This document shows, piece by piece, positions 1 to 54,044 of a stretch of 54,044 bases of DNA (positions are counted from its first letter, which is position 1; each line of letters opens with the position of its first letter). Where the stretch lies: positions 1 to 54,044 of the forward strand of contig JACRKA010000097.1 of assembly GCA_016219905.1 (NCBI GenBank), read 5' to 3'. The position numbers and the translations under genes were made by a program. Below the pieces are notes generated by a model, which worked only from the letters and a program-made list of their open reading frames with translations, ran no database searches and was not told the origin of the DNA. The DNA comes from Verrucomicrobiota bacterium. Its GTDB lineage: Bacteria; Verrucomicrobiota; Verrucomicrobiia; CAIQCK01.

Positions 1-1155
1 CCGGTGTTGATCGAGGTGTGCATTTTCACGGCGTTGCTGGGGCTGGCGATGCACGCGCTGCCCGTCCTTTCGCTCCAGGAGGTCGCCGGCACACACGGGG
101 TCGAGCATCATGTGATGGGGCCGGACGCCGCGACCAACCCGCAGCATCGCGAGCTGGAGGCCTCGATGCTCCACTACATGGGCGAGGTGTTTGTCGGCCA
201 TTGGTTCGCGTGGGTCGTGGGCATCGTATTCGCCCTGCTGCTGCTGTCGGCGACCAACACGGCGATCGTGGGCCTGGTGAGCGTGATTTTCTTGATGGCG
301 CGCGACGGCCAGTTGCCGCGGCATTTCGCCACCTTGAACCGCTTCGGCGTGCCGTGGATCCCGCTGCTGATCGCGACGATCATCCCGCTGCTGGTGCTGG
401 ATGCGGTCAACAACATCCAAGGGCTGGCTTCGCTCTACGCGATCGGCGTGGTGGGCGCGATCACGGTGGACCTCGGTTCGTCGGCGTTCAACTTCAAGCT
501 GCCGATGAAGCGGTGGGAGCGCGTGCTGCTGCTGGGGACGAGCGTGTTGCTGGCCGGCATCTGGGTCACGATCGCCGTGACCAAGCCGTATGCGCTGTTG
601 TTCGCGTTGCTGGTCGTCGGCTTTGGCGCGTTGATGACTACGAAGTGGATCAAGGGACCGGCGCCCGCGCCGGCCGAGCCCGGCTTTGACACCAGCGCGA
701 TGGGGGTGCCGGTCCTGGAACCGGTGATGGCGACCGGCGCGGCGGCGGCGGCGGCCACGGGTGGCGCGATCCTCGTGGCGGCGCGCGGGCCGACGGATGT
801 GCTGAAGTTCGCGGTGGACGAGGCGGCGTTGCGCGGGTGCGTGCTCTACGTGCTCTACGTGCGCGAGATCGCGGTGACGATCCCGACGACGTCTCACTGG
901 CGCAACGACCCGGATGCGACGGCGGTGTTCAAGGCCGCGCGCGACCTCGCGAGCCAGCGCGGCGTGCAGGTGTTGCCCGTCTATACGAACAGCGACTCGC
1001 CCGCCCCGATCATCCTGGATCTCGCCGCGACGTTTGGCGTGGAGTATCTGATCATGGGCGGCAGCCAGCGCAGCCGGTTGGTCAACCTGCTCAAGGGCGA
1101 CGTCATCGGCGCCGTGGCGCGCCAGTTGCCGCCGAACATCCGGCTGTTTATCTAG
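1..1155 (+). CDS. APC-type amino-acid permease with C-terminal universal stress protein domain (5' truncated)
   Basis: The reading frame is open from the first base, so the N-terminal half lies outside the window; 384 codons remain. The first ~230 residues hold several hydrophobic membrane segments typical of the later helices of APC-superfamily permeases, with a cytoplasmic loop reading MARDGQLPRHFATLNRFGVP, the usual APC pattern for this position. From about residue 250 the protein becomes soluble and resembles a UspA domain: a beta strand ILVAARG, a helix, then a C-terminal EYLIMGGSQRSRL segment. The Usp nucleotide loop normally reads G-2x-G-9x-G; here the second glycine position is Arg, so ATP binding is uncertain. 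APC-Usp fusions are a known architecture in which the stress domain is thought to regulate transport. The substrate cannot be told from the sequence. The gene converges on the amt-glnK operon. Confidence 0.85.
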   Translation, partial: PVLIEVCIFTALLGLAMHALPVLSLQEVAGTHGVEHHVMGPDAATNPQHRELEASMLHYMGEVFVGHWFAWVVGIVFALLLLSATNTAIVGLVSVIFLMARDGQLPRHFATLNRFGVPWIPLLIATIIPLLVLDAVNNIQGLASLYAIGVVGAITVDLGSSAFNFKLPMKRWERVLLLGTSVLLAGIWVTIAVTKPYALLFALLVVGFGALMTTKWIKGPAPAPAEPGFDTSAMGVPVLEPVMATGAAAAAATGGAILVAARGPTDVLKFAVDEAALRGCVLYVLYVREIAVTIPTTSHWRNDPDATAVFKAARDLASQRGVQVLPVYTNSDSPAPIILDLAATFGVEYLIMGGSQRSRLVNLLKGDVIGAVARQLPPNIRLFI

Positions 1156-1178
1156 GGCTATGTGTAAAACGCAAGCGC

Positions 1179-1198
1179 CGCCCCCGGGTCCGGGGGCG
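1179..1198. terminator. GC-rich hairpin between convergent genes, possible bidirectional terminator
   Basis: Eight-base arms CGCCCCCG and CGGGGGCG are perfect complements around a 4-base loop. The hairpin lies 24 bases after the permease stop and 35 bases beyond the glnK stop, where the two transcripts meet. It has no T-run on either side, so it is not a classical intrinsic terminator, but its position and stability suit transcript-end formation or protection. Confidence 0.45.
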
Positions 1199-1232
1199 TC
1201 GCTCGCGTGATGAATCTGCGAGGGCGCGTGGC

Positions 1233-1574
<342 letters not shown>

Positions 1575-1599
1575 TCAATCCTCAGTCAGCCTGCGCGGC

Positions 1600-3099
1600 T
1601 CAGATCAGGTTGTATCCTTCCTCGCCGTGGTCCACGATGTCCAACCCTTGGCGTTCTTCATCCGGCGCCGGCCGCAGGCCGATCACCGCCTTGACGATAT
1701 ACGCGAGAATCGCCGTGCCGACAACTGCCAAAACGAACGTCAGCCCGATGGCCTTGACCTGCTCGATCCACAGCGATGAGCCGACCACGGCTTTGAGGTT
1801 GGTGCTGAGGTTGGCGTTGACGTCCAGCACCGCCAGGAATCCTGTCAGCAGCGCGCCCAGCGTCCCGCCCACCGCGTGCACGCCGAAGGTGTCCAGCGCG
1901 TCGTCGTAGCCGATCAGGCCCTTGAGCTTGGTCACCGCGAAGAACGGGATCAACCCCGCCGCGACGCCGATGATGACCGCGCCGGTGGAGTTGACGAAAC
2001 CGCACGCGGGCGTGATCACCACCAGGCCCGCCACCGCGCCCGAGCAGAAACCGAGCACGCTGGGCTTGCCTCTCATGACCCATTCCGCGACCGCCCACGT
2101 GAAGCAGGCCACGGCCGTCGCGAGCGTGGTCGTCATGAACGCATTGGCCGCGATGCCGTCGGCCGCCACCGCGCTGCCCGCGTTGAACCCATACCAGCCG
2201 ACCCACAACATGCCCGTGCCCACCATGCACAGCACCATGCTGTGCGGCGGCATCTGCTCCTTCCCGAACCCGACGCGCGGGCCGAGGATCAGGCACAGGA
2301 TCAGCGCCGACCAGCCGCTCGACATGTGGACCACCGTGCCGCCGGCAAAATCAATCGCCTGGATGGTTGCCTTGGCGTTCCACACGCCGTTCATGAAACC
2401 GTCAATGCCCCACACCATGTGCGCCAGCGGGAAGTAAACGACGAACATCCACAGCGTGATGAACACGAGGATGGCCGAGTATTTCATGCGCTCCGCGACC
2501 GCGCCGACGATCAGCGCCGGCGTGATGATCGCGAACATGAGCTGATACATCGAGAAGACGTTTTGCGAGACCCAGAACGAGTAGTCGGTGTTGGGCGCGG
2601 AATCCACGCCCTTGAGGAACGCGAACTTGGTCCAACTGCCCATGAACGGATTGCCGCCTGCGAACGCGATGCTGTAGCCGCACGCCCACCACAGGATCGT
2701 CACCAGCCCCGCGATGCCGAGACATTGCGCCAGCACCGACAGCACGTTCTTCTTCCGCACCAGGCCACCGTAGAACAACGCCAGTCCCGGCAGCGTCATG
2801 AACAACACCAGCGCCGAACACGCCATCTGCCAGGCGTTGTGGCCGGGGCCGGACGTGGCCGAGGTCGGCGTCGCCAGGCCCTCGGCGATCTTGCCGTCCT
2901 TGTCCTTCAACGGCGCCGCCGGGTCGCCGTTGGTGACGTAGGCCTCGAGCGACGCGATGCGCTGCTCGAGCGTCGGCTCGGGCTTCTTCGGCGCATCTGC
3001 CGCGCCCGCCGGGCCTGCCAGTGTGACCAAGAGCGCGGCCAGCCCTCCTAGGGCCGCCGACCGCGCTCCGAATTTCGCAGTCAATGATTTCAGCTTCAT
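1600..3099 (-). CDS. amt: Ammonium transporter Amt
   Basis: Amt/Mep/Rh channel of 499 residues that carries ammonium across the inner membrane. Residues 1-36 form a signal peptide (KK-type n-region, hydrophobic core, GPAGAADA), followed by a short acidic linker and about eleven membrane segments. Family marks include FYGGLVRKKNVLSVL and the pore histidines in PLAHMVWG and DTFGVHAVGG. An upstream in-frame ATG exists at 3216, but it would add 39 Arg-rich residues in front of the signal peptide and would sit downstream of the predicted -12 element only narrowly, so the start at 3099 is preferred. The ribosome site before 3099 is weak. Cotranscribed with glnK, which would gate it when nitrogen is sufficient. 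Confidence 0.95.
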   Translation of the reverse strand: MKLKSLTAKFGARSAALGGLAALLVTLAGPAGAADAPKKPEPTLEQRIASLEAYVTNGDPAAPLKDKDGKIAEGLATPTSATSGPGHNAWQMACSALVLFMTLPGLALFYGGLVRKKNVLSVLAQCLGIAGLVTILWWACGYSIAFAGGNPFMGSWTKFAFLKGVDSAPNTDYSFWVSQNVFSMYQLMFAIITPALIVGAVAERMKYSAILVFITLWMFVVYFPLAHMVWGIDGFMNGVWNAKATIQAIDFAGGTVVHMSSGWSALILCLILGPRVGFGKEQMPPHSMVLCMVGTGMLWVGWYGFNAGSAVAADGIAANAFMTTTLATAVACFTWAVAEWVMRGKPSVLGFCSGAVAGLVVITPACGFVNSTGAVIIGVAAGLIPFFAVTKLKGLIGYDDALDTFGVHAVGGTLGALLTGFLAVLDVNANLSTNLKAVVGSSLWIEQVKAIGLTFVLAVVGTAILAYIVKAVIGLRPAPDEERQGLDIVDHGEEGYNLI

Positions 3100-3125
3100 G
3101 GCTTGGTTCTCGTTTCTGCGGTCGT

Positions 3126-3143
3126 GGAAGCGGCACCGCTTCC
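3126..3143. repeat. Perfect 8-bp inverted repeat in the amt leader
   Basis: GGAAGCGG and CCGCTTCC flank a 2-base spacer, 27 bases upstream of the amt start and inside the leader predicted from the sigma-54 site. In RNA it could form a short hairpin upstream of the ribosome site. No function is known. Confidence 0.4.
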
Positions 3144-3211
3144 GCGCTTTCACATTCCGATCGCTACGGATCGTTTTGGGACGACATGCGTGTTCGTTCG
3201 CTGGAACCCAA

Positions 3212-3227
3212 AGCAACAGCAGTGCCA
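3212..3227 (-). promoter_or_regulatory. Sigma-54 (RpoN) promoter for amt-glnK
   Basis: Read on the minus strand, the site is TGGCAC-TGCTG-TTGCT. This matches every position of the sigma-54 consensus TGGCAC-N5-TTGCW, with the invariant GG and GC at -24 and -12. Transcription would start near 3200, giving a leader of about 100 bases before the amt ATG at 3099. Sigma-54 control with an NtrC-type activator is the established mode for amt-glnK operons. No clear enhancer palindrome was seen in the short space up to queA, so activator sites may lie inside queA. Confidence 0.8.
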
Positions 3228-3302
3228 GCCCCGCTCACGCTTGCGGGACGCGGAAGGTCTGGCGAAATTTGAGCGGGCTGGTTAAAAGGGACGGGCAGGC
3301 TG

Positions 3303-4343
3303 ATGAAAACGAGCGACTTCGACTACACGCTGCCGTCCGAGCTGATCGCGCAGCAACCGCTGGCCCGGCGCGACACCAGCCGGATGCTCGTCCTCCACCG
3401 CGCCACCGGCGCGCTGGCTCACGAAACCTTCGCGCGTTTCCCCGACCGCCTGCACGCCGACGAAGTTCTCGTCCTCAACGACACGCGCGTCATTCCCGCC
3501 CGCCTCCTTGGCCGCAAACCCACCGGCGGCGCCGTCGAACTGCTGCTTGTCGAGCAACTCGACGCCCTCCGCTGGCTCGCCCTCGCCCGTCCTGCCAAAC
3601 GCCTCCACGACGGCACGGAGTTGGTCTTCGAGGAAAACCCGAATCACGAATCACGTTCCACGCTCTCCGCCATCGTCGAGTCCAAACGCGCGGAAGGCGA
3701 AGTCTGCATCCGCTTCGCGACCGCCCCCGACCTCGACCGCTTCGGCCACGTGCCGCTGCCGCCCTACATCCGCCACGGCGAAGACCAGCCCGACGACCGC
3801 GAGCGATACCAGACCGTCTTCGCACGCCGGCCCGGCGCCATCGCCGCGCCGACCGCCGGCCTGCACTTCACGCGCGAGACCTTCGCCGCGCTCGCCCAAC
3901 GCGGCGTGCTCGTCCACCGGCTCACCCTCCACGTCGGCCTCGGCACGTTCAAACCGGTGGCGACCGACGACATCGAGCAGCACGTCATGCACATCGAACG
4001 GTTCGACATCCCGGAGGAGACCGCGCTCGCCGTCAACGCCGCCAAGCGCGACGGCCGCCGCGTCATCTGCGCCGGCACCACCGTTGTCCGCGCCCTCGAA
4101 TCGGTCGCCGACGAGGCCGGCCAGGTCCGCGCGGGCGCGAGCGAGACCGACATCTTCATCCACCCGCCGTATCACTTCCGCGTCGCCGACGCCCTGCTGA
4201 CCAACTTCCATCTGCCGCGCTCGACGCTGCTGATGCTGGTCAGCGCCTTCGCCGGCCGCGAGCCTGTGCTGGCCGCCTACGCCGAGGCCGTGCGCGAGCG
4301 GTATCGGTTTTACAGCTACGGCGATTGCATGTTAATCGTGTGA
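3303..4343 (+). CDS. queA: tRNA preQ1(34) S-adenosylmethionine ribosyltransferase-isomerase QueA
   Basis: 346 residues, the normal family length. QueA transfers and isomerises the ribosyl group of SAM onto preQ1 at position 34 of tRNA, making epoxyqueuosine. Family signatures run the full length: FDYTLPSELIAQQPL at the N-terminus, SRMLVLHR, VLNDTRVIPARLLG, PLPPYI, the block PTAGLHFT, HVGLGTFKPV, and the C-terminal TNFHLPRSTLLMLVSAF and YRFYSYGDCMLI. The gene is divergent from amt and starts 4 bases before... a 4-base gap from the RibD-like gene that follows, so the two are probably cotranscribed although their pathways differ (both lie near GTP-derived metabolite chemistry). Confidence 0.96.
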   Translation: MKTSDFDYTLPSELIAQQPLARRDTSRMLVLHRATGALAHETFARFPDRLHADEVLVLNDTRVIPARLLGRKPTGGAVELLLVEQLDALRWLALARPAKRLHDGTELVFEENPNHESRSTLSAIVESKRAEGEVCIRFATAPDLDRFGHVPLPPYIRHGEDQPDDRERYQTVFARRPGAIAAPTAGLHFTRETFAALAQRGVLVHRLTLHVGLGTFKPVATDDIEQHVMHIERFDIPEETALAVNAAKRDGRRVICAGTTVVRALESVADEAGQVRAGASETDIFIHPPYHFRVADALLTNFHLPRSTLLMLVSAFAGREPVLAAYAEAVRERYRFYSYGDCMLIV

Positions 4344-4347
4344 CCTG

Positions 4348-5046
4348 ATGAAGCGCCCCTACGTCCTGATCAACATGGCCATGACGCTCGACGGCAAGAC
4401 CTCGACCGTCGAGCGGCGGCCCACCGACTGGACCAGCCCGACCGACAAGCGGCGGATGATCGAGCTGCGCGCCACCGCCGACGCGGTGATGGTCGGCGCG
4501 CGCACCGCCGAGACCGACCGCACCAGCCTGAGCATCCCCGACGCGGCCTTGCAGCGACGCCGCGCGCGGCGTGGGCTGCCGCCGCATCCGCTGCGCATCA
4601 TCGTCAGCGGCAACTGCTCTTTCCGCGACACCATCCGCGTCTTCGAGCGGCCCGTCTCGCCCATCCTCATCTTCACCTCGCGCCGCGCGCCGCAGGCAAA
4701 GCTGGACCGGCTCGCGCGCCGGCCCGACACGCACATCTATGTCGCCGGCGGACGCGACGTGGACGTGCCGGCGATGCTCGACATCCTCGCGCGCGAGTGG
4801 AAGGTGAAGCGGTTGCTCGCCGAGGGCGGTGCGGCGTTGAACTGGGCGCTGTTCGCGGCGGGCGCGGTGGACGAGGTCAACGTCACGCTCTGCCCGCGCG
4901 TGTTCGGCGGCGCGACCGCGCCGACGCTGGTGGACGGTGCCGGTTTTCTCCGCGACCGCATCCTCGACGCGAAGCTCCTGCGCTGTGACCGCATCGGGCA
5001 GGAGTTGTTTCTGCGATATCGGAGATTGCCGCTGTCTTCCGGCTGA
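4348..5046 (+). CDS. RibD C-terminal-type reductase (dihydrofolate reductase superfamily)
   Basis: 232 residues, with only the reductase half of bifunctional RibD and no cytidine-deaminase-like N-terminal domain. The fold uses NADPH to reduce a ribosyl-pyrimidine or pterin-like substrate. Visible marks are the opening NMAMTLDGKTS, the central ADAVMVGARTAETD, the strand LLAEGGAALNWALF and the closing block VDEVNVTLCPRVFGGATAP. These match RibD_C and the archaeal-type 2,5-diamino-6-ribosylamino-pyrimidinone reductase. It follows queA by 4 bases. It may serve riboflavin synthesis with a separate deaminase, or act as a DHFR-like pterin reductase; the sequence does not decide. Confidence 0.85.
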   Translation: MKRPYVLINMAMTLDGKTSTVERRPTDWTSPTDKRRMIELRATADAVMVGARTAETDRTSLSIPDAALQRRRARRGLPPHPLRIIVSGNCSFRDTIRVFERPVSPILIFTSRRAPQAKLDRLARRPDTHIYVAGGRDVDVPAMLDILAREWKVKRLLAEGGAALNWALFAAGAVDEVNVTLCPRVFGGATAPTLVDGAGFLRDRILDAKLLRCDRIGQELFLRYRRLPLSSG

Positions 5047-5148
5047 ACCGGCAGCGCGGCCGGGAGGAGAAAGGTATTGCTTCAGGGGTGGCGAAAAGCT
5101 AGTTTTCTGGGGCAACTGCGGACCGAGAGCGGTGTTGGACATACAGCC

Positions 5149-5313
5149 ATGATGCAAGTCGCGAGAGGGCCGCGCAGCGGGCAGACGATGACCGAGTTCC
5201 TGCTCGTGGCGATGACGTGCATCCTGTTCTTTTTCATCCTCGCGATTTTTTTGAACTCGTATCTCGAGCATTCATACCGGGTTTTGAGCCTGTTGTCGTC
5301 GCAATACCCCTGA
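5149..5313 (+). CDS. Very short Flp-like prepilin
   Basis: 54 residues beginning at tandem ATG codons. After a basic leader, the motif SG/QTMTEF fits the Flp prepilin cleavage rule (G/XXXXE[Y/F]), with Glu at +5. A hydrophobic helix LLVAMTCILFFFILAIFL follows, then a short polar tail of about 16 residues. It is first in the Tad locus, 57 bases before a second Flp pilin that shares the same cleavage motif. The mature protein would be only about 40 residues, at the lower end for Flp pilins. It could be a minor subunit. An in-frame ATG-less extension to 5077 (TTG) exists but would bury the prepilin leader, so 5149 is preferred. Confidence 0.7.
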   Translation: MMQVARGPRSGQTMTEFLLVAMTCILFFFILAIFLNSYLEHSYRVLSLLSSQYP

Positions 5314-5370
5314 GGGGTGGCGGCGCGGCAGCCAGAGGAGTCATAGCGGCAGCGGTCGGCAGGAGAAACC

Positions 5371-5643
5371 ATGAGCAAGATGCGTAAACTGATGGCGAAC
5401 CGGCGGTCAGGCCAGACGATGACGGAATACATCATCATCGTCGTGATCGTTGCGGTGGCGGCGCTGATCATCTTCGGTATTTTCAGCGACACCATCCGGA
5501 CGAAACTGGCGGGCACCGTGTCAAGCATTGACAGCGGCACGCACGCCAGCGACGCCCAAAGCGAGGTGGCCACCAAGTCGGTGGACATCCTGAAGAACCT
5601 CAACGAACAAGGCATAGACAGCAGCGGTGGCAGCGGGTCGTAG
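5371..5643 (+). CDS. flp: Flp family type IVb pilin
   Basis: 90 residues. The leader MSKMRKLMANRRSG is followed by QTMTEY, the exact Flp cleavage motif with Glu at +5 and Tyr at +6, and by the hydrophobic helix IIIVVIVAVAALIIFGIF that packs in the pilus core. The tail of about 50 residues is polar and ends in a Gly/Ser run. It should be the major structural subunit of the Tad pilus, cut and methylated by a TadV-type peptidase not found in this window. A GGAGAA ribosome site lies at the usual distance from the start. Flp pili mediate tight surface adherence. Confidence 0.88.
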   Translation: MSKMRKLMANRRSGQTMTEYIIIVVIVAVAALIIFGIFSDTIRTKLAGTVSSIDSGTHASDAQSEVATKSVDILKNLNEQGIDSSGGSGS

Positions 5644-5700
5644 TTCGGCGCTTGTAAACGTGGCTGGCAGAGGAGGCCAGCTGCGGCCACGAGGGTCACG

Positions 5701-6267
5701 ATGCGGCGGCAACGCAACCATGCCCGCGCGCGAATGATTGCCCGACGCTCCGGGGAGAGCGGGCAGTCCATCGTGGAGTCTTGTGTCGTCATCATGGTGG
5801 TGCTGCTGGTTTTCTACGGGTTTCTTCAGGCCGCGTTGCTCTACAACCACGAGCGCGTGCTCCAGTTTGCCTCGTTCGCGTCCACGCGGTCGGCCACGGT
5901 CGGGTTCAACGAGGACGTCTATACGCGCGCCTACCGGGCCGCGTCCATCCCCGCGTCCGGCCCGATGCAGACGCCGGGGCAGAACCAGTCGCAGCCGGCG
6001 CAGCTTGGCCTGGAGACCGCCATCATCCCGTGTTACCTGAACCCGGAGAACGGCCAGGGCATTTTGCAGTATGAGTATTGGGACACCTACCGGATGGACC
6101 CGGTGATCACAGGCGGGGGCACTACGATCCAGGAGTATCACGAGCAGCAACACCCGCTGCAGATCTGGAAGGACAGCGGGTTGCTGTGGGCGTTTTATGG
6201 CCGGGACACGGTGACGATCGCCAACGACGTGTCCATGGGGCTTCACTACGAGCATTACCTGCAATGA
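5701..6267 (+). CDS. TadE-like pseudopilin
   Basis: 188 residues. The Arg-rich leader ends in ESG/QSIVES, a TadE-type prepilin cleavage site with Glu at +5, followed by a hydrophobic helix and the pseudopilin pattern ALLYNHERVLQFASFASTRSA. The rest is an exported domain without a family I can name. TadE and TadF pseudopilins are processed by the same peptidase as Flp and are needed for pilus assembly. The stop overlaps the next start by 4 bases (ATGA), so translation is coupled to the TadG-like gene. Confidence 0.8.
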   Translation: MRRQRNHARARMIARRSGESGQSIVESCVVIMVVLLVFYGFLQAALLYNHERVLQFASFASTRSATVGFNEDVYTRAYRAASIPASGPMQTPGQNQSQPAQLGLETAIIPCYLNPENGQGILQYEYWDTYRMDPVITGGGTTIQEYHEQQHPLQIWKDSGLLWAFYGRDTVTIANDVSMGLHYEHYLQ

Positions 6268-7886
6268 ACATTCTCCGTCCAACGCCCTCCGCGCCGCCCG
6301 CCTGCAACCGCCGGCGGGGCCAGACGCTGATCTTCGTGATGATGGTGCTGGCGATCCTGTCGTTCGTGATGTTCTCGGTGTATGACGTGCAGCAGGTGGC
6401 CAGCGCGCGGGTCCGGGCGCAGAACGCCTCCGACGCGGCGGCGCTGGCCGGGGCGCGCTGGCAGGTCACGACGCTCAACGCCATCGGCGAGATCAACCTG
6501 CTGAAGCTGACGACGGCGATCATTGACACGCCGCCGTCGCCGTATGCGGGGCCGGTGCCGGCTTCGCAGTGGCACTCGCTTTTTTCTGATATCAGCAACG
6601 GGTTGGATGGGTTGCAGGAGCGGCTCAGCCGGATCGGGCCGTTGCTGGGCGTGTTCTACGCGCAGCAGGCGGCGAAGCTCAACGGCATGCACGTGGTGGC
6701 GTCGTATGCGCAGCCGTTCAATGACACGATCACCTGGATCAGCACGCACGCGTCGGATTATCCGCCGTATTACCAGACGGAGTTGGTGCCGCTGCTGCAG
6801 GAGATCGTCAACCAGGGCGTGGCGGCGTTGCCGGCGGGGGCGCTGGGCAATCCCGGTTCGTTCGACCTCTCGGAAGCTTCGGGATGGGCGGGGTATTTGT
6901 TGAGCCGGCGTTTTTACGAGGCCATCGCCGCGCAGGACTGGTGTTACTTGCGGCCGGTGTTGAACGCGCCCTACACGGACGCGACCTCGTTCTGGGGCAT
7001 CGTGCGGCCGGGCGACCCGCCGGACCCGCTGCAATTCCTGCCGCTGTGGGTGATGCCGCAGTTTTTCTCGCCGGACACCGTCGAGCAGCAGCTTTCGGAC
7101 AGCGTGCCGGCGATCCAGACTCTGACCAGCCTGCGCAACCTGCAACTCAACCCGAATTTCCCGACCAACACAGGCGATACGAACTATCCGCACTTCAGCG
7201 AGCCGGTGGATCCGATCGCCTTCTACGTGCCGCTGCAACTCTTCGTCTATCGGGGGCAGTGGAGTTGGGGCGGCAACGATGACCAGGCGGAAGCGCTGTT
7301 GCTGCGCAGCCGGTTCAAGCCGCAGTTCCGCTACAAGGGCGCCGATTCGGTCTGGGCGGTGCAGGGCACGGCCAACGTGGTGATGGCCCCGGCGAACCCG
7401 GAGCAGGTTTCGTGGACTTCCGCGCACGAGCAGGAAGGCCTGCGCACGGCATTTGGCGAGCTGGCCTACCTCACCAACCGCGTCGGCAGCATCGGCTACG
7501 GCATCATGGGCAGCGCGGCGGCCAAGCCGTTCGGCCAGATTGACGAGAGCACGCCGCCCAACGGCGCGCCCGGCAGCCCGATCCCGCTGGTGCTGCCGGT
7601 GTTCGACTCGGTGCGGCTGATCCCGATCGCGTTCTCTTCGGGCACCGCGCAGTTCGACCCGTTGTGGTTCATCCATCTGCGCGACCATCTTTATCCCTAC
7701 ACGTCGCAAGGCATCGGCGCGATCTCGGGGGCCTGCCCGTATTGCGCCGACTTGATTCTCTGGGAAAGCTCCGCGTTCCGGCAGATCGGGCTGGACTGGT
7801 TTGCCGACGCCGCCAAGGACGGCCGCGACCCGTGCCCGCCCGGCGGCGGCGGCTGGAACAGCAACAACGGCATCATCGCCCACTGA
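6264..7886 (+). CDS. TadG-like pilus assembly protein with N-terminal pilin-type anchor
   Basis: 540 residues starting at the ATG that overlaps the previous stop. After CNRRRG comes QTLIFVMMVLAILSFVMFSVYDV, a prepilin-like hydrophobic anchor, and then the Tad-G/TadE_N-type pattern ARVRAQNASDAAALAGARWQ. That 'NASDAAALAGA' pattern is typical of TadG-family proteins. No Glu is found at +5, so processing by the prepilin peptidase is unsure. The ~470-residue exported part is rich in Trp, Pro and Tyr and has no motif I recognise. Its place between two TadE-like genes suggests a large minor component or tip protein. Confidence 0.72.
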   Translation: MNILRPTPSAPPACNRRRGQTLIFVMMVLAILSFVMFSVYDVQQVASARVRAQNASDAAALAGARWQVTTLNAIGEINLLKLTTAIIDTPPSPYAGPVPASQWHSLFSDISNGLDGLQERLSRIGPLLGVFYAQQAAKLNGMHVVASYAQPFNDTITWISTHASDYPPYYQTELVPLLQEIVNQGVAALPAGALGNPGSFDLSEASGWAGYLLSRRFYEAIAAQDWCYLRPVLNAPYTDATSFWGIVRPGDPPDPLQFLPLWVMPQFFSPDTVEQQLSDSVPAIQTLTSLRNLQLNPNFPTNTGDTNYPHFSEPVDPIAFYVPLQLFVYRGQWSWGGNDDQAEALLLRSRFKPQFRYKGADSVWAVQGTANVVMAPANPEQVSWTSAHEQEGLRTAFGELAYLTNRVGSIGYGIMGSAAAKPFGQIDESTPPNGAPGSPIPLVLPVFDSVRLIPIAFSSGTAQFDPLWFIHLRDHLYPYTSQGIGAISGACPYCADLILWESSAFRQIGLDWFADAAKDGRDPCPPGGGGWNSNNGIIAH

Positions 7887-7897
7887 GAACCCCGGCC

Positions 7898-8500
7898 ATG
7901 AAACCCCTCTTGAAATCCCATCGGTCGCGGGCGGGCCAGGCGATGGCGGAGATGGTGCTGGCGCTGGTCGCGATGGTGGTGATCATGGTGGGCATCGTCA
8001 CGCTGGGCGAAGGCGGCTACCATCAGATCGCCTCGATGCTGGCGGCGTTGCGCGACGCCTCGACGGGCGCGATCCTCGGCGCCTCCAGCGGCGAGACCTA
8101 TCCGCTGGTGCAGGATTGGGACGCCGGCGCCGACAACCGCAACTACACGCCGGACGACCGCGCGAACTACACCAGCCAGGCCAGCCTCTACACCACCAGC
8201 CGCACGGCGCTCTCGCAGGTCGGCAACGGCCAGCCTTTCGATTATCCGAACTACAACCTCGGCATCCAGCAGTTCGACCAGCACAACCTCACCACCCAGA
8301 TCCCCAACGGCGCCGTCACCGGCGGCTGGAGCACGCCGGGCATAGACACCCGCGACCTGACCCTGGGCGGCATCGAGCGCGGGAGCGAGCGCGTGGAATT
8401 CGGCAACGCGCTGCAGCGGCTGGTCTATGACGCCGACAAGATCACCATCCGCAACGAAGTCTATTGGCCGCAATTGTCCAATCTGGACCAGGCGCCGTGA
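7898..8500 (+). CDS. TadE-like pseudopilin
   Basis: 200 residues. The leader MKPLLKSHRSRAG is followed by QAMAEMVLALVAMVVIMVGIV: cleavage after Gly with Glu at +5, then a hydrophobic helix. The exported remainder is rich in Tyr, Asn and Gln. It is the third pseudopilin-like protein in the locus, lying 11 bases after the TadG-like gene and overlapping the next start by 4 bases (GTGA). Being of TadE/TadF size, it may pair with the pseudopilin at 5701. Confidence 0.75.
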   Translation: MKPLLKSHRSRAGQAMAEMVLALVAMVVIMVGIVTLGEGGYHQIASMLAALRDASTGAILGASSGETYPLVQDWDAGADNRNYTPDDRANYTSQASLYTTSRTALSQVGNGQPFDYPNYNLGIQQFDQHNLTTQIPNGAVTGGWSTPGIDTRDLTLGGIERGSERVEFGNALQRLVYDADKITIRNEVYWPQLSNLDQAP

Positions 8501-9228
8501 CGATCCGTCCGCCGGCCAATCTCCTGCTGCTGCTGCTCGCCGGGCTTGCCTTCACGATGGGCGGGCCTTACGCTGCCGCCCGCGTTTTTCTCAGCGGCGG
8601 CGACTCGCCGCTCGCTGCGGCCTCGGAAGAGGCGGGCTTCAAACAGGTGTATAAGACCGAATACAAAATCAACGGCGCCGACGCGGCGCTGGAGGTCTAT
8701 GCGGCCGACCTGCCGGCGGCCGTCGCCGCGCAACGGCTGCAGGACGCGCTGCGCGGACGCCAAATCAACGCCACCGTCACCGCCACCGAGGCGGGCGGCT
8801 CGGGCGTGCTGGCCACCAAGGATGAACTGACCCGGATGCTGTTGCAGGCGGCCAAGCCGGGCCGGACGATGCTCTACGCCGTGCGCCAGAGCACGGAGGA
8901 CGCGGCGAAGTATGCCGCCGCGCGCGCCGGCGGCGAGGTCATTGACGCAAAGCTGCCCGGCATCCCGGCGTATCCCGGCGCGCGGCTGGTGCATCACGTC
9001 GAGGACAAGAAGACGAAGACCCTTCTCGCCGTGTATAAGGGCAGCGGCGAACCGTCGCTGGTGCGGGACTACTTCGCGCAAAGCCTGCCGCCCAACGGCT
9101 GGCAGCCTGTTTTCCCCGGCGGCCCGATGTATCGGCGCGGGCCGATGAACTGCATGATCAGCGTCACCCCCAGCCAGCAGCTCGGCGAACTGACCATCAC
9201 CGTGCTCGTGCGGCACTCCTCGCTATGA
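8497..9228 (+). CDS. Membrane-anchored Tad-locus protein of unknown function
   Basis: 243 residues from a GTG start that overlaps the previous stop by 4 bases; the next gene is coupled in the same way. A single N-terminal hydrophobic stretch (residues 7-28) would export or anchor it. The C-terminal ~80 residues carry the pattern IPAYPGARLV...YKG...VRDYFAQSLPPNGW, a 'PYPGA...FY..L...GW' module seen in small exported domains of unknown role. I do not recognise a named Tad family. Position inside the run points to a role in pilus biogenesis. A TTG at 8464 is an alternative start but would put residues before the signal segment. Confidence 0.65.
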   Translation: MTIRPPANLLLLLLAGLAFTMGGPYAAARVFLSGGDSPLAAASEEAGFKQVYKTEYKINGADAALEVYAADLPAAVAAQRLQDALRGRQINATVTATEAGGSGVLATKDELTRMLLQAAKPGRTMLYAVRQSTEDAAKYAAARAGGEVIDAKLPGIPAYPGARLVHHVEDKKTKTLLAVYKGSGEPSLVRDYFAQSLPPNGWQPVFPGGPMYRRGPMNCMISVTPSQQLGELTITVLVRHSSL

Positions 9229-10148
9229 AACAGAAAATCATCCTTCTCGTCGCGTTGCTGGCGGGCCTGGCCGCCTTCATCCTCTCCAAGCAATACATCG
9301 AGAACTTCAAGGCCGAATACCAGAAGCAGTTCAACACCATCTCGGTGATCGTGGCGGCCCGCGACCTGGTGCCCGGCACGAAAATCACGAGGGATGACAT
9401 CGGCATGAAGGATGTCTTCGCCAAGGGGATCACCGGCCGCGTGTTCAAGCCGGATGAGGCCGCGGAGCTTATTGGAAAGAAAACACTCTTCATGATCCAC
9501 AAGTTGACGCCCATCAACTGGAACGACGTGGACATGCCCTACCGGGGCTTGAGCGGCCTCTCCGGCATGATCACCCGCGGCGACCGGGCCATTGCCTTCG
9601 CCGTGGATGCCGTCTCCGCCGTCTCCGGCCACGTCAAGCCCAACGACCACGTGGACATCATCGGCACCTTCAGCTTCCCCGGCCAGGGCAAAGGCCCCAG
9701 CGGCTCCGGCCCGGCCGAGACCGTCACGCTGACCATCCTGCAGGACGTCACCATCCTGGCCACCGGCAAGAACACCGGCCGCCGCGGCTTGGAGATGGAG
9801 ATGACCGAGCGCTTCGGGGGCGAGCAATACAACAGCGTCACCGTCGCCGTCACGCCGCGCGAGGCCGAGATGCTGATCTTCGCCTCATCGAAGGGCAAGC
9901 TCGCGCTGGCCCTGCGCAACCGCGAGGACGTCTCCGTGGAGAAACAACTCGGCAACGTGGACTTCCAGCAGTTGGAGAAGAACTTCAACGTCCTCAACGC
10001 CGAGCGGCAGCAACGGCTGCACCCGCCGCTGTTCGGCCAGCCGAGCGCGCCGCCGCCGGCCGCCCTGCCTGGACCCGCTACGTTGCCATCGCCTTCGACG
10101 CCGAAGCCCGCGCCCGTGGCCGTGCCCGGCCCGCCGGCCAAACCGTGA
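9225..10148 (+). CDS. cpaB: Flp pilus assembly protein CpaB/RcpC
   Basis: 307 residues. An N-terminal membrane segment (residues 4-20) is followed by a SAF-like beta-clip domain with VIVAARDLVPGTKITRDDIG, then the RcpC-type block GDRAIAFAVDAVSAVSGHVKPN, and VTVAVTPREAEMLIFASSKG. A Pro/Ala-rich tail of ~45 residues ends the protein. CpaB acts in the periplasm with the secretin CpaC; no secretin gene is in this window. It is coupled to the preceding gene through an ATGA overlap and lies 30 bases before the FHA-CpaF ATPase. Confidence 0.9.
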   Translation: MKQKIILLVALLAGLAAFILSKQYIENFKAEYQKQFNTISVIVAARDLVPGTKITRDDIGMKDVFAKGITGRVFKPDEAAELIGKKTLFMIHKLTPINWNDVDMPYRGLSGLSGMITRGDRAIAFAVDAVSAVSGHVKPNDHVDIIGTFSFPGQGKGPSGSGPAETVTLTILQDVTILATGKNTGRRGLEMEMTERFGGEQYNSVTVAVTPREAEMLIFASSKGKLALALRNREDVSVEKQLGNVDFQQLEKNFNVLNAERQQRLHPPLFGQPSAPPPAALPGPATLPSPSTPKPAPVAVPGPPAKP

Positions 10149-10178
10149 CCTGCACGCCGAGACCAACCCCAGGCTGAC

Positions 10179-11882
10179 ATGCCAGACGACACTCCCCACC
10201 AACTCGACCTCGTCATCGAACTGATCGAAGACGGCCAGAAACGGATCATCCGCCAGCAGTTGACGCCGGCGGTCTATGCCATCGGCAGCGACCCCAAGAG
10301 CGCCATCTGCATTGACCACAGCGGCGTCTCGCGCAACCACGCCAGCCTCTTCTACGAGCCGAACCAGATCCTCAGCGAAGACCTCGGCAGCACCACCGGC
10401 ACCTTGGTCGAAAACGTCCGCATCAAGCGCGCCGCCCGCGTCCGCATCGGCCAGCGCGTCGGCATCGGCCCGTGCCTCATGTGGCTGGAGCCGCCGAAAC
10501 AGAAGGAAGCCGGGCCGGCGGAGGCCGGGGAACCGGAGCCGGAGAAGGACGCCCGCGTGCCGCAACGCAGGCCGACCGAGGTCATGGCCGGCGACACCTC
10601 CCGCGCCCAGGTCCGCAAGATCAAAGGCCAGATCCACTCCGAACTGCTGCGGCGGCTCGACCTGAAGCGGATGACCGTCAACAAGACCTCCGAGAAATCC
10701 CTCCAGGACAAGGTCCGCACGACGGTCCACGTGATCGTCAACGAGATCAAGAGCCAGCTTCCCTCGAACATCTCGCCCGCCCAGCTCGCGCGCGAGGTCA
10801 TCCAGGAAGCCATCGGCCTCGGCCCCCTCGACGACCTGCTGGAAGACGAGAGCGTGACCGAAATCATGGTCAACGGCTGCGACAAGATCTTTGTGGAGAA
10901 GGCAGGCAAGATCCTCTTGAGCGACCGCACGTTTGTGGACGACACGCAGGTGCTCGCCATCATCGAGCGCATCGTGGCGCCCATCGGCAAGCGCATTGAC
11001 GAAAGCTCGCCCTACGTGGACGCCCGCCTGCCCGACGGCAGCCGCGTCAACGCCATCATCGCGCCGCTCTCGCTCAAAGGCCCCACCATCACCATCCGCA
11101 AGTTCGCCCGGGTGCCGTTCACGGTGGAGGACCTGATCTCGCGGTTCAACACCATGACGCGCGAGATCTCGGAGTTCATGCGCATCTGCGTGCTGCTGCG
11201 CAAGAACATCATCATCTCCGGCGGCACCGGCTCCGGCAAGACCACGCTGCTCAACGTGCTGTCCAACTATCTGCCGAAGGACGACCGCATCGTCACCATC
11301 GAGGACACCGCCGAGTTGCGCCTCAACCAGCCGCACATCATCAGCCTCGAAGCCCGCCCGCCCAACATCGAGGGCCGCGGCGCGGTCACCATCCGCGACC
11401 TCGTCCGCAACGCGCTGCGCATGAGGCCCGACCGCATCGTCGTCGGCGAGTGCCGCGGCGGCGAAGCGCTCGACATGCTCCAGGCCATGAACACCGGCCA
11501 CGACGGCTCGCTCACGACCGTCCACGCCAACTCCCCGCGCGACACCATCAGCCGCCTGGAGACGATGGTGCTGATGGCGGGCATGGACCTGCCCAGCCGC
11601 GCCATCCGCGAGCAGATCGCGTCGGCCATTGACATCGTCTGCCACACCGACCGCCTCAGCGACGGCTCGCGCAAGATCACCAAGGTCTCCGAGGTCATCG
11701 GCATGGAGAAGGACGTGATCGTGATGCAGGACCTGTTCGTGTTCACGCAGACCGGCATCAACCCGCAGAACAAGGTGCTCGGCTACTTCACGCCGACCGG
11801 CTCGATCCCGACCTTCATCGAGGACGTCTCCACGCGCGGCCTGACGCTGGACCGCGCCGTGTTCGCGCCGCGCCTCCCATGA
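10179..11882 (+). CDS. cpaF: CpaF/TadA secretion ATPase with N-terminal FHA domain
   Basis: 567 residues. Residues ~10-105 form a forkhead-associated (FHA) domain, with the hallmark VSRNHA (residues 50-55) and the strand LGSTTGTLVEN; such domains bind phosphothreonine. After a charged linker the CpaF ATPase follows: LGPLDDLLEDESVTEIMVNG, the Walker A loop GGTGSGKTT near residue 350, the Asp box ED(T)AELRL, and the His box MNTGHDGSLTTVHANSPRD. It powers Flp pilus polymerisation from the cytoplasmic face. The FHA fusion implies regulation by a Ser/Thr kinase or binding to a phosphorylated partner. It overlaps tadB by 4 bases. Confidence 0.93.
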   Translation: MPDDTPHQLDLVIELIEDGQKRIIRQQLTPAVYAIGSDPKSAICIDHSGVSRNHASLFYEPNQILSEDLGSTTGTLVENVRIKRAARVRIGQRVGIGPCLMWLEPPKQKEAGPAEAGEPEPEKDARVPQRRPTEVMAGDTSRAQVRKIKGQIHSELLRRLDLKRMTVNKTSEKSLQDKVRTTVHVIVNEIKSQLPSNISPAQLAREVIQEAIGLGPLDDLLEDESVTEIMVNGCDKIFVEKAGKILLSDRTFVDDTQVLAIIERIVAPIGKRIDESSPYVDARLPDGSRVNAIIAPLSLKGPTITIRKFARVPFTVEDLISRFNTMTREISEFMRICVLLRKNIIISGGTGSGKTTLLNVLSNYLPKDDRIVTIEDTAELRLNQPHIISLEARPPNIEGRGAVTIRDLVRNALRMRPDRIVVGECRGGEALDMLQAMNTGHDGSLTTVHANSPRDTISRLETMVLMAGMDLPSRAIREQIASAIDIVCHTDRLSDGSRKITKVSEVIGMEKDVIVMQDLFVFTQTGINPQNKVLGYFTPTGSIPTFIEDVSTRGLTLDRAVFAPRLP

Positions 11883-12769
11883 GCCTCCAGATCGCCAGCA
11901 ACATCTCGGCGCTGCTGTGGTTCCTGGCGGCGGGCGCCGTCGTCTGGGCCATCGGCACGTGGCTGATCGAGATGTTCAAGGGCTACCGGGAGGTCTATAT
12001 CGAGGAGACCGGGCGGCACATGGACGACATGTTCCTGTCGCTGCCGCCGGAGCAGGTGGCCAACCTCGCGCTGATTTTCGGCGTGGTGTTTTTCCTGGCG
12101 TGCTTCGGGACCATCGGCAGCTTCGAGACCACGCCGCGGTTTCTCGGGACGACGTTCTTTTCGCTGGTGATCGGCGGGCTGGGCTTCATGATCCCGCGCG
12201 CTTTTGTGCGCCGGCTGCGGTTCAATCGGCTGCTGCTGTTCAACGAGCAGCTCGTGGACGCGATGGCGACGATGAGCAACTCGCTGCGGGCCGGGTTCAG
12301 CATCCTGCAGTCGTTCGACATGGTGATAAAGGAAAACCGCCGGCCGATCAGCGAGGAGTTCGGCCTGTTCATGCACCAGCACCGCCTCGGCATGAAGTTC
12401 GAGGAGGCGATGGCCAACCTGAGCAAGCGCGTCGGCAGCCAGGACCTGGATCTGATGATCGCCGCCATCGAGACGGCGCGGCAGACCGGCGGCAACCTGA
12501 CCGAGGTGTTTGACCAGCTCGCCACCACCGTCCGCGAGCGGATGCGGGTGGAGGGCAAGATCCGGTCGCTGACGGCGCAGGGCCGGTTGCAGGCGATGGT
12601 GGTGGGGTTGATGCCGCTGGTGCTGGCGGGCGCGATGTATATGATCAGCCCGGTGATGATGCAGGGTTTTGTTTACTCCACGGCCGGCATCGTGACGATC
12701 GCGATTGCGCTCGGCATGGAGGTCATCGGTTACCTCATCATCAAGAAGATCGTGAGCATTGATGTCTGA
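11879..12769 (+). CDS. tadB: Tad inner-membrane platform protein TadB
   Basis: 296 residues. N-terminal membrane helices (residues 12-28, and a pair at ~60-105), then the T2SS-F domain with LVDAMATMSNSLRAGFSILQSF and ETARQTGGNLTEVFDQLA, and two C-terminal membrane helices. This order is characteristic of TadB. TadB and TadC form the platform that couples CpaF ATP hydrolysis to pilin insertion. The start overlaps the cpaF stop. The expected partner tadC is not next: a minus-strand gene begins its 3' end only 16 bases beyond, and tadC follows it. Confidence 0.9.
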   Translation: MSLQIASNISALLWFLAAGAVVWAIGTWLIEMFKGYREVYIEETGRHMDDMFLSLPPEQVANLALIFGVVFFLACFGTIGSFETTPRFLGTTFFSLVIGGLGFMIPRAFVRRLRFNRLLLFNEQLVDAMATMSNSLRAGFSILQSFDMVIKENRRPISEEFGLFMHQHRLGMKFEEAMANLSKRVGSQDLDLMIAAIETARQTGGNLTEVFDQLATTVRERMRVEGKIRSLTAQGRLQAMVVGLMPLVLAGAMYMISPVMMQGFVYSTAGIVTIAIALGMEVIGYLIIKKIVSIDV

Positions 12770-12785
12770 CGCGAAGGCACGCGGC

Positions 12786-13412
12786 TCAGTAGCCCATGGT
12801 CTTCAGGACCTGCTTGGCGTAGGTGAAGGATGAGATGAAGCTGGCGTAGTCGTTCTTTAACAAAGCGTCCGTGGCGTTGTAGAAGCTGATGGTCAGCGTG
12901 CGGACGGCCGTGGCGCGGGCCACCGAGGACAGGTCGCGGTAACGTTGCGTCAGGGTCTGGAGCAACACGCGGTTCTGTGTCGCGACCTGGCTGACCTGCT
13001 TGTTGCGGTTGCCGACGTTCTTGATCTGGAGCGCCGCCTCCAACTGGGTCAGGATCCGCGCGTAGTTCTTCAGGTCCTTGTTCTGGTCCTTCTTGAAGAC
13101 GAAGCGGCCGGCGAGGAACTGGAGGATCTTCTCGTCGGTGTCTATGGTGTCCAGCACGGCGAACTCGCGGGTCTTCTGGACCATGAACTCGTAGAGTTGC
13201 GGCAGGGTCTGGCGCAGGTGGTTCAGGTCCACTTGCGTCCAGGCGTAGTGCACGCTGCCATACTTGGTCCGGAAGTCGAGGCCTTCGCCGTCGGCCTTCG
13301 AGACCGTGCCCTCGAGTTCGGTGCCGTCGCGCAGCTTGATTTTGTCCGGCGTGGCGGCGGCGAGGGCCAGCGCGGCCGCCGCGAGCCAGGTGACGAAGCA
13401 GTAGGTTTTCAT
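12786..13412 (-). CDS. Exported protein with small Sm-like N-terminal module, inserted antisense between tadB and tadC
   Basis: 208 residues. Residues 1-20 are a signal peptide (MKTYCFVTWLAAAALALAAA). The next ~40 residues form a small beta-rich module, IKLRDGTELEGTVSKADG...FRTKYG, resembling the last ~40 residues of the PEGA lipoprotein at 16239 (TRDGRTLRGIVTRVDADGTVHF...). The remainder is predicted helical and rich in Gln, Lys and Leu. I do not recognise a family. The gene converges on tadB with 16 bases between stops and is divergent from tadC with 101 bases between starts. It therefore splits the locus into two transcription units, and tadC needs its own promoter. The shared module suggests it belongs functionally to the same envelope structure. 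Confidence 0.7.
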   Translation of the reverse strand: MKTYCFVTWLAAAALALAAATPDKIKLRDGTELEGTVSKADGEGLDFRTKYGSVHYAWTQVDLNHLRQTLPQLYEFMVQKTREFAVLDTIDTDEKILQFLAGRFVFKKDQNKDLKNYARILTQLEAALQIKNVGNRNKQVSQVATQNRVLLQTLTQRYRDLSSVARATAVRTLTISFYNATDALLKNDYASFISSFTYAKQVLKTMGY

Positions 13413-13513
13413 GGGACGTTCCGGTTTTCAGACGCAGTTTACGGCAGAGACATTGAAACAAGCAACATTTGAGAGTGGGCGCCGGGGCCTGGGTCCCGGC
13501 CGCAGGGCGAACG

Positions 13514-14419
13514 ATGACACCGAATGAACTGATAGCGGCGTTGATGTGGATGATCTTCATCGGGGCCGGCGTGCTGTATGTGGGCATCGCCGGCAGCGAG
13601 GTCAAATACGTCAAGCTGGCCGACGGCCGGGAACAGGCGCGCACGCTGCCGCTGATGTTCCGGCTGCTGCTGCCGTTTGTGTCCAACGTCGCGCCGTGGT
13701 TCCGCCACAAGCGGCTGGAGCGGCATCGCGCGCGGATGGACGCGAGGCTGATCTCCGCCGGCCACGAGGGGCTGCTGAACGGCGAAGAGTTTCTCTCGAT
13801 CCAGGCGTTGATGTTCCTGGTGGCGGTGCCGATGTCCTTGGCGCTGCAACCGGCGCTGGCCAACGTGCGGTTCGTCAACCGCTACTGGTGGGCGGTGGCC
13901 TTCCTGATGGTGGCCATGAGCCTGCTGTTCCCCATGTCCTGGCTGCGCAAGACGCGCGAGCTTCGGCACCGCTCGATCCAGAAGGCCCTGCCCTACGTGC
14001 TCGACCTGATGACGCTCTCGGTCGAGGCGGGCCTCGATTTCATGACCGCGGTGCGGAAGATCATTGACCGCCGCGCGATGGACTCCTTGGGCGAGGAACT
14101 GCTGCGCGTGTTTCACGAGATCCAGGTCGGCAAGACGCGCCGGCAGGCCCTGCGCGACATGGCCACGCGCGTGGACCAGCCCGACTTGAGTTCCGTCTCG
14201 CACGCGCTGGTCCAGGCCGACGAACTCGGCGTCAGCCTCGGCACGATCCTGCGGATCATGGCCGACCAGATGAGGTCGAAACGCTTCCAGCGCGCCGAGA
14301 AACTCGCGCACGAAGCGCCGGTGAAGATGCTCGTGCCTTTGCTGCTGTTCATCTTCCCGGCGGTGATGGCCTTCCTGCTGGGGCCGATCATCGTGCAAGC
14401 CTTCAGCCGGACGTTTTAG
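13514..14419 (+). CDS. tadC: Tad inner-membrane platform protein TadC
   Basis: 301 residues. An N-terminal membrane helix, a paired helix region near residues 100-150, the T2SS-F domain with ALPYVLDLMTLSVEAGLDFMTAVRKI and ADELGVSLGTILRIMADQM, and a C-terminal helix pair with PVKMLVPLLLFIFPAVMAFLLGP. These are the standard TadC features. The start at 13514 is preferred over an upstream in-frame codon at 13469 because it sits directly at the first membrane helix. It should act with TadB as the pilus platform even though a minus-strand gene separates them. Confidence 0.9.
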   Translation: MTPNELIAALMWMIFIGAGVLYVGIAGSEVKYVKLADGREQARTLPLMFRLLLPFVSNVAPWFRHKRLERHRARMDARLISAGHEGLLNGEEFLSIQALMFLVAVPMSLALQPALANVRFVNRYWWAVAFLMVAMSLLFPMSWLRKTRELRHRSIQKALPYVLDLMTLSVEAGLDFMTAVRKIIDRRAMDSLGEELLRVFHEIQVGKTRRQALRDMATRVDQPDLSSVSHALVQADELGVSLGTILRIMADQMRSKRFQRAEKLAHEAPVKMLVPLLLFIFPAVMAFLLGPIIVQAFSRTF

Positions 14420-14467
14420 GTTGATGAGTGATTGGAACTCGCTCCTCACTCGCCACGGCTCAGAACC

Positions 14468-14839
14468 ATGCTCATCCGCAACACCACCCGCGGCACCGTG
14501 ATCGCCGACCGCGCCGAGGTCGCGCGCAGCGTTGCGGCCCGCACGCGGGGGCTGATGCTGCGCCGGTTCGACGGGTTCGACGGCCTCGTCCTGGAGCCGT
14601 GCAACAGCATCCACAGGTGTTTCATGCTCATGCCGCTGGACGTGATATTCTTTGACAACCGGCGCGCAATAACGAAAATGGTGTCGGCGCTCGCGCCGTG
14701 GCGGTTGTTCTGCGGTTCCTGGCGCGCTGCCGGTGTGCTGGAACTGCCCGAGGGCGCGATCGCGCGCAGCCAGTCCCAGCCCGGCGACCAACTGGAGTTT
14801 GGCGGGCCGGCCCCGTCACGAGCGGGCACCATCGGTTGA
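14468..14839 (+). CDS. DUF192 family protein
   Basis: 123 residues. DUF192 signatures are RTRGLMLRR (usually RARGLMFR), a central NSIHRCFMLMPLDVIFFD, VLELPEG and a closing hydrophilic GDQL segment. The function of DUF192 is unknown; members are small beta-rich proteins, often exported, but this one has no signal peptide. DUF192 genes are found near Tad pilus genes in several phyla. Here the gene lies 48 bases after tadC and shares its last base with the start of the FHA-membrane gene (TGATG), so it is part of the same unit. Confidence 0.8.
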   Translation: MLIRNTTRGTVIADRAEVARSVAARTRGLMLRRFDGFDGLVLEPCNSIHRCFMLMPLDVIFFDNRRAITKMVSALAPWRLFCGSWRAAGVLELPEGAIARSQSQPGDQLEFGGPAPSRAGTIG

Positions 14840-16242
14840 TGAAACTTCGCGTCATCCAAGGCAAACGTCGCGGCAAGGAATTCGCGATCGGCACGGAGCC
14901 GGTCCTGATCGGCCGCGACCCGTCTGCCGGCATCCTGCTCACCGAGGACCAACTGGTCTCCTCCCGCCACGCCGAGGTGGCGCAGGACGCCGACGGCCAA
15001 CTCGTGGTGCGCGACCTCGACTCGGTCAACGGCACCGAGGTCAACGGCGAGCGCATCGAGTCCGCCGGGCTGGGCGCCGGCGACGAACTGACCATCGGCA
15101 ACACCGTCTTCGAAGTCATCGAGGAAGCGGTCGCCCCGCCGTCGCCTCCGCCCTCGCGGCCCAAGCGCGAGCGCAGGGCCATCGCGCCGCTGCCAGCGAA
15201 GCGCCGGCCGCCGCCGCAGGAAGAGATCGAGGAGATCGGGACGGAGACGGCCGCGGAAGAGGAGGCGGTCGAGGAGGCCGGGGAAGCCGAGAGGAACCTG
15301 GAGTTTGGCGAGCAGGCGGAGGTCCGCGCGCGCGCGCCCGCGTCGCTGGCGCGCCGCATCCTGTCGTTGTCGCTCACGGCGCTGATCACGGTCGTCATCC
15401 TCGGCGGCGGCGTTTACATCTGGATGCAATTCCAGCAGACCAAGCCGCGGATGCTCACCGGCAGCGTGAGCAGCGCCGACCGGCTGGACCTCGCCTACGA
15501 AAAGGTCCAGGCCAGCAAGGACAACATCTTCCGCTACGCGCTGCGGATCAGCGGCAGCAAGCTGATGCTGAACATTGATGACCTCAAACAGCGCCGCCAC
15601 CTTCAGAAAGAGAAGACGCTCAAGGAAGGCCTCACCCGGGAACTGGTCGGCCAACTGGAGCGCAACAACTTCAACAACCTCAAGGCCAAATACGGGGGCC
15701 TGCCCGCCGAACAACAGGAAACCTCCGTCATCGAGTTGACGCGCGGCACCCGCTACCAGCGCGTGGAGGTGGACAACACCATCCCGCCGGACATCTTCGT
15801 CTCCGCCCAGAAGACGCTGGAGGAGTTCGCCAAGAACGAACTGGGGCTGGTCGGCGACAAACCGCGCGAGCAGCTCATCCAGGACGCCCAGGAGGCGTTC
15901 CTGGCCGCCAAACGGCTCTACGAGGCGCGCGAGGTGGAATTCCCCAACCTCTACAACTCGATCAAGGCGTTCCAGCTCGTGCAGCTCAACCTCGAGACCA
16001 TCGAGCCGAAGCCGGAGATTTACCGGCAGGCCGTCGCGCTCGAATCCGAGGCGACCGACATGCTCAAGCAGCTCGTGGACAACCTCCGCTTCAACGTGGA
16101 CAAGGCCGTCCGGCTCTCCGAGTGGACCCGCGCCCGCGAGGCCCTGCAACAGATCATGGCCCGCGTCCCGGACCGCGAGGACGACCGTTACCGCGAAGCC
16201 GAGCGGCGCCTGATTATCGTCCAGCAGCACTTGCGGCGATGA
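14839..16242 (+). CDS. FHA-domain membrane protein with long exported/coiled C-terminal region
   Basis: 467 residues. Residues ~1-90 form an FHA domain (VLIGRDPSAGILL, SSRHAEV, LDSVNGTEVNG), cytoplasmic by orientation. A Pro/Arg then Glu-rich linker follows (~95-170), then one membrane helix near residues 175-195 (LSLTALITVVILGGGVYIW), then ~270 helical, charged residues outside the membrane. This resembles bitopic proteins that pass a phosphothreonine signal across the membrane. It is the second FHA protein of the locus. Its start overlaps the DUF192 stop and its stop overlaps the PEGA lipoprotein start, so the three are translationally linked. Confidence 0.78.
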   Translation: MKLRVIQGKRRGKEFAIGTEPVLIGRDPSAGILLTEDQLVSSRHAEVAQDADGQLVVRDLDSVNGTEVNGERIESAGLGAGDELTIGNTVFEVIEEAVAPPSPPPSRPKRERRAIAPLPAKRRPPPQEEIEEIGTETAAEEEAVEEAGEAERNLEFGEQAEVRARAPASLARRILSLSLTALITVVILGGGVYIWMQFQQTKPRMLTGSVSSADRLDLAYEKVQASKDNIFRYALRISGSKLMLNIDDLKQRRHLQKEKTLKEGLTRELVGQLERNNFNNLKAKYGGLPAEQQETSVIELTRGTRYQRVEVDNTIPPDIFVSAQKTLEEFAKNELGLVGDKPREQLIQDAQEAFLAAKRLYEAREVEFPNLYNSIKAFQLVQLNLETIEPKPEIYRQAVALESEATDMLKQLVDNLRFNVDKAVRLSEWTRAREALQQIMARVPDREDDRYREAERRLIIVQQHLRR

Positions 16243-17618
16243 AAACGAACCAAGAGAAACCAGAAGTCAGAAGCCGGAAGCCCGAAGGCAAGGGCGCCTC
16301 GCGGCTCCCGGCTCTTTTGCTCTGTCTCCTGGCTTCCGTCTTCTGCCTTCTTCCCGCCGGCTGCCAGAAGAACGAAGGCGAGGTCCTCGACGTGCGCACC
16401 AACCCGGCCGGCGCCACCATCGAAGTGGACGGCCAGCGCGCCGACGGCGTCTCGCCCATGCGCCTGCGCGTCCAGCCCGGCGAACACCTCGTCGTGGCCG
16501 CCAAAGGCCCGACGGAAACGCGCGCCAGCGTGACGGTCCGGGCCGGCGTCGTCACCCCCCTCGACCTCGCGTTGCGGCCGTTGCTCGGCCTGGTGCTCAT
16601 CGAATCGTTCCCGTCCGAGTCCGAGGTGCTGCTGGATGGCGCGTCCCGCGGCAAGACGCCGCTGTTGCTGACCGATCTGCCCGGTGGCGAACATCGTTTC
16701 ACCCTGAAGCGTGACGGCTATGAGACCAAGGATGCCGTGTTGGCCATCGCCGACCGCCAGCCGAAACTGCTCTCGCTGGAGTTGAAGTCGCTGCTCACCG
16801 CCATCAAGGTCACCTCCGTGCCCGACAAGGCCAAGGTTCACCTCGACGGCTCCTTCGTCGGCGAATCGCCGCAGAGCATCCAGAACGTCCTCGCCGGCAA
16901 ACACAAGGTCCGGCTCGAACTCGAGGGCTACGAACCGTTCGAGCAGGAGGTCGAGGTCAAGGGCAAGGAGGAATACGTCGTCAACGCCACGCTCCAGGAG
17001 AAATACGCCCGCATCCGGATCGAGACCGAGCCGAAGGGGGGCGAGATTTACCTGAACAATGAGTCGCGCGGCAAGGCGCCCATCGCCCTGGAGAAACTCC
17101 ACGACGGCGAATACACGATCAAGGTCGTCATGCCGAACTACCCCGAAACGGTTCGCAAGGTGACCCTCAAGAAAGGTGAAGACTTGCAGTTGGTCATCCC
17201 GCTCGAAAGGCGCGTGGGCGTGCTCCAGGTCATCACGATTCCCGCCGGAGTGGACGTCTTCGTGGACGGCGAGAAACGCGGCACCACCATCCCCCTGCCC
17301 AACGTCCAGTATTCCTCGCCGCTGTTCATCAGCGATGTCCTGGAAGGCTCGCGCATCGTGAAACTCGTCAAGCCCGGTTTCGCGGAGGTCAACACGCGGG
17401 TGGACATCCGGCAGGGCCAGACCACCACGTTCAGCAACGTCCAGTTGCGCCGGCTGTTCATCCCCGACACCGAGATCGCCACCCGCGACGGCCGCACCTT
17501 GCGCGGCATCGTCACCCGCGTGGACGCCGACGGCACCGTCCACTTCGAGACCGCGCCCGGCATCTTCGTGGACATCCCGGGCGACAACATCGCCTCCCGG
17601 AAACCGATCTCGAAATAG
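16239..17618 (+). CDS. PEGA-repeat lipoprotein
   Basis: 459 residues. A leader ends at LLPAGC (Cys42), a near-lipobox with Pro rather than Leu at -3. It is followed by about five PEGA-type beta repeats, each of the form V.s.P.ga.v.vDG...G.tP....l..G.H.v....GY; examples are TNPAGATIEVDGQRADGVSP and SVPDKAKVHLDGSFVGESPQ. PEGA repeats are common surface-layer and envelope modules. The last ~45 residues hold an Sm-like module (RDGRTLRGIVTRVDADG) shared with the 208-aa protein at 12786. The signal peptide lies almost wholly inside an inverted repeat (16262-16351), suggesting a repeat element was captured as coding sequence. The start overlaps the upstream stop by 4 bases. Confidence 0.82.
   Translation: MKTNQEKPEVRSRKPEGKGASRLPALLLCLLASVFCLLPAGCQKNEGEVLDVRTNPAGATIEVDGQRADGVSPMRLRVQPGEHLVVAAKGPTETRASVTVRAGVVTPLDLALRPLLGLVLIESFPSESEVLLDGASRGKTPLLLTDLPGGEHRFTLKRDGYETKDAVLAIADRQPKLLSLELKSLLTAIKVTSVPDKAKVHLDGSFVGESPQSIQNVLAGKHKVRLELEGYEPFEQEVEVKGKEEYVVNATLQEKYARIRIETEPKGGEIYLNNESRGKAPIALEKLHDGEYTIKVVMPNYPETVRKVTLKKGEDLQLVIPLERRVGVLQVITIPAGVDVFVDGEKRGTTIPLPNVQYSSPLFISDVLEGSRIVKLVKPGFAEVNTRVDIRQGQTTTFSNVQLRRLFIPDTEIATRDGRTLRGIVTRVDADGTVHFETAPGIFVDIPGDNIASRKPISK
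16262..16351. repeat. Inverted-repeat element embedded in the PEGA lipoprotein signal peptide
   Basis: Left arm 16262-16282 (AGAAGTCAGAAGCCGGAAGCC) pairs with right arm 16331-16351 with two mismatches over 21 bases, around a 48-base loop. The arms are built from a repeating 'agaag.c' unit and are AG-rich on one side and CT-rich on the other, unlike neighbouring coding DNA. They encode residues 8-38: the charged n-region (PEVRSRKPEG) comes from one arm and part of the hydrophobic core (LASVFCLL) from the other. Confidence 0.7.
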
Positions 17619-17636
17619 CCGCCCGCCGGCCCGCGA

Positions 17637-18407
17637 ATGAGCGTCCTCGACCAATTCCGACTCGACGGCCGCGTCGCCGTCATCACCGGCGGCTCCAAGG
17701 GCCTCGGCAAATCCATCGCCCAGGCTTTCGCCGAAGCCGGCGCCACCCTCGTGCTGGCCAGCCGCCACCGCGACGAGTGCCAGGCCGCGCTTGAGGACCT
17801 CCGCAAACTCACCGGCTGCGACGGCCTCGCCATCGCCTGCGACGTGACGAAGGAATCAAGCGTGCGCAAACTTTTCGACGCGGCGTTGAAGAAATTCGGC
17901 CGCGTGGACGTGCTGGTGAACAACGCCGGCACCAACATCCGCCATCCGATCGAGGAGTATCCGACCGCCGTGTTTCGCACCGTCCTCGACACCAACCTCA
18001 CCGGCGCGTGGCTTTGCTGCCGCGCCGTCGCGCCCCTCTTCAAGAAACAGCGGCGCGGCGCCTGCATCAACCTCGGCTCCGCGATGAGCCACGTCGGCCT
18101 GCCCGAGCGCAGCGCCTACTGCGCCGCCAAGGCCGGCATCCTCGGCCTCACGCGCGTCATGGCGCTGGAATGGGCGCCGTTCAACGCCCGCTGCAACGCC
18201 CTCTGCCCTGGCCCGTTCGCCACCGAGATCAACGCCCCGTTGCTGAAGAACCCGGCCAAGGCCCGCGTGGTCGTCGGCAGCACCGCGCTGAACCGTTGGG
18301 CCGAACTGCGCGAGATCCGCGGCGCGGCGCTTTTCCTGGCCTCCGACGCCTCCAGCTACGTCACCGGCGCGTCGCTCTCCGTGGACGGCGGCTGGACGGC
18401 CCGCTGA
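17637..18407 (+). CDS. Short-chain dehydrogenase/reductase
   Basis: 256 residues, classical SDR length. NAD(P) binding motif TGGSKGLGKSIA near residue 17, the NNAG motif (VLVNNAGTN), the catalytic Ser in NLGSAMSHVGL, and the YxxxK pair in SAYCAAKAG; it ends with the usual SVDGGW. It is closest in pattern to gluconate 5-dehydrogenase and 3-ketoacyl reductase types, but the substrate is not determined. It begins 18 bases after the PEGA gene and converges on the TPR-metallopeptidase gene, with a large inverted repeat between them. Confidence 0.9.
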   Translation: MSVLDQFRLDGRVAVITGGSKGLGKSIAQAFAEAGATLVLASRHRDECQAALEDLRKLTGCDGLAIACDVTKESSVRKLFDAALKKFGRVDVLVNNAGTNIRHPIEEYPTAVFRTVLDTNLTGAWLCCRAVAPLFKKQRRGACINLGSAMSHVGLPERSAYCAAKAGILGLTRVMALEWAPFNARCNALCPGPFATEINAPLLKNPAKARVVVGSTALNRWAELREIRGAALFLASDASSYVTGASLSVDGGWTAR

Positions 18408-18417
18408 CGCGGGAAGT

Positions 18418-18509
18418 CCGAAGGTCGAAGGCCGAAATCCGAAACATTGCCTCGGCGTTTCGAACTTCGAGTTTCGGATTTCTTTCGGATTTCGGCCTTC
18501 GGCCTTCGG
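18418..18509. repeat. Intergenic 27-bp inverted repeat (stem-loop element)
   Basis: Left arm 18418-18444 (starting CCGAAGGTCGAAGGCCGAAA) and right arm 18483-18509 are complementary over 27 bases except one position that would form a G:U pair in RNA. The loop is 38 bases and contains another copy of TTTCGGATTT. The element fills the gap between two convergent genes, so it may also end transcripts. Its base style (gaagg/ccttc runs) matches the element at 16262-16351. Confidence 0.75.
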
Positions 18510-18519
18510 ATTTCTGGCT

Positions 18520-19527
18520 TCACGCCAGCCCGCGCGCCTGTAAATCATCTTCACTCAGGCCGAGGTAATGGCCGATCTCGTGCAGCAGCGTCTTGCGGAT
18601 CTCGTCCTCCAGCTCCTCGCGGTCGGTGACGACCTTCTCGAGGTTCTTGCGGAACAGCAGGATCGCGGTCGGCACCGGCGACTGCTCATAGTGCGCGTTG
18701 CCGGTGAACAGGCCGAGCAGTTGCGGGCCAAGCGTCGGGTTCTCCATCACGAACGCGCGCGACGGGAAGTCGTCAATGATCACCGGCACGTCGCGGATCG
18801 CATCGCGGAAGTCCTCCGGCAGGTCGGCGAGCGTCTCCCGCGCGATGCGCTCCATGTCCTTCGGCGAGATGGCCGCCGGCAGCAGGAAGTCCTCCGGCGC
18901 CTGCTCGTGCGCCTTCTCGAACTCCCGCCGCGCCATCGCCTCGAGGCCGAGTTTCTCCAGCACCAGGCCGTAATCCCAATGGATGCCGGGATCCTCCGCG
19001 TCCACTTTCAGGCATTGCTCGTGGACCTTCTTCGCCTTCTCGAAATGGCCGCTCTCGTAAAAGACGTGCGCCTGCCAGCTCAACAGCTCGATGTCCTCGG
19101 GCGAGTCGCCCAGTGCCCGGTCGAGCAGCGTCAACGCCTTCGAGTCGTTGCCGAGGCGGAAGTGGGCCTTCGCGGCGAAGTAGCGCGCGTCGCGCAGGTC
19201 GGCCTTCTTCAGCCGTCGGCGCAGCAGGCCGTCGCAGATCGCCACGGCCTCCTGATGCCGTTCCAGGTGGTCGGTCAGCAGCGCGGCGCGGTTGATGGCG
19301 ATGTCCCCGCCTTCGGGGTCGAGTTTCTGCGCCGTGTTGAGCGCCCGCAGCGCCTCGGCGTAACGCTCCAGCCCCCACAGGCTCAGGCCCAGCCCCTGGT
19401 GCCCGTCGGGCGAATCCGGCTCGACTTCGATGTGCTTCTGGTATAGGGCCGCAGCTTCCTCAAACCGCCCGGCGTCATAGGACTCGTCCGCGCGGTCGAG
19501 ATAGCCTGGCTCGCGGGGCATGATCAT
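18520..19527 (-). CDS. TPR protein with C-terminal zincin-type metallopeptidase domain
   Basis: 335 residues. Residues ~5-225 are TPR-like helical repeats (ADESYDAGRFEEAAALYQKH, PDGHQGLGLSLWGLERYAEA, and more). The last ~110 residues match the small 'metallopeptidase family' domain (PF06262-type zincin): IDDFPSRAFVMENPTLGPQL..LGLFTG, ILLFRKNLEK, and the zinc motif HEIGHYLGLSEDD. Stand-alone versions of ~120 residues are common; the TPR fusion is less so. It has no signal peptide, so it is cytoplasmic. ATG at 19521 is an alternative start two codons in. Its stop lies at the edge of the intergenic inverted repeat. Confidence 0.82.
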   Translation of the reverse strand: MIMPREPGYLDRADESYDAGRFEEAAALYQKHIEVEPDSPDGHQGLGLSLWGLERYAEALRALNTAQKLDPEGGDIAINRAALLTDHLERHQEAVAICDGLLRRRLKKADLRDARYFAAKAHFRLGNDSKALTLLDRALGDSPEDIELLSWQAHVFYESGHFEKAKKVHEQCLKVDAEDPGIHWDYGLVLEKLGLEAMARREFEKAHEQAPEDFLLPAAISPKDMERIARETLADLPEDFRDAIRDVPVIIDDFPSRAFVMENPTLGPQLLGLFTGNAHYEQSPVPTAILLFRKNLEKVVTDREELEDEIRKTLLHEIGHYLGLSEDDLQARGLA

Positions 19528-19665
19528 ACGGCTTGTTCACTCCTGATGGGTTCCATAATGTGAAGCCAGCAAATCTAGGGCAAGCGTTCTGGGCGCGCAA
19601 GACGCGATGCGTGGCAGGTGAGGGCGCTTGCCGCAACCGCGCGCGGCGACTACACTGTTCCCATC

Positions 19666-20745
19666 ATGGGCAGCACATTCGGCCAACTGTTCCGCGTCAC
19701 GACCTGGGGCGAGAGCCACGGCGGCGCCGTCGGTGTCGTCGTGGACGGCTGCCCGCCGCGGTTGCGGCTGAGCGAGCCGGACATCCAGGAGGAGCTGGAC
19801 CGCCGCCGGCCCGGCCAGAGCCGGATCGTGACGCAGCGGCAGGAGGAGGACCATTGCGAGATCATGAGCGGCGTGTTTGAGGGCCGGACGCTCGGCACCC
19901 CGATCTGCATCCTGGTCTGGAACAAGGACGCGCGGCCGGAGGCGTATCTGGAGATCAAGAAGAAGTTCCGGCCGAGCCACGCGGATTTCACCTACGAGGC
20001 CAAATACGGCATCCGCGCGTGGGCCGGCGGTGGCCGGGCCAGCGCGCGCGAGACCATCGGCCGCGTCGCGGCGGGCGCGATCGCGAAGAAAATCCTGCGC
20101 GAGCGTTGCGGTGTCGAGATCGTGGCCTACGTGACGCAGGTGAAGGACCTCGTCGCGAAGGTCAACCCCGGCCGCGTCTCGGCGCGGCAGGTGGAGTCGA
20201 ACATCGTCCGCTGTCCCGACCGCGCGGCGGCGGCGAAGATGCTCCGGTTGATTGACCGCGCGCGGCGGGCGGGCGACAGCGTGGGCGGCGTGGTGGAGTG
20301 CGTGGCGCGCAACGTGCCGGTGGGCCTGGGCGACCCGGTGTTCGACAAGCTGGAGGCGGACCTCGCGAAGGCGTTGATGTCGCTGCCGGCCAGCAAGGGC
20401 TTCGAGATCGGCAGCGGCTTTGGCGGGACACGGATGTTTGGCAGCGAGCACAACGACATTTTTGTGATGCGCGGCGGCCGGGAGCGGACGCTGACCAACC
20501 GCAGCGGCGGCGTGCAGGGCGGTATCTCCAACGGCGAGCCGGTCGTGATGCGGGTGGCGTTCAAGCCGACGGCGACGATTCTGCTGCCGCAACGGACGGT
20601 GACCGTGGACGGCAAGCCCGCGGTGCTGAAAGGGCGGGGTCGCCATGATCCTTGCGTGCTGCCGCGGGCTGTGCCGGTGGTGGAGAACATGGTGGCGCTG
20701 GTGCTTTGCGACCACCTGCTGCGGCAGGCGGCGCAGTGCGGCTGA
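19666..20745 (+). CDS. aroC: Chorismate synthase
   Basis: 359 residues, full length. It catalyses the last shikimate-pathway step, 5-enolpyruvylshikimate-3-phosphate to chorismate, using reduced FMN without net redox change. Signatures: [34 protein letters not shown], the signature [45 protein letters not shown] and the C-terminal [15 protein letters not shown]. The start at 19666 gives the standard [19 protein letters not shown] opening; an upstream in-frame codon would add 16 unrelated residues. It stands alone, upstream of tRNA-Ala. Confidence 0.97.
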
Positions 20746-20805
20746 CAGGGGCAAGAATTTGTTTGCAAAGCAGGGCGCGCTCCCTGAGAGTGCTGCGCCC
20801 CGGTT

Positions 20806-20881
20806 GGGGGTGTAGCTCAGTTGGGAGAGCGCCTCGTTCGCAACGAGGAGGTCAGGGGTTCAAATCCCCTCACCTCCACCA
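20806..20881 (+). tRNA. tRNA-Ala (anticodon CGC)
   Basis: A complete cloverleaf: acceptor GGGGGTG/CACCTCC including the G3:U70 wobble that identifies alanine tRNAs, D-arm AGCTCAGTTGGGAGAGC, anticodon stem CCTCG/CGAGG with loop TTCGCAA (anticodon at 20839-20841), and T-arm AGGGG-TTCAAAT-CCCCT. Discriminator A and an encoded CCA end follow. Confidence 0.96.
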
Positions 20882-20960
20882 ACCCGCCGGCAAACGGCGC
20901 AACCGCCGGCCAAGTTCGGTGTTTACTTCCGCACTGCTTCCCATAAACTGCTATCCCTTT

Positions 20961-21179
20961 ATGCCGAAGGAAGACGCTGTCCAACTTGAAGGCACGGTCA
21001 GAGAGCTGCTCGCCGGCACGATGTATCGTGTCGAGCTGGAGAACGGCCACGTCGTGCTCGCGCACATTTCCGGCAAGATGCGCCAGAACTTCATCCGCAT
21101 CTCCCTCGGCGACAAGGTCACGGTCGAAGTCTCGCCCTACGACCTCAGCAAAGGCCGCATCACCTTCCGGCACAAGTAG
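20961..21179 (+). CDS. infA: Translation initiation factor IF-1
   Basis: 72 residues, the standard size. IF-1 binds the 30S A site during initiation. It is a single S1/OB-fold domain with all family blocks: [60 protein letters not shown]. It lies 79 bases after tRNA-Ala and 58 bases before the desaturase. The usual ribosomal protein neighbours are absent. Confidence 0.96.
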
Positions 21180-21237
21180 CGATTCCCTCCGAAGCAGTCA
21201 CCCGTCTCAACCACCGGCTTCAAGCCACCGAAACCCC

Positions 21238-22101
21238 ATGTTCAAAAATCATCCCTGGAATGTCTGGTTAATGGTCATGGTGCTGGGCGTCCAACTGCTG
21301 GGCGCACTGGCCGTGCTGCAAGACTTCCGATGGTGGTTTCTGCCGATCATGGTCGGCATGTATCTGTGGATGGGCTTCAGCACCACGTTCTACCTGCACC
21401 GCTTTCTCTGCCACCGCGGGTTCGAGACGCGCGGTTGGATCAAGTTCTTCTTCGCCCTCGGCTCGGCCGTCGGCCTTGCCGGCAATCCGTCCTCCTGGGT
21501 CGGCACCCACCGGTTCCACCACTTCAAGTCCGACACCGCCGAAGACCCGCACAGCCCGCTCGAAGGCCTGCCTTACGCGCATCTGTTCTGGGTTTTCAAA
21601 CGGCCGCGTGAGTTCGAGACCCATTCGCTTCGCTGGGCCGCCGACACGCGCCGCTACTGGTATGTCCGCTGGATGGAACGCACGTGGGTTTACCTGCTCC
21701 CACACCTCGGCTGCGCGGCCGTGCTCTGGGCCGCGCTCGGCGGTTACGGCCTGCTGTGGTGCCTCTACTTCCCCCTACTGTTCGTTTACAATTTCACCTG
21801 GGCCGTCAACTCCATCTGCCATTGGCCCACCGCCGGCTACCGGTCCCACGACACCAGCGACCGCAGCCGCAACGTCCTCTGGGTCGCGCTCGGATCGCTC
21901 GGTGAAGGTTTCCACAACAACCACCATGCCAACCCACGCTGCGCCGCCCACGGCCGCCGCTGGTTCGAAGTGGACCTGACCCGCTACCTCATCTGGACGC
22001 TGGAGAAACTCGGCCTCGTCTGGAACGTAGTGTGGGAAGCCACGCACGAAGCCGATCCCGCCCCCGAAGCCTCCGGCGCCCCGGCAGCCCCGGCCGCCTG
22101 A
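21238..22101 (+). CDS. Membrane fatty-acid (acyl-CoA/acyl-lipid delta-9 type) desaturase
   Basis: 287 residues with four or more membrane helices and the three histidine clusters of the di-iron desaturases: HRFLCH (near residue 53), HRFHHF (near 91) and HNNHH (near 225). The spacing and the FNNHH-like third box match the acyl-CoA delta-9 desaturase class that introduces the first double bond into saturated chains, with O2 and an electron donor. An Ala/Pro-rich tail ends the protein. Different in type from the second desaturase at 35753. The unsaturation it provides would adjust membrane fluidity. Confidence 0.9.
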   Translation: MFKNHPWNVWLMVMVLGVQLLGALAVLQDFRWWFLPIMVGMYLWMGFSTTFYLHRFLCHRGFETRGWIKFFFALGSAVGLAGNPSSWVGTHRFHHFKSDTAEDPHSPLEGLPYAHLFWVFKRPREFETHSLRWAADTRRYWYVRWMERTWVYLLPHLGCAAVLWAALGGYGLLWCLYFPLLFVYNFTWAVNSICHWPTAGYRSHDTSDRSRNVLWVALGSLGEGFHNNHHANPRCAAHGRRWFEVDLTRYLIWTLEKLGLVWNVVWEATHEADPAPEASGAPAAPAA

Positions 22102-22155
22102 TTGTTGTTGGCTATTGTCTATCGGCGGTCGGCTCTTTACAGTCCTGCCGAGGTC

Positions 22156-23052
22156 ATGCCAGCCAAGCGCAAACCCAACGTCGTTCGCGTCGGCCTGATC
22201 CAGACGGCCTGCTCGCACGACCCGGCGGCGAACTTGAAAAAGGCCGCGGCCCGCATCGCCGAGGCCGCGCGGCGCGGCGCGCGGATCATCTGCCTGCCGG
22301 AACTGTTCCGCTCACAATATTTTTGCCAGTCGGAGAACTACGCCCACTTCAAACTCGCCGAGCCGGTGCCCGGCCCGGCCACCGCCGCGCTTGCGCGGCT
22401 CGCAAAAAAACTCCGCGTCGTCCTCGTCGCCCCGTTGTTCGAGCGCCGCGCCCCGGGCGTCTATCACAACACCGCCGCCATCCTCGACGCCAACGGCAGG
22501 CTCCTCGGCAAGTTCCGCAAGATGCACGTCCCCGACGACCCGCTTTACTACGAGAAATTCTACTTCACCCCCGGCGACCTCGGCTTCCGCGCGTGGCCCA
22601 CGCGCCACGCCACGATCGGCGTGCTCATCTGCTGGGACCAGTGGTATCCCGAAGCCGCGCGGCTCACCGCCCTCCAAGGCGCGCAGATCCTCTTCTACCC
22701 CACTGCCATCGGCTGGCATCCGCGCGAGAAGGCAAAGCTTGGCGCGGCCCAGCACGACGCATGGGAAACCATCCAGCGCAGCCACGCCATCGCCAACGGC
22801 TGCTTCGTCGCCGCCGTCAACCGCGTCGGCCACGAAGCACCCGCCGGCGGCGACGGCATCGAGTTCTGGGGCCAGAGCTTCGTCGCCGGCCCCGATGGCC
22901 AGGTGATCGCGAAAGCCGGCGCGGCCAAAGAAGAAATCGTCATCGCCGACTGCGACCTCGGCCGGATGGACGGCACGCGCACCCACTGGCCGTTCCTGCG
23001 CGACCGGCGCGTGGACGCCTACGGCGACATCACGAAACGGATGGCCGATTGA
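22156..23052 (+). CDS. aguB: N-carbamoylputrescine amidase (nitrilase superfamily)
   Basis: 298 residues. The nitrilase catalytic triad is complete: Glu in CLPELFRS, Lys in KFRKMHVPDDP, Cys in LICWDQWYPEAAR. The flanking FYFTPGD and the sequence around ICWDQW are those of N-carbamoylputrescine amidases, which give putrescine, CO2 and ammonia. The neighbour 5 bases downstream is agmatine deiminase, which makes its substrate, so the assignment is supported by context as well. The start at 22156 is chosen over an in-frame codon at 22102, whose extra 18 residues look non-homologous. Confidence 0.95.
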   Translation: MPAKRKPNVVRVGLIQTACSHDPAANLKKAAARIAEAARRGARIICLPELFRSQYFCQSENYAHFKLAEPVPGPATAALARLAKKLRVVLVAPLFERRAPGVYHNTAAILDANGRLLGKFRKMHVPDDPLYYEKFYFTPGDLGFRAWPTRHATIGVLICWDQWYPEAARLTALQGAQILFYPTAIGWHPREKAKLGAAQHDAWETIQRSHAIANGCFVAAVNRVGHEAPAGGDGIEFWGQSFVAGPDGQVIAKAGAAKEEIVIADCDLGRMDGTRTHWPFLRDRRVDAYGDITKRMAD

Positions 23053-23057
23053 GGACG

Positions 23058-24119
23058 ATGAAGAGACGCCCGCCAACGCCTGCTGCACTCGGCTACCGCA
23101 TGCCCGCCGAGTGGGAGCCGCACGAGGCCACGTGGCTCACGTGGCCCCATCGCGGCGGCGTCAGCTTTCCCGGCAAGTTCGCGCCGATCCCCGCCTACTG
23201 GGTGAAGATGGCCGAACTGCTCAGCCCGCACGAACGCGTCCACATCGTCGTCCACGACGCCGCCCACGAGGCGGAAGTCCGCCGTCTCCTCGCGAAGTCC
23301 CGCCGCATCCGCCGCGACCGCGTCATGCTCCATCGTTTCGGCTGCGACGAATGCTGGGCGCGCGACCACGGCCCCGTCTTCGTGGTCCGGAAATCCAAGA
23401 TCGCCATCGTGGACTGGCTCTACAACGCCTGGGGCCGCAAATACCCCTCGTGGGACCTCGACGACGCCATCCCGCAGCACGTCGCGCGGCTGCTCGGCGT
23501 GCCGCTGTTCTCGCCCGGCATGGTGCTCGAAGGCGGCTCGATTGACGTCAACGGCCGCGGCACGCTGCTCACCACGCGCTCCGTCCTGCTCAACAAGAAC
23601 CGCAACCCGCGCCTCACCCAACGCCAGATCGAGCAGCGCCTCCGCGACCACCTTGGCGTCACGCGCATCCTCTGGCTCGGCGACGGCATCGTGGGCGACG
23701 ACACCGACGGCCACGTGGACGACATCGCCCGGTTCGTCGGCCCGCGCACCGTTGTCGCCTGCGTCGAAGACGACCCCGCCGACCCGAACTACAAGCCGCT
23801 CCAAGAAAACCTGAAGCTGTTGCGCACCGCACGCGAGCAGGACGGCCGGCCGTTGCGCGTCCTCGCACTGCCGATGCCCGGCGTCATCACGGGGCGCGGC
23901 CAGCGGCTGCCCGCCAGCTACGCGAACTTCTACATCGCCAACCGCGTCGTCCTCGTGCCGGTCTTCTCGCACCCAAACGACCGCCGCGCGCTGGCCATCC
24001 TCCGGCGATGTTTCCCCTCGCGCCGCGTCGTCGGCATCGAATGCACCGACCTCGTCTGGGGCCTCGGTGCGCTCCACTGCGTCACCCAGCAACAGCCGTC
24101 GAATCGTCGTGCGCGATGA
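23058..24119 (+). CDS. aguA: Agmatine deiminase
   Basis: 353 residues of the peptidyl-arginine-deiminase-like (PPAD) family. It hydrolyses agmatine to N-carbamoylputrescine and ammonia. Hallmarks: MPAEWEPHEATWLTWP at the N-terminus, the substrate loop CDECWARDHGPVFV, LEGGSIDVNGRGTLLTT, GDDTDGHVDDIARF, and the nucleophilic Cys in GALHCVTQQQP at the C-terminus. Together with aguB it converts agmatine, the product of arginine decarboxylation, into putrescine. No arginine decarboxylase is in the window. Convergent with the PQQ-propeller gene, with 21 bases between the stops. Confidence 0.96.
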   Translation: MKRRPPTPAALGYRMPAEWEPHEATWLTWPHRGGVSFPGKFAPIPAYWVKMAELLSPHERVHIVVHDAAHEAEVRRLLAKSRRIRRDRVMLHRFGCDECWARDHGPVFVVRKSKIAIVDWLYNAWGRKYPSWDLDDAIPQHVARLLGVPLFSPGMVLEGGSIDVNGRGTLLTTRSVLLNKNRNPRLTQRQIEQRLRDHLGVTRILWLGDGIVGDDTDGHVDDIARFVGPRTVVACVEDDPADPNYKPLQENLKLLRTAREQDGRPLRVLALPMPGVITGRGQRLPASYANFYIANRVVLVPVFSHPNDRRALAILRRCFPSRRVVGIECTDLVWGLGALHCVTQQQPSNRRAR

Positions 24120-24140
24120 TTGCGAATCGGACGCCGGCGG

Positions 24141-27100
24141 TCATCGCTTTCGCCACGAGAGGATGCGGCCGTCTTGGAGGGAAACGAAGATGCGGGACTG
24201 GTGATCCATGGCGGCGCCGGCCTTGACCGGTGGGGCAGGGAGTTCCTCGCGCCAAACTTCGGAACCGTCTGCAACGTTCACCGCTGACAGGAAGCAACTC
24301 CGTTTGCTTTCGGTGAGGACTTGGCCGGCGGCCAGGAGGGTGTCGGAGGCAACGATGAAGCCGTGGTATTGCGGGCCGGGCTTGTGCTCCCAAAGCACGG
24401 GCGGTCTGCTCTTCGGCGCGGCGAAGCGCGGCAGGACGCGCCAGTTGGGGGGCAGCGGGGCCGCGCCGGGTGGCAGTGGGCCGAACAGGGCCAAGGTGGA
24501 ATGCGCTGCGCCACGACGATAGTCGTTGAAGTCGGCGGCGTAGTTCAAGGAACGGCCGTCGCTCAGGGTGTGGTTCAGGGCCGCATACTGGCCGTAGTCG
24601 GGGTAGTAGGGGTAGAAGGCGGTATTCGCGTGGGCCTTCACGTTGTCCTCGGCCGGATTCATACATTGGCCGGTCTTCAGGTTGTAACGCGCTTCGGGAT
24701 AAACGTTGCCGCCGGCAAAACAAAGCTGGCCGTCCGCCAGATAAAGGTCGCCTTGCAGGCTGATGCCGCTGTGGGTCTTGTCGGAGAGTTGGCCGGAGGT
24801 GGCGTTCTGCCAGCGGGGCTTTCCGGTGACCGCGTCGAGGGCAACGACGTGGGTGCCGTCGTAATGGGCGATGCCCGCCGCGGCATAGACCACGCCGTTC
24901 TCGACCACCACACCGCCGGCGACCGGCCAGGTGGAACTGAGCTTCCCGAAAACCGGAATCCATCGCTCGGCTGGCGCGGCGCGGAACCGCCACAGCAGCC
25001 GGCCCGTCGCCGCCTCGAACGCATACACATGACCGTCGGCCGAGCCGACGAACACGCGCCCCTCCGAGACTGCGGGCGGGAAGTGGATGCTCGCGCCAGT
25101 GTAGGCCTTCCACTTCAGTTTGCCGTCCGCTGCGTCCAAGGCCCGCACGATGCCACGGTCGTCGCCGACGAAAACCATGCTGCCAGCGGCCACCGGCGCT
25201 GTGGGCAGACAGGGCGACGACGGTTCGGAAACCCACGCGCGCGTCACCTGCTTCGGAATGGCCACCTGAGTCGCCGCCGTGCGGGAGTTGTTGGCTTGGT
25301 AGGCGGGCCAGTCGTCAGGATGAACGGGGAACGGCTGGGCCTCCAAGGTGGCACAAGCTTCCAGCTTGCGAATCGCTGAGGTTTGCAACCCCGAAAGCAT
25401 TCGGGGTTGCGCCATTGGCGCGAGGCACACGTTCCCATACAGCGACAACTGGCAGCGGCACTTCCACGCGCCCCACTGAAGCAGCCCGCCGGAAACAATC
25501 ACGCCCTCGTAGCATGGCGGGCGCATCGGGGCGATGTGCTCGGCCGTCCCCGTCGCAAGGTCAACCCGCACGGTCCCTTCCGGTGCGCGGTAGAAGATGC
25601 TGTCGGCGCTGCCGGTGATCATCGTGCAGCCGCGCCGGCCGAAGAAGCGGCTGCGCACCTCGCCCGTGTCGTAGTCCAAACTCATGCCGCCATCCGTGCC
25701 GACCTCGCCCACCGCGTAGAGCGCGTCGGGGCGCAAGAGCAGATGCACACTGCCGCCATCTATCAGCCGGACTTCCTTTTGCCACACCAACCGTCCGTCC
25801 CGGGTTGAGACCGTGACGATACGGGGCATCCGCGGCCCGGAGAAAAAAAGGAACTTGTCGTTGCACCGCACGTAAGGAAACGGCGAGAGGCCGGTCCAGC
25901 GGGGTTGTTGCGGGAACATCGGCCCGATGGCCTTCAGCAGATCGGCGTCGGAGGTTTTCCAAACGACCTTGCCCGTGCCGGCCTCGATGCAGGCGAGAAA
26001 CCGTTCGGGGCTGAGAAAATAGATGCGGCCGTTCTTCATGCACACCGCGCGGCCGTCCACGAACTCCTGCTCGCGATGCCGCCAAAGCAGCTTCCGGGTC
26101 TTCGTGTCAATCGCCAGCAGCGTGCGCCCCTGCGCCCAGGCGGTCTTCGCGTCGGGATAATCGTATCCCGGCCAGTTCGCGCGCGGCCAGCCGCCGATGG
26201 CCGTCCCATCGGTGCGGATCACCTCCGCTTTGAACTCCTCGCCGCCGACCAACGCATAGAGAACGCCGCCTTCTAAAGCCATCCACTTCCACACCCTGCC
26301 GTCGGTCGCCGGGTCCGGGGAAACGATCGCGCCTCGCAACTCGCCGGTCGCCGCGTCGAGCAGTTTGCACGACTCGTCGTCCGCCAGATACAGCGTCTCC
26401 GGCGTGGCGATGATGGTGTTCCGCAAAATCATGAAGCCGTCGCGGAGCGGTCGTTTCCAGAGGATCGTGCCGTTGTAGGCGTTGATGCACAACAACGTGT
26501 TCAGCATCGCGTTCTGGTTCGCCTGATGAGCCTGATGTCCCAGCGCCCTGAACACTCTGCCGCCGGCCGACACCGTGACCGCCGGCGACGGACAGAACTT
26601 CGGGTCGGCCAGAAACTGGGTGAGATAAGGCGCGCGGGCGATCTGGTCGCCGGACTGCGGGTTGTTGTCCGGCGCGTGATACGGGTAGCGCCAGTCATCC
26701 GAACCTGCCGGAAACGGTTTGACGATCTCGCTGCGGGCGAGGATGGCCTTTCCGTTCGGATGCAGCACACGCAGCAACTCCGCCCGGCCAACCGACTTCT
26801 CGGCTGCCGGCGCGACCACGACCGCGCCTGCCAGATTATCGGCCAGATGGATCGTTCTCCAATCACCGCGATCAACGAAGACCCGCCGCCCCAACAGCCC
26901 CGCGACCTCCGCGCTCTTTCGCACCTCGGCGACTTCATCCGCTTCTGGCGACTGGAAGTAGATCAGCAACTCGTTTCCGCTCGCCAGTTGCGCGACGAAC
27001 TCCGCTTCACCCGCCTTCGGAAGACCCAGCACGACACAGATGCCTTTTGCGGTCCCCACCTTTCGCAAGATCGCTTCCGCTCCGGCTCCGCCGGACGCGT

Positions 27101-27185
27101 CACGCGCGGCGAAGCTTGCCGCCGTGACAACCAACGCCGACACCCAGATCGCCAGCCCGCTCCGTCGCTTGCCGTGAAGGTTCAT
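24141..27185 (-). CDS. Large exported PQQ-type beta-propeller protein with methyltransferase-like N-terminal domain
   Basis: 1014 residues. The start at 27185 has a strong AAAGGAG site 8 bases upstream and opens with a signal peptide ending near ASFAARDA. Residues ~35-150 look like a class I methyltransferase fold (ICVVLGLPKAGEAEFVAQLA, RRVFVDRGDW, LRVLHPNGKAIL), but the usual acidic/Gly-rich SAM loop is degenerate. Residues ~180-1014 hold two sets of PQQ-like/WD-like blades with the recurring ALDA..GK..W pattern, e.g. VRALDAADGKLKWKAYTG, VYAFEAATGRLLWRFRA and VVALDAVTGKPRW. Such propellers often bind carbohydrate or act as dehydrogenase scaffolds; no catalytic residue is obvious. A palindrome lies inside the gene (25385-25410). 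Transcribed away from the flavoprotein gene direction, same strand, 123 bases downstream of it. Confidence 0.85.
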   Translation of the reverse strand: MNLHGKRRSGLAIWVSALVVTAASFAARDASGGAGAEAILRKVGTAKGICVVLGLPKAGEAEFVAQLASGNELLIYFQSPEADEVAEVRKSAEVAGLLGRRVFVDRGDWRTIHLADNLAGAVVVAPAAEKSVGRAELLRVLHPNGKAILARSEIVKPFPAGSDDWRYPYHAPDNNPQSGDQIARAPYLTQFLADPKFCPSPAVTVSAGGRVFRALGHQAHQANQNAMLNTLLCINAYNGTILWKRPLRDGFMILRNTIIATPETLYLADDESCKLLDAATGELRGAIVSPDPATDGRVWKWMALEGGVLYALVGGEEFKAEVIRTDGTAIGGWPRANWPGYDYPDAKTAWAQGRTLLAIDTKTRKLLWRHREQEFVDGRAVCMKNGRIYFLSPERFLACIEAGTGKVVWKTSDADLLKAIGPMFPQQPRWTGLSPFPYVRCNDKFLFFSGPRMPRIVTVSTRDGRLVWQKEVRLIDGGSVHLLLRPDALYAVGEVGTDGGMSLDYDTGEVRSRFFGRRGCTMITGSADSIFYRAPEGTVRVDLATGTAEHIAPMRPPCYEGVIVSGGLLQWGAWKCRCQLSLYGNVCLAPMAQPRMLSGLQTSAIRKLEACATLEAQPFPVHPDDWPAYQANNSRTAATQVAIPKQVTRAWVSEPSSPCLPTAPVAAGSMVFVGDDRGIVRALDAADGKLKWKAYTGASIHFPPAVSEGRVFVGSADGHVYAFEAATGRLLWRFRAAPAERWIPVFGKLSSTWPVAGGVVVENGVVYAAAGIAHYDGTHVVALDAVTGKPRWQNATSGQLSDKTHSGISLQGDLYLADGQLCFAGGNVYPEARYNLKTGQCMNPAEDNVKAHANTAFYPYYPDYGQYAALNHTLSDGRSLNYAADFNDYRRGAAHSTLALFGPLPPGAAPLPPNWRVLPRFAAPKSRPPVLWEHKPGPQYHGFIVASDTLLAAGQVLTESKRSCFLSAVNVADGSEVWREELPAPPVKAGAAMDHQSRIFVSLQDGRILSWRKR
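25385..25410. repeat. Perfect 11-bp inverted repeat inside the PQQ-propeller coding region
   Basis: GCAACCCCGAA and TTCGGGGTTGC are exact complements around AGCA. Next to it (about 25350-25365) is a second short palindrome, CAAGCT-TCC-AGCTTG. Together they encode a segment (LSGLQTSAIRKLEACATLEAQ) that joins the two propellers and has no blade character, so it may be an inserted repeat element tolerated in a linker. Confidence 0.6.
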
Positions 27186-27308
27186 GATCGCTGCTCCTTT
27201 GCTGTCAGGCGCGCTGCATGAGCAGATAGTATCCCGTCTCAAGCGGCAGAGGCGACCCGATTTTGTGCAGCTTTCCCCTCACATGGGGCACGTCAATCTG
27301 ATCCTGCG

Positions 27309-27986
27309 TCAGGGCTGCTGGCCGCGTGGCTGACGCGACACAGTCTCGGCGATCTTCTCGCCGAGTTCCTTGGCCGAGGCGATCAGGCGGGGGTCGTCCT
27401 CGAAATGCCGCACGCCGACGGAGGCCACGGTGGCTTCGGGGCCGGAAAGCATCTTGATGCCGCTCATCGGGCAATCGTCGCCGTGGCCGCAGCGGATGCA
27501 GGGGACGTTGCCCAGCACGATCAGCGAGCCGAGGTTGACCATGCCCTCTTCCATCATCCAGAAGGCAATCTGCGAACCGGCGGTCTGCGCGGCGGGCGGC
27601 AGGCCGGGAGCGTCGGGCGGGCAGGCCGTGGTGATGACGGACACGCCGACCTTGCCACGGTTCAGGCCGGTCTGGTGCCGCAGGCAATACATCCGCTCCA
27701 TGAACATCTTCGTCCGCGCGTCGAGGCTGCTGTAAGGCGTGAACGCGCCGAGCACAAACGCGCTGGCGCGGCGGAACTTCTCAGCCAGCGCGCGGGCGTC
27801 ATCCTGCACGACGCATTCGTTGGTCTTCACGCAGCCGAGGCAGGCGCGGCACGGCTCCATCCGCAGATCGCTGAGCTTGATGAACTCCCACTCCAAACCG
27901 GTGTGCTCGACGATGGCCTTCACGGCCCGGTCGGTGTTGCTGTCAGGGACGGGGCTGCCGCTGATGCCTAGAATCTTCGCGCTCAT
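27309..27986 (-). CDS. Flavodoxin-fold iron-sulfur flavoprotein / NAD(P)H-dependent oxidoreductase
   Basis: 225 residues. The N-terminal FMN loop is LGISGSPVPDSNTDRAV. A cysteine cluster CRACLGCVKTNECVVQDD follows near residues 46-63, as in the iron-sulfur flavoprotein branch of the NADPH-dependent FMN reductase family; a second set, CIRCGHGDDCPMSG, sits near residue 165. The protein probably binds FMN and a 4Fe-4S cluster and moves electrons between a reduced donor and an unknown acceptor. It is cytoplasmic, having no signal peptide. It is divergent from the beta-helix gene. The extra C-terminal Cys set is not part of the classical family motif. Confidence 0.85.
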   Translation of the reverse strand: MSAKILGISGSPVPDSNTDRAVKAIVEHTGLEWEFIKLSDLRMEPCRACLGCVKTNECVVQDDARALAEKFRRASAFVLGAFTPYSSLDARTKMFMERMYCLRHQTGLNRGKVGVSVITTACPPDAPGLPPAAQTAGSQIAFWMMEEGMVNLGSLIVLGNVPCIRCGHGDDCPMSGIKMLSGPEATVASVGVRHFEDDPRLIASAKELGEKIAETVSRQPRGQQP

Positions 27987-28170
27987 GGTGCACTTCCTGT
28001 TGTCGTTGCGTCGGGTCTGCGCCGCACGGTGTGGTCAACGGGTAGATGATGCGCCGCTGGAAGACAAGACGCAAAATGCCGCGCGCTTTGAATCGCAATC
28101 AGCCAGCATCCCGTGCTGCGACCAAAAGCGGCTTGCTGTCAATCAGCCGCCGGTTCAAGCTCCCTCACTA

Positions 28171-29577
28171 ATGCGCTCCGGCATCGTCCTCATTCTCGCG
28201 GCCGCAATACTCACAGCTCACGCCCGCGACCTCGCGGTTGATCCTGTCAAAGGTGACGACGCGACGGCGGCCGGGCCGTTCAAGACCATCGCGCGCGCGA
28301 TCAAAGTCACATCACCGGGCGACACGATTCATCTCGCGCCGGCGCGCTACAAGGAATCGGCCGCGTTCCACAACAAGTCCGGCGAGCCGGGCCGGCCGGT
28401 CACGCTCGACGGCCACGGCGCGACGCTTGACGGCAGCGACGAGTTGAAGCCGGCCGATTGGGAGTTGGTGTCGCCGGGGCTTTATCGCAATGCGAAGCTG
28501 CTGCCGATGTATCCGGCGGCCCTGATGCGCTGGTTTTTTGTTTTCGATGGCAAGATGAATCACATGGGCCGCACGAGCAAAGGCCCGAGCGCGGCGCTGA
28601 AGAAGGCGGAGGAGCTTCAAGCCGGCGAATGGACTTACGTTCCCGACAAGCCGATCACGCGCGAAACGAAGAATGGCCGGCCGTGGGACGCGCAGCGCTT
28701 GACCGGCGCGTTCTACATCAAGGTTGATCCGGCGAAGACACTGGCCGATTGCCGCATCGAGGCGCCCGTCCGCTCCAACGGCGTGAGCTTCGGCGGGCGC
28801 TGCGAGCACATCGTTGTCCGCAACGTCACTTCCACGCACGTCCACAACGACGGCTACAACATCCACGGCTTCACGCGCGACATTTTGTTGGAGAACGTGA
28901 AGGCGATTGATTGTGGCGACGACGGCGTCAGCGCGCACGACGACTGCCAGATCCGCGTCAACGGCCTCGTCTCCAGCGGCAACTCCACCGGCATCTGCGA
29001 CGTGGGCGACAGCGTCAGCCACTACAACCGCGTCTTCATCAAGGACTGCCTCGGGTTCGACCTCTACTTTCTCGACACCAACGAACACTCGGTCAGCAAC
29101 AGCGTCGTGATGTCGTCGGCCGCGCGCACGATGTTGGTCACCGGCCGGCCGAACACGAACAAAGTCTGCACGCTGCAACTCGACAACGTCCTCATCCGCC
29201 GCGTCACCGGCACCAACGAAGTCCGCGTGACCGCAGGCGCGGTCTTCGAGGGCCGGCGGTTGACGTTGCTCGGACTGAACTTCCAGGCCACGGGCGGCGC
29301 GGTCACATTGCGCGACTCGATCATCGCCGGCACGCCGCAGCCGGAGGTGACGATCTGGAAGGATGTGAAATGGGTGGCGGACAACAACGTTTACGATCTG
29401 AAGTCGCTGCGGCTCGACCAGACGTTCTTCACAGCAAAAACGTTCGCCGGCTTCCAGCGCGCGACGGGACAGGACAAGAGGTCGCAGTGGACGATGCTGG
29501 ATGCACACGCCGCTGGCAAGGACATCGGCGCCGACCCTTCGCGGCTTCCGCAGTCAGAAACAGGAGATTCGAAATGA
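28171..29577 (+). CDS. Exported right-handed parallel beta-helix protein
   Basis: 468 residues. Signal peptide MRSGIVLILAAAILTAHA, then DLAVDPVKGDDATAAGPFKTIARAI, the typical opening of parallel beta-helix proteins (DUF1565/pectate-lyase-like: 'G.D...G...PF.TI..A'). The middle has short beta coils with stacked Asn and Gly: VRNVTSTHVHNDGYNIHGFTRD and IDCGDDGVSAHDDC. This fold is used by polysaccharide lyases, glycosidases and adhesins; I cannot name the substrate or active site. No ribosome site is evident before the ATG. The frame stays open past the stop as a degraded gene (see 29578). Confidence 0.8.
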   Translation: MRSGIVLILAAAILTAHARDLAVDPVKGDDATAAGPFKTIARAIKVTSPGDTIHLAPARYKESAAFHNKSGEPGRPVTLDGHGATLDGSDELKPADWELVSPGLYRNAKLLPMYPAALMRWFFVFDGKMNHMGRTSKGPSAALKKAEELQAGEWTYVPDKPITRETKNGRPWDAQRLTGAFYIKVDPAKTLADCRIEAPVRSNGVSFGGRCEHIVVRNVTSTHVHNDGYNIHGFTRDILLENVKAIDCGDDGVSAHDDCQIRVNGLVSSGNSTGICDVGDSVSHYNRVFIKDCLGFDLYFLDTNEHSVSNSVVMSSAARTMLVTGRPNTNKVCTLQLDNVLIRRVTGTNEVRVTAGAVFEGRRLTLLGLNFQATGGAVTLRDSIIAGTPQPEVTIWKDVKWVADNNVYDLKSLRLDQTFFTAKTFAGFQRATGQDKRSQWTMLDAHAAGKDIGADPSRLPQSETGDSK

Positions 29578-29736
29578 AACCATCCTTCGTCGCATTGGGG
29601 GCGCGAGGAACGGATTCGTTACCTGCTGTCGCAAAAGGATGGAATCAACGAGGTCATCCTCTACGAAGCCGCCTCGTGGATGACTTTGCCGCTCTCGGAC
29701 CACGACCTGTGCGGGCATGGGTTTCTTGACCGATGA
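29578..29736 (+). pseudogene. In-frame 3' remnant of a lost gene after the beta-helix stop
   Basis: Directly after the beta-helix stop codon, the same reading frame continues for 52 codons and ends at TGA 29734-29736. Its protein-like part reads EERIRYLLSQKDGINEVI and LYEAASWMTLPLSDHDLCGH, ordinary soluble-protein composition, with no start codon or ribosome site. A competing small frame (29574-29729) starts with an ATGA overlap but reads like low-information sequence. The simplest view is the tail of a deleted gene whose body was lost. The parent family is not recognised. Confidence 0.5.
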
Positions 29737-29855
29737 AGCAAATCAAGACTTCTATCGGGAACCAGCAGCAGACAACATGGAGATCACGAATGAAACGAAT
29801 CGTTACAGTTCGGCAAACACCGAGTCGCCAGTGGTTGCGCCAAGGAGTTTGCCTC

Positions 29856-30836
29856 ATGGTTGAAAGAATCCGCTCGGTTTGCCGGTTGGGCGCGGTCGCT
29901 TCTGTCCTGCTCCTGGTCGCGCTGTCCCAAGCCAACGGCGACGGCTCGAAAGGCGATGCGCACACTCAACTGGTTGCCAAGGGACAGCGCGTCTTCACGT
30001 GCGGCCACAGTTTTCATGTCTGGGTGGTTCGCATCCTGGACGAGATGGCCAAAGCGGCCGGCATTGACCACGAGGTCGCCGGCGTGTCGTCCATCGGCGG
30101 CTCGCGCGTCATCCAGCATTGGGATGTGCCGGACGAGAAGAACAAGGCGAAGGAAGCGCTGCGTGCCGGCAAGGTGGATGTGCTCACGCTCTCGCCCATC
30201 TGGCTGGTCCCGCCGAAGGATCTCAAGGCCGTGACGCCCGTCCCGGGGGACACGCGCGAGATCATCTGGCTGCCCGACGAGGGAATCGAGAAGTTCGCAA
30301 AGCTCGGCTTGGAGCACAACCCGAACATACGGGTCACCGTCCAGGAATACTGGCTGCCGAACGACGAGTATGTGCCGGTGTATCCGTTGCAGACCCGTAA
30401 GAAGGTGGACCACGACGCCACGAATCTCGCGGAGTTGCGGAAAAACCAAACGCGCTATGATTACGACGTGGATGGGTTCGTCCGCGATATCAATAAACGA
30501 CTCGGCAAGGACGTGATTGTCACCGTGCCGGCCGGGCAAGCGGTGCTGGCGCTGCGGGAGAAGATCATCGCCGGGAAGGCGCCCGGTCTGAAGACGCAGG
30601 CGGAACTCTTCCGCGACTCCTGGGGTCACCCCACGGCGCCGGTGCAGGCGCTGGCGACCTATTGCCATTTCGCGGTGATCTACCGCCGCAGTCCCGCCGG
30701 CCTGCCGCTGCCGACGATTCTCACGAAGAACCCGGAGTGGGATGACAAACTGAACCGTCTGTTGCAGGAACTGGCGTGGGAGGCTGTGATCCATCATCCG
30801 TTGAGCGGCGTCCGGGTGACGCACAAAGCGAAATAG
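29856..30836 (+). CDS. Exported SGNH/GDSL-hydrolase-like protein
   Basis: 326 residues. The ATG at 29856 has an AAGGAG site 8 bases upstream and starts a standard signal peptide (MVERIRSVCRLGAVASVLLL, cut near SQANG). In-frame ATGs at 29733 and 29790 exist but would give an unusually long n-region. The mature protein starts with RVFTCGHSFHVWVV, an SGNH block-I look-alike with the nucleophile Ser in GHS, contains SSIGGSRVIQHWD, and ends with RDSWGHPTAPVQALATYCHF, a likely catalytic-His region. SGNH enzymes are esterases and acetylesterases. The link is by pattern only; neighbouring beta-helix and propeller genes make polysaccharide or ester hydrolysis plausible. Confidence 0.65.
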   Translation: MVERIRSVCRLGAVASVLLLVALSQANGDGSKGDAHTQLVAKGQRVFTCGHSFHVWVVRILDEMAKAAGIDHEVAGVSSIGGSRVIQHWDVPDEKNKAKEALRAGKVDVLTLSPIWLVPPKDLKAVTPVPGDTREIIWLPDEGIEKFAKLGLEHNPNIRVTVQEYWLPNDEYVPVYPLQTRKKVDHDATNLAELRKNQTRYDYDVDGFVRDINKRLGKDVIVTVPAGQAVLALREKIIAGKAPGLKTQAELFRDSWGHPTAPVQALATYCHFAVIYRRSPAGLPLPTILTKNPEWDDKLNRLLQELAWEAVIHHPLSGVRVTHKAK

Positions 30837-30924
30837 CGGAGGGACGTGGAGAACGGCGAGTCTGCGGGCATGTTTTTTGGCCACTGCAACTAAATCGTCA
30901 AGTGTTGATGATCACTCTCACGCC

Positions 30925-32517
30925 ATGAAAACCAAGCTGATCTCTGTCCTTGCTCTCCTGATGGCCGTCGGCGCGACAGCCGGCGATGACGTCGCCGCCC
31001 GGCTCGCGCAGATGCCGCGGCCGTGGACGGCCAAGCCGAACCGTTTCACGCTGGCGGAATACGAGGCGACGTTGCGTTACTGGGCGGAGAAGCACGCGGG
31101 CGTGTTCAGCTTCGAGAAACGCGGCGCGTCGGTGGAAGGAGTGCCGATTTATTTGGTGAAGATCACCGACCGGCGCGTGCCGGACACAGACAAGCAGGTG
31201 GCGCTGATCACAGCGACGCACTCCGGCGGCGAACGCACGGGCGCGACCAGCGTGATGCGGTTCGCGGAATGGCTGCTGGGCAGTTCGAGCGAGGCGGTCG
31301 AGACGCGGCGCAAGCAGGTCGTGCTGCTGATGCCGGTGGTGAACCCGTGGGGCTACGAGACCGTGGAGAGTCCTTTCAACTCGCAGGGCATTGATCCCTA
31401 CAGCAGCCAGCGCGGCAAGGCGTGGAACCTCGACACGCTGACGCTGAAGGAGCCGGCGAAAAACCCGGAGATCATCGCTGTCCAGTCGGTCTTCGACGAG
31501 TTCAAGCCGGACGTGCAGTGGGACATGCACGGCGTGGCGCTACGCTGGAACGGCCAGCAGGTCGTTGAGTCGTGCGGCACGGCCTACTCGAACTACTCGC
31601 TGCGGCCGTGGGACTGGCGCATCACGGAGGCGATGATCGCCGAGGCGCGCAAGGCGGGTTACGGCATTGACCGTGGCGAGGCGGACACGCAACGGTTGTT
31701 TTTCGGGCCGGACATGCCGCCGCTCGCCGACCGTCTCTGGCTGGGCCGGCCGTTCTTCTACACGGCGATGTATGGCTACGCGCGTTATCACATGCTGCTC
31801 GGCACGGCCGAGGTCGGCTGGGAAGAAAGCGGCGTGGCACGGCTCCGCGGCCTGATGCGCATCGGCAACCGCGTCTGGGACGGTGAGAAGACCGCCGGCT
31901 ATCCGGTCAACGTGGTCAAGTCGCTCGTTGGCCAATGGCTCGTGGCTGCCGGACGCAACGCGACGGAGCAACGCCGCAACCGCGTCGAGTTGTGGCAGCG
32001 CCAAGGATCGTTCACGATGGGCGTGTTGTATCCGCAGACCGATTGCCGCGTCGGCTTGGTCGTGGCGCCCACGGCGAAGGGAGCGAAGCTGATGGATGCC
32101 GACCCGAAGAAGTTCGTCGCGAAGCTCGAAGCAGTGCCCGGTTGCGACGCATCGGCGATTCGTGCGTTTCTCGAAGCCGGGCCGGAGACGAAGATTTACT
32201 ACGAACCGCCCGACCGCGCGCCGGAGGACCGTCCGCTCGACGCGGCGTTCGCGTTCCGGCTGCGCATCCCGTATCGCAACCCGAAGCTGCTCGACCTGCG
32301 GCTCAACGGCCGCGCGTTGCACCAAAGTCCGACCGACGGTTATCAACGCTGGTATGGCGATGGCTACACGCAGGTGCAGGTGAACATTCCAGCGGAGAAG
32401 GCGCGCGGCGCAGACTTGTTCGTCGTGACGTGCGCCTACAAGCCCGACGTGCAGCGCACCTACGGCTGGCGTCCGCCAGCCGAGGTGATGGAGCGGTTGA
32501 AAGCGAAGACGAAGTGA
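30925..32517 (+). CDS. Exported M14-like zinc carboxypeptidase
   Basis: 530 residues with signal peptide MKTKLISVLALLMAVGATAG. The M14 skeleton is visible: TLAEYEATLRYWAEKHAGVF..VPIYLVKIT, then THSGGERTGA as the zinc-binding region, NPWGYE and AWNLDTL where canonical enzymes have NPDGYE and NLNRNF, the third zinc ligand in VQWDMHG, and the probable catalytic Glu in GTAEVGWEES. Two oddities: the first zinc motif reads H-S-G-G-E (one residue longer than HxxE), and the Arg of the N-R pair is absent. Activity may be altered. The stop overlaps the start of the next gene (GTGA), tying it to the methyltransferase cluster. Confidence 0.75.
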   Translation: MKTKLISVLALLMAVGATAGDDVAARLAQMPRPWTAKPNRFTLAEYEATLRYWAEKHAGVFSFEKRGASVEGVPIYLVKITDRRVPDTDKQVALITATHSGGERTGATSVMRFAEWLLGSSSEAVETRRKQVVLLMPVVNPWGYETVESPFNSQGIDPYSSQRGKAWNLDTLTLKEPAKNPEIIAVQSVFDEFKPDVQWDMHGVALRWNGQQVVESCGTAYSNYSLRPWDWRITEAMIAEARKAGYGIDRGEADTQRLFFGPDMPPLADRLWLGRPFFYTAMYGYARYHMLLGTAEVGWEESGVARLRGLMRIGNRVWDGEKTAGYPVNVVKSLVGQWLVAAGRNATEQRRNRVELWQRQGSFTMGVLYPQTDCRVGLVVAPTAKGAKLMDADPKKFVAKLEAVPGCDASAIRAFLEAGPETKIYYEPPDRAPEDRPLDAAFAFRLRIPYRNPKLLDLRLNGRALHQSPTDGYQRWYGDGYTQVQVNIPAEKARGADLFVVTCAYKPDVQRTYGWRPPAEVMERLKAKTK

Positions 32518-33212
32518 ACAACGCCGTCCGCAAACACCAGACCCGCTTTGGTGTGCTCGAGGAGCGCGGGCCGGAGACGATCCTCGCCGATGCCGCGACG
32601 GCGTTCATGCTGCCGCTGCTCCGCGTCCGTCGCGGCGACCGCGCCGCCGAGCCGGGCTGCGGCACTGGTGTGTTGAGCATCTGCATGGCGCTTACCGGCG
32701 CGGCGCGAGTGACCGGCACCGACACCGATCCCGCGGCGATTGCCGCCGCGCGGCAGAATGCTGCCAGCAACCGCGCGCCGAACGCCGAATTCATCGAGGG
32801 CAGCCTGCTCGAACCTGTCGCCGGGCCGCTTGACCTTGTCGTCGCCAACCTGCCGCACCGTCCCGCGCCGCAGCCGTTCAACGCGCGCTACTACGGCGGC
32901 TCCGACGGCACCGACCTCGTCCGTGCGCTCATCTCGCAGGCCGCAGACAAGCTCGCGCCCGGCGGACGGTTGGTGTTCTACCTCAACAGCATCGCCAACC
33001 CGCGCCGCGTGCTGGCCGCGCTCGCGGAGCGATTCGACGTGACGACGCTCGGCGAGCGCCGGCGCGATTTCACGCGCGAGGAGTTCGACGCGCTCACGCC
33101 CGGCCTGTTCGCGCACCTCGAAGCGCAGCGCGACCGCGGCGAGGCGGAGTTCTGGCGCGACGAGAACGAGCTTTATTTCACCGGGCGGGTCTATGAAGCT
33201 CGCCTGCGATGA
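32514..33212 (+). CDS. Class I SAM-dependent methyltransferase (HemK/PrmC-like fold)
   Basis: 232 residues from a GTG start that overlaps the carboxypeptidase stop. SAM motif I is AAEPGCGTGVLSI, motif II GTDTDPAAIAAARQNA, and the post-motif ANLPHRP stands where N5-glutamine methyltransferases have NPPY. The N-terminal ~35 residues are a short cap rather than the PrmC helical domain. The NLPH variant suggests an N- or O-methyl acceptor other than release-factor Gln. It is translationally linked to a ChbG-like deacetylase downstream. The acceptor is probably a cluster product; that is inference. Confidence 0.82.
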   Translation: MNNAVRKHQTRFGVLEERGPETILADAATAFMLPLLRVRRGDRAAEPGCGTGVLSICMALTGAARVTGTDTDPAAIAAARQNAASNRAPNAEFIEGSLLEPVAGPLDLVVANLPHRPAPQPFNARYYGGSDGTDLVRALISQAADKLAPGGRLVFYLNSIANPRRVLAALAERFDVTTLGERRRDFTREEFDALTPGLFAHLEAQRDRGEAEFWRDENELYFTGRVYEARLR

Positions 33213-33880
33213 GCCAGCCACGCACCCTCATCATCAACGCCGACGACCTCGGCCTCTCGCCGGAGGTGGACGCCGGCATTCTGGATTGCGTGAAGGCCGG
33301 CACGGTCACGGCCGTGTCGGTGATGGTCAACCCGCCTTACGAAGCAGACATCGCACCCTTTGTCGCCGCAGGCGTTTCGATATGCCTCCACTGGAACCTC
33401 GTGCCTTTGCCAGCCCAGTTTGACCCAGGGGATGCAGAGCGCGAACTGCGGGCACAACTGGACCGTTTCCGGCAAATCACCGGTCGCGAGCCGGCGCAGT
33501 TGAACTTCCACAAGCACCTCCATGCCCGCGACGGGCGGTTGCTGGAGATCGCATTGAAACTAGCGCGGGAGACCGGCGCGTCGCTGCGGGCCATCAACCC
33601 GGCGATGCGCGAACATTGCCGCGCGTGCGGTGTCCGCACCACCGACCATTTCGTCGGCGATGTCGTGCCGGCACCCTACTGGACGGAGGTGCGGCTGCGC
33701 GAGGTGTTGGCGACGTTGCCGCCGGGCGAGACGGAGTTGATGTGCCATCCCGGCAAGAACGTTGGTCCGATTGGAGGCTTGTTTTACCTCGCCGAGCGCG
33801 ACACGGAACGGGTCACGTTCACCTCGCCCGCGACGGCCGCTTTGATTGGCGGTCTTCAACTGCGAGGCTTCTTGCGATGA
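33209..33880 (+). CDS. ChbG/YdjC-family carbohydrate deacetylase
   Basis: 223 residues. YdjC family marks: LIINADDLGLSPEVDAGIL (metal-binding Asp pair), VSICLHWNL (His), LNFHKHLHA (HxH), and ELMCHPGKN near the C-terminus. The fold is a TIM-like polysaccharide deacetylase that removes N-acetyl groups from small oligosaccharides; E. coli ChbG acts on chitobiose. The start overlaps the methyltransferase stop by 4 bases and the stop overlaps the ATP-grasp start in the same way. Cytoplasmic, so it acts on a soluble sugar intermediate. Confidence 0.87.
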   Translation: MSQPRTLIINADDLGLSPEVDAGILDCVKAGTVTAVSVMVNPPYEADIAPFVAAGVSICLHWNLVPLPAQFDPGDAERELRAQLDRFRQITGREPAQLNFHKHLHARDGRLLEIALKLARETGASLRAINPAMREHCRACGVRTTDHFVGDVVPAPYWTEVRLREVLATLPPGETELMCHPGKNVGPIGGLFYLAERDTERVTFTSPATAALIGGLQLRGFLR

Positions 33881-34683
33881 AACTGACGATCCTCGACTTC
33901 AGCGTTTACGGCAACCGCTACGATCCTGAGAGCGACGCGCTGCTGGAGGCGGCAACCCAACGGCTTGGCGTCACGACGACAACGACGTTCGTATCGCGCG
34001 AGCAAGCTGCGACCGTCTTGCCGGACTCCGAGTGGGTTTGGCTCCGCTACGACCTCCGTTCGTCGGACGATCTGGAACTGGTTGTGTCTCTGGCGCGCCG
34101 GCTGGAGATCGAAGGTCGGCGCGTGTTCCCTTCCGCTGCGGCGATTCTCGCGACGGAGGACAAGTGGGAAGGCTGCCTTGCGCTGCGGCGCGGCGGGGTG
34201 GCTGTGCCGGAGACGGCGCTCGCGATGGAATGGGCGCGGTTTCCGCTGCCCATCATCGTGAAATCCCGCGTCGGCTGGGGTGGAATCGGCACGGCGGTCG
34301 CGCGCGACGCGGCGGAACTGGAGCGCGCGCGGGCGTTGTTGGACGAGGAACACATCTGCCAGCCGTTCATCGCCAGCACGCGCACGCTGGTCGTCGCGCT
34401 CGCCGACGGCGGCGAGATTGCGTGCATCGAGGACCTCTGCGGTCTCTCCACCGACGGCCGGACGCGCACGGTGCCGATGCCGCCGGACGCGGCGGCGCTG
34501 GCGGCGCGCACATTGGAGGCGACCGGATTGGTGGCGGGCACGGTGGACATGATCGAGTCGCCGGACGGCCTGCGCGTGCTGGAGGTCAACTCGTCGCCGC
34601 GCATCACGTATCCGCATCTGCCGGAGTTGGATTTGGCGACGCCGATGATGAAGGCGGTGTTGAGGCAGTGGATGAGCCGATGA
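33877..34683 (+). CDS. ATP-grasp ligase (RimK-like)
   Basis: 268 residues. Nucleotide-binding strands LPIIVKSRVGWGGIGTAVARD (the ATP-grasp small-domain Lys and Gly loop), HICQPFIASTR, and the metal site in TVDMIESPDG..VLEVNSSPRI (the last E and N). The N-terminal ~90 residues form a RimK-like pre-ATP domain. ATP-grasp enzymes of this type form amide bonds by an acyl-phosphate intermediate, commonly joining amino acids to a carboxylate. Being between a sugar deacetylase and a glycosyltransferase, it may acylate the amine freed by deacetylation; that is inference. 4-base overlap with both neighbours. Confidence 0.85.
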   Translation: MKLTILDFSVYGNRYDPESDALLEAATQRLGVTTTTTFVSREQAATVLPDSEWVWLRYDLRSSDDLELVVSLARRLEIEGRRVFPSAAAILATEDKWEGCLALRRGGVAVPETALAMEWARFPLPIIVKSRVGWGGIGTAVARDAAELERARALLDEEHICQPFIASTRTLVVALADGGEIACIEDLCGLSTDGRTRTVPMPPDAAALAARTLEATGLVAGTVDMIESPDGLRVLEVNSSPRITYPHLPELDLATPMMKAVLRQWMSR

Positions 34684-35756
34684 AAATCCTGATTTGCATC
34701 CCGTTTGAGCGATCCGCACCGAAAGGCAACAGCGTCGCCGCGCGGCGGCTGGCGGCGGGCTTTGAGCAAAAGAGAAATGCCGTCGCAATCCTCGATTACC
34801 CAGCCGTCGCCGACGCGGCGGCGGTGGCGGCAGTGGTGCGCGAATTCCGGCCCGACGTAGCGTTGGTTATGCACGCGTGGCGTTGCGCCGCGGCCCTGCG
34901 GGCGATCAAGTGCGCCGATGTTCCGGTGGTGGCTTCGTTGCGCGGGACTGACGCGAACGAGATGCTGGACGACCCGGCCACGCGGGACGAACTCGCGGCG
35001 GCACTGTCGGCCAGCGACGCCATCGTGGTGTTTCACGAACGGTTCAAGGAGCGGCTCGCGGCGATGGATGCGCAGTGGGGAGCGAAGACGCTCGTGATCG
35101 CGAACGGCGTCGAGTTGCCCCGGTCAAACATGGACTACCGCCAACGGCTGGCGATTCCAGCTCCAGCCTTCGTCTTCGCGACGGTCGCCGGGCTTCGCGA
35201 GGTCAAGCGGCCCCTATGGCCCGTGCCGCTCTTGGCGCAACTCCGCGAACGGCATCCCGCCGTCTTTTGGGTTCATGTCGGGCCGCCGATCGAGGCCGAT
35301 CTTGCTCGGCAGATGCAGGCGCTCGTGGCGCAGCATCCTTGGATTCGCCACGTGGACGGCGTGCCGCACGAGGAGATGGACTCGTTTCTGCGCGCGGCGG
35401 ACGTGGCGGTGGCCGCGAGCCGCTCCGAAGGCATGCCCCACGCGGTGCGCGAGGCGATGTTGGCTGAACGGGCGCTTCTGTTGTCCGACATCGAGGGACA
35501 TCGCGTCGAGGCCGAACCGGAACGTGAGGCGTTGTTCTTTGGCAACGAGGCAGAGTTTCTCCAACAAGCGACGCGGCTCATCGAAACTCCGGCGCTGCGC
35601 GAACGCCTGGGCGACGCCGCGCGCCGGCGGGTGACTGCGGATTTGCAGCGCCACGACGAAATCGCGGCGTATCTGGTTTTGTTTCGTTCTCTGGTCGAAA
35701 GAGAAGGCACGCAGCGGACTTCCAGAACCGGACCGGCAAGCAATGAGGCCGGTTAG
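34680..35756 (+). CDS. GT4-type glycosyltransferase
   Basis: 358 residues of GT-B fold. The N-terminal domain opens MKILICIPFERSAPKGNSVA with Gly-Asn near the acceptor loop, and LVMHAWRCAAAL. The C-terminal domain has the nucleotide-sugar signature SRSEGMPHAVREAM (E-x7-E). The central LVIANGVELP is the linker typical of family 4. The donor is not shown by sequence. The start overlaps the ATP-grasp stop by 4 bases; it is the last of the coupled set. The final 4 bases overlap the desaturase on the other strand. Confidence 0.87.
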   Translation: MKILICIPFERSAPKGNSVAARRLAAGFEQKRNAVAILDYPAVADAAAVAAVVREFRPDVALVMHAWRCAAALRAIKCADVPVVASLRGTDANEMLDDPATRDELAAALSASDAIVVFHERFKERLAAMDAQWGAKTLVIANGVELPRSNMDYRQRLAIPAPAFVFATVAGLREVKRPLWPVPLLAQLRERHPAVFWVHVGPPIEADLARQMQALVAQHPWIRHVDGVPHEEMDSFLRAADVAVAASRSEGMPHAVREAMLAERALLLSDIEGHRVEAEPEREALFFGNEAEFLQQATRLIETPALRERLGDAARRRVTADLQRHDEIAAYLVLFRSLVEREGTQRTSRTGPASNEAG

Positions 35757-36778
35757 CTGGCCGGGCTGCTGGGGAGCGGGGCGGCGTATTGGTAAGCCGG
35801 GTCCTGCTGCTGCCGCCGCTGAATCGCCGCGATCTCCTTCCATGTGGCGAAGATTCCGACGGGGCACGGCGGCAGGTCGTGTTGGATGGCGGCGTGCAGC
35901 TTGCCGAGTTTGTAGCACGGCACGGCGGCATACATGTGGTGCTCGGTATGATAGTTCATGTGCCAGTAAAGAAACCGGGCGACCGGATTCAGCAGGAACG
36001 TCCGGCAACAGAGCCGGAAATCCGGCACGTTGTCCTGCAGCCCGATGTGCTGCGTCTTGTTGCAAAGGAAGAACAGCCAGTTCCCGCAGAACATGGCGAA
36101 CGTGGTCAGGACCGGCACCATCCAGAGCTTGTAGTAGCACGACACCGCGATGATCAACCCATGCCCGACCAACAGCGTCCAGGCCCAGGCGATCGCCGGC
36201 CGTCGTTTCTCCGGCGCGTCGGGCGGGAACAGCTCCAGTTCCCACTCGCCCTTAAACTTTCCGGCGGCGATGCGCACGGCATCCATGATCAGGGCGGTCG
36301 GTGTGCCCGGGGTCGTGGCGATGTTGAAGAACCCTTCCCTGAAAAAGTCGCGCACCACGATCTTGACCGGCAACACCACCTCACGGTCGTCGGGCGGATG
36401 CAAGGTGTAGCGGTGATGCCGCGCATGGCTGGCGTTGAACGTCTCGAAGTTGATCCAGCCCAGAAAGGCAGTCATACGCTCGAACAGCGCATTGAGCCAC
36501 TTCGTCCGGAAGACCGTGCCGTGGCCGAGTTCGTGGACGGCATTGATCTGAAAGGAGAAACAGGTGCCGTGCAGGAACAACAGCGCGACCACGACCGGGA
36601 CCGGCGCATGGCCCGCCGCGTAGAATGCCGCCCCACCCGTCAGCGCCAGGACGCCGAGATAGCCGAGGCACTGGAGCAATCCCCGCGCATCGCTGCGCTC
36701 GTGCAGGCTGTTGAACACGGCCGGCGCCAGTGGCGTTCGATACCATCGGATCGGCGCGTTCTTTTCCGAGGTGCTCAT
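35753..36778 (-). CDS. Membrane fatty-acid desaturase (FA_desaturase family)
   Basis: 341 residues with four hydrophobic pairs. Its three His boxes are HELGHGTVF (near residue 80), HARHHRY (near 118) and HTEHHMY (near 278), the classical membrane FADS/PF00487 set that includes acyl-lipid desaturases and alkane or carotenoid-type hydroxylases. The start at 36778 is preferred to 36823 because it begins just before the conserved region. A weak AAGAG site precedes it. It is the last gene of a minus-strand run adk-APC-MHS-desaturase. It overlaps the GT4 gene tail to tail by 4 bases. Confidence 0.88.
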   Translation of the reverse strand: MSTSEKNAPIRWYRTPLAPAVFNSLHERSDARGLLQCLGYLGVLALTGGAAFYAAGHAPVPVVVALLFLHGTCFSFQINAVHELGHGTVFRTKWLNALFERMTAFLGWINFETFNASHARHHRYTLHPPDDREVVLPVKIVVRDFFREGFFNIATTPGTPTALIMDAVRIAAGKFKGEWELELFPPDAPEKRRPAIAWAWTLLVGHGLIIAVSCYYKLWMVPVLTTFAMFCGNWLFFLCNKTQHIGLQDNVPDFRLCCRTFLLNPVARFLYWHMNYHTEHHMYAAVPCYKLGKLHAAIQHDLPPCPVGIFATWKEIAAIQRRQQQDPAYQYAAPLPSSPAS

Positions 36779-36937
36779 GGTGCGCTCTTGGGACGAAACA
36801 AAGGGTCGCGCGGTGCCCACCAACTTGAGTGGTCAGCGTCGCCAAACAGACGGTAGGATAGATGTTGCCCCGCCCGGCCGCAAATCGCGACAAACCGGCG
36901 TTGGTGTTGGAGCTATCTCGTCGGGAAACCTTGAAGG

Positions 36938-38227
36938 TCACCGGCCCAACCCCGACCGGTGTGTCTCTTTCGCCAGCCAGACACTGAGCAGCGTGATGGC
37001 GGCCATCGCGATGAGATAGACGGCAACGGGCCACGGCTTGCCGTCCGCCCATGTCAACAGAGCCGTCGCGATGAGAGGGGCGAGACCGCCGGCCAGGGGC
37101 GCGGCGAGTTGATAGCCAAGGGAGGCGCCGCTGTAGCGGACGTTCGTGCCGAACATCTCGGCGAAGAACGCCGCCTGCGGGCTATACATCGCCGCGTGAC
37201 AGACCAGGGCGATCACGACCGCCAGCCACACCCACGACACGGACCGCGTTTCGAGCAGCCAGAAAAACGGGAACGCAAACAGCGCCAGGAACAGCGCGCC
37301 GCCGAGATAGACCGGCCGTCGCCCGATGCGGTCGGACAACGCGCCGCAGAGCGGAATCGCGACGAGTTGCACGGCGGAGCCGGCCAGCACGGCGTTGAGC
37401 AGGGCGCTTTGCGGAAGACCGAGGTGTTTCGTGCCGTAGGCCAGCACGAACACGGTGAAAACGTAGAACGACGCGTTCTCCGCCAGCCGCGCGCCCATGG
37501 TGAGCAGCACATTGCGCGGATGCGTGCGAAGCACTTCGAGCACCGGCAGGCGCGGCGCGGGTTGGTTTGCCTTCGCTTCCGTGAACACCGGGCTTTCCAC
37601 CAGCCGCAGCCGGATGAACAAGCCGACGCCGAGCAGCACGATGCCCAGCAGGAACGGCACGCGCCAGCCCCAGGCGAGAAACTCCTTTTCGGGCAGCGCG
37701 GAGAACAGGTTGAACACGCCGTTGGCCAGCAGCAGGCCGACCGGCGCGCCGGCCTGCACCCAACTCCCGTAGAAGCCCCGCCGGCCGCGATGACTGTGCT
37801 CCACCGCCATGAGCACCGCGCCGCCCCATTGGCCGCCCACGCCGAGGCCCTGCACGAAGCGCAGCGCGACCAGCAGCACCGGCGCAAGCACGCCGACCTG
37901 CCCGTAGGTCGGCAACAAGCCGATCAGGAACGTCGCCACGCCCATCATCATGAGCGAGGTCACGAGCATGGACTTCCGCCCCAGTTTGTCGCCGAAGTGG
38001 CCGAAAATGATACCGCCGAATGGCCGCGCGAAGAAACCCACCGCGTAGGTGCCGAACGCGGCCATCGTGCCCGCGAGCGGCTCGATGGTCGGGAAAAAGA
38101 GCTTGTTGAACACCAGCGCCGCCGCCGTGCCGTAGAGGAAGAAGTCATACCACTCGATGGCGGTGCCAATGAAACTGGCGAGCACGACGCGAGTCACCGA
38201 CGCAGGCGGATTCCCCGGGGCAGACAT
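36938..38227 (-). CDS. MFS transporter, metabolite:H+ symporter (MHS) family
   Basis: 429 residues and 12 predicted membrane helices. The MHS signature is clear: IEWYDFFLYGTAAALVF in helix 1, GIIFGHFGDKLGRKSMLVTSL between helices 2 and 3, and RFVQGLGVGGQWGGAVLM in helix 4. Members carry organic acids, betaines or sugars in proton symport; the substrate is not predictable. The start at 38227 matches the usual MHS N-terminus. An in-frame extension to 38317 would add 30 residues with Pro-rich composition. It is 52 bases after the APC permease on the same strand. Confidence 0.9.
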   Translation of the reverse strand: MSAPGNPPASVTRVVLASFIGTAIEWYDFFLYGTAAALVFNKLFFPTIEPLAGTMAAFGTYAVGFFARPFGGIIFGHFGDKLGRKSMLVTSLMMMGVATFLIGLLPTYGQVGVLAPVLLVALRFVQGLGVGGQWGGAVLMAVEHSHRGRRGFYGSWVQAGAPVGLLLANGVFNLFSALPEKEFLAWGWRVPFLLGIVLLGVGLFIRLRLVESPVFTEAKANQPAPRLPVLEVLRTHPRNVLLTMGARLAENASFYVFTVFVLAYGTKHLGLPQSALLNAVLAGSAVQLVAIPLCGALSDRIGRRPVYLGGALFLALFAFPFFWLLETRSVSWVWLAVVIALVCHAAMYSPQAAFFAEMFGTNVRYSGASLGYQLAAPLAGGLAPLIATALLTWADGKPWPVAVYLIAMAAITLLSVWLAKETHRSGLGR

Positions 38228-38279
38228 GCGGCGAAAGGATTCGCAGTTTCCCCGTGCAAGCGCAAGCGGAGAGTTGCCG

Positions 38280-39689
38280 TCAGCCCCGCTTGGAGGCGGC
38301 GGCCTGCCACAACACAAACATCACGCAGCCCGACACGATTACGCCAGCGCCCGCCAGCAGCAGCACCCAGCCCGAGGTCGCCCACAGGAAAATCCAGCCG
38401 ACCAGCGCGACCGCGGACGGGATGGGATAAAGCCACATGCGGAACGGCAGCGGCACGCCGGGCTGTTTGGTGCGCAGGACGTGCAGCGCGACGATCTGGC
38501 CGACGAACTGCACGAGGATGCGCACGGTCACGGCCGCGCTGATGAGCGTGTCCAGCGGCACGAAGCAGAACACCGCCGTCAGACCGCCCAACGCCAGCAG
38601 CGACACGGCCGGATAGTGCTGGGTCGGGTGGACGTAGCCGAACACGCGGAAGAAATCGCCCGCCTTCGCCGCCGCATAGGGGATGCGCGAGTAACCGAGC
38701 GTGATGGCGAACAGGCACGCCACCGAGGTCCAGATGATGAGCCATGTGAACCCCACCGCCACGTTGCGCCCGAAGAGCCGCTCCATGAACAGCGCGGCGA
38801 CGTTGGTGGATTTCATCGCCTCCTGCCACGGCACGACGGCGATGATGCTGATGTTCATCGTCAGGTAGATCGCCGCGACGAGCAGCACCGAGATGATCAC
38901 CGCGCGCGGGATGGTCCGGCCCGGATCGCGCACCTCGTCGCCGAGGTGGCAGATGTTGTAGTAGCCGAGGTAATCATAGACCGCGATCCGCATCGCCGCG
39001 CCCAACCCCAGCGCGAAGGTCCAATCAAACCGGAACGCATCCGGCGGCATCTTCAGCAACGATGCGTCGAAATGCGTCAGGCCCGCGACGATGACCGTCA
39101 GCACGGTGACAATCGTGCCCGTGCACAACACCACGGCGAGCCAGCCCACCACCGCGATGCGCCGGCACAGCGACAGCGTGATGAGCACGCAACCCGCCGC
39201 CGCGAGGATCTTGCCGCCGCACGGCACGCCACCCAGCACGATGAGGCCGTCGAGGTCCGGGAACACATACTTCACGTAGTCCATCGAGCCGATGTAGCCC
39301 GACGCGACCTCGAGCGTGCCGCTGATGAGGAACTGCCAGATGAACAGGAACGGCAGCAGCCGGCCCCAGCGATAGCGACCGAAGATCTCCTTGAGGAAAT
39401 GATACGTCCCGCCGCTGCCCGGCAGCGCCGCGCCGAGTTCGCTCCAGACCAGCCCGTCGCAAAGCACCAGCGCCGCCGCGATGACCCAGCCGACCAGCGC
39501 CTGCGGCCCGTTCATCGAAGCGATGAAAAGCGGGATGGTGATGAACGGCCCGATGCCCACCATGTTCGCCACGTTGAGCGCGGTGGCCTGGAGCAGGCCG
39601 AGGCTGCGGTCGAGGCGGGGTGTCGCGTGATTCGAAGAGTTCACCGGGCGGCCATTTGCCAGCGGCGGCGGTTGGAAACCGCCGCTCAT
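38280..39689 (-). CDS. APC-superfamily amino-acid permease
   Basis: 469 residues, 12 membrane helices. The N-terminal helix 1 motif LNVANMVGIGPFITIPLFI has the broken helix GIGPF characteristic of APC transporters, followed by GALPGSGGTYHFLKEIFGRYRWG. The best visual match is to the amino acid transporter (AAT/LAT-like) group. The substrate is unknown. It is 10 bases downstream of adk and 52 bases before the MHS transporter, all on the minus strand. Alternative start codons further in would remove only the flexible first 20 residues. It differs from the Usp-fused permease at the start of the window. Confidence 0.88.
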   Translation of the reverse strand: MSGGFQPPPLANGRPVNSSNHATPRLDRSLGLLQATALNVANMVGIGPFITIPLFIASMNGPQALVGWVIAAALVLCDGLVWSELGAALPGSGGTYHFLKEIFGRYRWGRLLPFLFIWQFLISGTLEVASGYIGSMDYVKYVFPDLDGLIVLGGVPCGGKILAAAGCVLITLSLCRRIAVVGWLAVVLCTGTIVTVLTVIVAGLTHFDASLLKMPPDAFRFDWTFALGLGAAMRIAVYDYLGYYNICHLGDEVRDPGRTIPRAVIISVLLVAAIYLTMNISIIAVVPWQEAMKSTNVAALFMERLFGRNVAVGFTWLIIWTSVACLFAITLGYSRIPYAAAKAGDFFRVFGYVHPTQHYPAVSLLALGGLTAVFCFVPLDTLISAAVTVRILVQFVGQIVALHVLRTKQPGVPLPFRMWLYPIPSAVALVGWIFLWATSGWVLLLAGAGVIVSGCVMFVLWQAAASKRG

Positions 39690-39699
39690 TGAGGCGCGC

Positions 39700-40455
39700 T
39701 CAACTCTTGCCGGTGCGCGCGTTCAACAACTTCATCGTTCGCTGGAAGATTTCCTCGGGCGATCCTTCGGCGATGATGGAGATGAGGACGCCTTTGTTGC
39801 CGTAGTAGTCGGTCAGCGGCGCGGTGCTTTTCGCATAGGCCTGCATGCGGACGCGGACGGATTCGGGGCGGTCATCCTCGCGCTGGAACAGTTCGGCGCC
39901 GCAGTGGTCGCAGACGCCCGCCTTCTTTGGCGGCATGTTGGTGACGTGGAAGACCGCCTTGCATTTCGAGCAAGTGCGGCGTCCGCCGATGCGATCCACG
40001 ACTTTCTCGATGGGCATCTCGTAATTGAGGACAGCGTCAAGCTTGACCTTCTGGGTTTTCAGCATGCCCTCCAGCGCCTCGGCCTGCGCCACGGTGCGCG
40101 GGAAACCGTCGAGCAGGAAGCCGCCCTCGCAGTTGAGGCACTCCACGCGCTCGCGCACGAGGGCCACGACCGTGCCGTCGGGCACCAGGTCGCCGCGTTT
40201 CATGAAACCGAGCGCCTCCTCGATGGCGGGCGTGCGCTCGCTTTCGGGCAGCGCCTTGGCGGCGCGGAAGATGTCGCCGGTGGAAAGGTGGCAGGGGCCG
40301 AGCCGCTCGATGAGGAACTCCGCCTGCGTGCCCTTGCCGACGCCGGGCGCGCCGAGGAGCACGAGCCGATAAGGCCGCTGTTGTGCCGGGGGCTTGTCCT
40401 CGCAGGGGAACTGGGGTCCTTTGAGCCAGGCGCATCGCTCGCGTTTCACGGCCAT
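39700..40455 (-). CDS. adk: Adenylate kinase with zinc-binding lid
   Basis: 251 residues. It interconverts ATP, ADP and AMP. P-loop GAPGVGKGTQA near residue 36, STGDIFRAA, LLDGFPRTVAQAEAL (AMP-binding) and the lid with CSKC...CDHC, the four-Cys zinc site. The N-terminus is ~28 residues longer than in E. coli Adk. The start codon at 40455 is preceded by AAAGGAG at 9 bases, so the extension is probably genuine. The segment contains CEDK and is Arg/Pro-rich. Adk and the secY-type operon are not together here. Confidence 0.94.
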   Translation of the reverse strand: MAVKRERCAWLKGPQFPCEDKPPAQQRPYRLVLLGAPGVGKGTQAEFLIERLGPCHLSTGDIFRAAKALPESERTPAIEEALGFMKRGDLVPDGTVVALVRERVECLNCEGGFLLDGFPRTVAQAEALEGMLKTQKVKLDAVLNYEMPIEKVVDRIGGRRTCSKCKAVFHVTNMPPKKAGVCDHCGAELFQREDDRPESVRVRMQAYAKSTAPLTDYYGNKGVLISIIAEGSPEEIFQRTMKLLNARTGKS

Positions 40456-40643
40456 GTTGTGTTGCTCCTTTCGAGAACCTGATTGGTGGTGGCAACTTGT
40501 GTCCCGTCGAAACGGGGCCGGATTCTCGCCGATTCACGCGCCGGAATCAAGCACCGAGGTTGAAGAGAGACGAGCCGGCGGGTGGATGACATTTTGCTTA
40601 CCCGCCCCGCGTCGTGTAGATATGCTTCCGCGCCAAGGTTCAG

Positions 40644-43049
40644 ATGAAAACCGGCAAGGGCAAAAAGGGGTGGGTGTTGGCCGCGGTCATCGTCGCCGCC
40701 GCGTGCGTGGCCTTTGGTGTCTGGAAATCGGGGCGATGGCAAAACACGCCAGCAAACAACCGCACGGTCACGGCCGCGCCGGCAGACGCCGGGTTCACCG
40801 GCTCGCGCACTTGCCGTGATTGCCACGAGAAGTTCTACAAGCTCTGGTCCACGTCGCATCACGGTCTGGCGATGCAGCCGTTCACGGCCGAGCTGGCGCG
40901 CAAGGAGTTGCAGCCGCAGAAGGAGGACCTGGTCATCCGCGGCGTGCGCTACCGGGCCGTCATCGAGGGCGGCCAGAACCACGTGCTCGAACGCGGGCCG
41001 CAGGGCGAGCGGAAGTATTCCATCGTCCACGTCATGGGCGGCAAGAACGTCTATTATTTCCTCGGCCCGCTCGACCGCGGCCGGCTGCAGGTGTTGCCGG
41101 TCGCCTACGACGTGCGCCGCAAGCAATGGTATGACACCACCGCCAGCGCGATGCGCCACTTCCACGAGAACCCCGACGAGGCGCTCGACTGGCGCGAACG
41201 GCCGTTGACGTTCAACACGAGCTGCTTCAACTGCCACGTCAGCCAGCTCGAGAAGAACTACAACCCGCACAGCGACAGCTACCACACGACGTGGATCGAG
41301 CCGGGCATCAACTGCGAGACCTGCCACGGCCCCTGCGGCGAGCACGTCAAGCTCTTCAAACAGCTCGGCCCCGCCGGCGCCGAGCACCCGCCGAAGGACG
41401 TGAAGCTCATCAAGATGACGACGATGGCGCCCGTGCCGCGCAGCGACACCTGCGCGCCGTGCCACGCGAAGATGGTGCCGCTGACCACGACCTTCCAGCC
41501 GGGCGACCGTTACTTCGACCACTTCGACCTCGGCGCGCTGGAGGACCGGGACTTTTATCCCGACGGGCGCGACCTCGGCGAGAACTACACGTTCACGCTC
41601 TGGAAACTCAACCCGTGCGCCAAGAACGGGAAGTTCGACTGCGTCCACTGCCACACCTCCAGCGGGCGCGACCGGTTCGCCGGCGAGAAGGCCAACAACG
41701 CCTGCCTGCCGTGCCACAAGACCCACGTCGAGAACCCCGCCGCGCACTCCCACCACGCGGCCGGCAGCGAGGGCGGCAAATGCGTCGCCTGCCACATGCC
41801 GATGACCGAGTTCGCCCGGATGCGGCGCAGCGACCACTCGATGCGCGCGCCCGCGCCGGCCGCCACGCTCGCGTTCAAGTCGCCCAACGCCTGCAACCTC
41901 TGCCACGCCGACAAGGACGCTGCGTGGGCCGACGGCTTCGTCCGCAAATGGTATCCGCGCGATTACCAGGCGCCCATCATCCGCCTCGGCCGGCTCGTGG
42001 ACGCCGCCCGCAAACGCGACTGGTCGAAGCTGCCGGAGATCCTCGACTACATCGCCAACAAGGACCGCGAGGAGGTTTACGCCGGGTCGCTGGTCCGGCT
42101 GCTGGAATTCTGCGACAACGAGGCGAAGTGGCCGGCGATCGTCAAGGCGCTCAAGAACGACCCGTCGCCGTGGATCCGCGCGCGGGCCGCCGAGGCGTTG
42201 CAGAGCCGGCTCGATTCCGACACCGTCCCGGCGCTGGTGGCCGCCACGCGCGACGACACCCGGCTCGTGCGCATCCGCGCCGCGTCGTCGCTGGCGAGCT
42301 ATCCGGCCGACTACCTCGAACCCGCCGACCGCGAGAGCGTCAAGCGCGCCGCGGCGGAGTTCGAGGCGCACCTGAAGTCGCGCCCTGACGACGGCGCGTC
42401 GTTCTACAACCTCGGCAACTTCCACATGGCCCGGCGCGAGTATGAGCAGGCGATCGCCTGCTTCGAGACGGCGAACAAGCTGCAAGCCGACTTGTTCGCG
42501 GCGCACGTCAACGCCGCGCTGGCCTACAACGCCGCCGGGCGCAACGACAAGGCCGAGGCGGCGCTGCGGCAGGCCATCAAGCTCGACGCGACCAACGCGG
42601 TGGCCAACCTCAACCTCGGCCTGTTGCTCGGCGAACTGGGCCGGGCGCGCGAGGCGGAGGGCGCGTTCCGCACGGCGCTGAAGAGCGAGCCGCGCAACGC
42701 GGTGGCCGCCTACAATCTCGCGGTCATCGCGGGCCAGGACGGCCGCGTGGACGAGGCAATCACGCTGTGCGGCAAGGCCGCCGAGGCCGCGCCGCAGGAG
42801 CCGAAATACGCTTACACGCTCGCGTTCTACCAGCGCCAGAAAGGCCTGACCAACGACGCGGTCCGGACGTTGCGCCGGCTGCTGGCGGGCCGGCCCGCCT
42901 ACGGCGCCGCCTACGCGCTGCTCGGCGAGATTTGCGAGCAGCAGGGCGACCGCAGCGGCGCGGCAGAGGTGTATCGGCAGGCGGCGGAGAACCGGCGGCT
43001 CTCCGAACAGGAGCGGGCGCAGTTCGCGCAGCGGCTGCAGTCGTTCTAG
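40644..43049 (+). CDS. Octahaem c-type cytochrome with HEAT-like and TPR repeats
   Basis: 801 residues. After a lysine-rich start and one membrane helix or signal (residues 10-28), the periplasmic part has eight CxxCH haem sites between residues ~57 and 430: CRDCH, CFNCH, CETCH, CAPCH, CVHCH, CLPCH, CVACH and CNLCH. From ~450 comes a HEAT-like region (KNDPSPWIRARAAEALQSR), and from ~570 to the end five or so TPR units (GASFYNLGNFHMARREYEQA, AVANLNLGLLLGELGRAREA). It would carry electrons and dock partners through the TPR array. The redox substrate is unknown. Haem maturation genes are not in the window. Confidence 0.92.
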   Translation: MKTGKGKKGWVLAAVIVAAACVAFGVWKSGRWQNTPANNRTVTAAPADAGFTGSRTCRDCHEKFYKLWSTSHHGLAMQPFTAELARKELQPQKEDLVIRGVRYRAVIEGGQNHVLERGPQGERKYSIVHVMGGKNVYYFLGPLDRGRLQVLPVAYDVRRKQWYDTTASAMRHFHENPDEALDWRERPLTFNTSCFNCHVSQLEKNYNPHSDSYHTTWIEPGINCETCHGPCGEHVKLFKQLGPAGAEHPPKDVKLIKMTTMAPVPRSDTCAPCHAKMVPLTTTFQPGDRYFDHFDLGALEDRDFYPDGRDLGENYTFTLWKLNPCAKNGKFDCVHCHTSSGRDRFAGEKANNACLPCHKTHVENPAAHSHHAAGSEGGKCVACHMPMTEFARMRRSDHSMRAPAPAATLAFKSPNACNLCHADKDAAWADGFVRKWYPRDYQAPIIRLGRLVDAARKRDWSKLPEILDYIANKDREEVYAGSLVRLLEFCDNEAKWPAIVKALKNDPSPWIRARAAEALQSRLDSDTVPALVAATRDDTRLVRIRAASSLASYPADYLEPADRESVKRAAAEFEAHLKSRPDDGASFYNLGNFHMARREYEQAIACFETANKLQADLFAAHVNAALAYNAAGRNDKAEAALRQAIKLDATNAVANLNLGLLLGELGRAREAEGAFRTALKSEPRNAVAAYNLAVIAGQDGRVDEAITLCGKAAEAAPQEPKYAYTLAFYQRQKGLTNDAVRTLRRLLAGRPAYGAAYALLGEICEQQGDRSGAAEVYRQAAENRRLSEQERAQFAQRLQSF

Positions 43050-43077
43050 GCCGGGGACGGACGTCATGGCTGACTTG

Positions 43078-43095
43078 AAAATGCGATTGCATTTT
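43078..43095. promoter_or_regulatory. AT-rich palindrome upstream of the ACP-dehydratase gene
   Basis: AAAATGC-GATT-GCATTTT is a perfect 7-bp inverted repeat in an otherwise GC-rich gap. It lies 65 bases before the gene start, where an operator would lie. A second hairpin, CCCCGC/GCGGGG, follows at 43116-43132. No convincing -10/-35 pair was found beside it. Confidence 0.4.
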
Positions 43096-43160
43096 GATTC
43101 CAACTGGTATTCTCTCCCCGCGCCGTGCGGGGCGGCTTTCCGCGACGCACAAGGATGACC

Positions 43161-44042
43161 ATGGCTTTAACTGAGAAAGAGCTTGCGGATTTGAAGGAGG
43201 GGCTGCGCCGTTGCGGCCCGGAGACAATCGAGGCGGCGGTCCGCTTTCGCGAGAAGGGCGATCTGACCGCCATCCGCCCGGTGGTCTATGGGTTGATCGA
43301 ACGCTACCAGCCGTCCACCGCGCGGCTGCGGTTGAAGGACGCCAGCGAGAGCACGCGGTTGGTGGACGACCTGGGGCTGGACTCGCTGACGCTGCTGGAG
43401 ATCGTGCTTTCCATCGAGGAGGTGCTCGGCCTGCAGATCAAGAACGAGGAGCTGCGGGAAATCCGCACGCTCGGCAACCTCAACCGGTTTCTCCGGGACA
43501 AGATCACGGGCACGCAGGGCGCGCCGGCCGCGAAGCAATACAGCCGGGAGCACGTTGCCTTGATCCTGCCGCAGCAGCCGCCGTTTCTCTTCCTGGACAG
43601 CGCCGAGCTGGGCGATGAGACCTTCCATGCCCAATACGTGATCAAGGGCGACGAGTTCTTCCTGTCGGGCCATTTCAAGGACGAGCCGATCTTCCCGGCA
43701 TCGGTGCTTTTCGAGGCGATCGGCCAGGCCGCGTGCCTGTGGGTCCTGGAGAAGGTCCCGAAGCTGCTGGCCCGCGAGATCAAGTCCAACCACGTCTTCT
43801 TCGCCTCGCTCGACGGCGCGCACGTGTATCGCAAAGCCCGGCCCGGCCAGTTGCTGACCATCGAGGGCAACCTGCTCAAACTCCGCGATCCGGTGGCTGT
43901 TTTTCACGGCACCATCAGCTCGAATGGCGACCGGGTCGCCGTGATAGACCGGCTGGTGCTGGCTTTTGGCGAGCAGTTGGCGCCTGAAGAACCGGCCGCA
44001 ACGGCCGGCGCCGCTGCCGTCCCAGCGACGGCATCCGTGTAA
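43161..44042 (+). CDS. Fusion of acyl carrier protein and FabZ-like hotdog dehydratase
   Basis: 293 residues from the ATG with AAGGA five bases upstream (an ATG at 43155 is an alternative). Residues ~60-115 are an acyl carrier domain with the phosphopantetheine site LGLDSLTLLEIV. Residues ~130-275 are a hotdog domain of the FabZ/FabA type: PPFLFLDSAE and SGHFKDEPIFPASVLFEAIGQ, the last with the catalytic His and Glu of FabZ. The N-terminal 50 residues are helical and may dock a partner. ACP and dehydratase are normally separate in fatty-acid synthesis; fusion suggests a dedicated pathway. It is 3 bases before the KAS gene. Confidence 0.85.
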   Translation: MALTEKELADLKEGLRRCGPETIEAAVRFREKGDLTAIRPVVYGLIERYQPSTARLRLKDASESTRLVDDLGLDSLTLLEIVLSIEEVLGLQIKNEELREIRTLGNLNRFLRDKITGTQGAPAAKQYSREHVALILPQQPPFLFLDSAELGDETFHAQYVIKGDEFFLSGHFKDEPIFPASVLFEAIGQAACLWVLEKVPKLLAREIKSNHVFFASLDGAHVYRKARPGQLLTIEGNLLKLRDPVAVFHGTISSNGDRVAVIDRLVLAFGEQLAPEEPAATAGAAAVPATASV

Positions 44043-44045
44043 CCG

Positions 44046-45332
44046 ATGCACGGATACAAACCGCCCATGAAACGCGCTGTTGTCACGGGGCTGGGGTTCA
44101 TCACGAGCATCGGCAACAGCCGGCCCCAGGTTCTCCGCAGCCTCCGGGAATGCCGCACCGGCGTCGAGGTGTTTGAGGAATTCATCGGCGCCGATGTGCC
44201 CGTGAAACTGGCGGGAACCGTCAAGGGGTTCGCTTTCCCCACGGGGCAGTTTGAGGACTGGACTTATCCGGCGGAATACCAGCTCAGCCGCGAGCAACTG
44301 CGGCCGATGACGCCCAACGCGCTCTACGCCTTCTGCGCGCTGCAACAGGCGATTGCCGAGGCGCAGCTCCCCTCCGACCTGGTGTCCAACCCGCGCACCG
44401 GCCTGATGTGCGCCTCCGGCGGCTCGATGTGGATGACCTACCAGAACCTCCACGCCATGGTCACGCGCGGCGTCAACCGCTGCCAGCCGATGGGCATCGT
44501 CAACAGCATCCCCGGCTCGCTTTACATCAACCTCGTCTCCTGCTTCAAGATCAAGGGCGGCTCGCTCGGCTGCTCCAGCGCGTGCTCCTCGTCGGCTCAC
44601 GCCCTGGGGCTGGCGATGGACTTGATCCGCACAGGGCGGCAGGACACGGTTTTCGTCGTCGGGGCCGAGGACTGCAACAAGTTCAGCATCCTGCTCTTCG
44701 CCAGCATCCGCGCGCTCAGCGTCCAGACCGACCCGGAGAAATCCCCTTGCGCCTTCGACATCAAACGCGACGGCTTCGTCGGCACCGGCGGCGCTTGCGC
44801 GCTCGTGGTCGAGGAACTGGAGCACGCCCGCCGCCGGGGCGCGCCCATCTACGCCGAAATCCTCGGCTGGGGACAATCCTCTGACGGCTACAACGTCATC
44901 GCCCCCGAGCCAAACGGCGAAGGACTGGCGCGGGCCATGCGCGACACGCTTCAGGATGCGGATCTCAAGCCCGGCGATGTGGACTACATCAACGCCCACG
45001 CCACCTCCACGCCCGCCGGCGACATCAGCGAATGTCGCGCCATCCGGCAGGTGTTCGCCGGCGGCAAGGTGCCGTTCATCAGCAGCACCAAGAGCCTCAC
45101 CGGCCACGGCTTGTCGCTCGCGGGCGCGATGGAGGCTGCGTTCTGCTGCCTCGCCTTGCAGGAACGCTTCACGCCCGTCTCCGCGCACATCACCGAGCTG
45201 GACCCGGAGTGCCGGGACCTGCCCATTGTCACCCGCCCGATCGCCGACGCGCCGCGCGTCGCGCTCAGCAACTCCAGCGGCTTCGGCGGCACGAACGTCT
45301 GTCTCGCCCTCCGGCGTTGGGAAAATGGCTAG
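44046..45332 (+). CDS. Beta-ketoacyl-ACP synthase (FabB/FabF-like)
   Basis: 428 residues, normal size. The catalytic triad is complete: Cys180 in GCSSACSSSAHAL, His318 in NAHATSTPAGD, and His354 in SSTKSLTGHGLSLAGA with Lys349. The SLTGHGLSLAGA pattern leans to the KAS I type. It condenses malonyl-ACP with an acyl chain. ATG at 44067 is an alternative start. It overlaps the next gene by 8 bases. With the ACP-dehydratase and the SDR it forms an almost complete elongation module, short only of an enoyl reductase and a malonyl transferase in this window. Its product may thus be polyunsaturated or hydroxylated. Confidence 0.9.
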   Translation: MHGYKPPMKRAVVTGLGFITSIGNSRPQVLRSLRECRTGVEVFEEFIGADVPVKLAGTVKGFAFPTGQFEDWTYPAEYQLSREQLRPMTPNALYAFCALQQAIAEAQLPSDLVSNPRTGLMCASGGSMWMTYQNLHAMVTRGVNRCQPMGIVNSIPGSLYINLVSCFKIKGGSLGCSSACSSSAHALGLAMDLIRTGRQDTVFVVGAEDCNKFSILLFASIRALSVQTDPEKSPCAFDIKRDGFVGTGGACALVVEELEHARRRGAPIYAEILGWGQSSDGYNVIAPEPNGEGLARAMRDTLQDADLKPGDVDYINAHATSTPAGDISECRAIRQVFAGGKVPFISSTKSLTGHGLSLAGAMEAAFCCLALQERFTPVSAHITELDPECRDLPIVTRPIADAPRVALSNSSGFGGTNVCLALRRWENG

Positions 45333-46146
45333 CGATTCCGTGACCCGGGTTCTGCTCACCGGCGCCAGCTCCGGCATCGGCTTGGAAATCGCGCGCCTGC
45401 TGACCGCGCGCGGCTGCGAAGTCTGGGGCGCCTCCCGCGACATCGCCCGCCTGCCGCAGCTTCCGCGATTCCACCCCGTGCGGATGGACCTCGCCAGCGA
45501 CGACTCCATCCGCGCGTCGTTCGCGCAGGCGCTCCGCGAAGCCGGCGGGTTCGACGCGCTCATCAACAACGCCGGCGCCGGCGTCTTCGGCCCGACCGCG
45601 GTCGTGCCGGCCGAACTGACGCGCGAACATTTCCAGGTGCTCGTCCACGGCCCGATGGAACTGATCCGGCTCGCGCTGCCCACGATGCGCCAACGCCCGC
45701 GCAGCACCCTCATCAACATCAGCTCGCTCGCGGGGACATTCCCCGTCCCGTTCATGGCCGCCTACAGCGCCGCCAAGGCCGCGCTCAGCGCCTTCAGCCG
45801 CTGCCTGCGGATGGAACTGGCCGGCACGCCCCTCCGCGTCGTGGACGTGCAGCCCGGCGACATCAACACGCCATTTGGCGGTTCCGTGAAGCGTGTGGGC
45901 GCGGAAGCTGCCGGCGCGGACCGCGCTCGCCAGGATACAGTGTGGGAAGCCCAGCGTCACGAAATGGCCGCCGCGCCGCCGCCGCAACGCGTGGCCGAAG
46001 CCGTGTGGCGGATCCTTCAGGCTGAAAACCCGCCGCCGGTGGTTGTAGTGGGTGGATTCGTCCAGGCGCGACTCGCCCCCCTGGCAGCACGCTTGTTTCC
46101 CGCGCGCTGGATGGAGTGGGTGCTGCGGCGCTTCTACCGGCTCTGA
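45325..46146 (+). CDS. Short-chain dehydrogenase/reductase
   Basis: 273 residues. TGASSGIGLEIA (NAD(P) loop), INNAGAGVFG, the catalytic Ser in NISSLAG, and YSAAK; the rest resembles classical SDRs with a PGDINTPFG loop. It would serve as beta-ketoacyl reductase for the cluster: keto reduction between the KAS and dehydratase steps. That is inference from context, since similar SDRs also act on retinol or sugars. It overlaps the KAS by 8 bases and converges on the glycosyltransferase with a 13-base overlap of the ends. Confidence 0.85.
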   Translation: MASDSVTRVLLTGASSGIGLEIARLLTARGCEVWGASRDIARLPQLPRFHPVRMDLASDDSIRASFAQALREAGGFDALINNAGAGVFGPTAVVPAELTREHFQVLVHGPMELIRLALPTMRQRPRSTLINISSLAGTFPVPFMAAYSAAKAALSAFSRCLRMELAGTPLRVVDVQPGDINTPFGGSVKRVGAEAAGADRARQDTVWEAQRHEMAAAPPPQRVAEAVWRILQAENPPPVVVVGGFVQARLAPLAARLFPARWMEWVLRRFYRL

Positions 46147-47291
46147 GGCGCGAGCGCCACGAACCTGCGCAGAATCTCGCGCGGGCCGCCGGGCGGGCAG
46201 GCGGCGGCCATCCGTTGCCGGATGCCGGCGGGCAACTCCGCGTTTTCCTTCCACCTCGCAACCCGCCGCGCCAGGTCGTCGGGCCGGCGGATGATTTCTC
46301 CCAAGCCGTGCTTGCGGCAGAACTTCACGTTGATCAGTTCCTGCGGCATCAGCCCGCCCAGACTGTTGATAAGCAACGAGCAGTGGCTGACGATCGCTTC
46401 GCTGCACACGCCCGCGCCGGGCCGCGCCACGACCGCCGAGACACACCGCATCAGCCGCCCGACATCCGTGTCGTGCGGCAGCACGCGCACCAGCAGCGAC
46501 GGGTTGGCCTGCGCCCAGGCCGCGACCGCGCTCGCAGCGTGCGGCGAATCGCCGCAGAGCGCGACGACCTGCGTGTCCACACGCGCCCTTTTCAACGCCT
46601 CCAGTAACCGGACGTGGTTCTGCGCGCCGCGGCCGGAGGCCATCAGCAACAGGATGAACTTCCGCGGGTCGAGTTGCAGTTGCCCGCGGATGAAAGCATC
46701 CCGTTCCCCTGCATTCGGCGCCGGCTCGTAGAAGGACCGGCGCGTCACGAAACCGCCCACGAGAGTCTTCTCCGGGGCCATGCCCCAGCGGATCGCGGCC
46801 TGGCAGGTCTCCGGCACCGCGCCGCCCAAGAGGTCGGCCGCCGGATTCACCCAATGCCGGCTAAAACCGTAGCCGCCCGACAGCTCGTCGCAGTAGGTCA
46901 CGCAGCGCACGCGGTCCCGGCCCAGCACCGCGCGCGCGTAGTCGAAGAAGGTATGGTTGAGCGAGTCGTGGACGCTGAGCACCACGTCGGGCCGCGCCGC
47001 CTCCAGCGCCGCGCGGAACCGGGCCGCGCCGAGCGGCGTGCGTGTGCGGATGATGGAGGCCAGTTCGAGGAAGTTGAAATAGACGTGATGGAGCGCCGGC
47101 GCGGTGCGCTGGATCCAGTTATACAACCCGACGCCGAAGGCGTAGAACCAATGCGACTCCTCCAGCGGCCGGTGCATCTGCACGACGAGGTTCAACTGCG
47201 GTTCCGCCCCGGCCCATTCAGCGAAGGCGCGCGCCCGCATGTCGTGGCAACCGCCCGTGCTGGAGGTCAGGATCAGGATGCGCATGGTCAT
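46134..47291 (-). CDS. MGDG-synthase/GT28-like glycosyltransferase
   Basis: 385 residues, GT-B fold. The N-terminal MGDG-synthase-like domain starts RILILTSSTGGCHDMRA, where family members have GGGHxxAA. Its C-terminal GT28 half has LMASGRGAQNHVRLLEAL and VARPGAGVCSEAI, the donor-binding loop. Members add galactose or glucose to diacylglycerol, or GlcNAc to lipid precursors (MurG-like). With the acyl cassette converging on it, glycolipid synthesis is the likely role. ATG codons at 47291 and 47285 are both possible; neither has a strong ribosome site. Confidence 0.85.
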   Translation of the reverse strand: MTMRILILTSSTGGCHDMRARAFAEWAGAEPQLNLVVQMHRPLEESHWFYAFGVGLYNWIQRTAPALHHVYFNFLELASIIRTRTPLGAARFRAALEAARPDVVLSVHDSLNHTFFDYARAVLGRDRVRCVTYCDELSGGYGFSRHWVNPAADLLGGAVPETCQAAIRWGMAPEKTLVGGFVTRRSFYEPAPNAGERDAFIRGQLQLDPRKFILLLMASGRGAQNHVRLLEALKRARVDTQVVALCGDSPHAASAVAAWAQANPSLLVRVLPHDTDVGRLMRCVSAVVARPGAGVCSEAIVSHCSLLINSLGGLMPQELINVKFCRKHGLGEIIRRPDDLARRVARWKENAELPAGIRQRMAAACPPGGPREILRRFVALAPQSR

Positions 47292-47396
47292 GCCGGTTGG
47301 CGCGGCGGAGAGTAATCAAACCGCCGCCGGGGGGCAAACACATCCCCTGCCGGCTTTGCGCCCGGAAGCCGGGATTGCCGTGGCGGCCCGCGGTGT

Positions 47397-47424
47397 TTGA
47401 CAGTCCTGCTGCCGCTGCTATCAT
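47397..47424 (+). promoter_or_regulatory. Sigma-70-type promoter for tRNA-Arg
   Basis: A perfect -35 TTGACA (47397-47402), a 16-base spacer and a -10 TATCAT (47419-47424, five of six consensus positions). Transcription would start near 47431, 8 bases before the tRNA. Confidence 0.7.
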
Positions 47425-47438
47425 CGCGGCAGCCCTGC

Positions 47439-47514
47439 GCTCCCGTAGCTCAGAGGATAGAGCAGCGGTTTCCTAAACCGTTGGTCGCGCGTTCGACTCG
47501 CGCCGGGAGCGCCA
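47439..47514 (+). tRNA. tRNA-Arg (anticodon CCT)
   Basis: Acceptor GCTCCCG/CGGGAGC pairs perfectly; D-arm GCTCAGAGGATAGAGC; anticodon stem GCGGT/ACCGT with loop TTCCTAA (anticodon at 47472-47474 reading AGG codons); T-arm GCGCG-TTCGACT-CGCGC. Discriminator G and encoded CCA follow. Confidence 0.96.
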
Positions 47515-47606
47515 TTCCACAAGCCGTCGGCACCGGCGCCGGTTTTCCGGCTTTCTACTGCGGGCCAGGTCTGCTAAGTTCCGCCGTGGTTGTTTGGAGG
47601 TCGGCA

Positions 47607-47813
47607 ATGAACGCGGTGATTCAAATGCTCGTTTTCCATCTGGAGAGGTTGCAACTGGCGCTGCCGCTGGCGGTGCGGGAGCGTGTCGTTCGGGCTGTGG
47701 AGGTGATCAATGGCCAACGGCGCGTCGTCCCGGTCGTCAACAACCCGGGGCATCCCGGCCTGCGGCTCGAGGTGATGATCGCGGTGTCCGGAACCGGGGA
47801 GCCTCGCCGATGA
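47607..47813 (+). CDS. Small uncharacterised protein
   Basis: 68 residues. A GGAGG ribosome site lies 6 bases upstream of the ATG, and the stop overlaps the UrtA-like start by 4 bases. The N-terminal half is an amphipathic helix (MLVFHLERLQLALPLAVRER); the C-terminal half is Pro/Arg-rich and soluble. No signal peptide or named domain is seen. The strong ribosome site and coupling support that it is expressed. It may be a small partner of the lipoprotein or a leader peptide. Function unknown. Confidence 0.55.
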   Translation: MNAVIQMLVFHLERLQLALPLAVRERVVRAVEVINGQRRVVPVVNNPGHPGLRLEVMIAVSGTGEPRR

Positions 47814-49057
47814 GAACAAACACACCCTGTGTCATCGCGCTCACGTCCGCCCTCTGTGCGCTGGCAGCCTGCCAGCCGGCCCCGCGCGAGCCGGTCAAGG
47901 CCGGCGTGCTGCACTCGTTGACCGGCACGATGGCCATCAGCGAGCGCTCGGTGATAGACGCCACCTTGCTCGCCATCGAAGAGATCAACGAGCGCGGCGG
48001 CGTTCTTGGCCGCCCCATCCAGCCCGTCGTGGTGGACGGGAAATCCGATTGGCCCGCTTTTGCCGCCGAGGCCGAGCGGCTCATCACGGAGGAGAAGGCC
48101 AGCGTGGTCTTCGGCTGCTGGACCTCCGCCAGCCGCAAAACGGTCAAGCCCGTGTTCGAGAGACACAACCACCTGCTCTTCTACCCGGTGCAATACGAGG
48201 GCCTCGAGCAATCGCCCAACATCGTCTATACCGGCGCGGCGCCGAACCAGCAGATCATCCCGGCGGTCGAGTGGTGTTTCCGCGAGTTGAAGGCGAAGAA
48301 GTTCTTCCTCATCGGCTCCGACTACGTGTTTCCGCGGACGGCGCACGCCATCATCAAGGCCCAGGTCGGGAAACTGGGCGGCGAGATCGTGGGCGACGAA
48401 CATGTCCTGCTGGGGAGCATGGAGTTCAAAGCCGTCGTGACGAAGATCGCCGCCGCCCGGCCGCATGTCATCCTCAATTGCGTCAACGGCGACAGCAACA
48501 TCGGTTTCTTCGACGAGCTGCGCGCCGCCGGCATCACGCCCGCGACGCTGCCCACCGTCTCGTTCAGCCTCGCCGAGGACGAACTGCGCAGCATGGGCGC
48601 CCAGCGGATGGCGGGCGACTACTGCGCGTGGAATTACTTCCAGAGCGTGGACACCAGGGAGAACCTGGAATTCGTGGCGAAGTTCAGGGGCCGATACGGG
48701 CGCAATCGCGTCACTGACGATCCGATGGAAGCCGCCTACTCCGGCGTGCACCTCTGGGCGCAGGCGGTCCGGCGCGCGGGCAGCGCCGATCCTGCCGCCG
48801 TCCGCAAGGCATTGGCAGGACTGACGTTCGCGGCGCCGGGAGGTCCCATCACCGTGGATCCCGCCACGCAGCACATTTTCAAGACCGTCCGCATCGGCCG
48901 GATCAGGCCGGACGGCCAGTTCGATATCGTCTGGGCATCGCCGGCGCCTGTGCGGCCGGAACCGTATCCGCCCTTCAAGTCCAAGGGCGAATGGGAGAAG
49001 TTTCTTGCCGACCTGTTCAATGGTTGGGGCCGGCGTTGGGCAAACCCGGGGAAATGA
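47810..49057 (+). CDS. UrtA/AmiC-like substrate-binding lipoprotein (urea or short-chain amide type)
   Basis: 415 residues. Signal with lipobox LAAC (Cys21). The fold is type I periplasmic binding, family 5/6: VLHSLTGTMAISERSVIDAT, INERGGVLGRPIQPVVVDG, VFGCWTSASRKTVKPVFE, NHLLFYPVQYEGLEQSPNI and GAAPNQQIIPAVEW. This last block closely follows UrtA/FmdD ligand-binding proteins for urea and amides. None of the permease or ATPase genes (urtBCDE) follows. Instead a small ORF and a histidine kinase are downstream. It could act as a sensor subunit or feed a permease elsewhere. Translation is coupled to the 68-aa gene. Confidence 0.88.
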   Translation: MRTNTPCVIALTSALCALAACQPAPREPVKAGVLHSLTGTMAISERSVIDATLLAIEEINERGGVLGRPIQPVVVDGKSDWPAFAAEAERLITEEKASVVFGCWTSASRKTVKPVFERHNHLLFYPVQYEGLEQSPNIVYTGAAPNQQIIPAVEWCFRELKAKKFFLIGSDYVFPRTAHAIIKAQVGKLGGEIVGDEHVLLGSMEFKAVVTKIAAARPHVILNCVNGDSNIGFFDELRAAGITPATLPTVSFSLAEDELRSMGAQRMAGDYCAWNYFQSVDTRENLEFVAKFRGRYGRNRVTDDPMEAAYSGVHLWAQAVRRAGSADPAAVRKALAGLTFAAPGGPITVDPATQHIFKTVRIGRIRPDGQFDIVWASPAPVRPEPYPPFKSKGEWEKFLADLFNGWGRRWANPGK

Positions 49058-49084
49058 AACAACCCGCAACCAGAGTGGAATGCC

Positions 49085-49222
49085 ATGAAACAAACCGTAG
49101 GCGCGATGATCGGGATGGAGGTTGCCGTGGCGCTCCACGCCCTGCCGCCCGACCGCGTCGCGCCCACGCTTGAATCCCTGATGAATCGCAGCCGGGCTAT
49201 CACAAACCATCCACCCGCATGA
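49085..49222 (+). CDS. Very small ORF between the binding protein and the kinase
   Basis: 45 residues, [20 protein letters not shown] and so on, starting 27 bases after the UrtA-like stop and ending in an ATGA overlap with the kinase start. No convincing ribosome site. It would be lost by a 60-residue cutoff. The overlap is the main evidence; the sequence shows no domain. It may only be a translational bridge for the kinase. Confidence 0.35.
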
Positions 49223-50481
49223 ACCCTGAAGACAACAAGACGCCGCCCCCGACCGAAATCCTGATCGTGGAAGACAGCCCGACCCAGGCGCTGCTCCTGC
49301 GCCGGCTGCTGGAGCAACACGACTGCAAAGTCGCCGCCGCCGGCAGCGGCGCACAGGCGGTGGAGCTTCTCCGCAAGCAGCGGCCCACGATGGTCATCTC
49401 CGACGTGAACATGCCCGGCATGGACGGCTACGAACTCTGCCGCCGCATCAAGGCCGATCCCGCGCTCCGGGACATCCCGTTGATGCTGCTGACCACGCTC
49501 TCCGACCCCAAGGACGTCGTCCGCGGCCTGGAGTGCGGCGCGCACAGCTTCATGACCAAGCCCTACGACGAACGCCAGCTTCTCTCGCGCATCCGCTACA
49601 TCCTGGCCAACGAACAGCTCCGCCGGCAGAATCCGCCCGAAGCCGCCATCCAGATCGAGTTCGCCGGCCAGAAGTATGCCATCGCCGCCGGGCGCGACCA
49701 GGTCCTCGACTTCCTGCTTTCCACCTACGAGACCGCCGTCGAGCAGAACCGCGAACTGCGCGTCACCAGCGACGCGCTCGAGCACCAGAAACAGGAACTG
49801 GCCCGCTCCAACGCCGAGCTGCAACAGTTCGCCTACGTCGCCTCCCACGACCTGCAGGAGCCGCTGCGCATGGTCAGCAGCTACCTCGGCATGATCGAAC
49901 AGCGCTACAAGGACCAACTCGACGCCAGCGCCCACGAGTTCATCGCCTTCGCCGTGGACGGCGCCCATCGCATGAGCCAGCTCATCACCGACCTGCTCAC
50001 CTACGCCCGCGTGGACACCAAGGGCAAGCCCCTCGTGCCCACCGACGCCGCCCGGCCGCTCAACGCCGCCCTGGCCAACCTCAAGCTCGCCATCGCCGAG
50101 AGCGGCGCGCAGGTGACTTGCGGCGCGTTGCCGGCGGTCAAGGCCGACGAGGCGCAACTGGTGCAGTTGTTCCAGAACCTCATCGGCAACGCCATCAAGT
50201 TCCGCAAGAAAACCGGACCCTCCCAGGTTGCCATCGCCGCCACCCGCTCCGGCGCCGAATGCACCTTCACCGTCCGCGACAACGGCATCGGCATGGACCC
50301 CTCGCAGTTCAAGCGCATCTTCCTGATCTTCCAGCGCCTCCACACCCGCGAGGAATACCCCGGCACCGGCATCGGCCTGGCCGTCTGCAAAAAAATCGTC
50401 GAACGCCACGGCGGCCGCATCTGGGTCGAGTCCGAGCCGGGCAAAGGCTCCGTCTTCTCCTTCACCCTCCCGGCGGCTTAG
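49219..50481 (+). CDS. Receiver-histidine kinase hybrid
   Basis: 420 residues. Receiver domain at ~12-130 (phospho-acceptor Asp62 in [12 protein letters not shown], Lys113 in FMTKPYD). After a ~60-residue helical linker comes HisKA with His210 in [15 protein letters not shown], then HATPase with [12 protein letters not shown] (N box), [22 protein letters not shown] (G1 and F box) and [13 protein letters not shown] (G2). No membrane helix or output DNA-binding domain. The SHDLQEP motif is typical of phytochrome-like kinases. The receiver lies in front, so it relays phosphate from another kinase or is self-regulated. Located just after the UrtA-like lipoprotein. Confidence 0.92.
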
Positions 50482-50563
50482 GGGTGATGCGCAGCGCAGA
50501 CCTGTCCGTTCTTGCGGTGGCGGCTGGTGATGCGGCAGACTGGGCGCGTGCGATGACTCCGCC

Positions 50564-52468
50564 ATGAAACGCGCCGCTGCCATCCTTCCGGTTCTGCTCG
50601 CCCTCTCCACGCTTTCGCTCATGGCCGCGACGACGGACCTGGGCAACGGATTCAGCGACCACGGGGTGGCGACGCCGATCAGCAATCACCGCGGCACGGC
50701 GGCGACGGTGGACGGCCACGGGCGCAACGTGGTGTTGTCGTGGCTGAACGACCATCGCGGCGGCTACGAGTTGCTGTTGGTGGATGTCGAGGCGGGCAAG
50801 GCGGAGGAGCATCCGATGCCGTTCCCGCCGGGGGATCATCCGTTCGCGTCCATCCTGTCGGGCGGCAACAAGTTCTACACGCACTTCAACGGCCGCTTCG
50901 TCGAGTTCGACCCGGCCACGCGCGCGTTCACGTTCTGCCAGAAGACGAAGCCGCAGATGGCGATGAGCATGACGGAGGACGACCACGGGGTCATCTGGTC
51001 GGCGACGTATCCGAACAGCGGGCTGGTGTCGTTCGACCCGAAGACGCGCGAGTTCAAGGACCACGGCTATCTCTACAAGCAGAACTGGGCGCAATACCCC
51101 CGCTCGGTGGCGGCCAACGACGCGGGATGGATTTACCTCGGCATCGGCTCGACGCGCGGGCAGATCATCGCGTTCGACCCGCAGTCGGGGACGGCAACGC
51201 CGCTGGTGCCGGAGGAGCAGCGGGTCCACGGCTACAGCACGCTGTATCGCGACCGGGACGGGAAGGTTTACGGAGATCCCGTTCCGGGAAAGAAGGACAA
51301 CTGGCTGATGCTCCACAAAGGCAAGGCCACGGCCATCGGCAAGCACGACAAGCGGCAGCCCAAACCTGTCATCGCGGACAGCCAGAGCTTGTTTCACAAC
51401 ACGTTCCCCGACGGCAAGCGCATCACGGCCTACAGTCTCGTGGACCGGAAGTTCGCCGTCACGGACCCGAAGACGAAGCAAACGAAGGCGTTCAGCTTCG
51501 ATTACCAGAGCGAGGGCGCGCACATCATGGGCGTCGCGGCGGCGCCGGGCGGCACGATTTGCGGCGGCACGGCGTTCCCGATGCGGTTCTTCAGTTTCGA
51601 TCCGCGCAAGGACGAATGGGTCAACCGCGAGGCTTACGGCCAGTGGAACACGGTGGCGCGGCAAGGCGACCGGTTCTTCGTCGGCGCCTACAGCAGCGGC
51701 TCGCTGCTGGAATGGAATCCATCCAAGCCGTGGGTCGAAACGAAGCAGGGTAAGCCGGAGAGCAATCCGCTCTACCATCTCAACTGCACGCCAACCATCA
51801 TCCGGCCTCACGCACTGCTCGCCCATCCCGACGGCAAGACGATCGTGATGGGCGGCACGCCCGCCTACGGTTGCACCGGCGGCGGGTTGCTTGTCTGGGA
51901 CCGCGAGACGCGCAATAGCGTGCTGCTGACCCATGAACAAATCCTGAAGGAACATTCGACCCTGAGCCTCGCGGCGCTGCCCGGCGGCAAACTGCTCGGC
52001 GGCACCACGACCAGCGCCGGCACGGGCGGCGAAAGGAAAGCGACCGAGGCCGCGCTCTACATCGTGGACATGGCGACGAAGAAGGTGGAGTGGCACGCGG
52101 CGGTCTTTCCCGGCGCGCAGGGCTACACCGACCTTTGCGCCGGGCCGGATGGGCTGGTGTTCGGGTTCGCCGACCAGAAGCGGTTCTTCGTCTTCGACGC
52201 GGCGAAACGCAAAGTCATCCACGAGCAGGACACGAGCGCGAAGTTTGGCCCCACGACGTCGCAGCAGGGGCCGCGCGTGTTCGTGACCGACGGCAAGGGC
52301 AATATCTACGTCCTCTTCGTGAAGGGCGTGGCGCGGCTCGATGCGAAGACGTTCGCGATCACCCTGCTCGCGCAGTCGCCCGTGCCCATCGGCGGCGGCG
52401 GCGACCATCTTGACGGCCGCATCTATTTCTTCCACGGCTCACATCTCTACAGCTACACGCTGAAGTAA
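50564..52468 (+). CDS. Exported beta-propeller-like protein
   Basis: 634 residues. Signal peptide MKRAAAILPVLLALSTLSLMA (cut near AATT). The rest is made of repeated blades with the pattern ..G.IW...P..GLVSFDPKTREF, ..IIAFDPQSGTATPL, MRFFSFDPRKDEW, LLVWDRETRN and LYIVDMATKKV. This suggests a seven- or eight-bladed propeller of the virginiamycin-B-lyase/PQQ-like group, but no catalytic motif is apparent. Located 82 bases after the kinase and 74 before the oxidoreductase gene; it may belong with the latter as a carbohydrate-processing or -binding element. The substrate is unknown. Confidence 0.75.
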   Translation: MKRAAAILPVLLALSTLSLMAATTDLGNGFSDHGVATPISNHRGTAATVDGHGRNVVLSWLNDHRGGYELLLVDVEAGKAEEHPMPFPPGDHPFASILSGGNKFYTHFNGRFVEFDPATRAFTFCQKTKPQMAMSMTEDDHGVIWSATYPNSGLVSFDPKTREFKDHGYLYKQNWAQYPRSVAANDAGWIYLGIGSTRGQIIAFDPQSGTATPLVPEEQRVHGYSTLYRDRDGKVYGDPVPGKKDNWLMLHKGKATAIGKHDKRQPKPVIADSQSLFHNTFPDGKRITAYSLVDRKFAVTDPKTKQTKAFSFDYQSEGAHIMGVAAAPGGTICGGTAFPMRFFSFDPRKDEWVNREAYGQWNTVARQGDRFFVGAYSSGSLLEWNPSKPWVETKQGKPESNPLYHLNCTPTIIRPHALLAHPDGKTIVMGGTPAYGCTGGGLLVWDRETRNSVLLTHEQILKEHSTLSLAALPGGKLLGGTTTSAGTGGERKATEAALYIVDMATKKVEWHAAVFPGAQGYTDLCAGPDGLVFGFADQKRFFVFDAAKRKVIHEQDTSAKFGPTTSQQGPRVFVTDGKGNIYVLFVKGVARLDAKTFAITLLAQSPVPIGGGGDHLDGRIYFFHGSHLYSYTLK

Positions 52469-52542
52469 ATGGTAGTCACGGGCGGGAGCGGGCGGGTAAG
52501 ATGCCGCCTGCTGCGAACGGCAGAGACAAGGGGTTGATCGCC

Positions 52543-53577
52543 ATGAAGCAGTTCAATGTCGGCATCGTCGGCTACGGTTGGGCGGCGGGCGCGCACATCG
52601 CGGCCATCAACGCCGGCCCGCGCGGCCAGGTCACCAAGGTCTGCTCGACACGGAAGCTGGACGCCGCGGAGTTGTCGGCGAAACACGGCTGTCCCATCCA
52701 GACCTACACCGACTACGAGGCGATGCTCGCGGAGCCGGACCTGCACGTCGTCTCGATCTGCACCTATCACCGCCACCACAAAGAGCAGATCATCGCCGCC
52801 GCGCGCGCCGGCAAGCACATCATCATCGAGAAGCCGCTGGCGCAGAACCTCCGCGACCTGCGCGAGGTTGAGCAGGCCGTGCGGGCGGCGGGCGTGAAGC
52901 TGTGCATCTGTTTCGAGATGCGGTTCTCGGAGCAGTTCCGGACGATCAAGGCGCTGATTGACGAAGGAAAGCTCGGCCGGCTGCATTACGGCGAGGTGGA
53001 TTACTACCACGGCATCGGCCCGTGGTATCCGGGTTTCAAGTGGTATCAAACCGCCGAGGACGGCGTCAGCAGCCTGCTGCTGGCGGGCTGTCACGCGATG
53101 GACACCCTGCTGCTCTGCCTCGACGGCGACGTGGACGAGGTGTTCAGTTACAGCACCGCGTCCTCCAACGCCGTGTTCGCGCCGTATGCGTATCCCTCGA
53201 CGACGGTGACGATGCTCAAGTTCAAGGACGGCAAGGTCGGCAAGGTCGCGTCGGTGCTGGATTGTTTCCAGCCGTATTATTTCCACACGCACCTCGTCGG
53301 CAGCGAAGGCACGCTGCTGGACGACAAGTTTGCCGGCCAGGACAAGCAATGGACCAAGCTCCCCTACAAGCCGGTGGATTCCGGTGACGTGAGCGACCAT
53401 CCATATCAGGTGGAGTTCGATCGGTTCTTCGAGGCGATTGCGCGCGGCGAGGAGATGCCGTTGACGGGACTCGCCGACGCGGTGCGCACGCACGAGGTGA
53501 TCTTCGCCGCCGACCTGTCGTGGCAGCAGAAACGGCCGGTGAAGCTGGAAGAGGTTCAACGCAAAGGAGTCCGATGA
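52543..53577 (+). CDS. Gfo/Idh/MocA-family oxidoreductase
   Basis: 344 residues. NAD(P) loop VGIVGYGWAAGAHIAAI at the N-terminus; the family signature EKPLAQNLRDLREVEQAV near residue 95; the C-terminal alpha/beta domain with GKLGRLHYGEVDYYHGIGPWYPG and SLLLAGCHAMDTLL (the conserved Gly-Cys-His region). It oxidises or reduces a sugar, inositol or related hydroxy compound. The start at 52543 has an AAGGGG site 10 bases upstream; an in-frame ATG at 52501 would add 14 residues that do not match the family. The stop overlaps the VOC gene start by 4 bases. Confidence 0.9.
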   Translation: MKQFNVGIVGYGWAAGAHIAAINAGPRGQVTKVCSTRKLDAAELSAKHGCPIQTYTDYEAMLAEPDLHVVSICTYHRHHKEQIIAAARAGKHIIIEKPLAQNLRDLREVEQAVRAAGVKLCICFEMRFSEQFRTIKALIDEGKLGRLHYGEVDYYHGIGPWYPGFKWYQTAEDGVSSLLLAGCHAMDTLLLCLDGDVDEVFSYSTASSNAVFAPYAYPSTTVTMLKFKDGKVGKVASVLDCFQPYYFHTHLVGSEGTLLDDKFAGQDKQWTKLPYKPVDSGDVSDHPYQVEFDRFFEAIARGEEMPLTGLADAVRTHEVIFAADLSWQQKRPVKLEEVQRKGVR

Positions 53578-53909
53578 AATTCGATCACGTGGGCATCCCG
53601 ACGACCGAGAACAAACCCGGAATGCAGTTCGTGGCCGCAACGCGCGTGTGGATCACCAATGCCTACAGCCATCCGTTCCGCGTGGAATGGCTGCGCTTCG
53701 AGCCGGACAGTCCCGTCACCGGCCCGCTGCATGACATGCCGCACGTGGGCTACCGCGTGGACAGCATCGAGCAGATCAAGGAACTGGGCAAAGGCATGAA
53801 AGTGCTGCTGGAGCCGTTCGACGCGGGCTTCGCGGTGGCAGGCTTCTTCCAGACGCCCGACGGCGCGAGCGTCGAGCTGGTCTGGTATCGCGAAGAACCC
53901 AAAGGCTGA
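53574..53909 (+). CDS. VOC-superfamily (glyoxalase-like) protein
   Basis: 111 residues, the size of one or two beta-alpha-beta-beta-beta modules. MKFDHVGIPTTENKPGM at the start (the 'DHVGI' strand with a metal His) and FFQTPDGASVELVWY at the end (with Glu) are typical of the fold; the middle HVGYRVDSIEQIKELGKGM is the helix-strand hinge. VOC proteins isomerise or open substrates with a divalent metal. Coupled to the oxidoreductase by an ATGA overlap. The product is unknown. Confidence 0.82.
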   Translation: MKFDHVGIPTTENKPGMQFVAATRVWITNAYSHPFRVEWLRFEPDSPVTGPLHDMPHVGYRVDSIEQIKELGKGMKVLLEPFDAGFAVAGFFQTPDGASVELVWYREEPKG

Positions 53910-53913
53910 CGCC

Positions 53914-54044
53914 ATGCTCAAGGGATTGCTGAAAGCGCTCGACGCCGGCGGCATGGAGCGCATCCATCGCGGCGCGCTGGCCGTGCTCGAACGCACCGGC
54001 CTGCGCAGCCGCGGCCGGTTCCTGCTGCGGGCGCTCGCGGACGC
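53914..54044 (+). CDS. MttB-like trimethylamine/corrinoid methyltransferase (3' truncated)
   Basis: 43 codons remain before the window ends. The N-terminus MLKGLLKALDAGGMERIHRG and ALAVLERTGLRSRGRFLLRA follows the opening of MttB-family methyltransferases (IH.A.L.VLE.TG), which transfer methyl groups from quaternary amines to a corrinoid protein. Many family members in such operons are non-pyrrolysine variants with other amine substrates. Only a short part is visible, so the call rests on one motif and the neighbourhood. Confidence 0.6.
   Translation, partial: MLKGLLKALDAGGMERIHRGALAVLERTGLRSRGRFLLRALAD

Follow-up and report, generated by a model that had tools for sequence, protein, structure and literature searches.

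The last four genes of a five-gene operon on a 54,044-nucleotide contig of a Verrucomicrobiota bacterium (JACRKA010000097.1; the whole contig is hereafter the window) form a real and rare unit whose recurrence is beyond chance. We propose, with a probability of roughly 0.45, that this cassette builds a small N-modified amino sugar, likely selenium-bearing, through the successive action of a GT4 glycosyltransferase, a ChbG-family deacetylase, an ATP-grasp ligase, and a methyltransferase. The five genes occupy 30925-35756 on the + strand, and each stop codon overlaps the next start in a 4-base GTGA or ATGA (32514-32517, 33209-33212, 33877-33880, and 34680-34683). The features are as follows.

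30925..32517, + strand: M14-like zinc carboxypeptidase (PF00246, 44.7 bits)
32514..33212, + strand: HemK/PrmA-class SAM methyltransferase with a GTG start, likely an N-methyltransferase (PF05175, 66.9 bits)
33209..33880, + strand: YdjC/ChbG-family amidohydrolase, predicted N-deacetylase (PF04794, 128 bits, passing the gathering score of 29.7)
33877..34683, + strand: RimK/LysX-like ATP-grasp carboxylate-amine ligase, a rare family of its own (PF02655 and PF08443 over cut-off)
34680..35756, + strand: GT4 glycosyltransferase related to SenB and to the GPMC-system GT4, predicted from profile scores and pocket residues to be a selenosugar (or GlcNAc-conjugate) synthase
32514..35756, + strand: conserved four-gene cassette (methyltransferase, YdjC/ChbG, ATP-grasp, GT4), in the same order in loci L007-L013 and L124

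The initial annotation had described these reading frames, enzyme families, and overlaps correctly, and had joined all five genes into one pathway, a proposal that stood or fell with conserved synteny. The order methyltransferase-ChbG-ligase-GT4 indeed occurs in the window and in 8 other genomes of Riflebacteria, Planctomycetes, and Deltaproteobacteria, 9 in all: a search with the ligase gave 8 named loci, 7 of which have it (L007-L013), and a ninth copy (L124) comes from a distant genome in a planctomycete phylum sample. The eighth locus returned for the ligase, L014, was dropped as merely a distant ATP-grasp, as were five of the six matching genomes of another search, whose ATP-grasp matches were weak (27-32% identity). 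A tblastn search of the ligase against plasmids gave zero matches. With start codons chosen by homology, the window and seven other loci have 24 within-cassette junctions, of which 20 overlap, 16 of them by exactly 4 bases.

An alternative version of the cassette occurs in 7 of the 29 loci of the Deltaproteobacteria phylum whose GT4s are related: there a single ORF fuses a D-Ala-D-Ala-ligase-like ATP-grasp to a methyltransferase of the cassette's family, and ChbG and GT4 genes adjoin it. ChbG adjoins GT4 in 24 of these 29. Together with two GT4-methyltransferase fusions that bear cassette-type GT4 motifs (P0043 and P0045), this fusion argues that the four activities belong together. No additional neighbour family is consistently common to the cassettes across phyla; the exceptions were a TusA-like protein matched between L007 and L009 and two ORFs with doubtful matches to L012.

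The five-gene set therefore holds for the last four genes, and its first member falls outside the conserved cassette. A scan of 57 loci, 8 of them cassette-bearing, detected no relative of the M14 peptidase, which rules it out as a cassette member and leaves it a translationally overlapped upstream neighbour. Its N-terminus is signal-peptide-like by eye, and it has zero NCBIfam matches and zero PDB sequence matches.

In the YdjC/ChbG protein, the motifs ADD, LH, the first His of HKH, and CHP are kept in 8 of 8 aligned copies; assignment as chitin disaccharide deacetylase ChbG proper was rejected, the score against NF002559 (68.3 bits) lying under its cut-off of 227. The ligase scores 55.8 bits against the RimK subfamily model, below the curated cut-off of 143.4, and its residues K96, K129, D224, E236, and N238 are invariant among 19 sequences. 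Its family is rare: out of 5.8 billion proteins 7998 candidates were scored, and these gave 34 clusters at E<=1e-20. The methyltransferase, present in all 9 cassettes, finds its best PDB sequence matches in gentamicin methyltransferase and in an entry for an apramycin N-methyltransferase, and Foldseek places gentamicin methyltransferase structures at ranks 1-6 for its model (pLDDT 93); such structures were not among the 50 matches listed by VIA-align. By sequence and Foldseek comparison the enzyme resembles amino-sugar N-methyltransferases, and it is likely an N-methyltransferase. A role in defence was rejected: PADLOC matched the methyltransferase alone (mad2, 100.8 bits, to part of a longer profile) and none of the other four proteins.

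The best NCBIfam match of the GT4 is NF038229, the 'GPMC system' GT4 (238.2 bits, cut-off 400), followed by SenB (TIGR04348, 84.5 bits, cut-off 300), BshA (41.7 bits, cut-off 273.7), and MshA (27 bits, cut-off 462.5). With all scores under cut-off, a true GPMC, SenB, or BshA assignment was rejected, and the NF038229 cut-off is likewise passed in none of 7 other cassette genomes. Passages of PMC10891094 place N20, H58, R61, T83, T85, and R155 in the selenophosphate pocket of SenB, with K158 as a catalytic residue. The window GT4 keeps the equivalents of N20, H58, R61, T85, R155, K158, E231, and E239, and has Arg in place of T83. In a midpoint-rooted tree, SenB, GPMC, and cassette GT4s group together against BshA, a second GT4 of related loci (GT4b), and one other GT4, with support of 89/91, which is not strong. 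The suggestion in the initial annotation that the GT4 be compared with the SenB group is supported: the enzyme is a distant SenB relative that retains most of the selenophosphate pocket.

The same enzyme also admits a mycothiol- or bacillithiol-like GlcN conjugate free of selenium. In such a pathway the GT4 would attach GlcNAc to a small acceptor that bears a phosphate or carboxylate, the roles of BshB/MshB and BshC/MshC would fall to ChbG and the ligase, respectively, and the methyltransferase would act last. We hold this to be the main contender, if a somewhat doubtful one. The GT4 model (pLDDT 92.6) is equally close in structure to BshA, MshA, and SenB, and an Arg at the T83 position would favour an acceptor with a carboxylate or a larger phosphate acceptor. 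Against this, identity is higher to SenB structures (21-24%) than to BshA (16-18%), and neither BshA fragment has the Arg of the HAxR motif, which SenB and most of this GT4 family share, the BshA His being alignment-dependent.

Genomic context bears on the same choice. In three Riflebacteria loci (L007, L008, and L010) the cassette is closely followed by yedF, a selenocysteine-lyase/cysteine-desulfurase-like gene, and selD. SelD is over cut-off at the cassette-adjacent place in all three genomes, and for L008 and L010 YedF and the lyase were assigned by homology. In L007, YedF scores 192.3 bits (cut-off 110), selD encodes a Se/S-carrier-SelD fusion, and the GT4 and yedF genes overlap by ATGA. 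This linkage covers 3 of the 9 cassette genomes; selD is unlinked in the window's own genome, and SelD, YedF, and lyase are unmatched in the examined flanks of L009, L011, L012, L013, and L124 and among 14 window genes scanned, as a selenium-free conjugate would lead one to expect. Such a conjugate leaves unexplained, however, both the Riflebacteria selD operon and the Riflebacteria cassette genome G057, in which SelD is present while SelA, SelU, and YqeB were not detected and no SelB was over cut-off, a pattern that fits the 'orphan SelD' logic set out in passages of PMC2276186. All 9 cassette genomes have SelD, but against so high a background this co-occurrence was rejected as proof of selenium use. 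A linkage to selD that arose twice independently was also rejected: in GT4 and concatenated trees L007 groups, weakly, with the window, and the trees are compatible with monophyletic Riflebacteria copies. In L009, DsrE2 and TusA genes lie about 650 bases and farther behind the GT4; they were set aside as evidence, since between them and the GT4 there is a gap in which a promoter-like stretch was recognised by eye.

For the preferred, selenium-bearing product, the SenB-related GT4 would transfer the sugar of UDP-GlcNAc onto SelD-derived selenophosphate to form 1-seleno-GlcNAc. A published passage describes SenB as favouring UDP-GlcNAc as sugar donor, and this preference would supply the N-acetyl group that the ChbG-family enzyme, judging by its family and metal-site motifs, would strip. 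The ligase would acylate the amine so freed with a carboxylate, probably that of an amino acid, and the methyltransferase would then act on a nitrogen of the product or, alternatively, methylate the selenium. The idea of an amino sugar acylated by the ligase had been put forward in the initial annotation and, like its families, operon, and SenB hint, is supported here, though still as a prediction. The NF038229 and TIGR04348 relatives, the fused ligase-methyltransferase cassette, and the Riflebacteria selenophosphate synthase link were absent from it.

Two further explanations fare less well. Envelope pathways often employ GT4 and YdjC enzymes, and GT4b accompanies 6 of the 29 Deltaproteobacteria-phylum relatives, so that GT4, deacetylase, and ligase might be a decoration set for a cell-surface glycan or lipid; the inconsistency of further neighbours across phyla and the proximity of the GT4 to small-molecule-pathway enzymes make this unlikely. 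That the four genes are co-transcribed for unrelated steps and adjoin selD by chance is highly improbable, for although the adjacency could come from one event in one phylum, the order is constant in 9 genomes, fusions of two kinds occur, and the ligase has been swapped for another ATP-grasp with the remaining three genes kept.

Searches of open PMC papers returned none on the 'GPMC system' with a glycosyltransferase, nor on ATP-grasp, ChbG, glycosyltransferase, and methyltransferase together, and the word GPMC was not found among the 10 papers listed in a search with Geobacter/Pelobacter. Of the selenium papers listed, judged from titles, abstract openings, and passages of PMC5322559, PMC9312934, and PMC2276186, none dealt with such a gene set. 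The cassette offers a second candidate kind of selenosugar synthase and a candidate explanation for an orphan selD, and a selenium-bearing amino-sugar product, if true, would be a new biological use of selenium. More specifically, and more tentatively, a roaming cassette may direct SelD-dependent selenium into a conjugate of seleno-glucosamine. This would be the selenium equivalent of mycothiol and bacillithiol, its chalcogen placed on the sugar itself by a second class of selenosugar synthase. The four-enzyme pathway could be rebuilt in vitro. Even without selenium, a GT4, a YdjC deacetylase, an ATP-grasp ligase, and a likely N-methyltransferase make up a pathway without a name in the searches made.

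Among known systems, SenB of the selenoneine pathway (structures 8jjn, 8jjt, 8k5u, 8rz3, and 8fbx) has the GT4 fold in common with the cassette enzyme, as well as the GN, HAxR, GTD, and R..K elements and two Glu residues by which UDP-sugar and selenophosphate are bound, and both are used beside selD in some genomes. The cassette GT4 differs in the change of T83 to Arg and in its operon with a deacetylase, ligase, and methyltransferase; no SenA was named among the 14 window genes scanned. The GPMC system resembles the cassette in that, of the 4 GPMC GT4 loci fetched with scores over cut-off, 3 (L045-L047) likewise have a neighbouring ChbG gene, whereas the cassette ATP-grasp family is unmatched in those four loci. 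The GPMC MBL hydrolase NF038231 occurs in L048, beside the GT4, and in L052, some 5 kb away, and was not found among the 14 window genes scanned. The bacillithiol and mycothiol pathways (BshA/B/C and MshA/B/C/D) resemble the cassette in GT4 structure and follow the same logic of GT4, deacetylase, and amide-forming ligase; the cassette operon differs in having YdjC and ATP-grasp enzymes in place of a PIG-L type deacetylase and a BshC/MshC ligase. Finally, in the selenium-dependent molybdenum hydroxylase trait (SelD-YedF-YqeB), the same yedF-lyase-selD genes stand beside the genes of a selenium user: in a Riflebacterium (L121) the set comes after genes for selenium-dependent molybdenum hydroxylase, accompanied by YqeB (291 bits, cut-off 220), whereas in L007, L008, and L010 the place of the molybdenum enzyme is taken by the cassette.

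The initial annotation described a run of five overlapping plus-strand genes at 30925-35756, and this arrangement is borne out, each junction being a GTGA or ATGA overlap:

30925-32517, +, M14-like peptidase with a signal-peptide-like start
32514-33212, +, methyltransferase with a GTG start
33209-33880, +, YdjC/ChbG-family protein
33877-34683, +, ATP-grasp enzyme (the ligase)
34680-35756, +, GT4 glycosyltransferase
35753-36823, -, fatty acid desaturase; its end and that of the GT4 gene share 4 bases

The peptidase had also been counted as an operon member; no M14 relative was found in 57 loci, 8 of them carrying the four-gene cassette (methyltransferase, ChbG, ligase, GT4), and it is therefore a local neighbor. 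Among the seven named cassette loci, the sole other neighbor matches across phyla were a TusA-like domain (L007 of Riflebacteria, L009 of Candidatus Anammoximicrobium) and, doubtfully, two ORFs matching L012. Elsewhere in the window, a 367-residue ORF on the cassette strand (29733-30836) has no Pfam or NCBIfam match, and an 801-residue protein (40644-43049) matches cytochrome c554/c7-like, HEAT, and TPR models. The methyltransferase (32514-33212) aligns with part of the PADLOC mad2 profile at 100.8 bits.

The ligase is rare: relatives at E<=1e-20 form 34 clusters (7998 candidates scored out of 5.8 billion proteins). Among the window's kin, 1 genome out of 57, the window's own, has a true copy; the tallies are 3 of 39 for Riflebacteria-phylum genomes and 3 of 392 for genomes sampled from the phylum of Candidatus Anammoximicrobium (6 candidates scored per genome). 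Five other kin genomes gave weak ATP-grasp matches only, which are not true copies. The named genome collection yielded eight ligase loci; one (L014), a distant ATP-grasp, was dropped, leaving seven true relatives, from Riflebacteria (three), Planctomycetes (two), Deltaproteobacteria, and Syntrophus. At all seven, the synteny check recovered the window's gene order (methyltransferase, ChbG, ligase, GT4), and a further, distant set lies in genome G646 (L124). For 10 of the 34 ligase clusters, the window's included, the longest contig is exactly the same size as that of one of 98 GT4 homologs, which hints at more linked pairs. The cassette is genuine, found in distant phyla, and nameless in the searches made.

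Variant loci provide independent support for a single pathway. When the NCBIfam GPMC GT4 model (NF038229) was run over the Deltaproteobacteria phylum to which L011 belongs, 31 of 395 genomes matched at E<=1e-50, 4 of them over the family cut-off. Two are cassette genomes; in the other 29 loci, a ChbG gene adjoins the GT4 in 24, and in 7 (L055, L056, L057, L058, L060, L063, and L064) a single ORF beside both encodes a D-Ala-D-Ala-ligase-like ATP-grasp followed by a cassette-family methyltransferase (e.g. L055 8871-10580, minus strand, confirmed by Pfam and NCBIfam), the search model for this ATP-grasp having been derived from the same seven loci. GT4, ChbG, and methyltransferase are thus found together again, here with an ATP-grasp from a different subfamily. 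Further support comes from P0043 and P0045, metagenome proteins in which a cassette-type GT4 is fused to the methyltransferase. Separately, six loci (L061, L062, L066, L067, L068, L071) pair ChbG and a SenB-like GT4 with a second GT4 (GT4b), with a methyltransferase match in one (L068), and the three Riflebacteria cassette genomes carry a second, diverged SenB-like GT4 away from the cassette (L074, L125, L126).

It is plausible that the cassette encodes a new selenium small-molecule pathway, a testable prediction. At L007, L008, and L010, yedF lies 3' of the cassette on the same strand, then a gene for a class V aminotransferase (cysteine desulfurase/selenocysteine lyase type), then selD; at L007, GT4 shares 4 bases with yedF and selD is fused to a Se/S-carrier domain. 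PMC5322559 links YedF, which combines SirA-like and DsrE-like parts, to SelD, and describes DUF3343 as a proposed selenium or sulfur chaperone; its accession there and the Pfam match equate DUF3343 with Se_S_carrier (PF11823). As a side observation, not counted toward the selenium link, DsrE2-like and TusA-like sulfur carriers that jointly resemble a split YedF lie about 650 bases behind the Candidatus Anammoximicrobium cassette (L009 12490-13146). The yedF-lyase-selD set also occurs without the cassette in five other Riflebacteria-phylum genomes (L113-L116, L121). In L121 (2-7707, one strand) it follows a known selenium user: a selenium-linked molybdenum hydroxylase that passes the cut-off of its model (TIGR03313, 1217.7 against 1101.9 bits), a MocA-like protein that falls short of its own (140.6 against 186.45 bits), and YqeB. 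In the proposed route, somewhat less than an even prospect, GT4 would join UDP-GlcNAc and selenophosphate into seleno-GlcNAc, ChbG would deacetylate it, the ligase would acylate the freed amine, and the methyltransferase would N-methylate the product. The first rival, the identical reaction order without selenium, is rated less likely.

SelD is present in 9 of 9 cassette genomes (YqeB in 2, SelU in none). The selenium link has limits: SelD is also frequent among comparison genomes, occurring in all 6 relatives of the window's genome at genus or family level, 1 of 15 others of its class, 14 of 15 Deltaproteobacteria-phylum genomes, and 15 of 20 planctomycete-phylum genomes. The three selD-linked cassettes, all from one phylum, may reflect one event (AU p = 0.42). 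No cassette genes were found near the SelD loci of genomes G059, G061, G062 (one of its two), and G063 (L127-L130). In the window's genome, selD and selA are on contigs other than the cassette's, selA and selB are both present, and the reading frame of selD contains a TGA; at least part of the role of SelD in this genome is therefore to serve selenoproteins. In G646 no SelB was found although its TGA-containing SelD requires one; a draft genome can thus miss a SelB.

Also bearing on the selenium link is G057, the Riflebacteria genome holding L007. It has SelD; searches for SelA, SelU, and YqeB found none, and its sole SelB-like match, in a 397-residue frame, scores 191.9 bits against a cut-off of 242.25. 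This is the orphan-SelD situation, which in the past led to the inference that selenium acts in molybdenum hydroxylases (PMC2276186).
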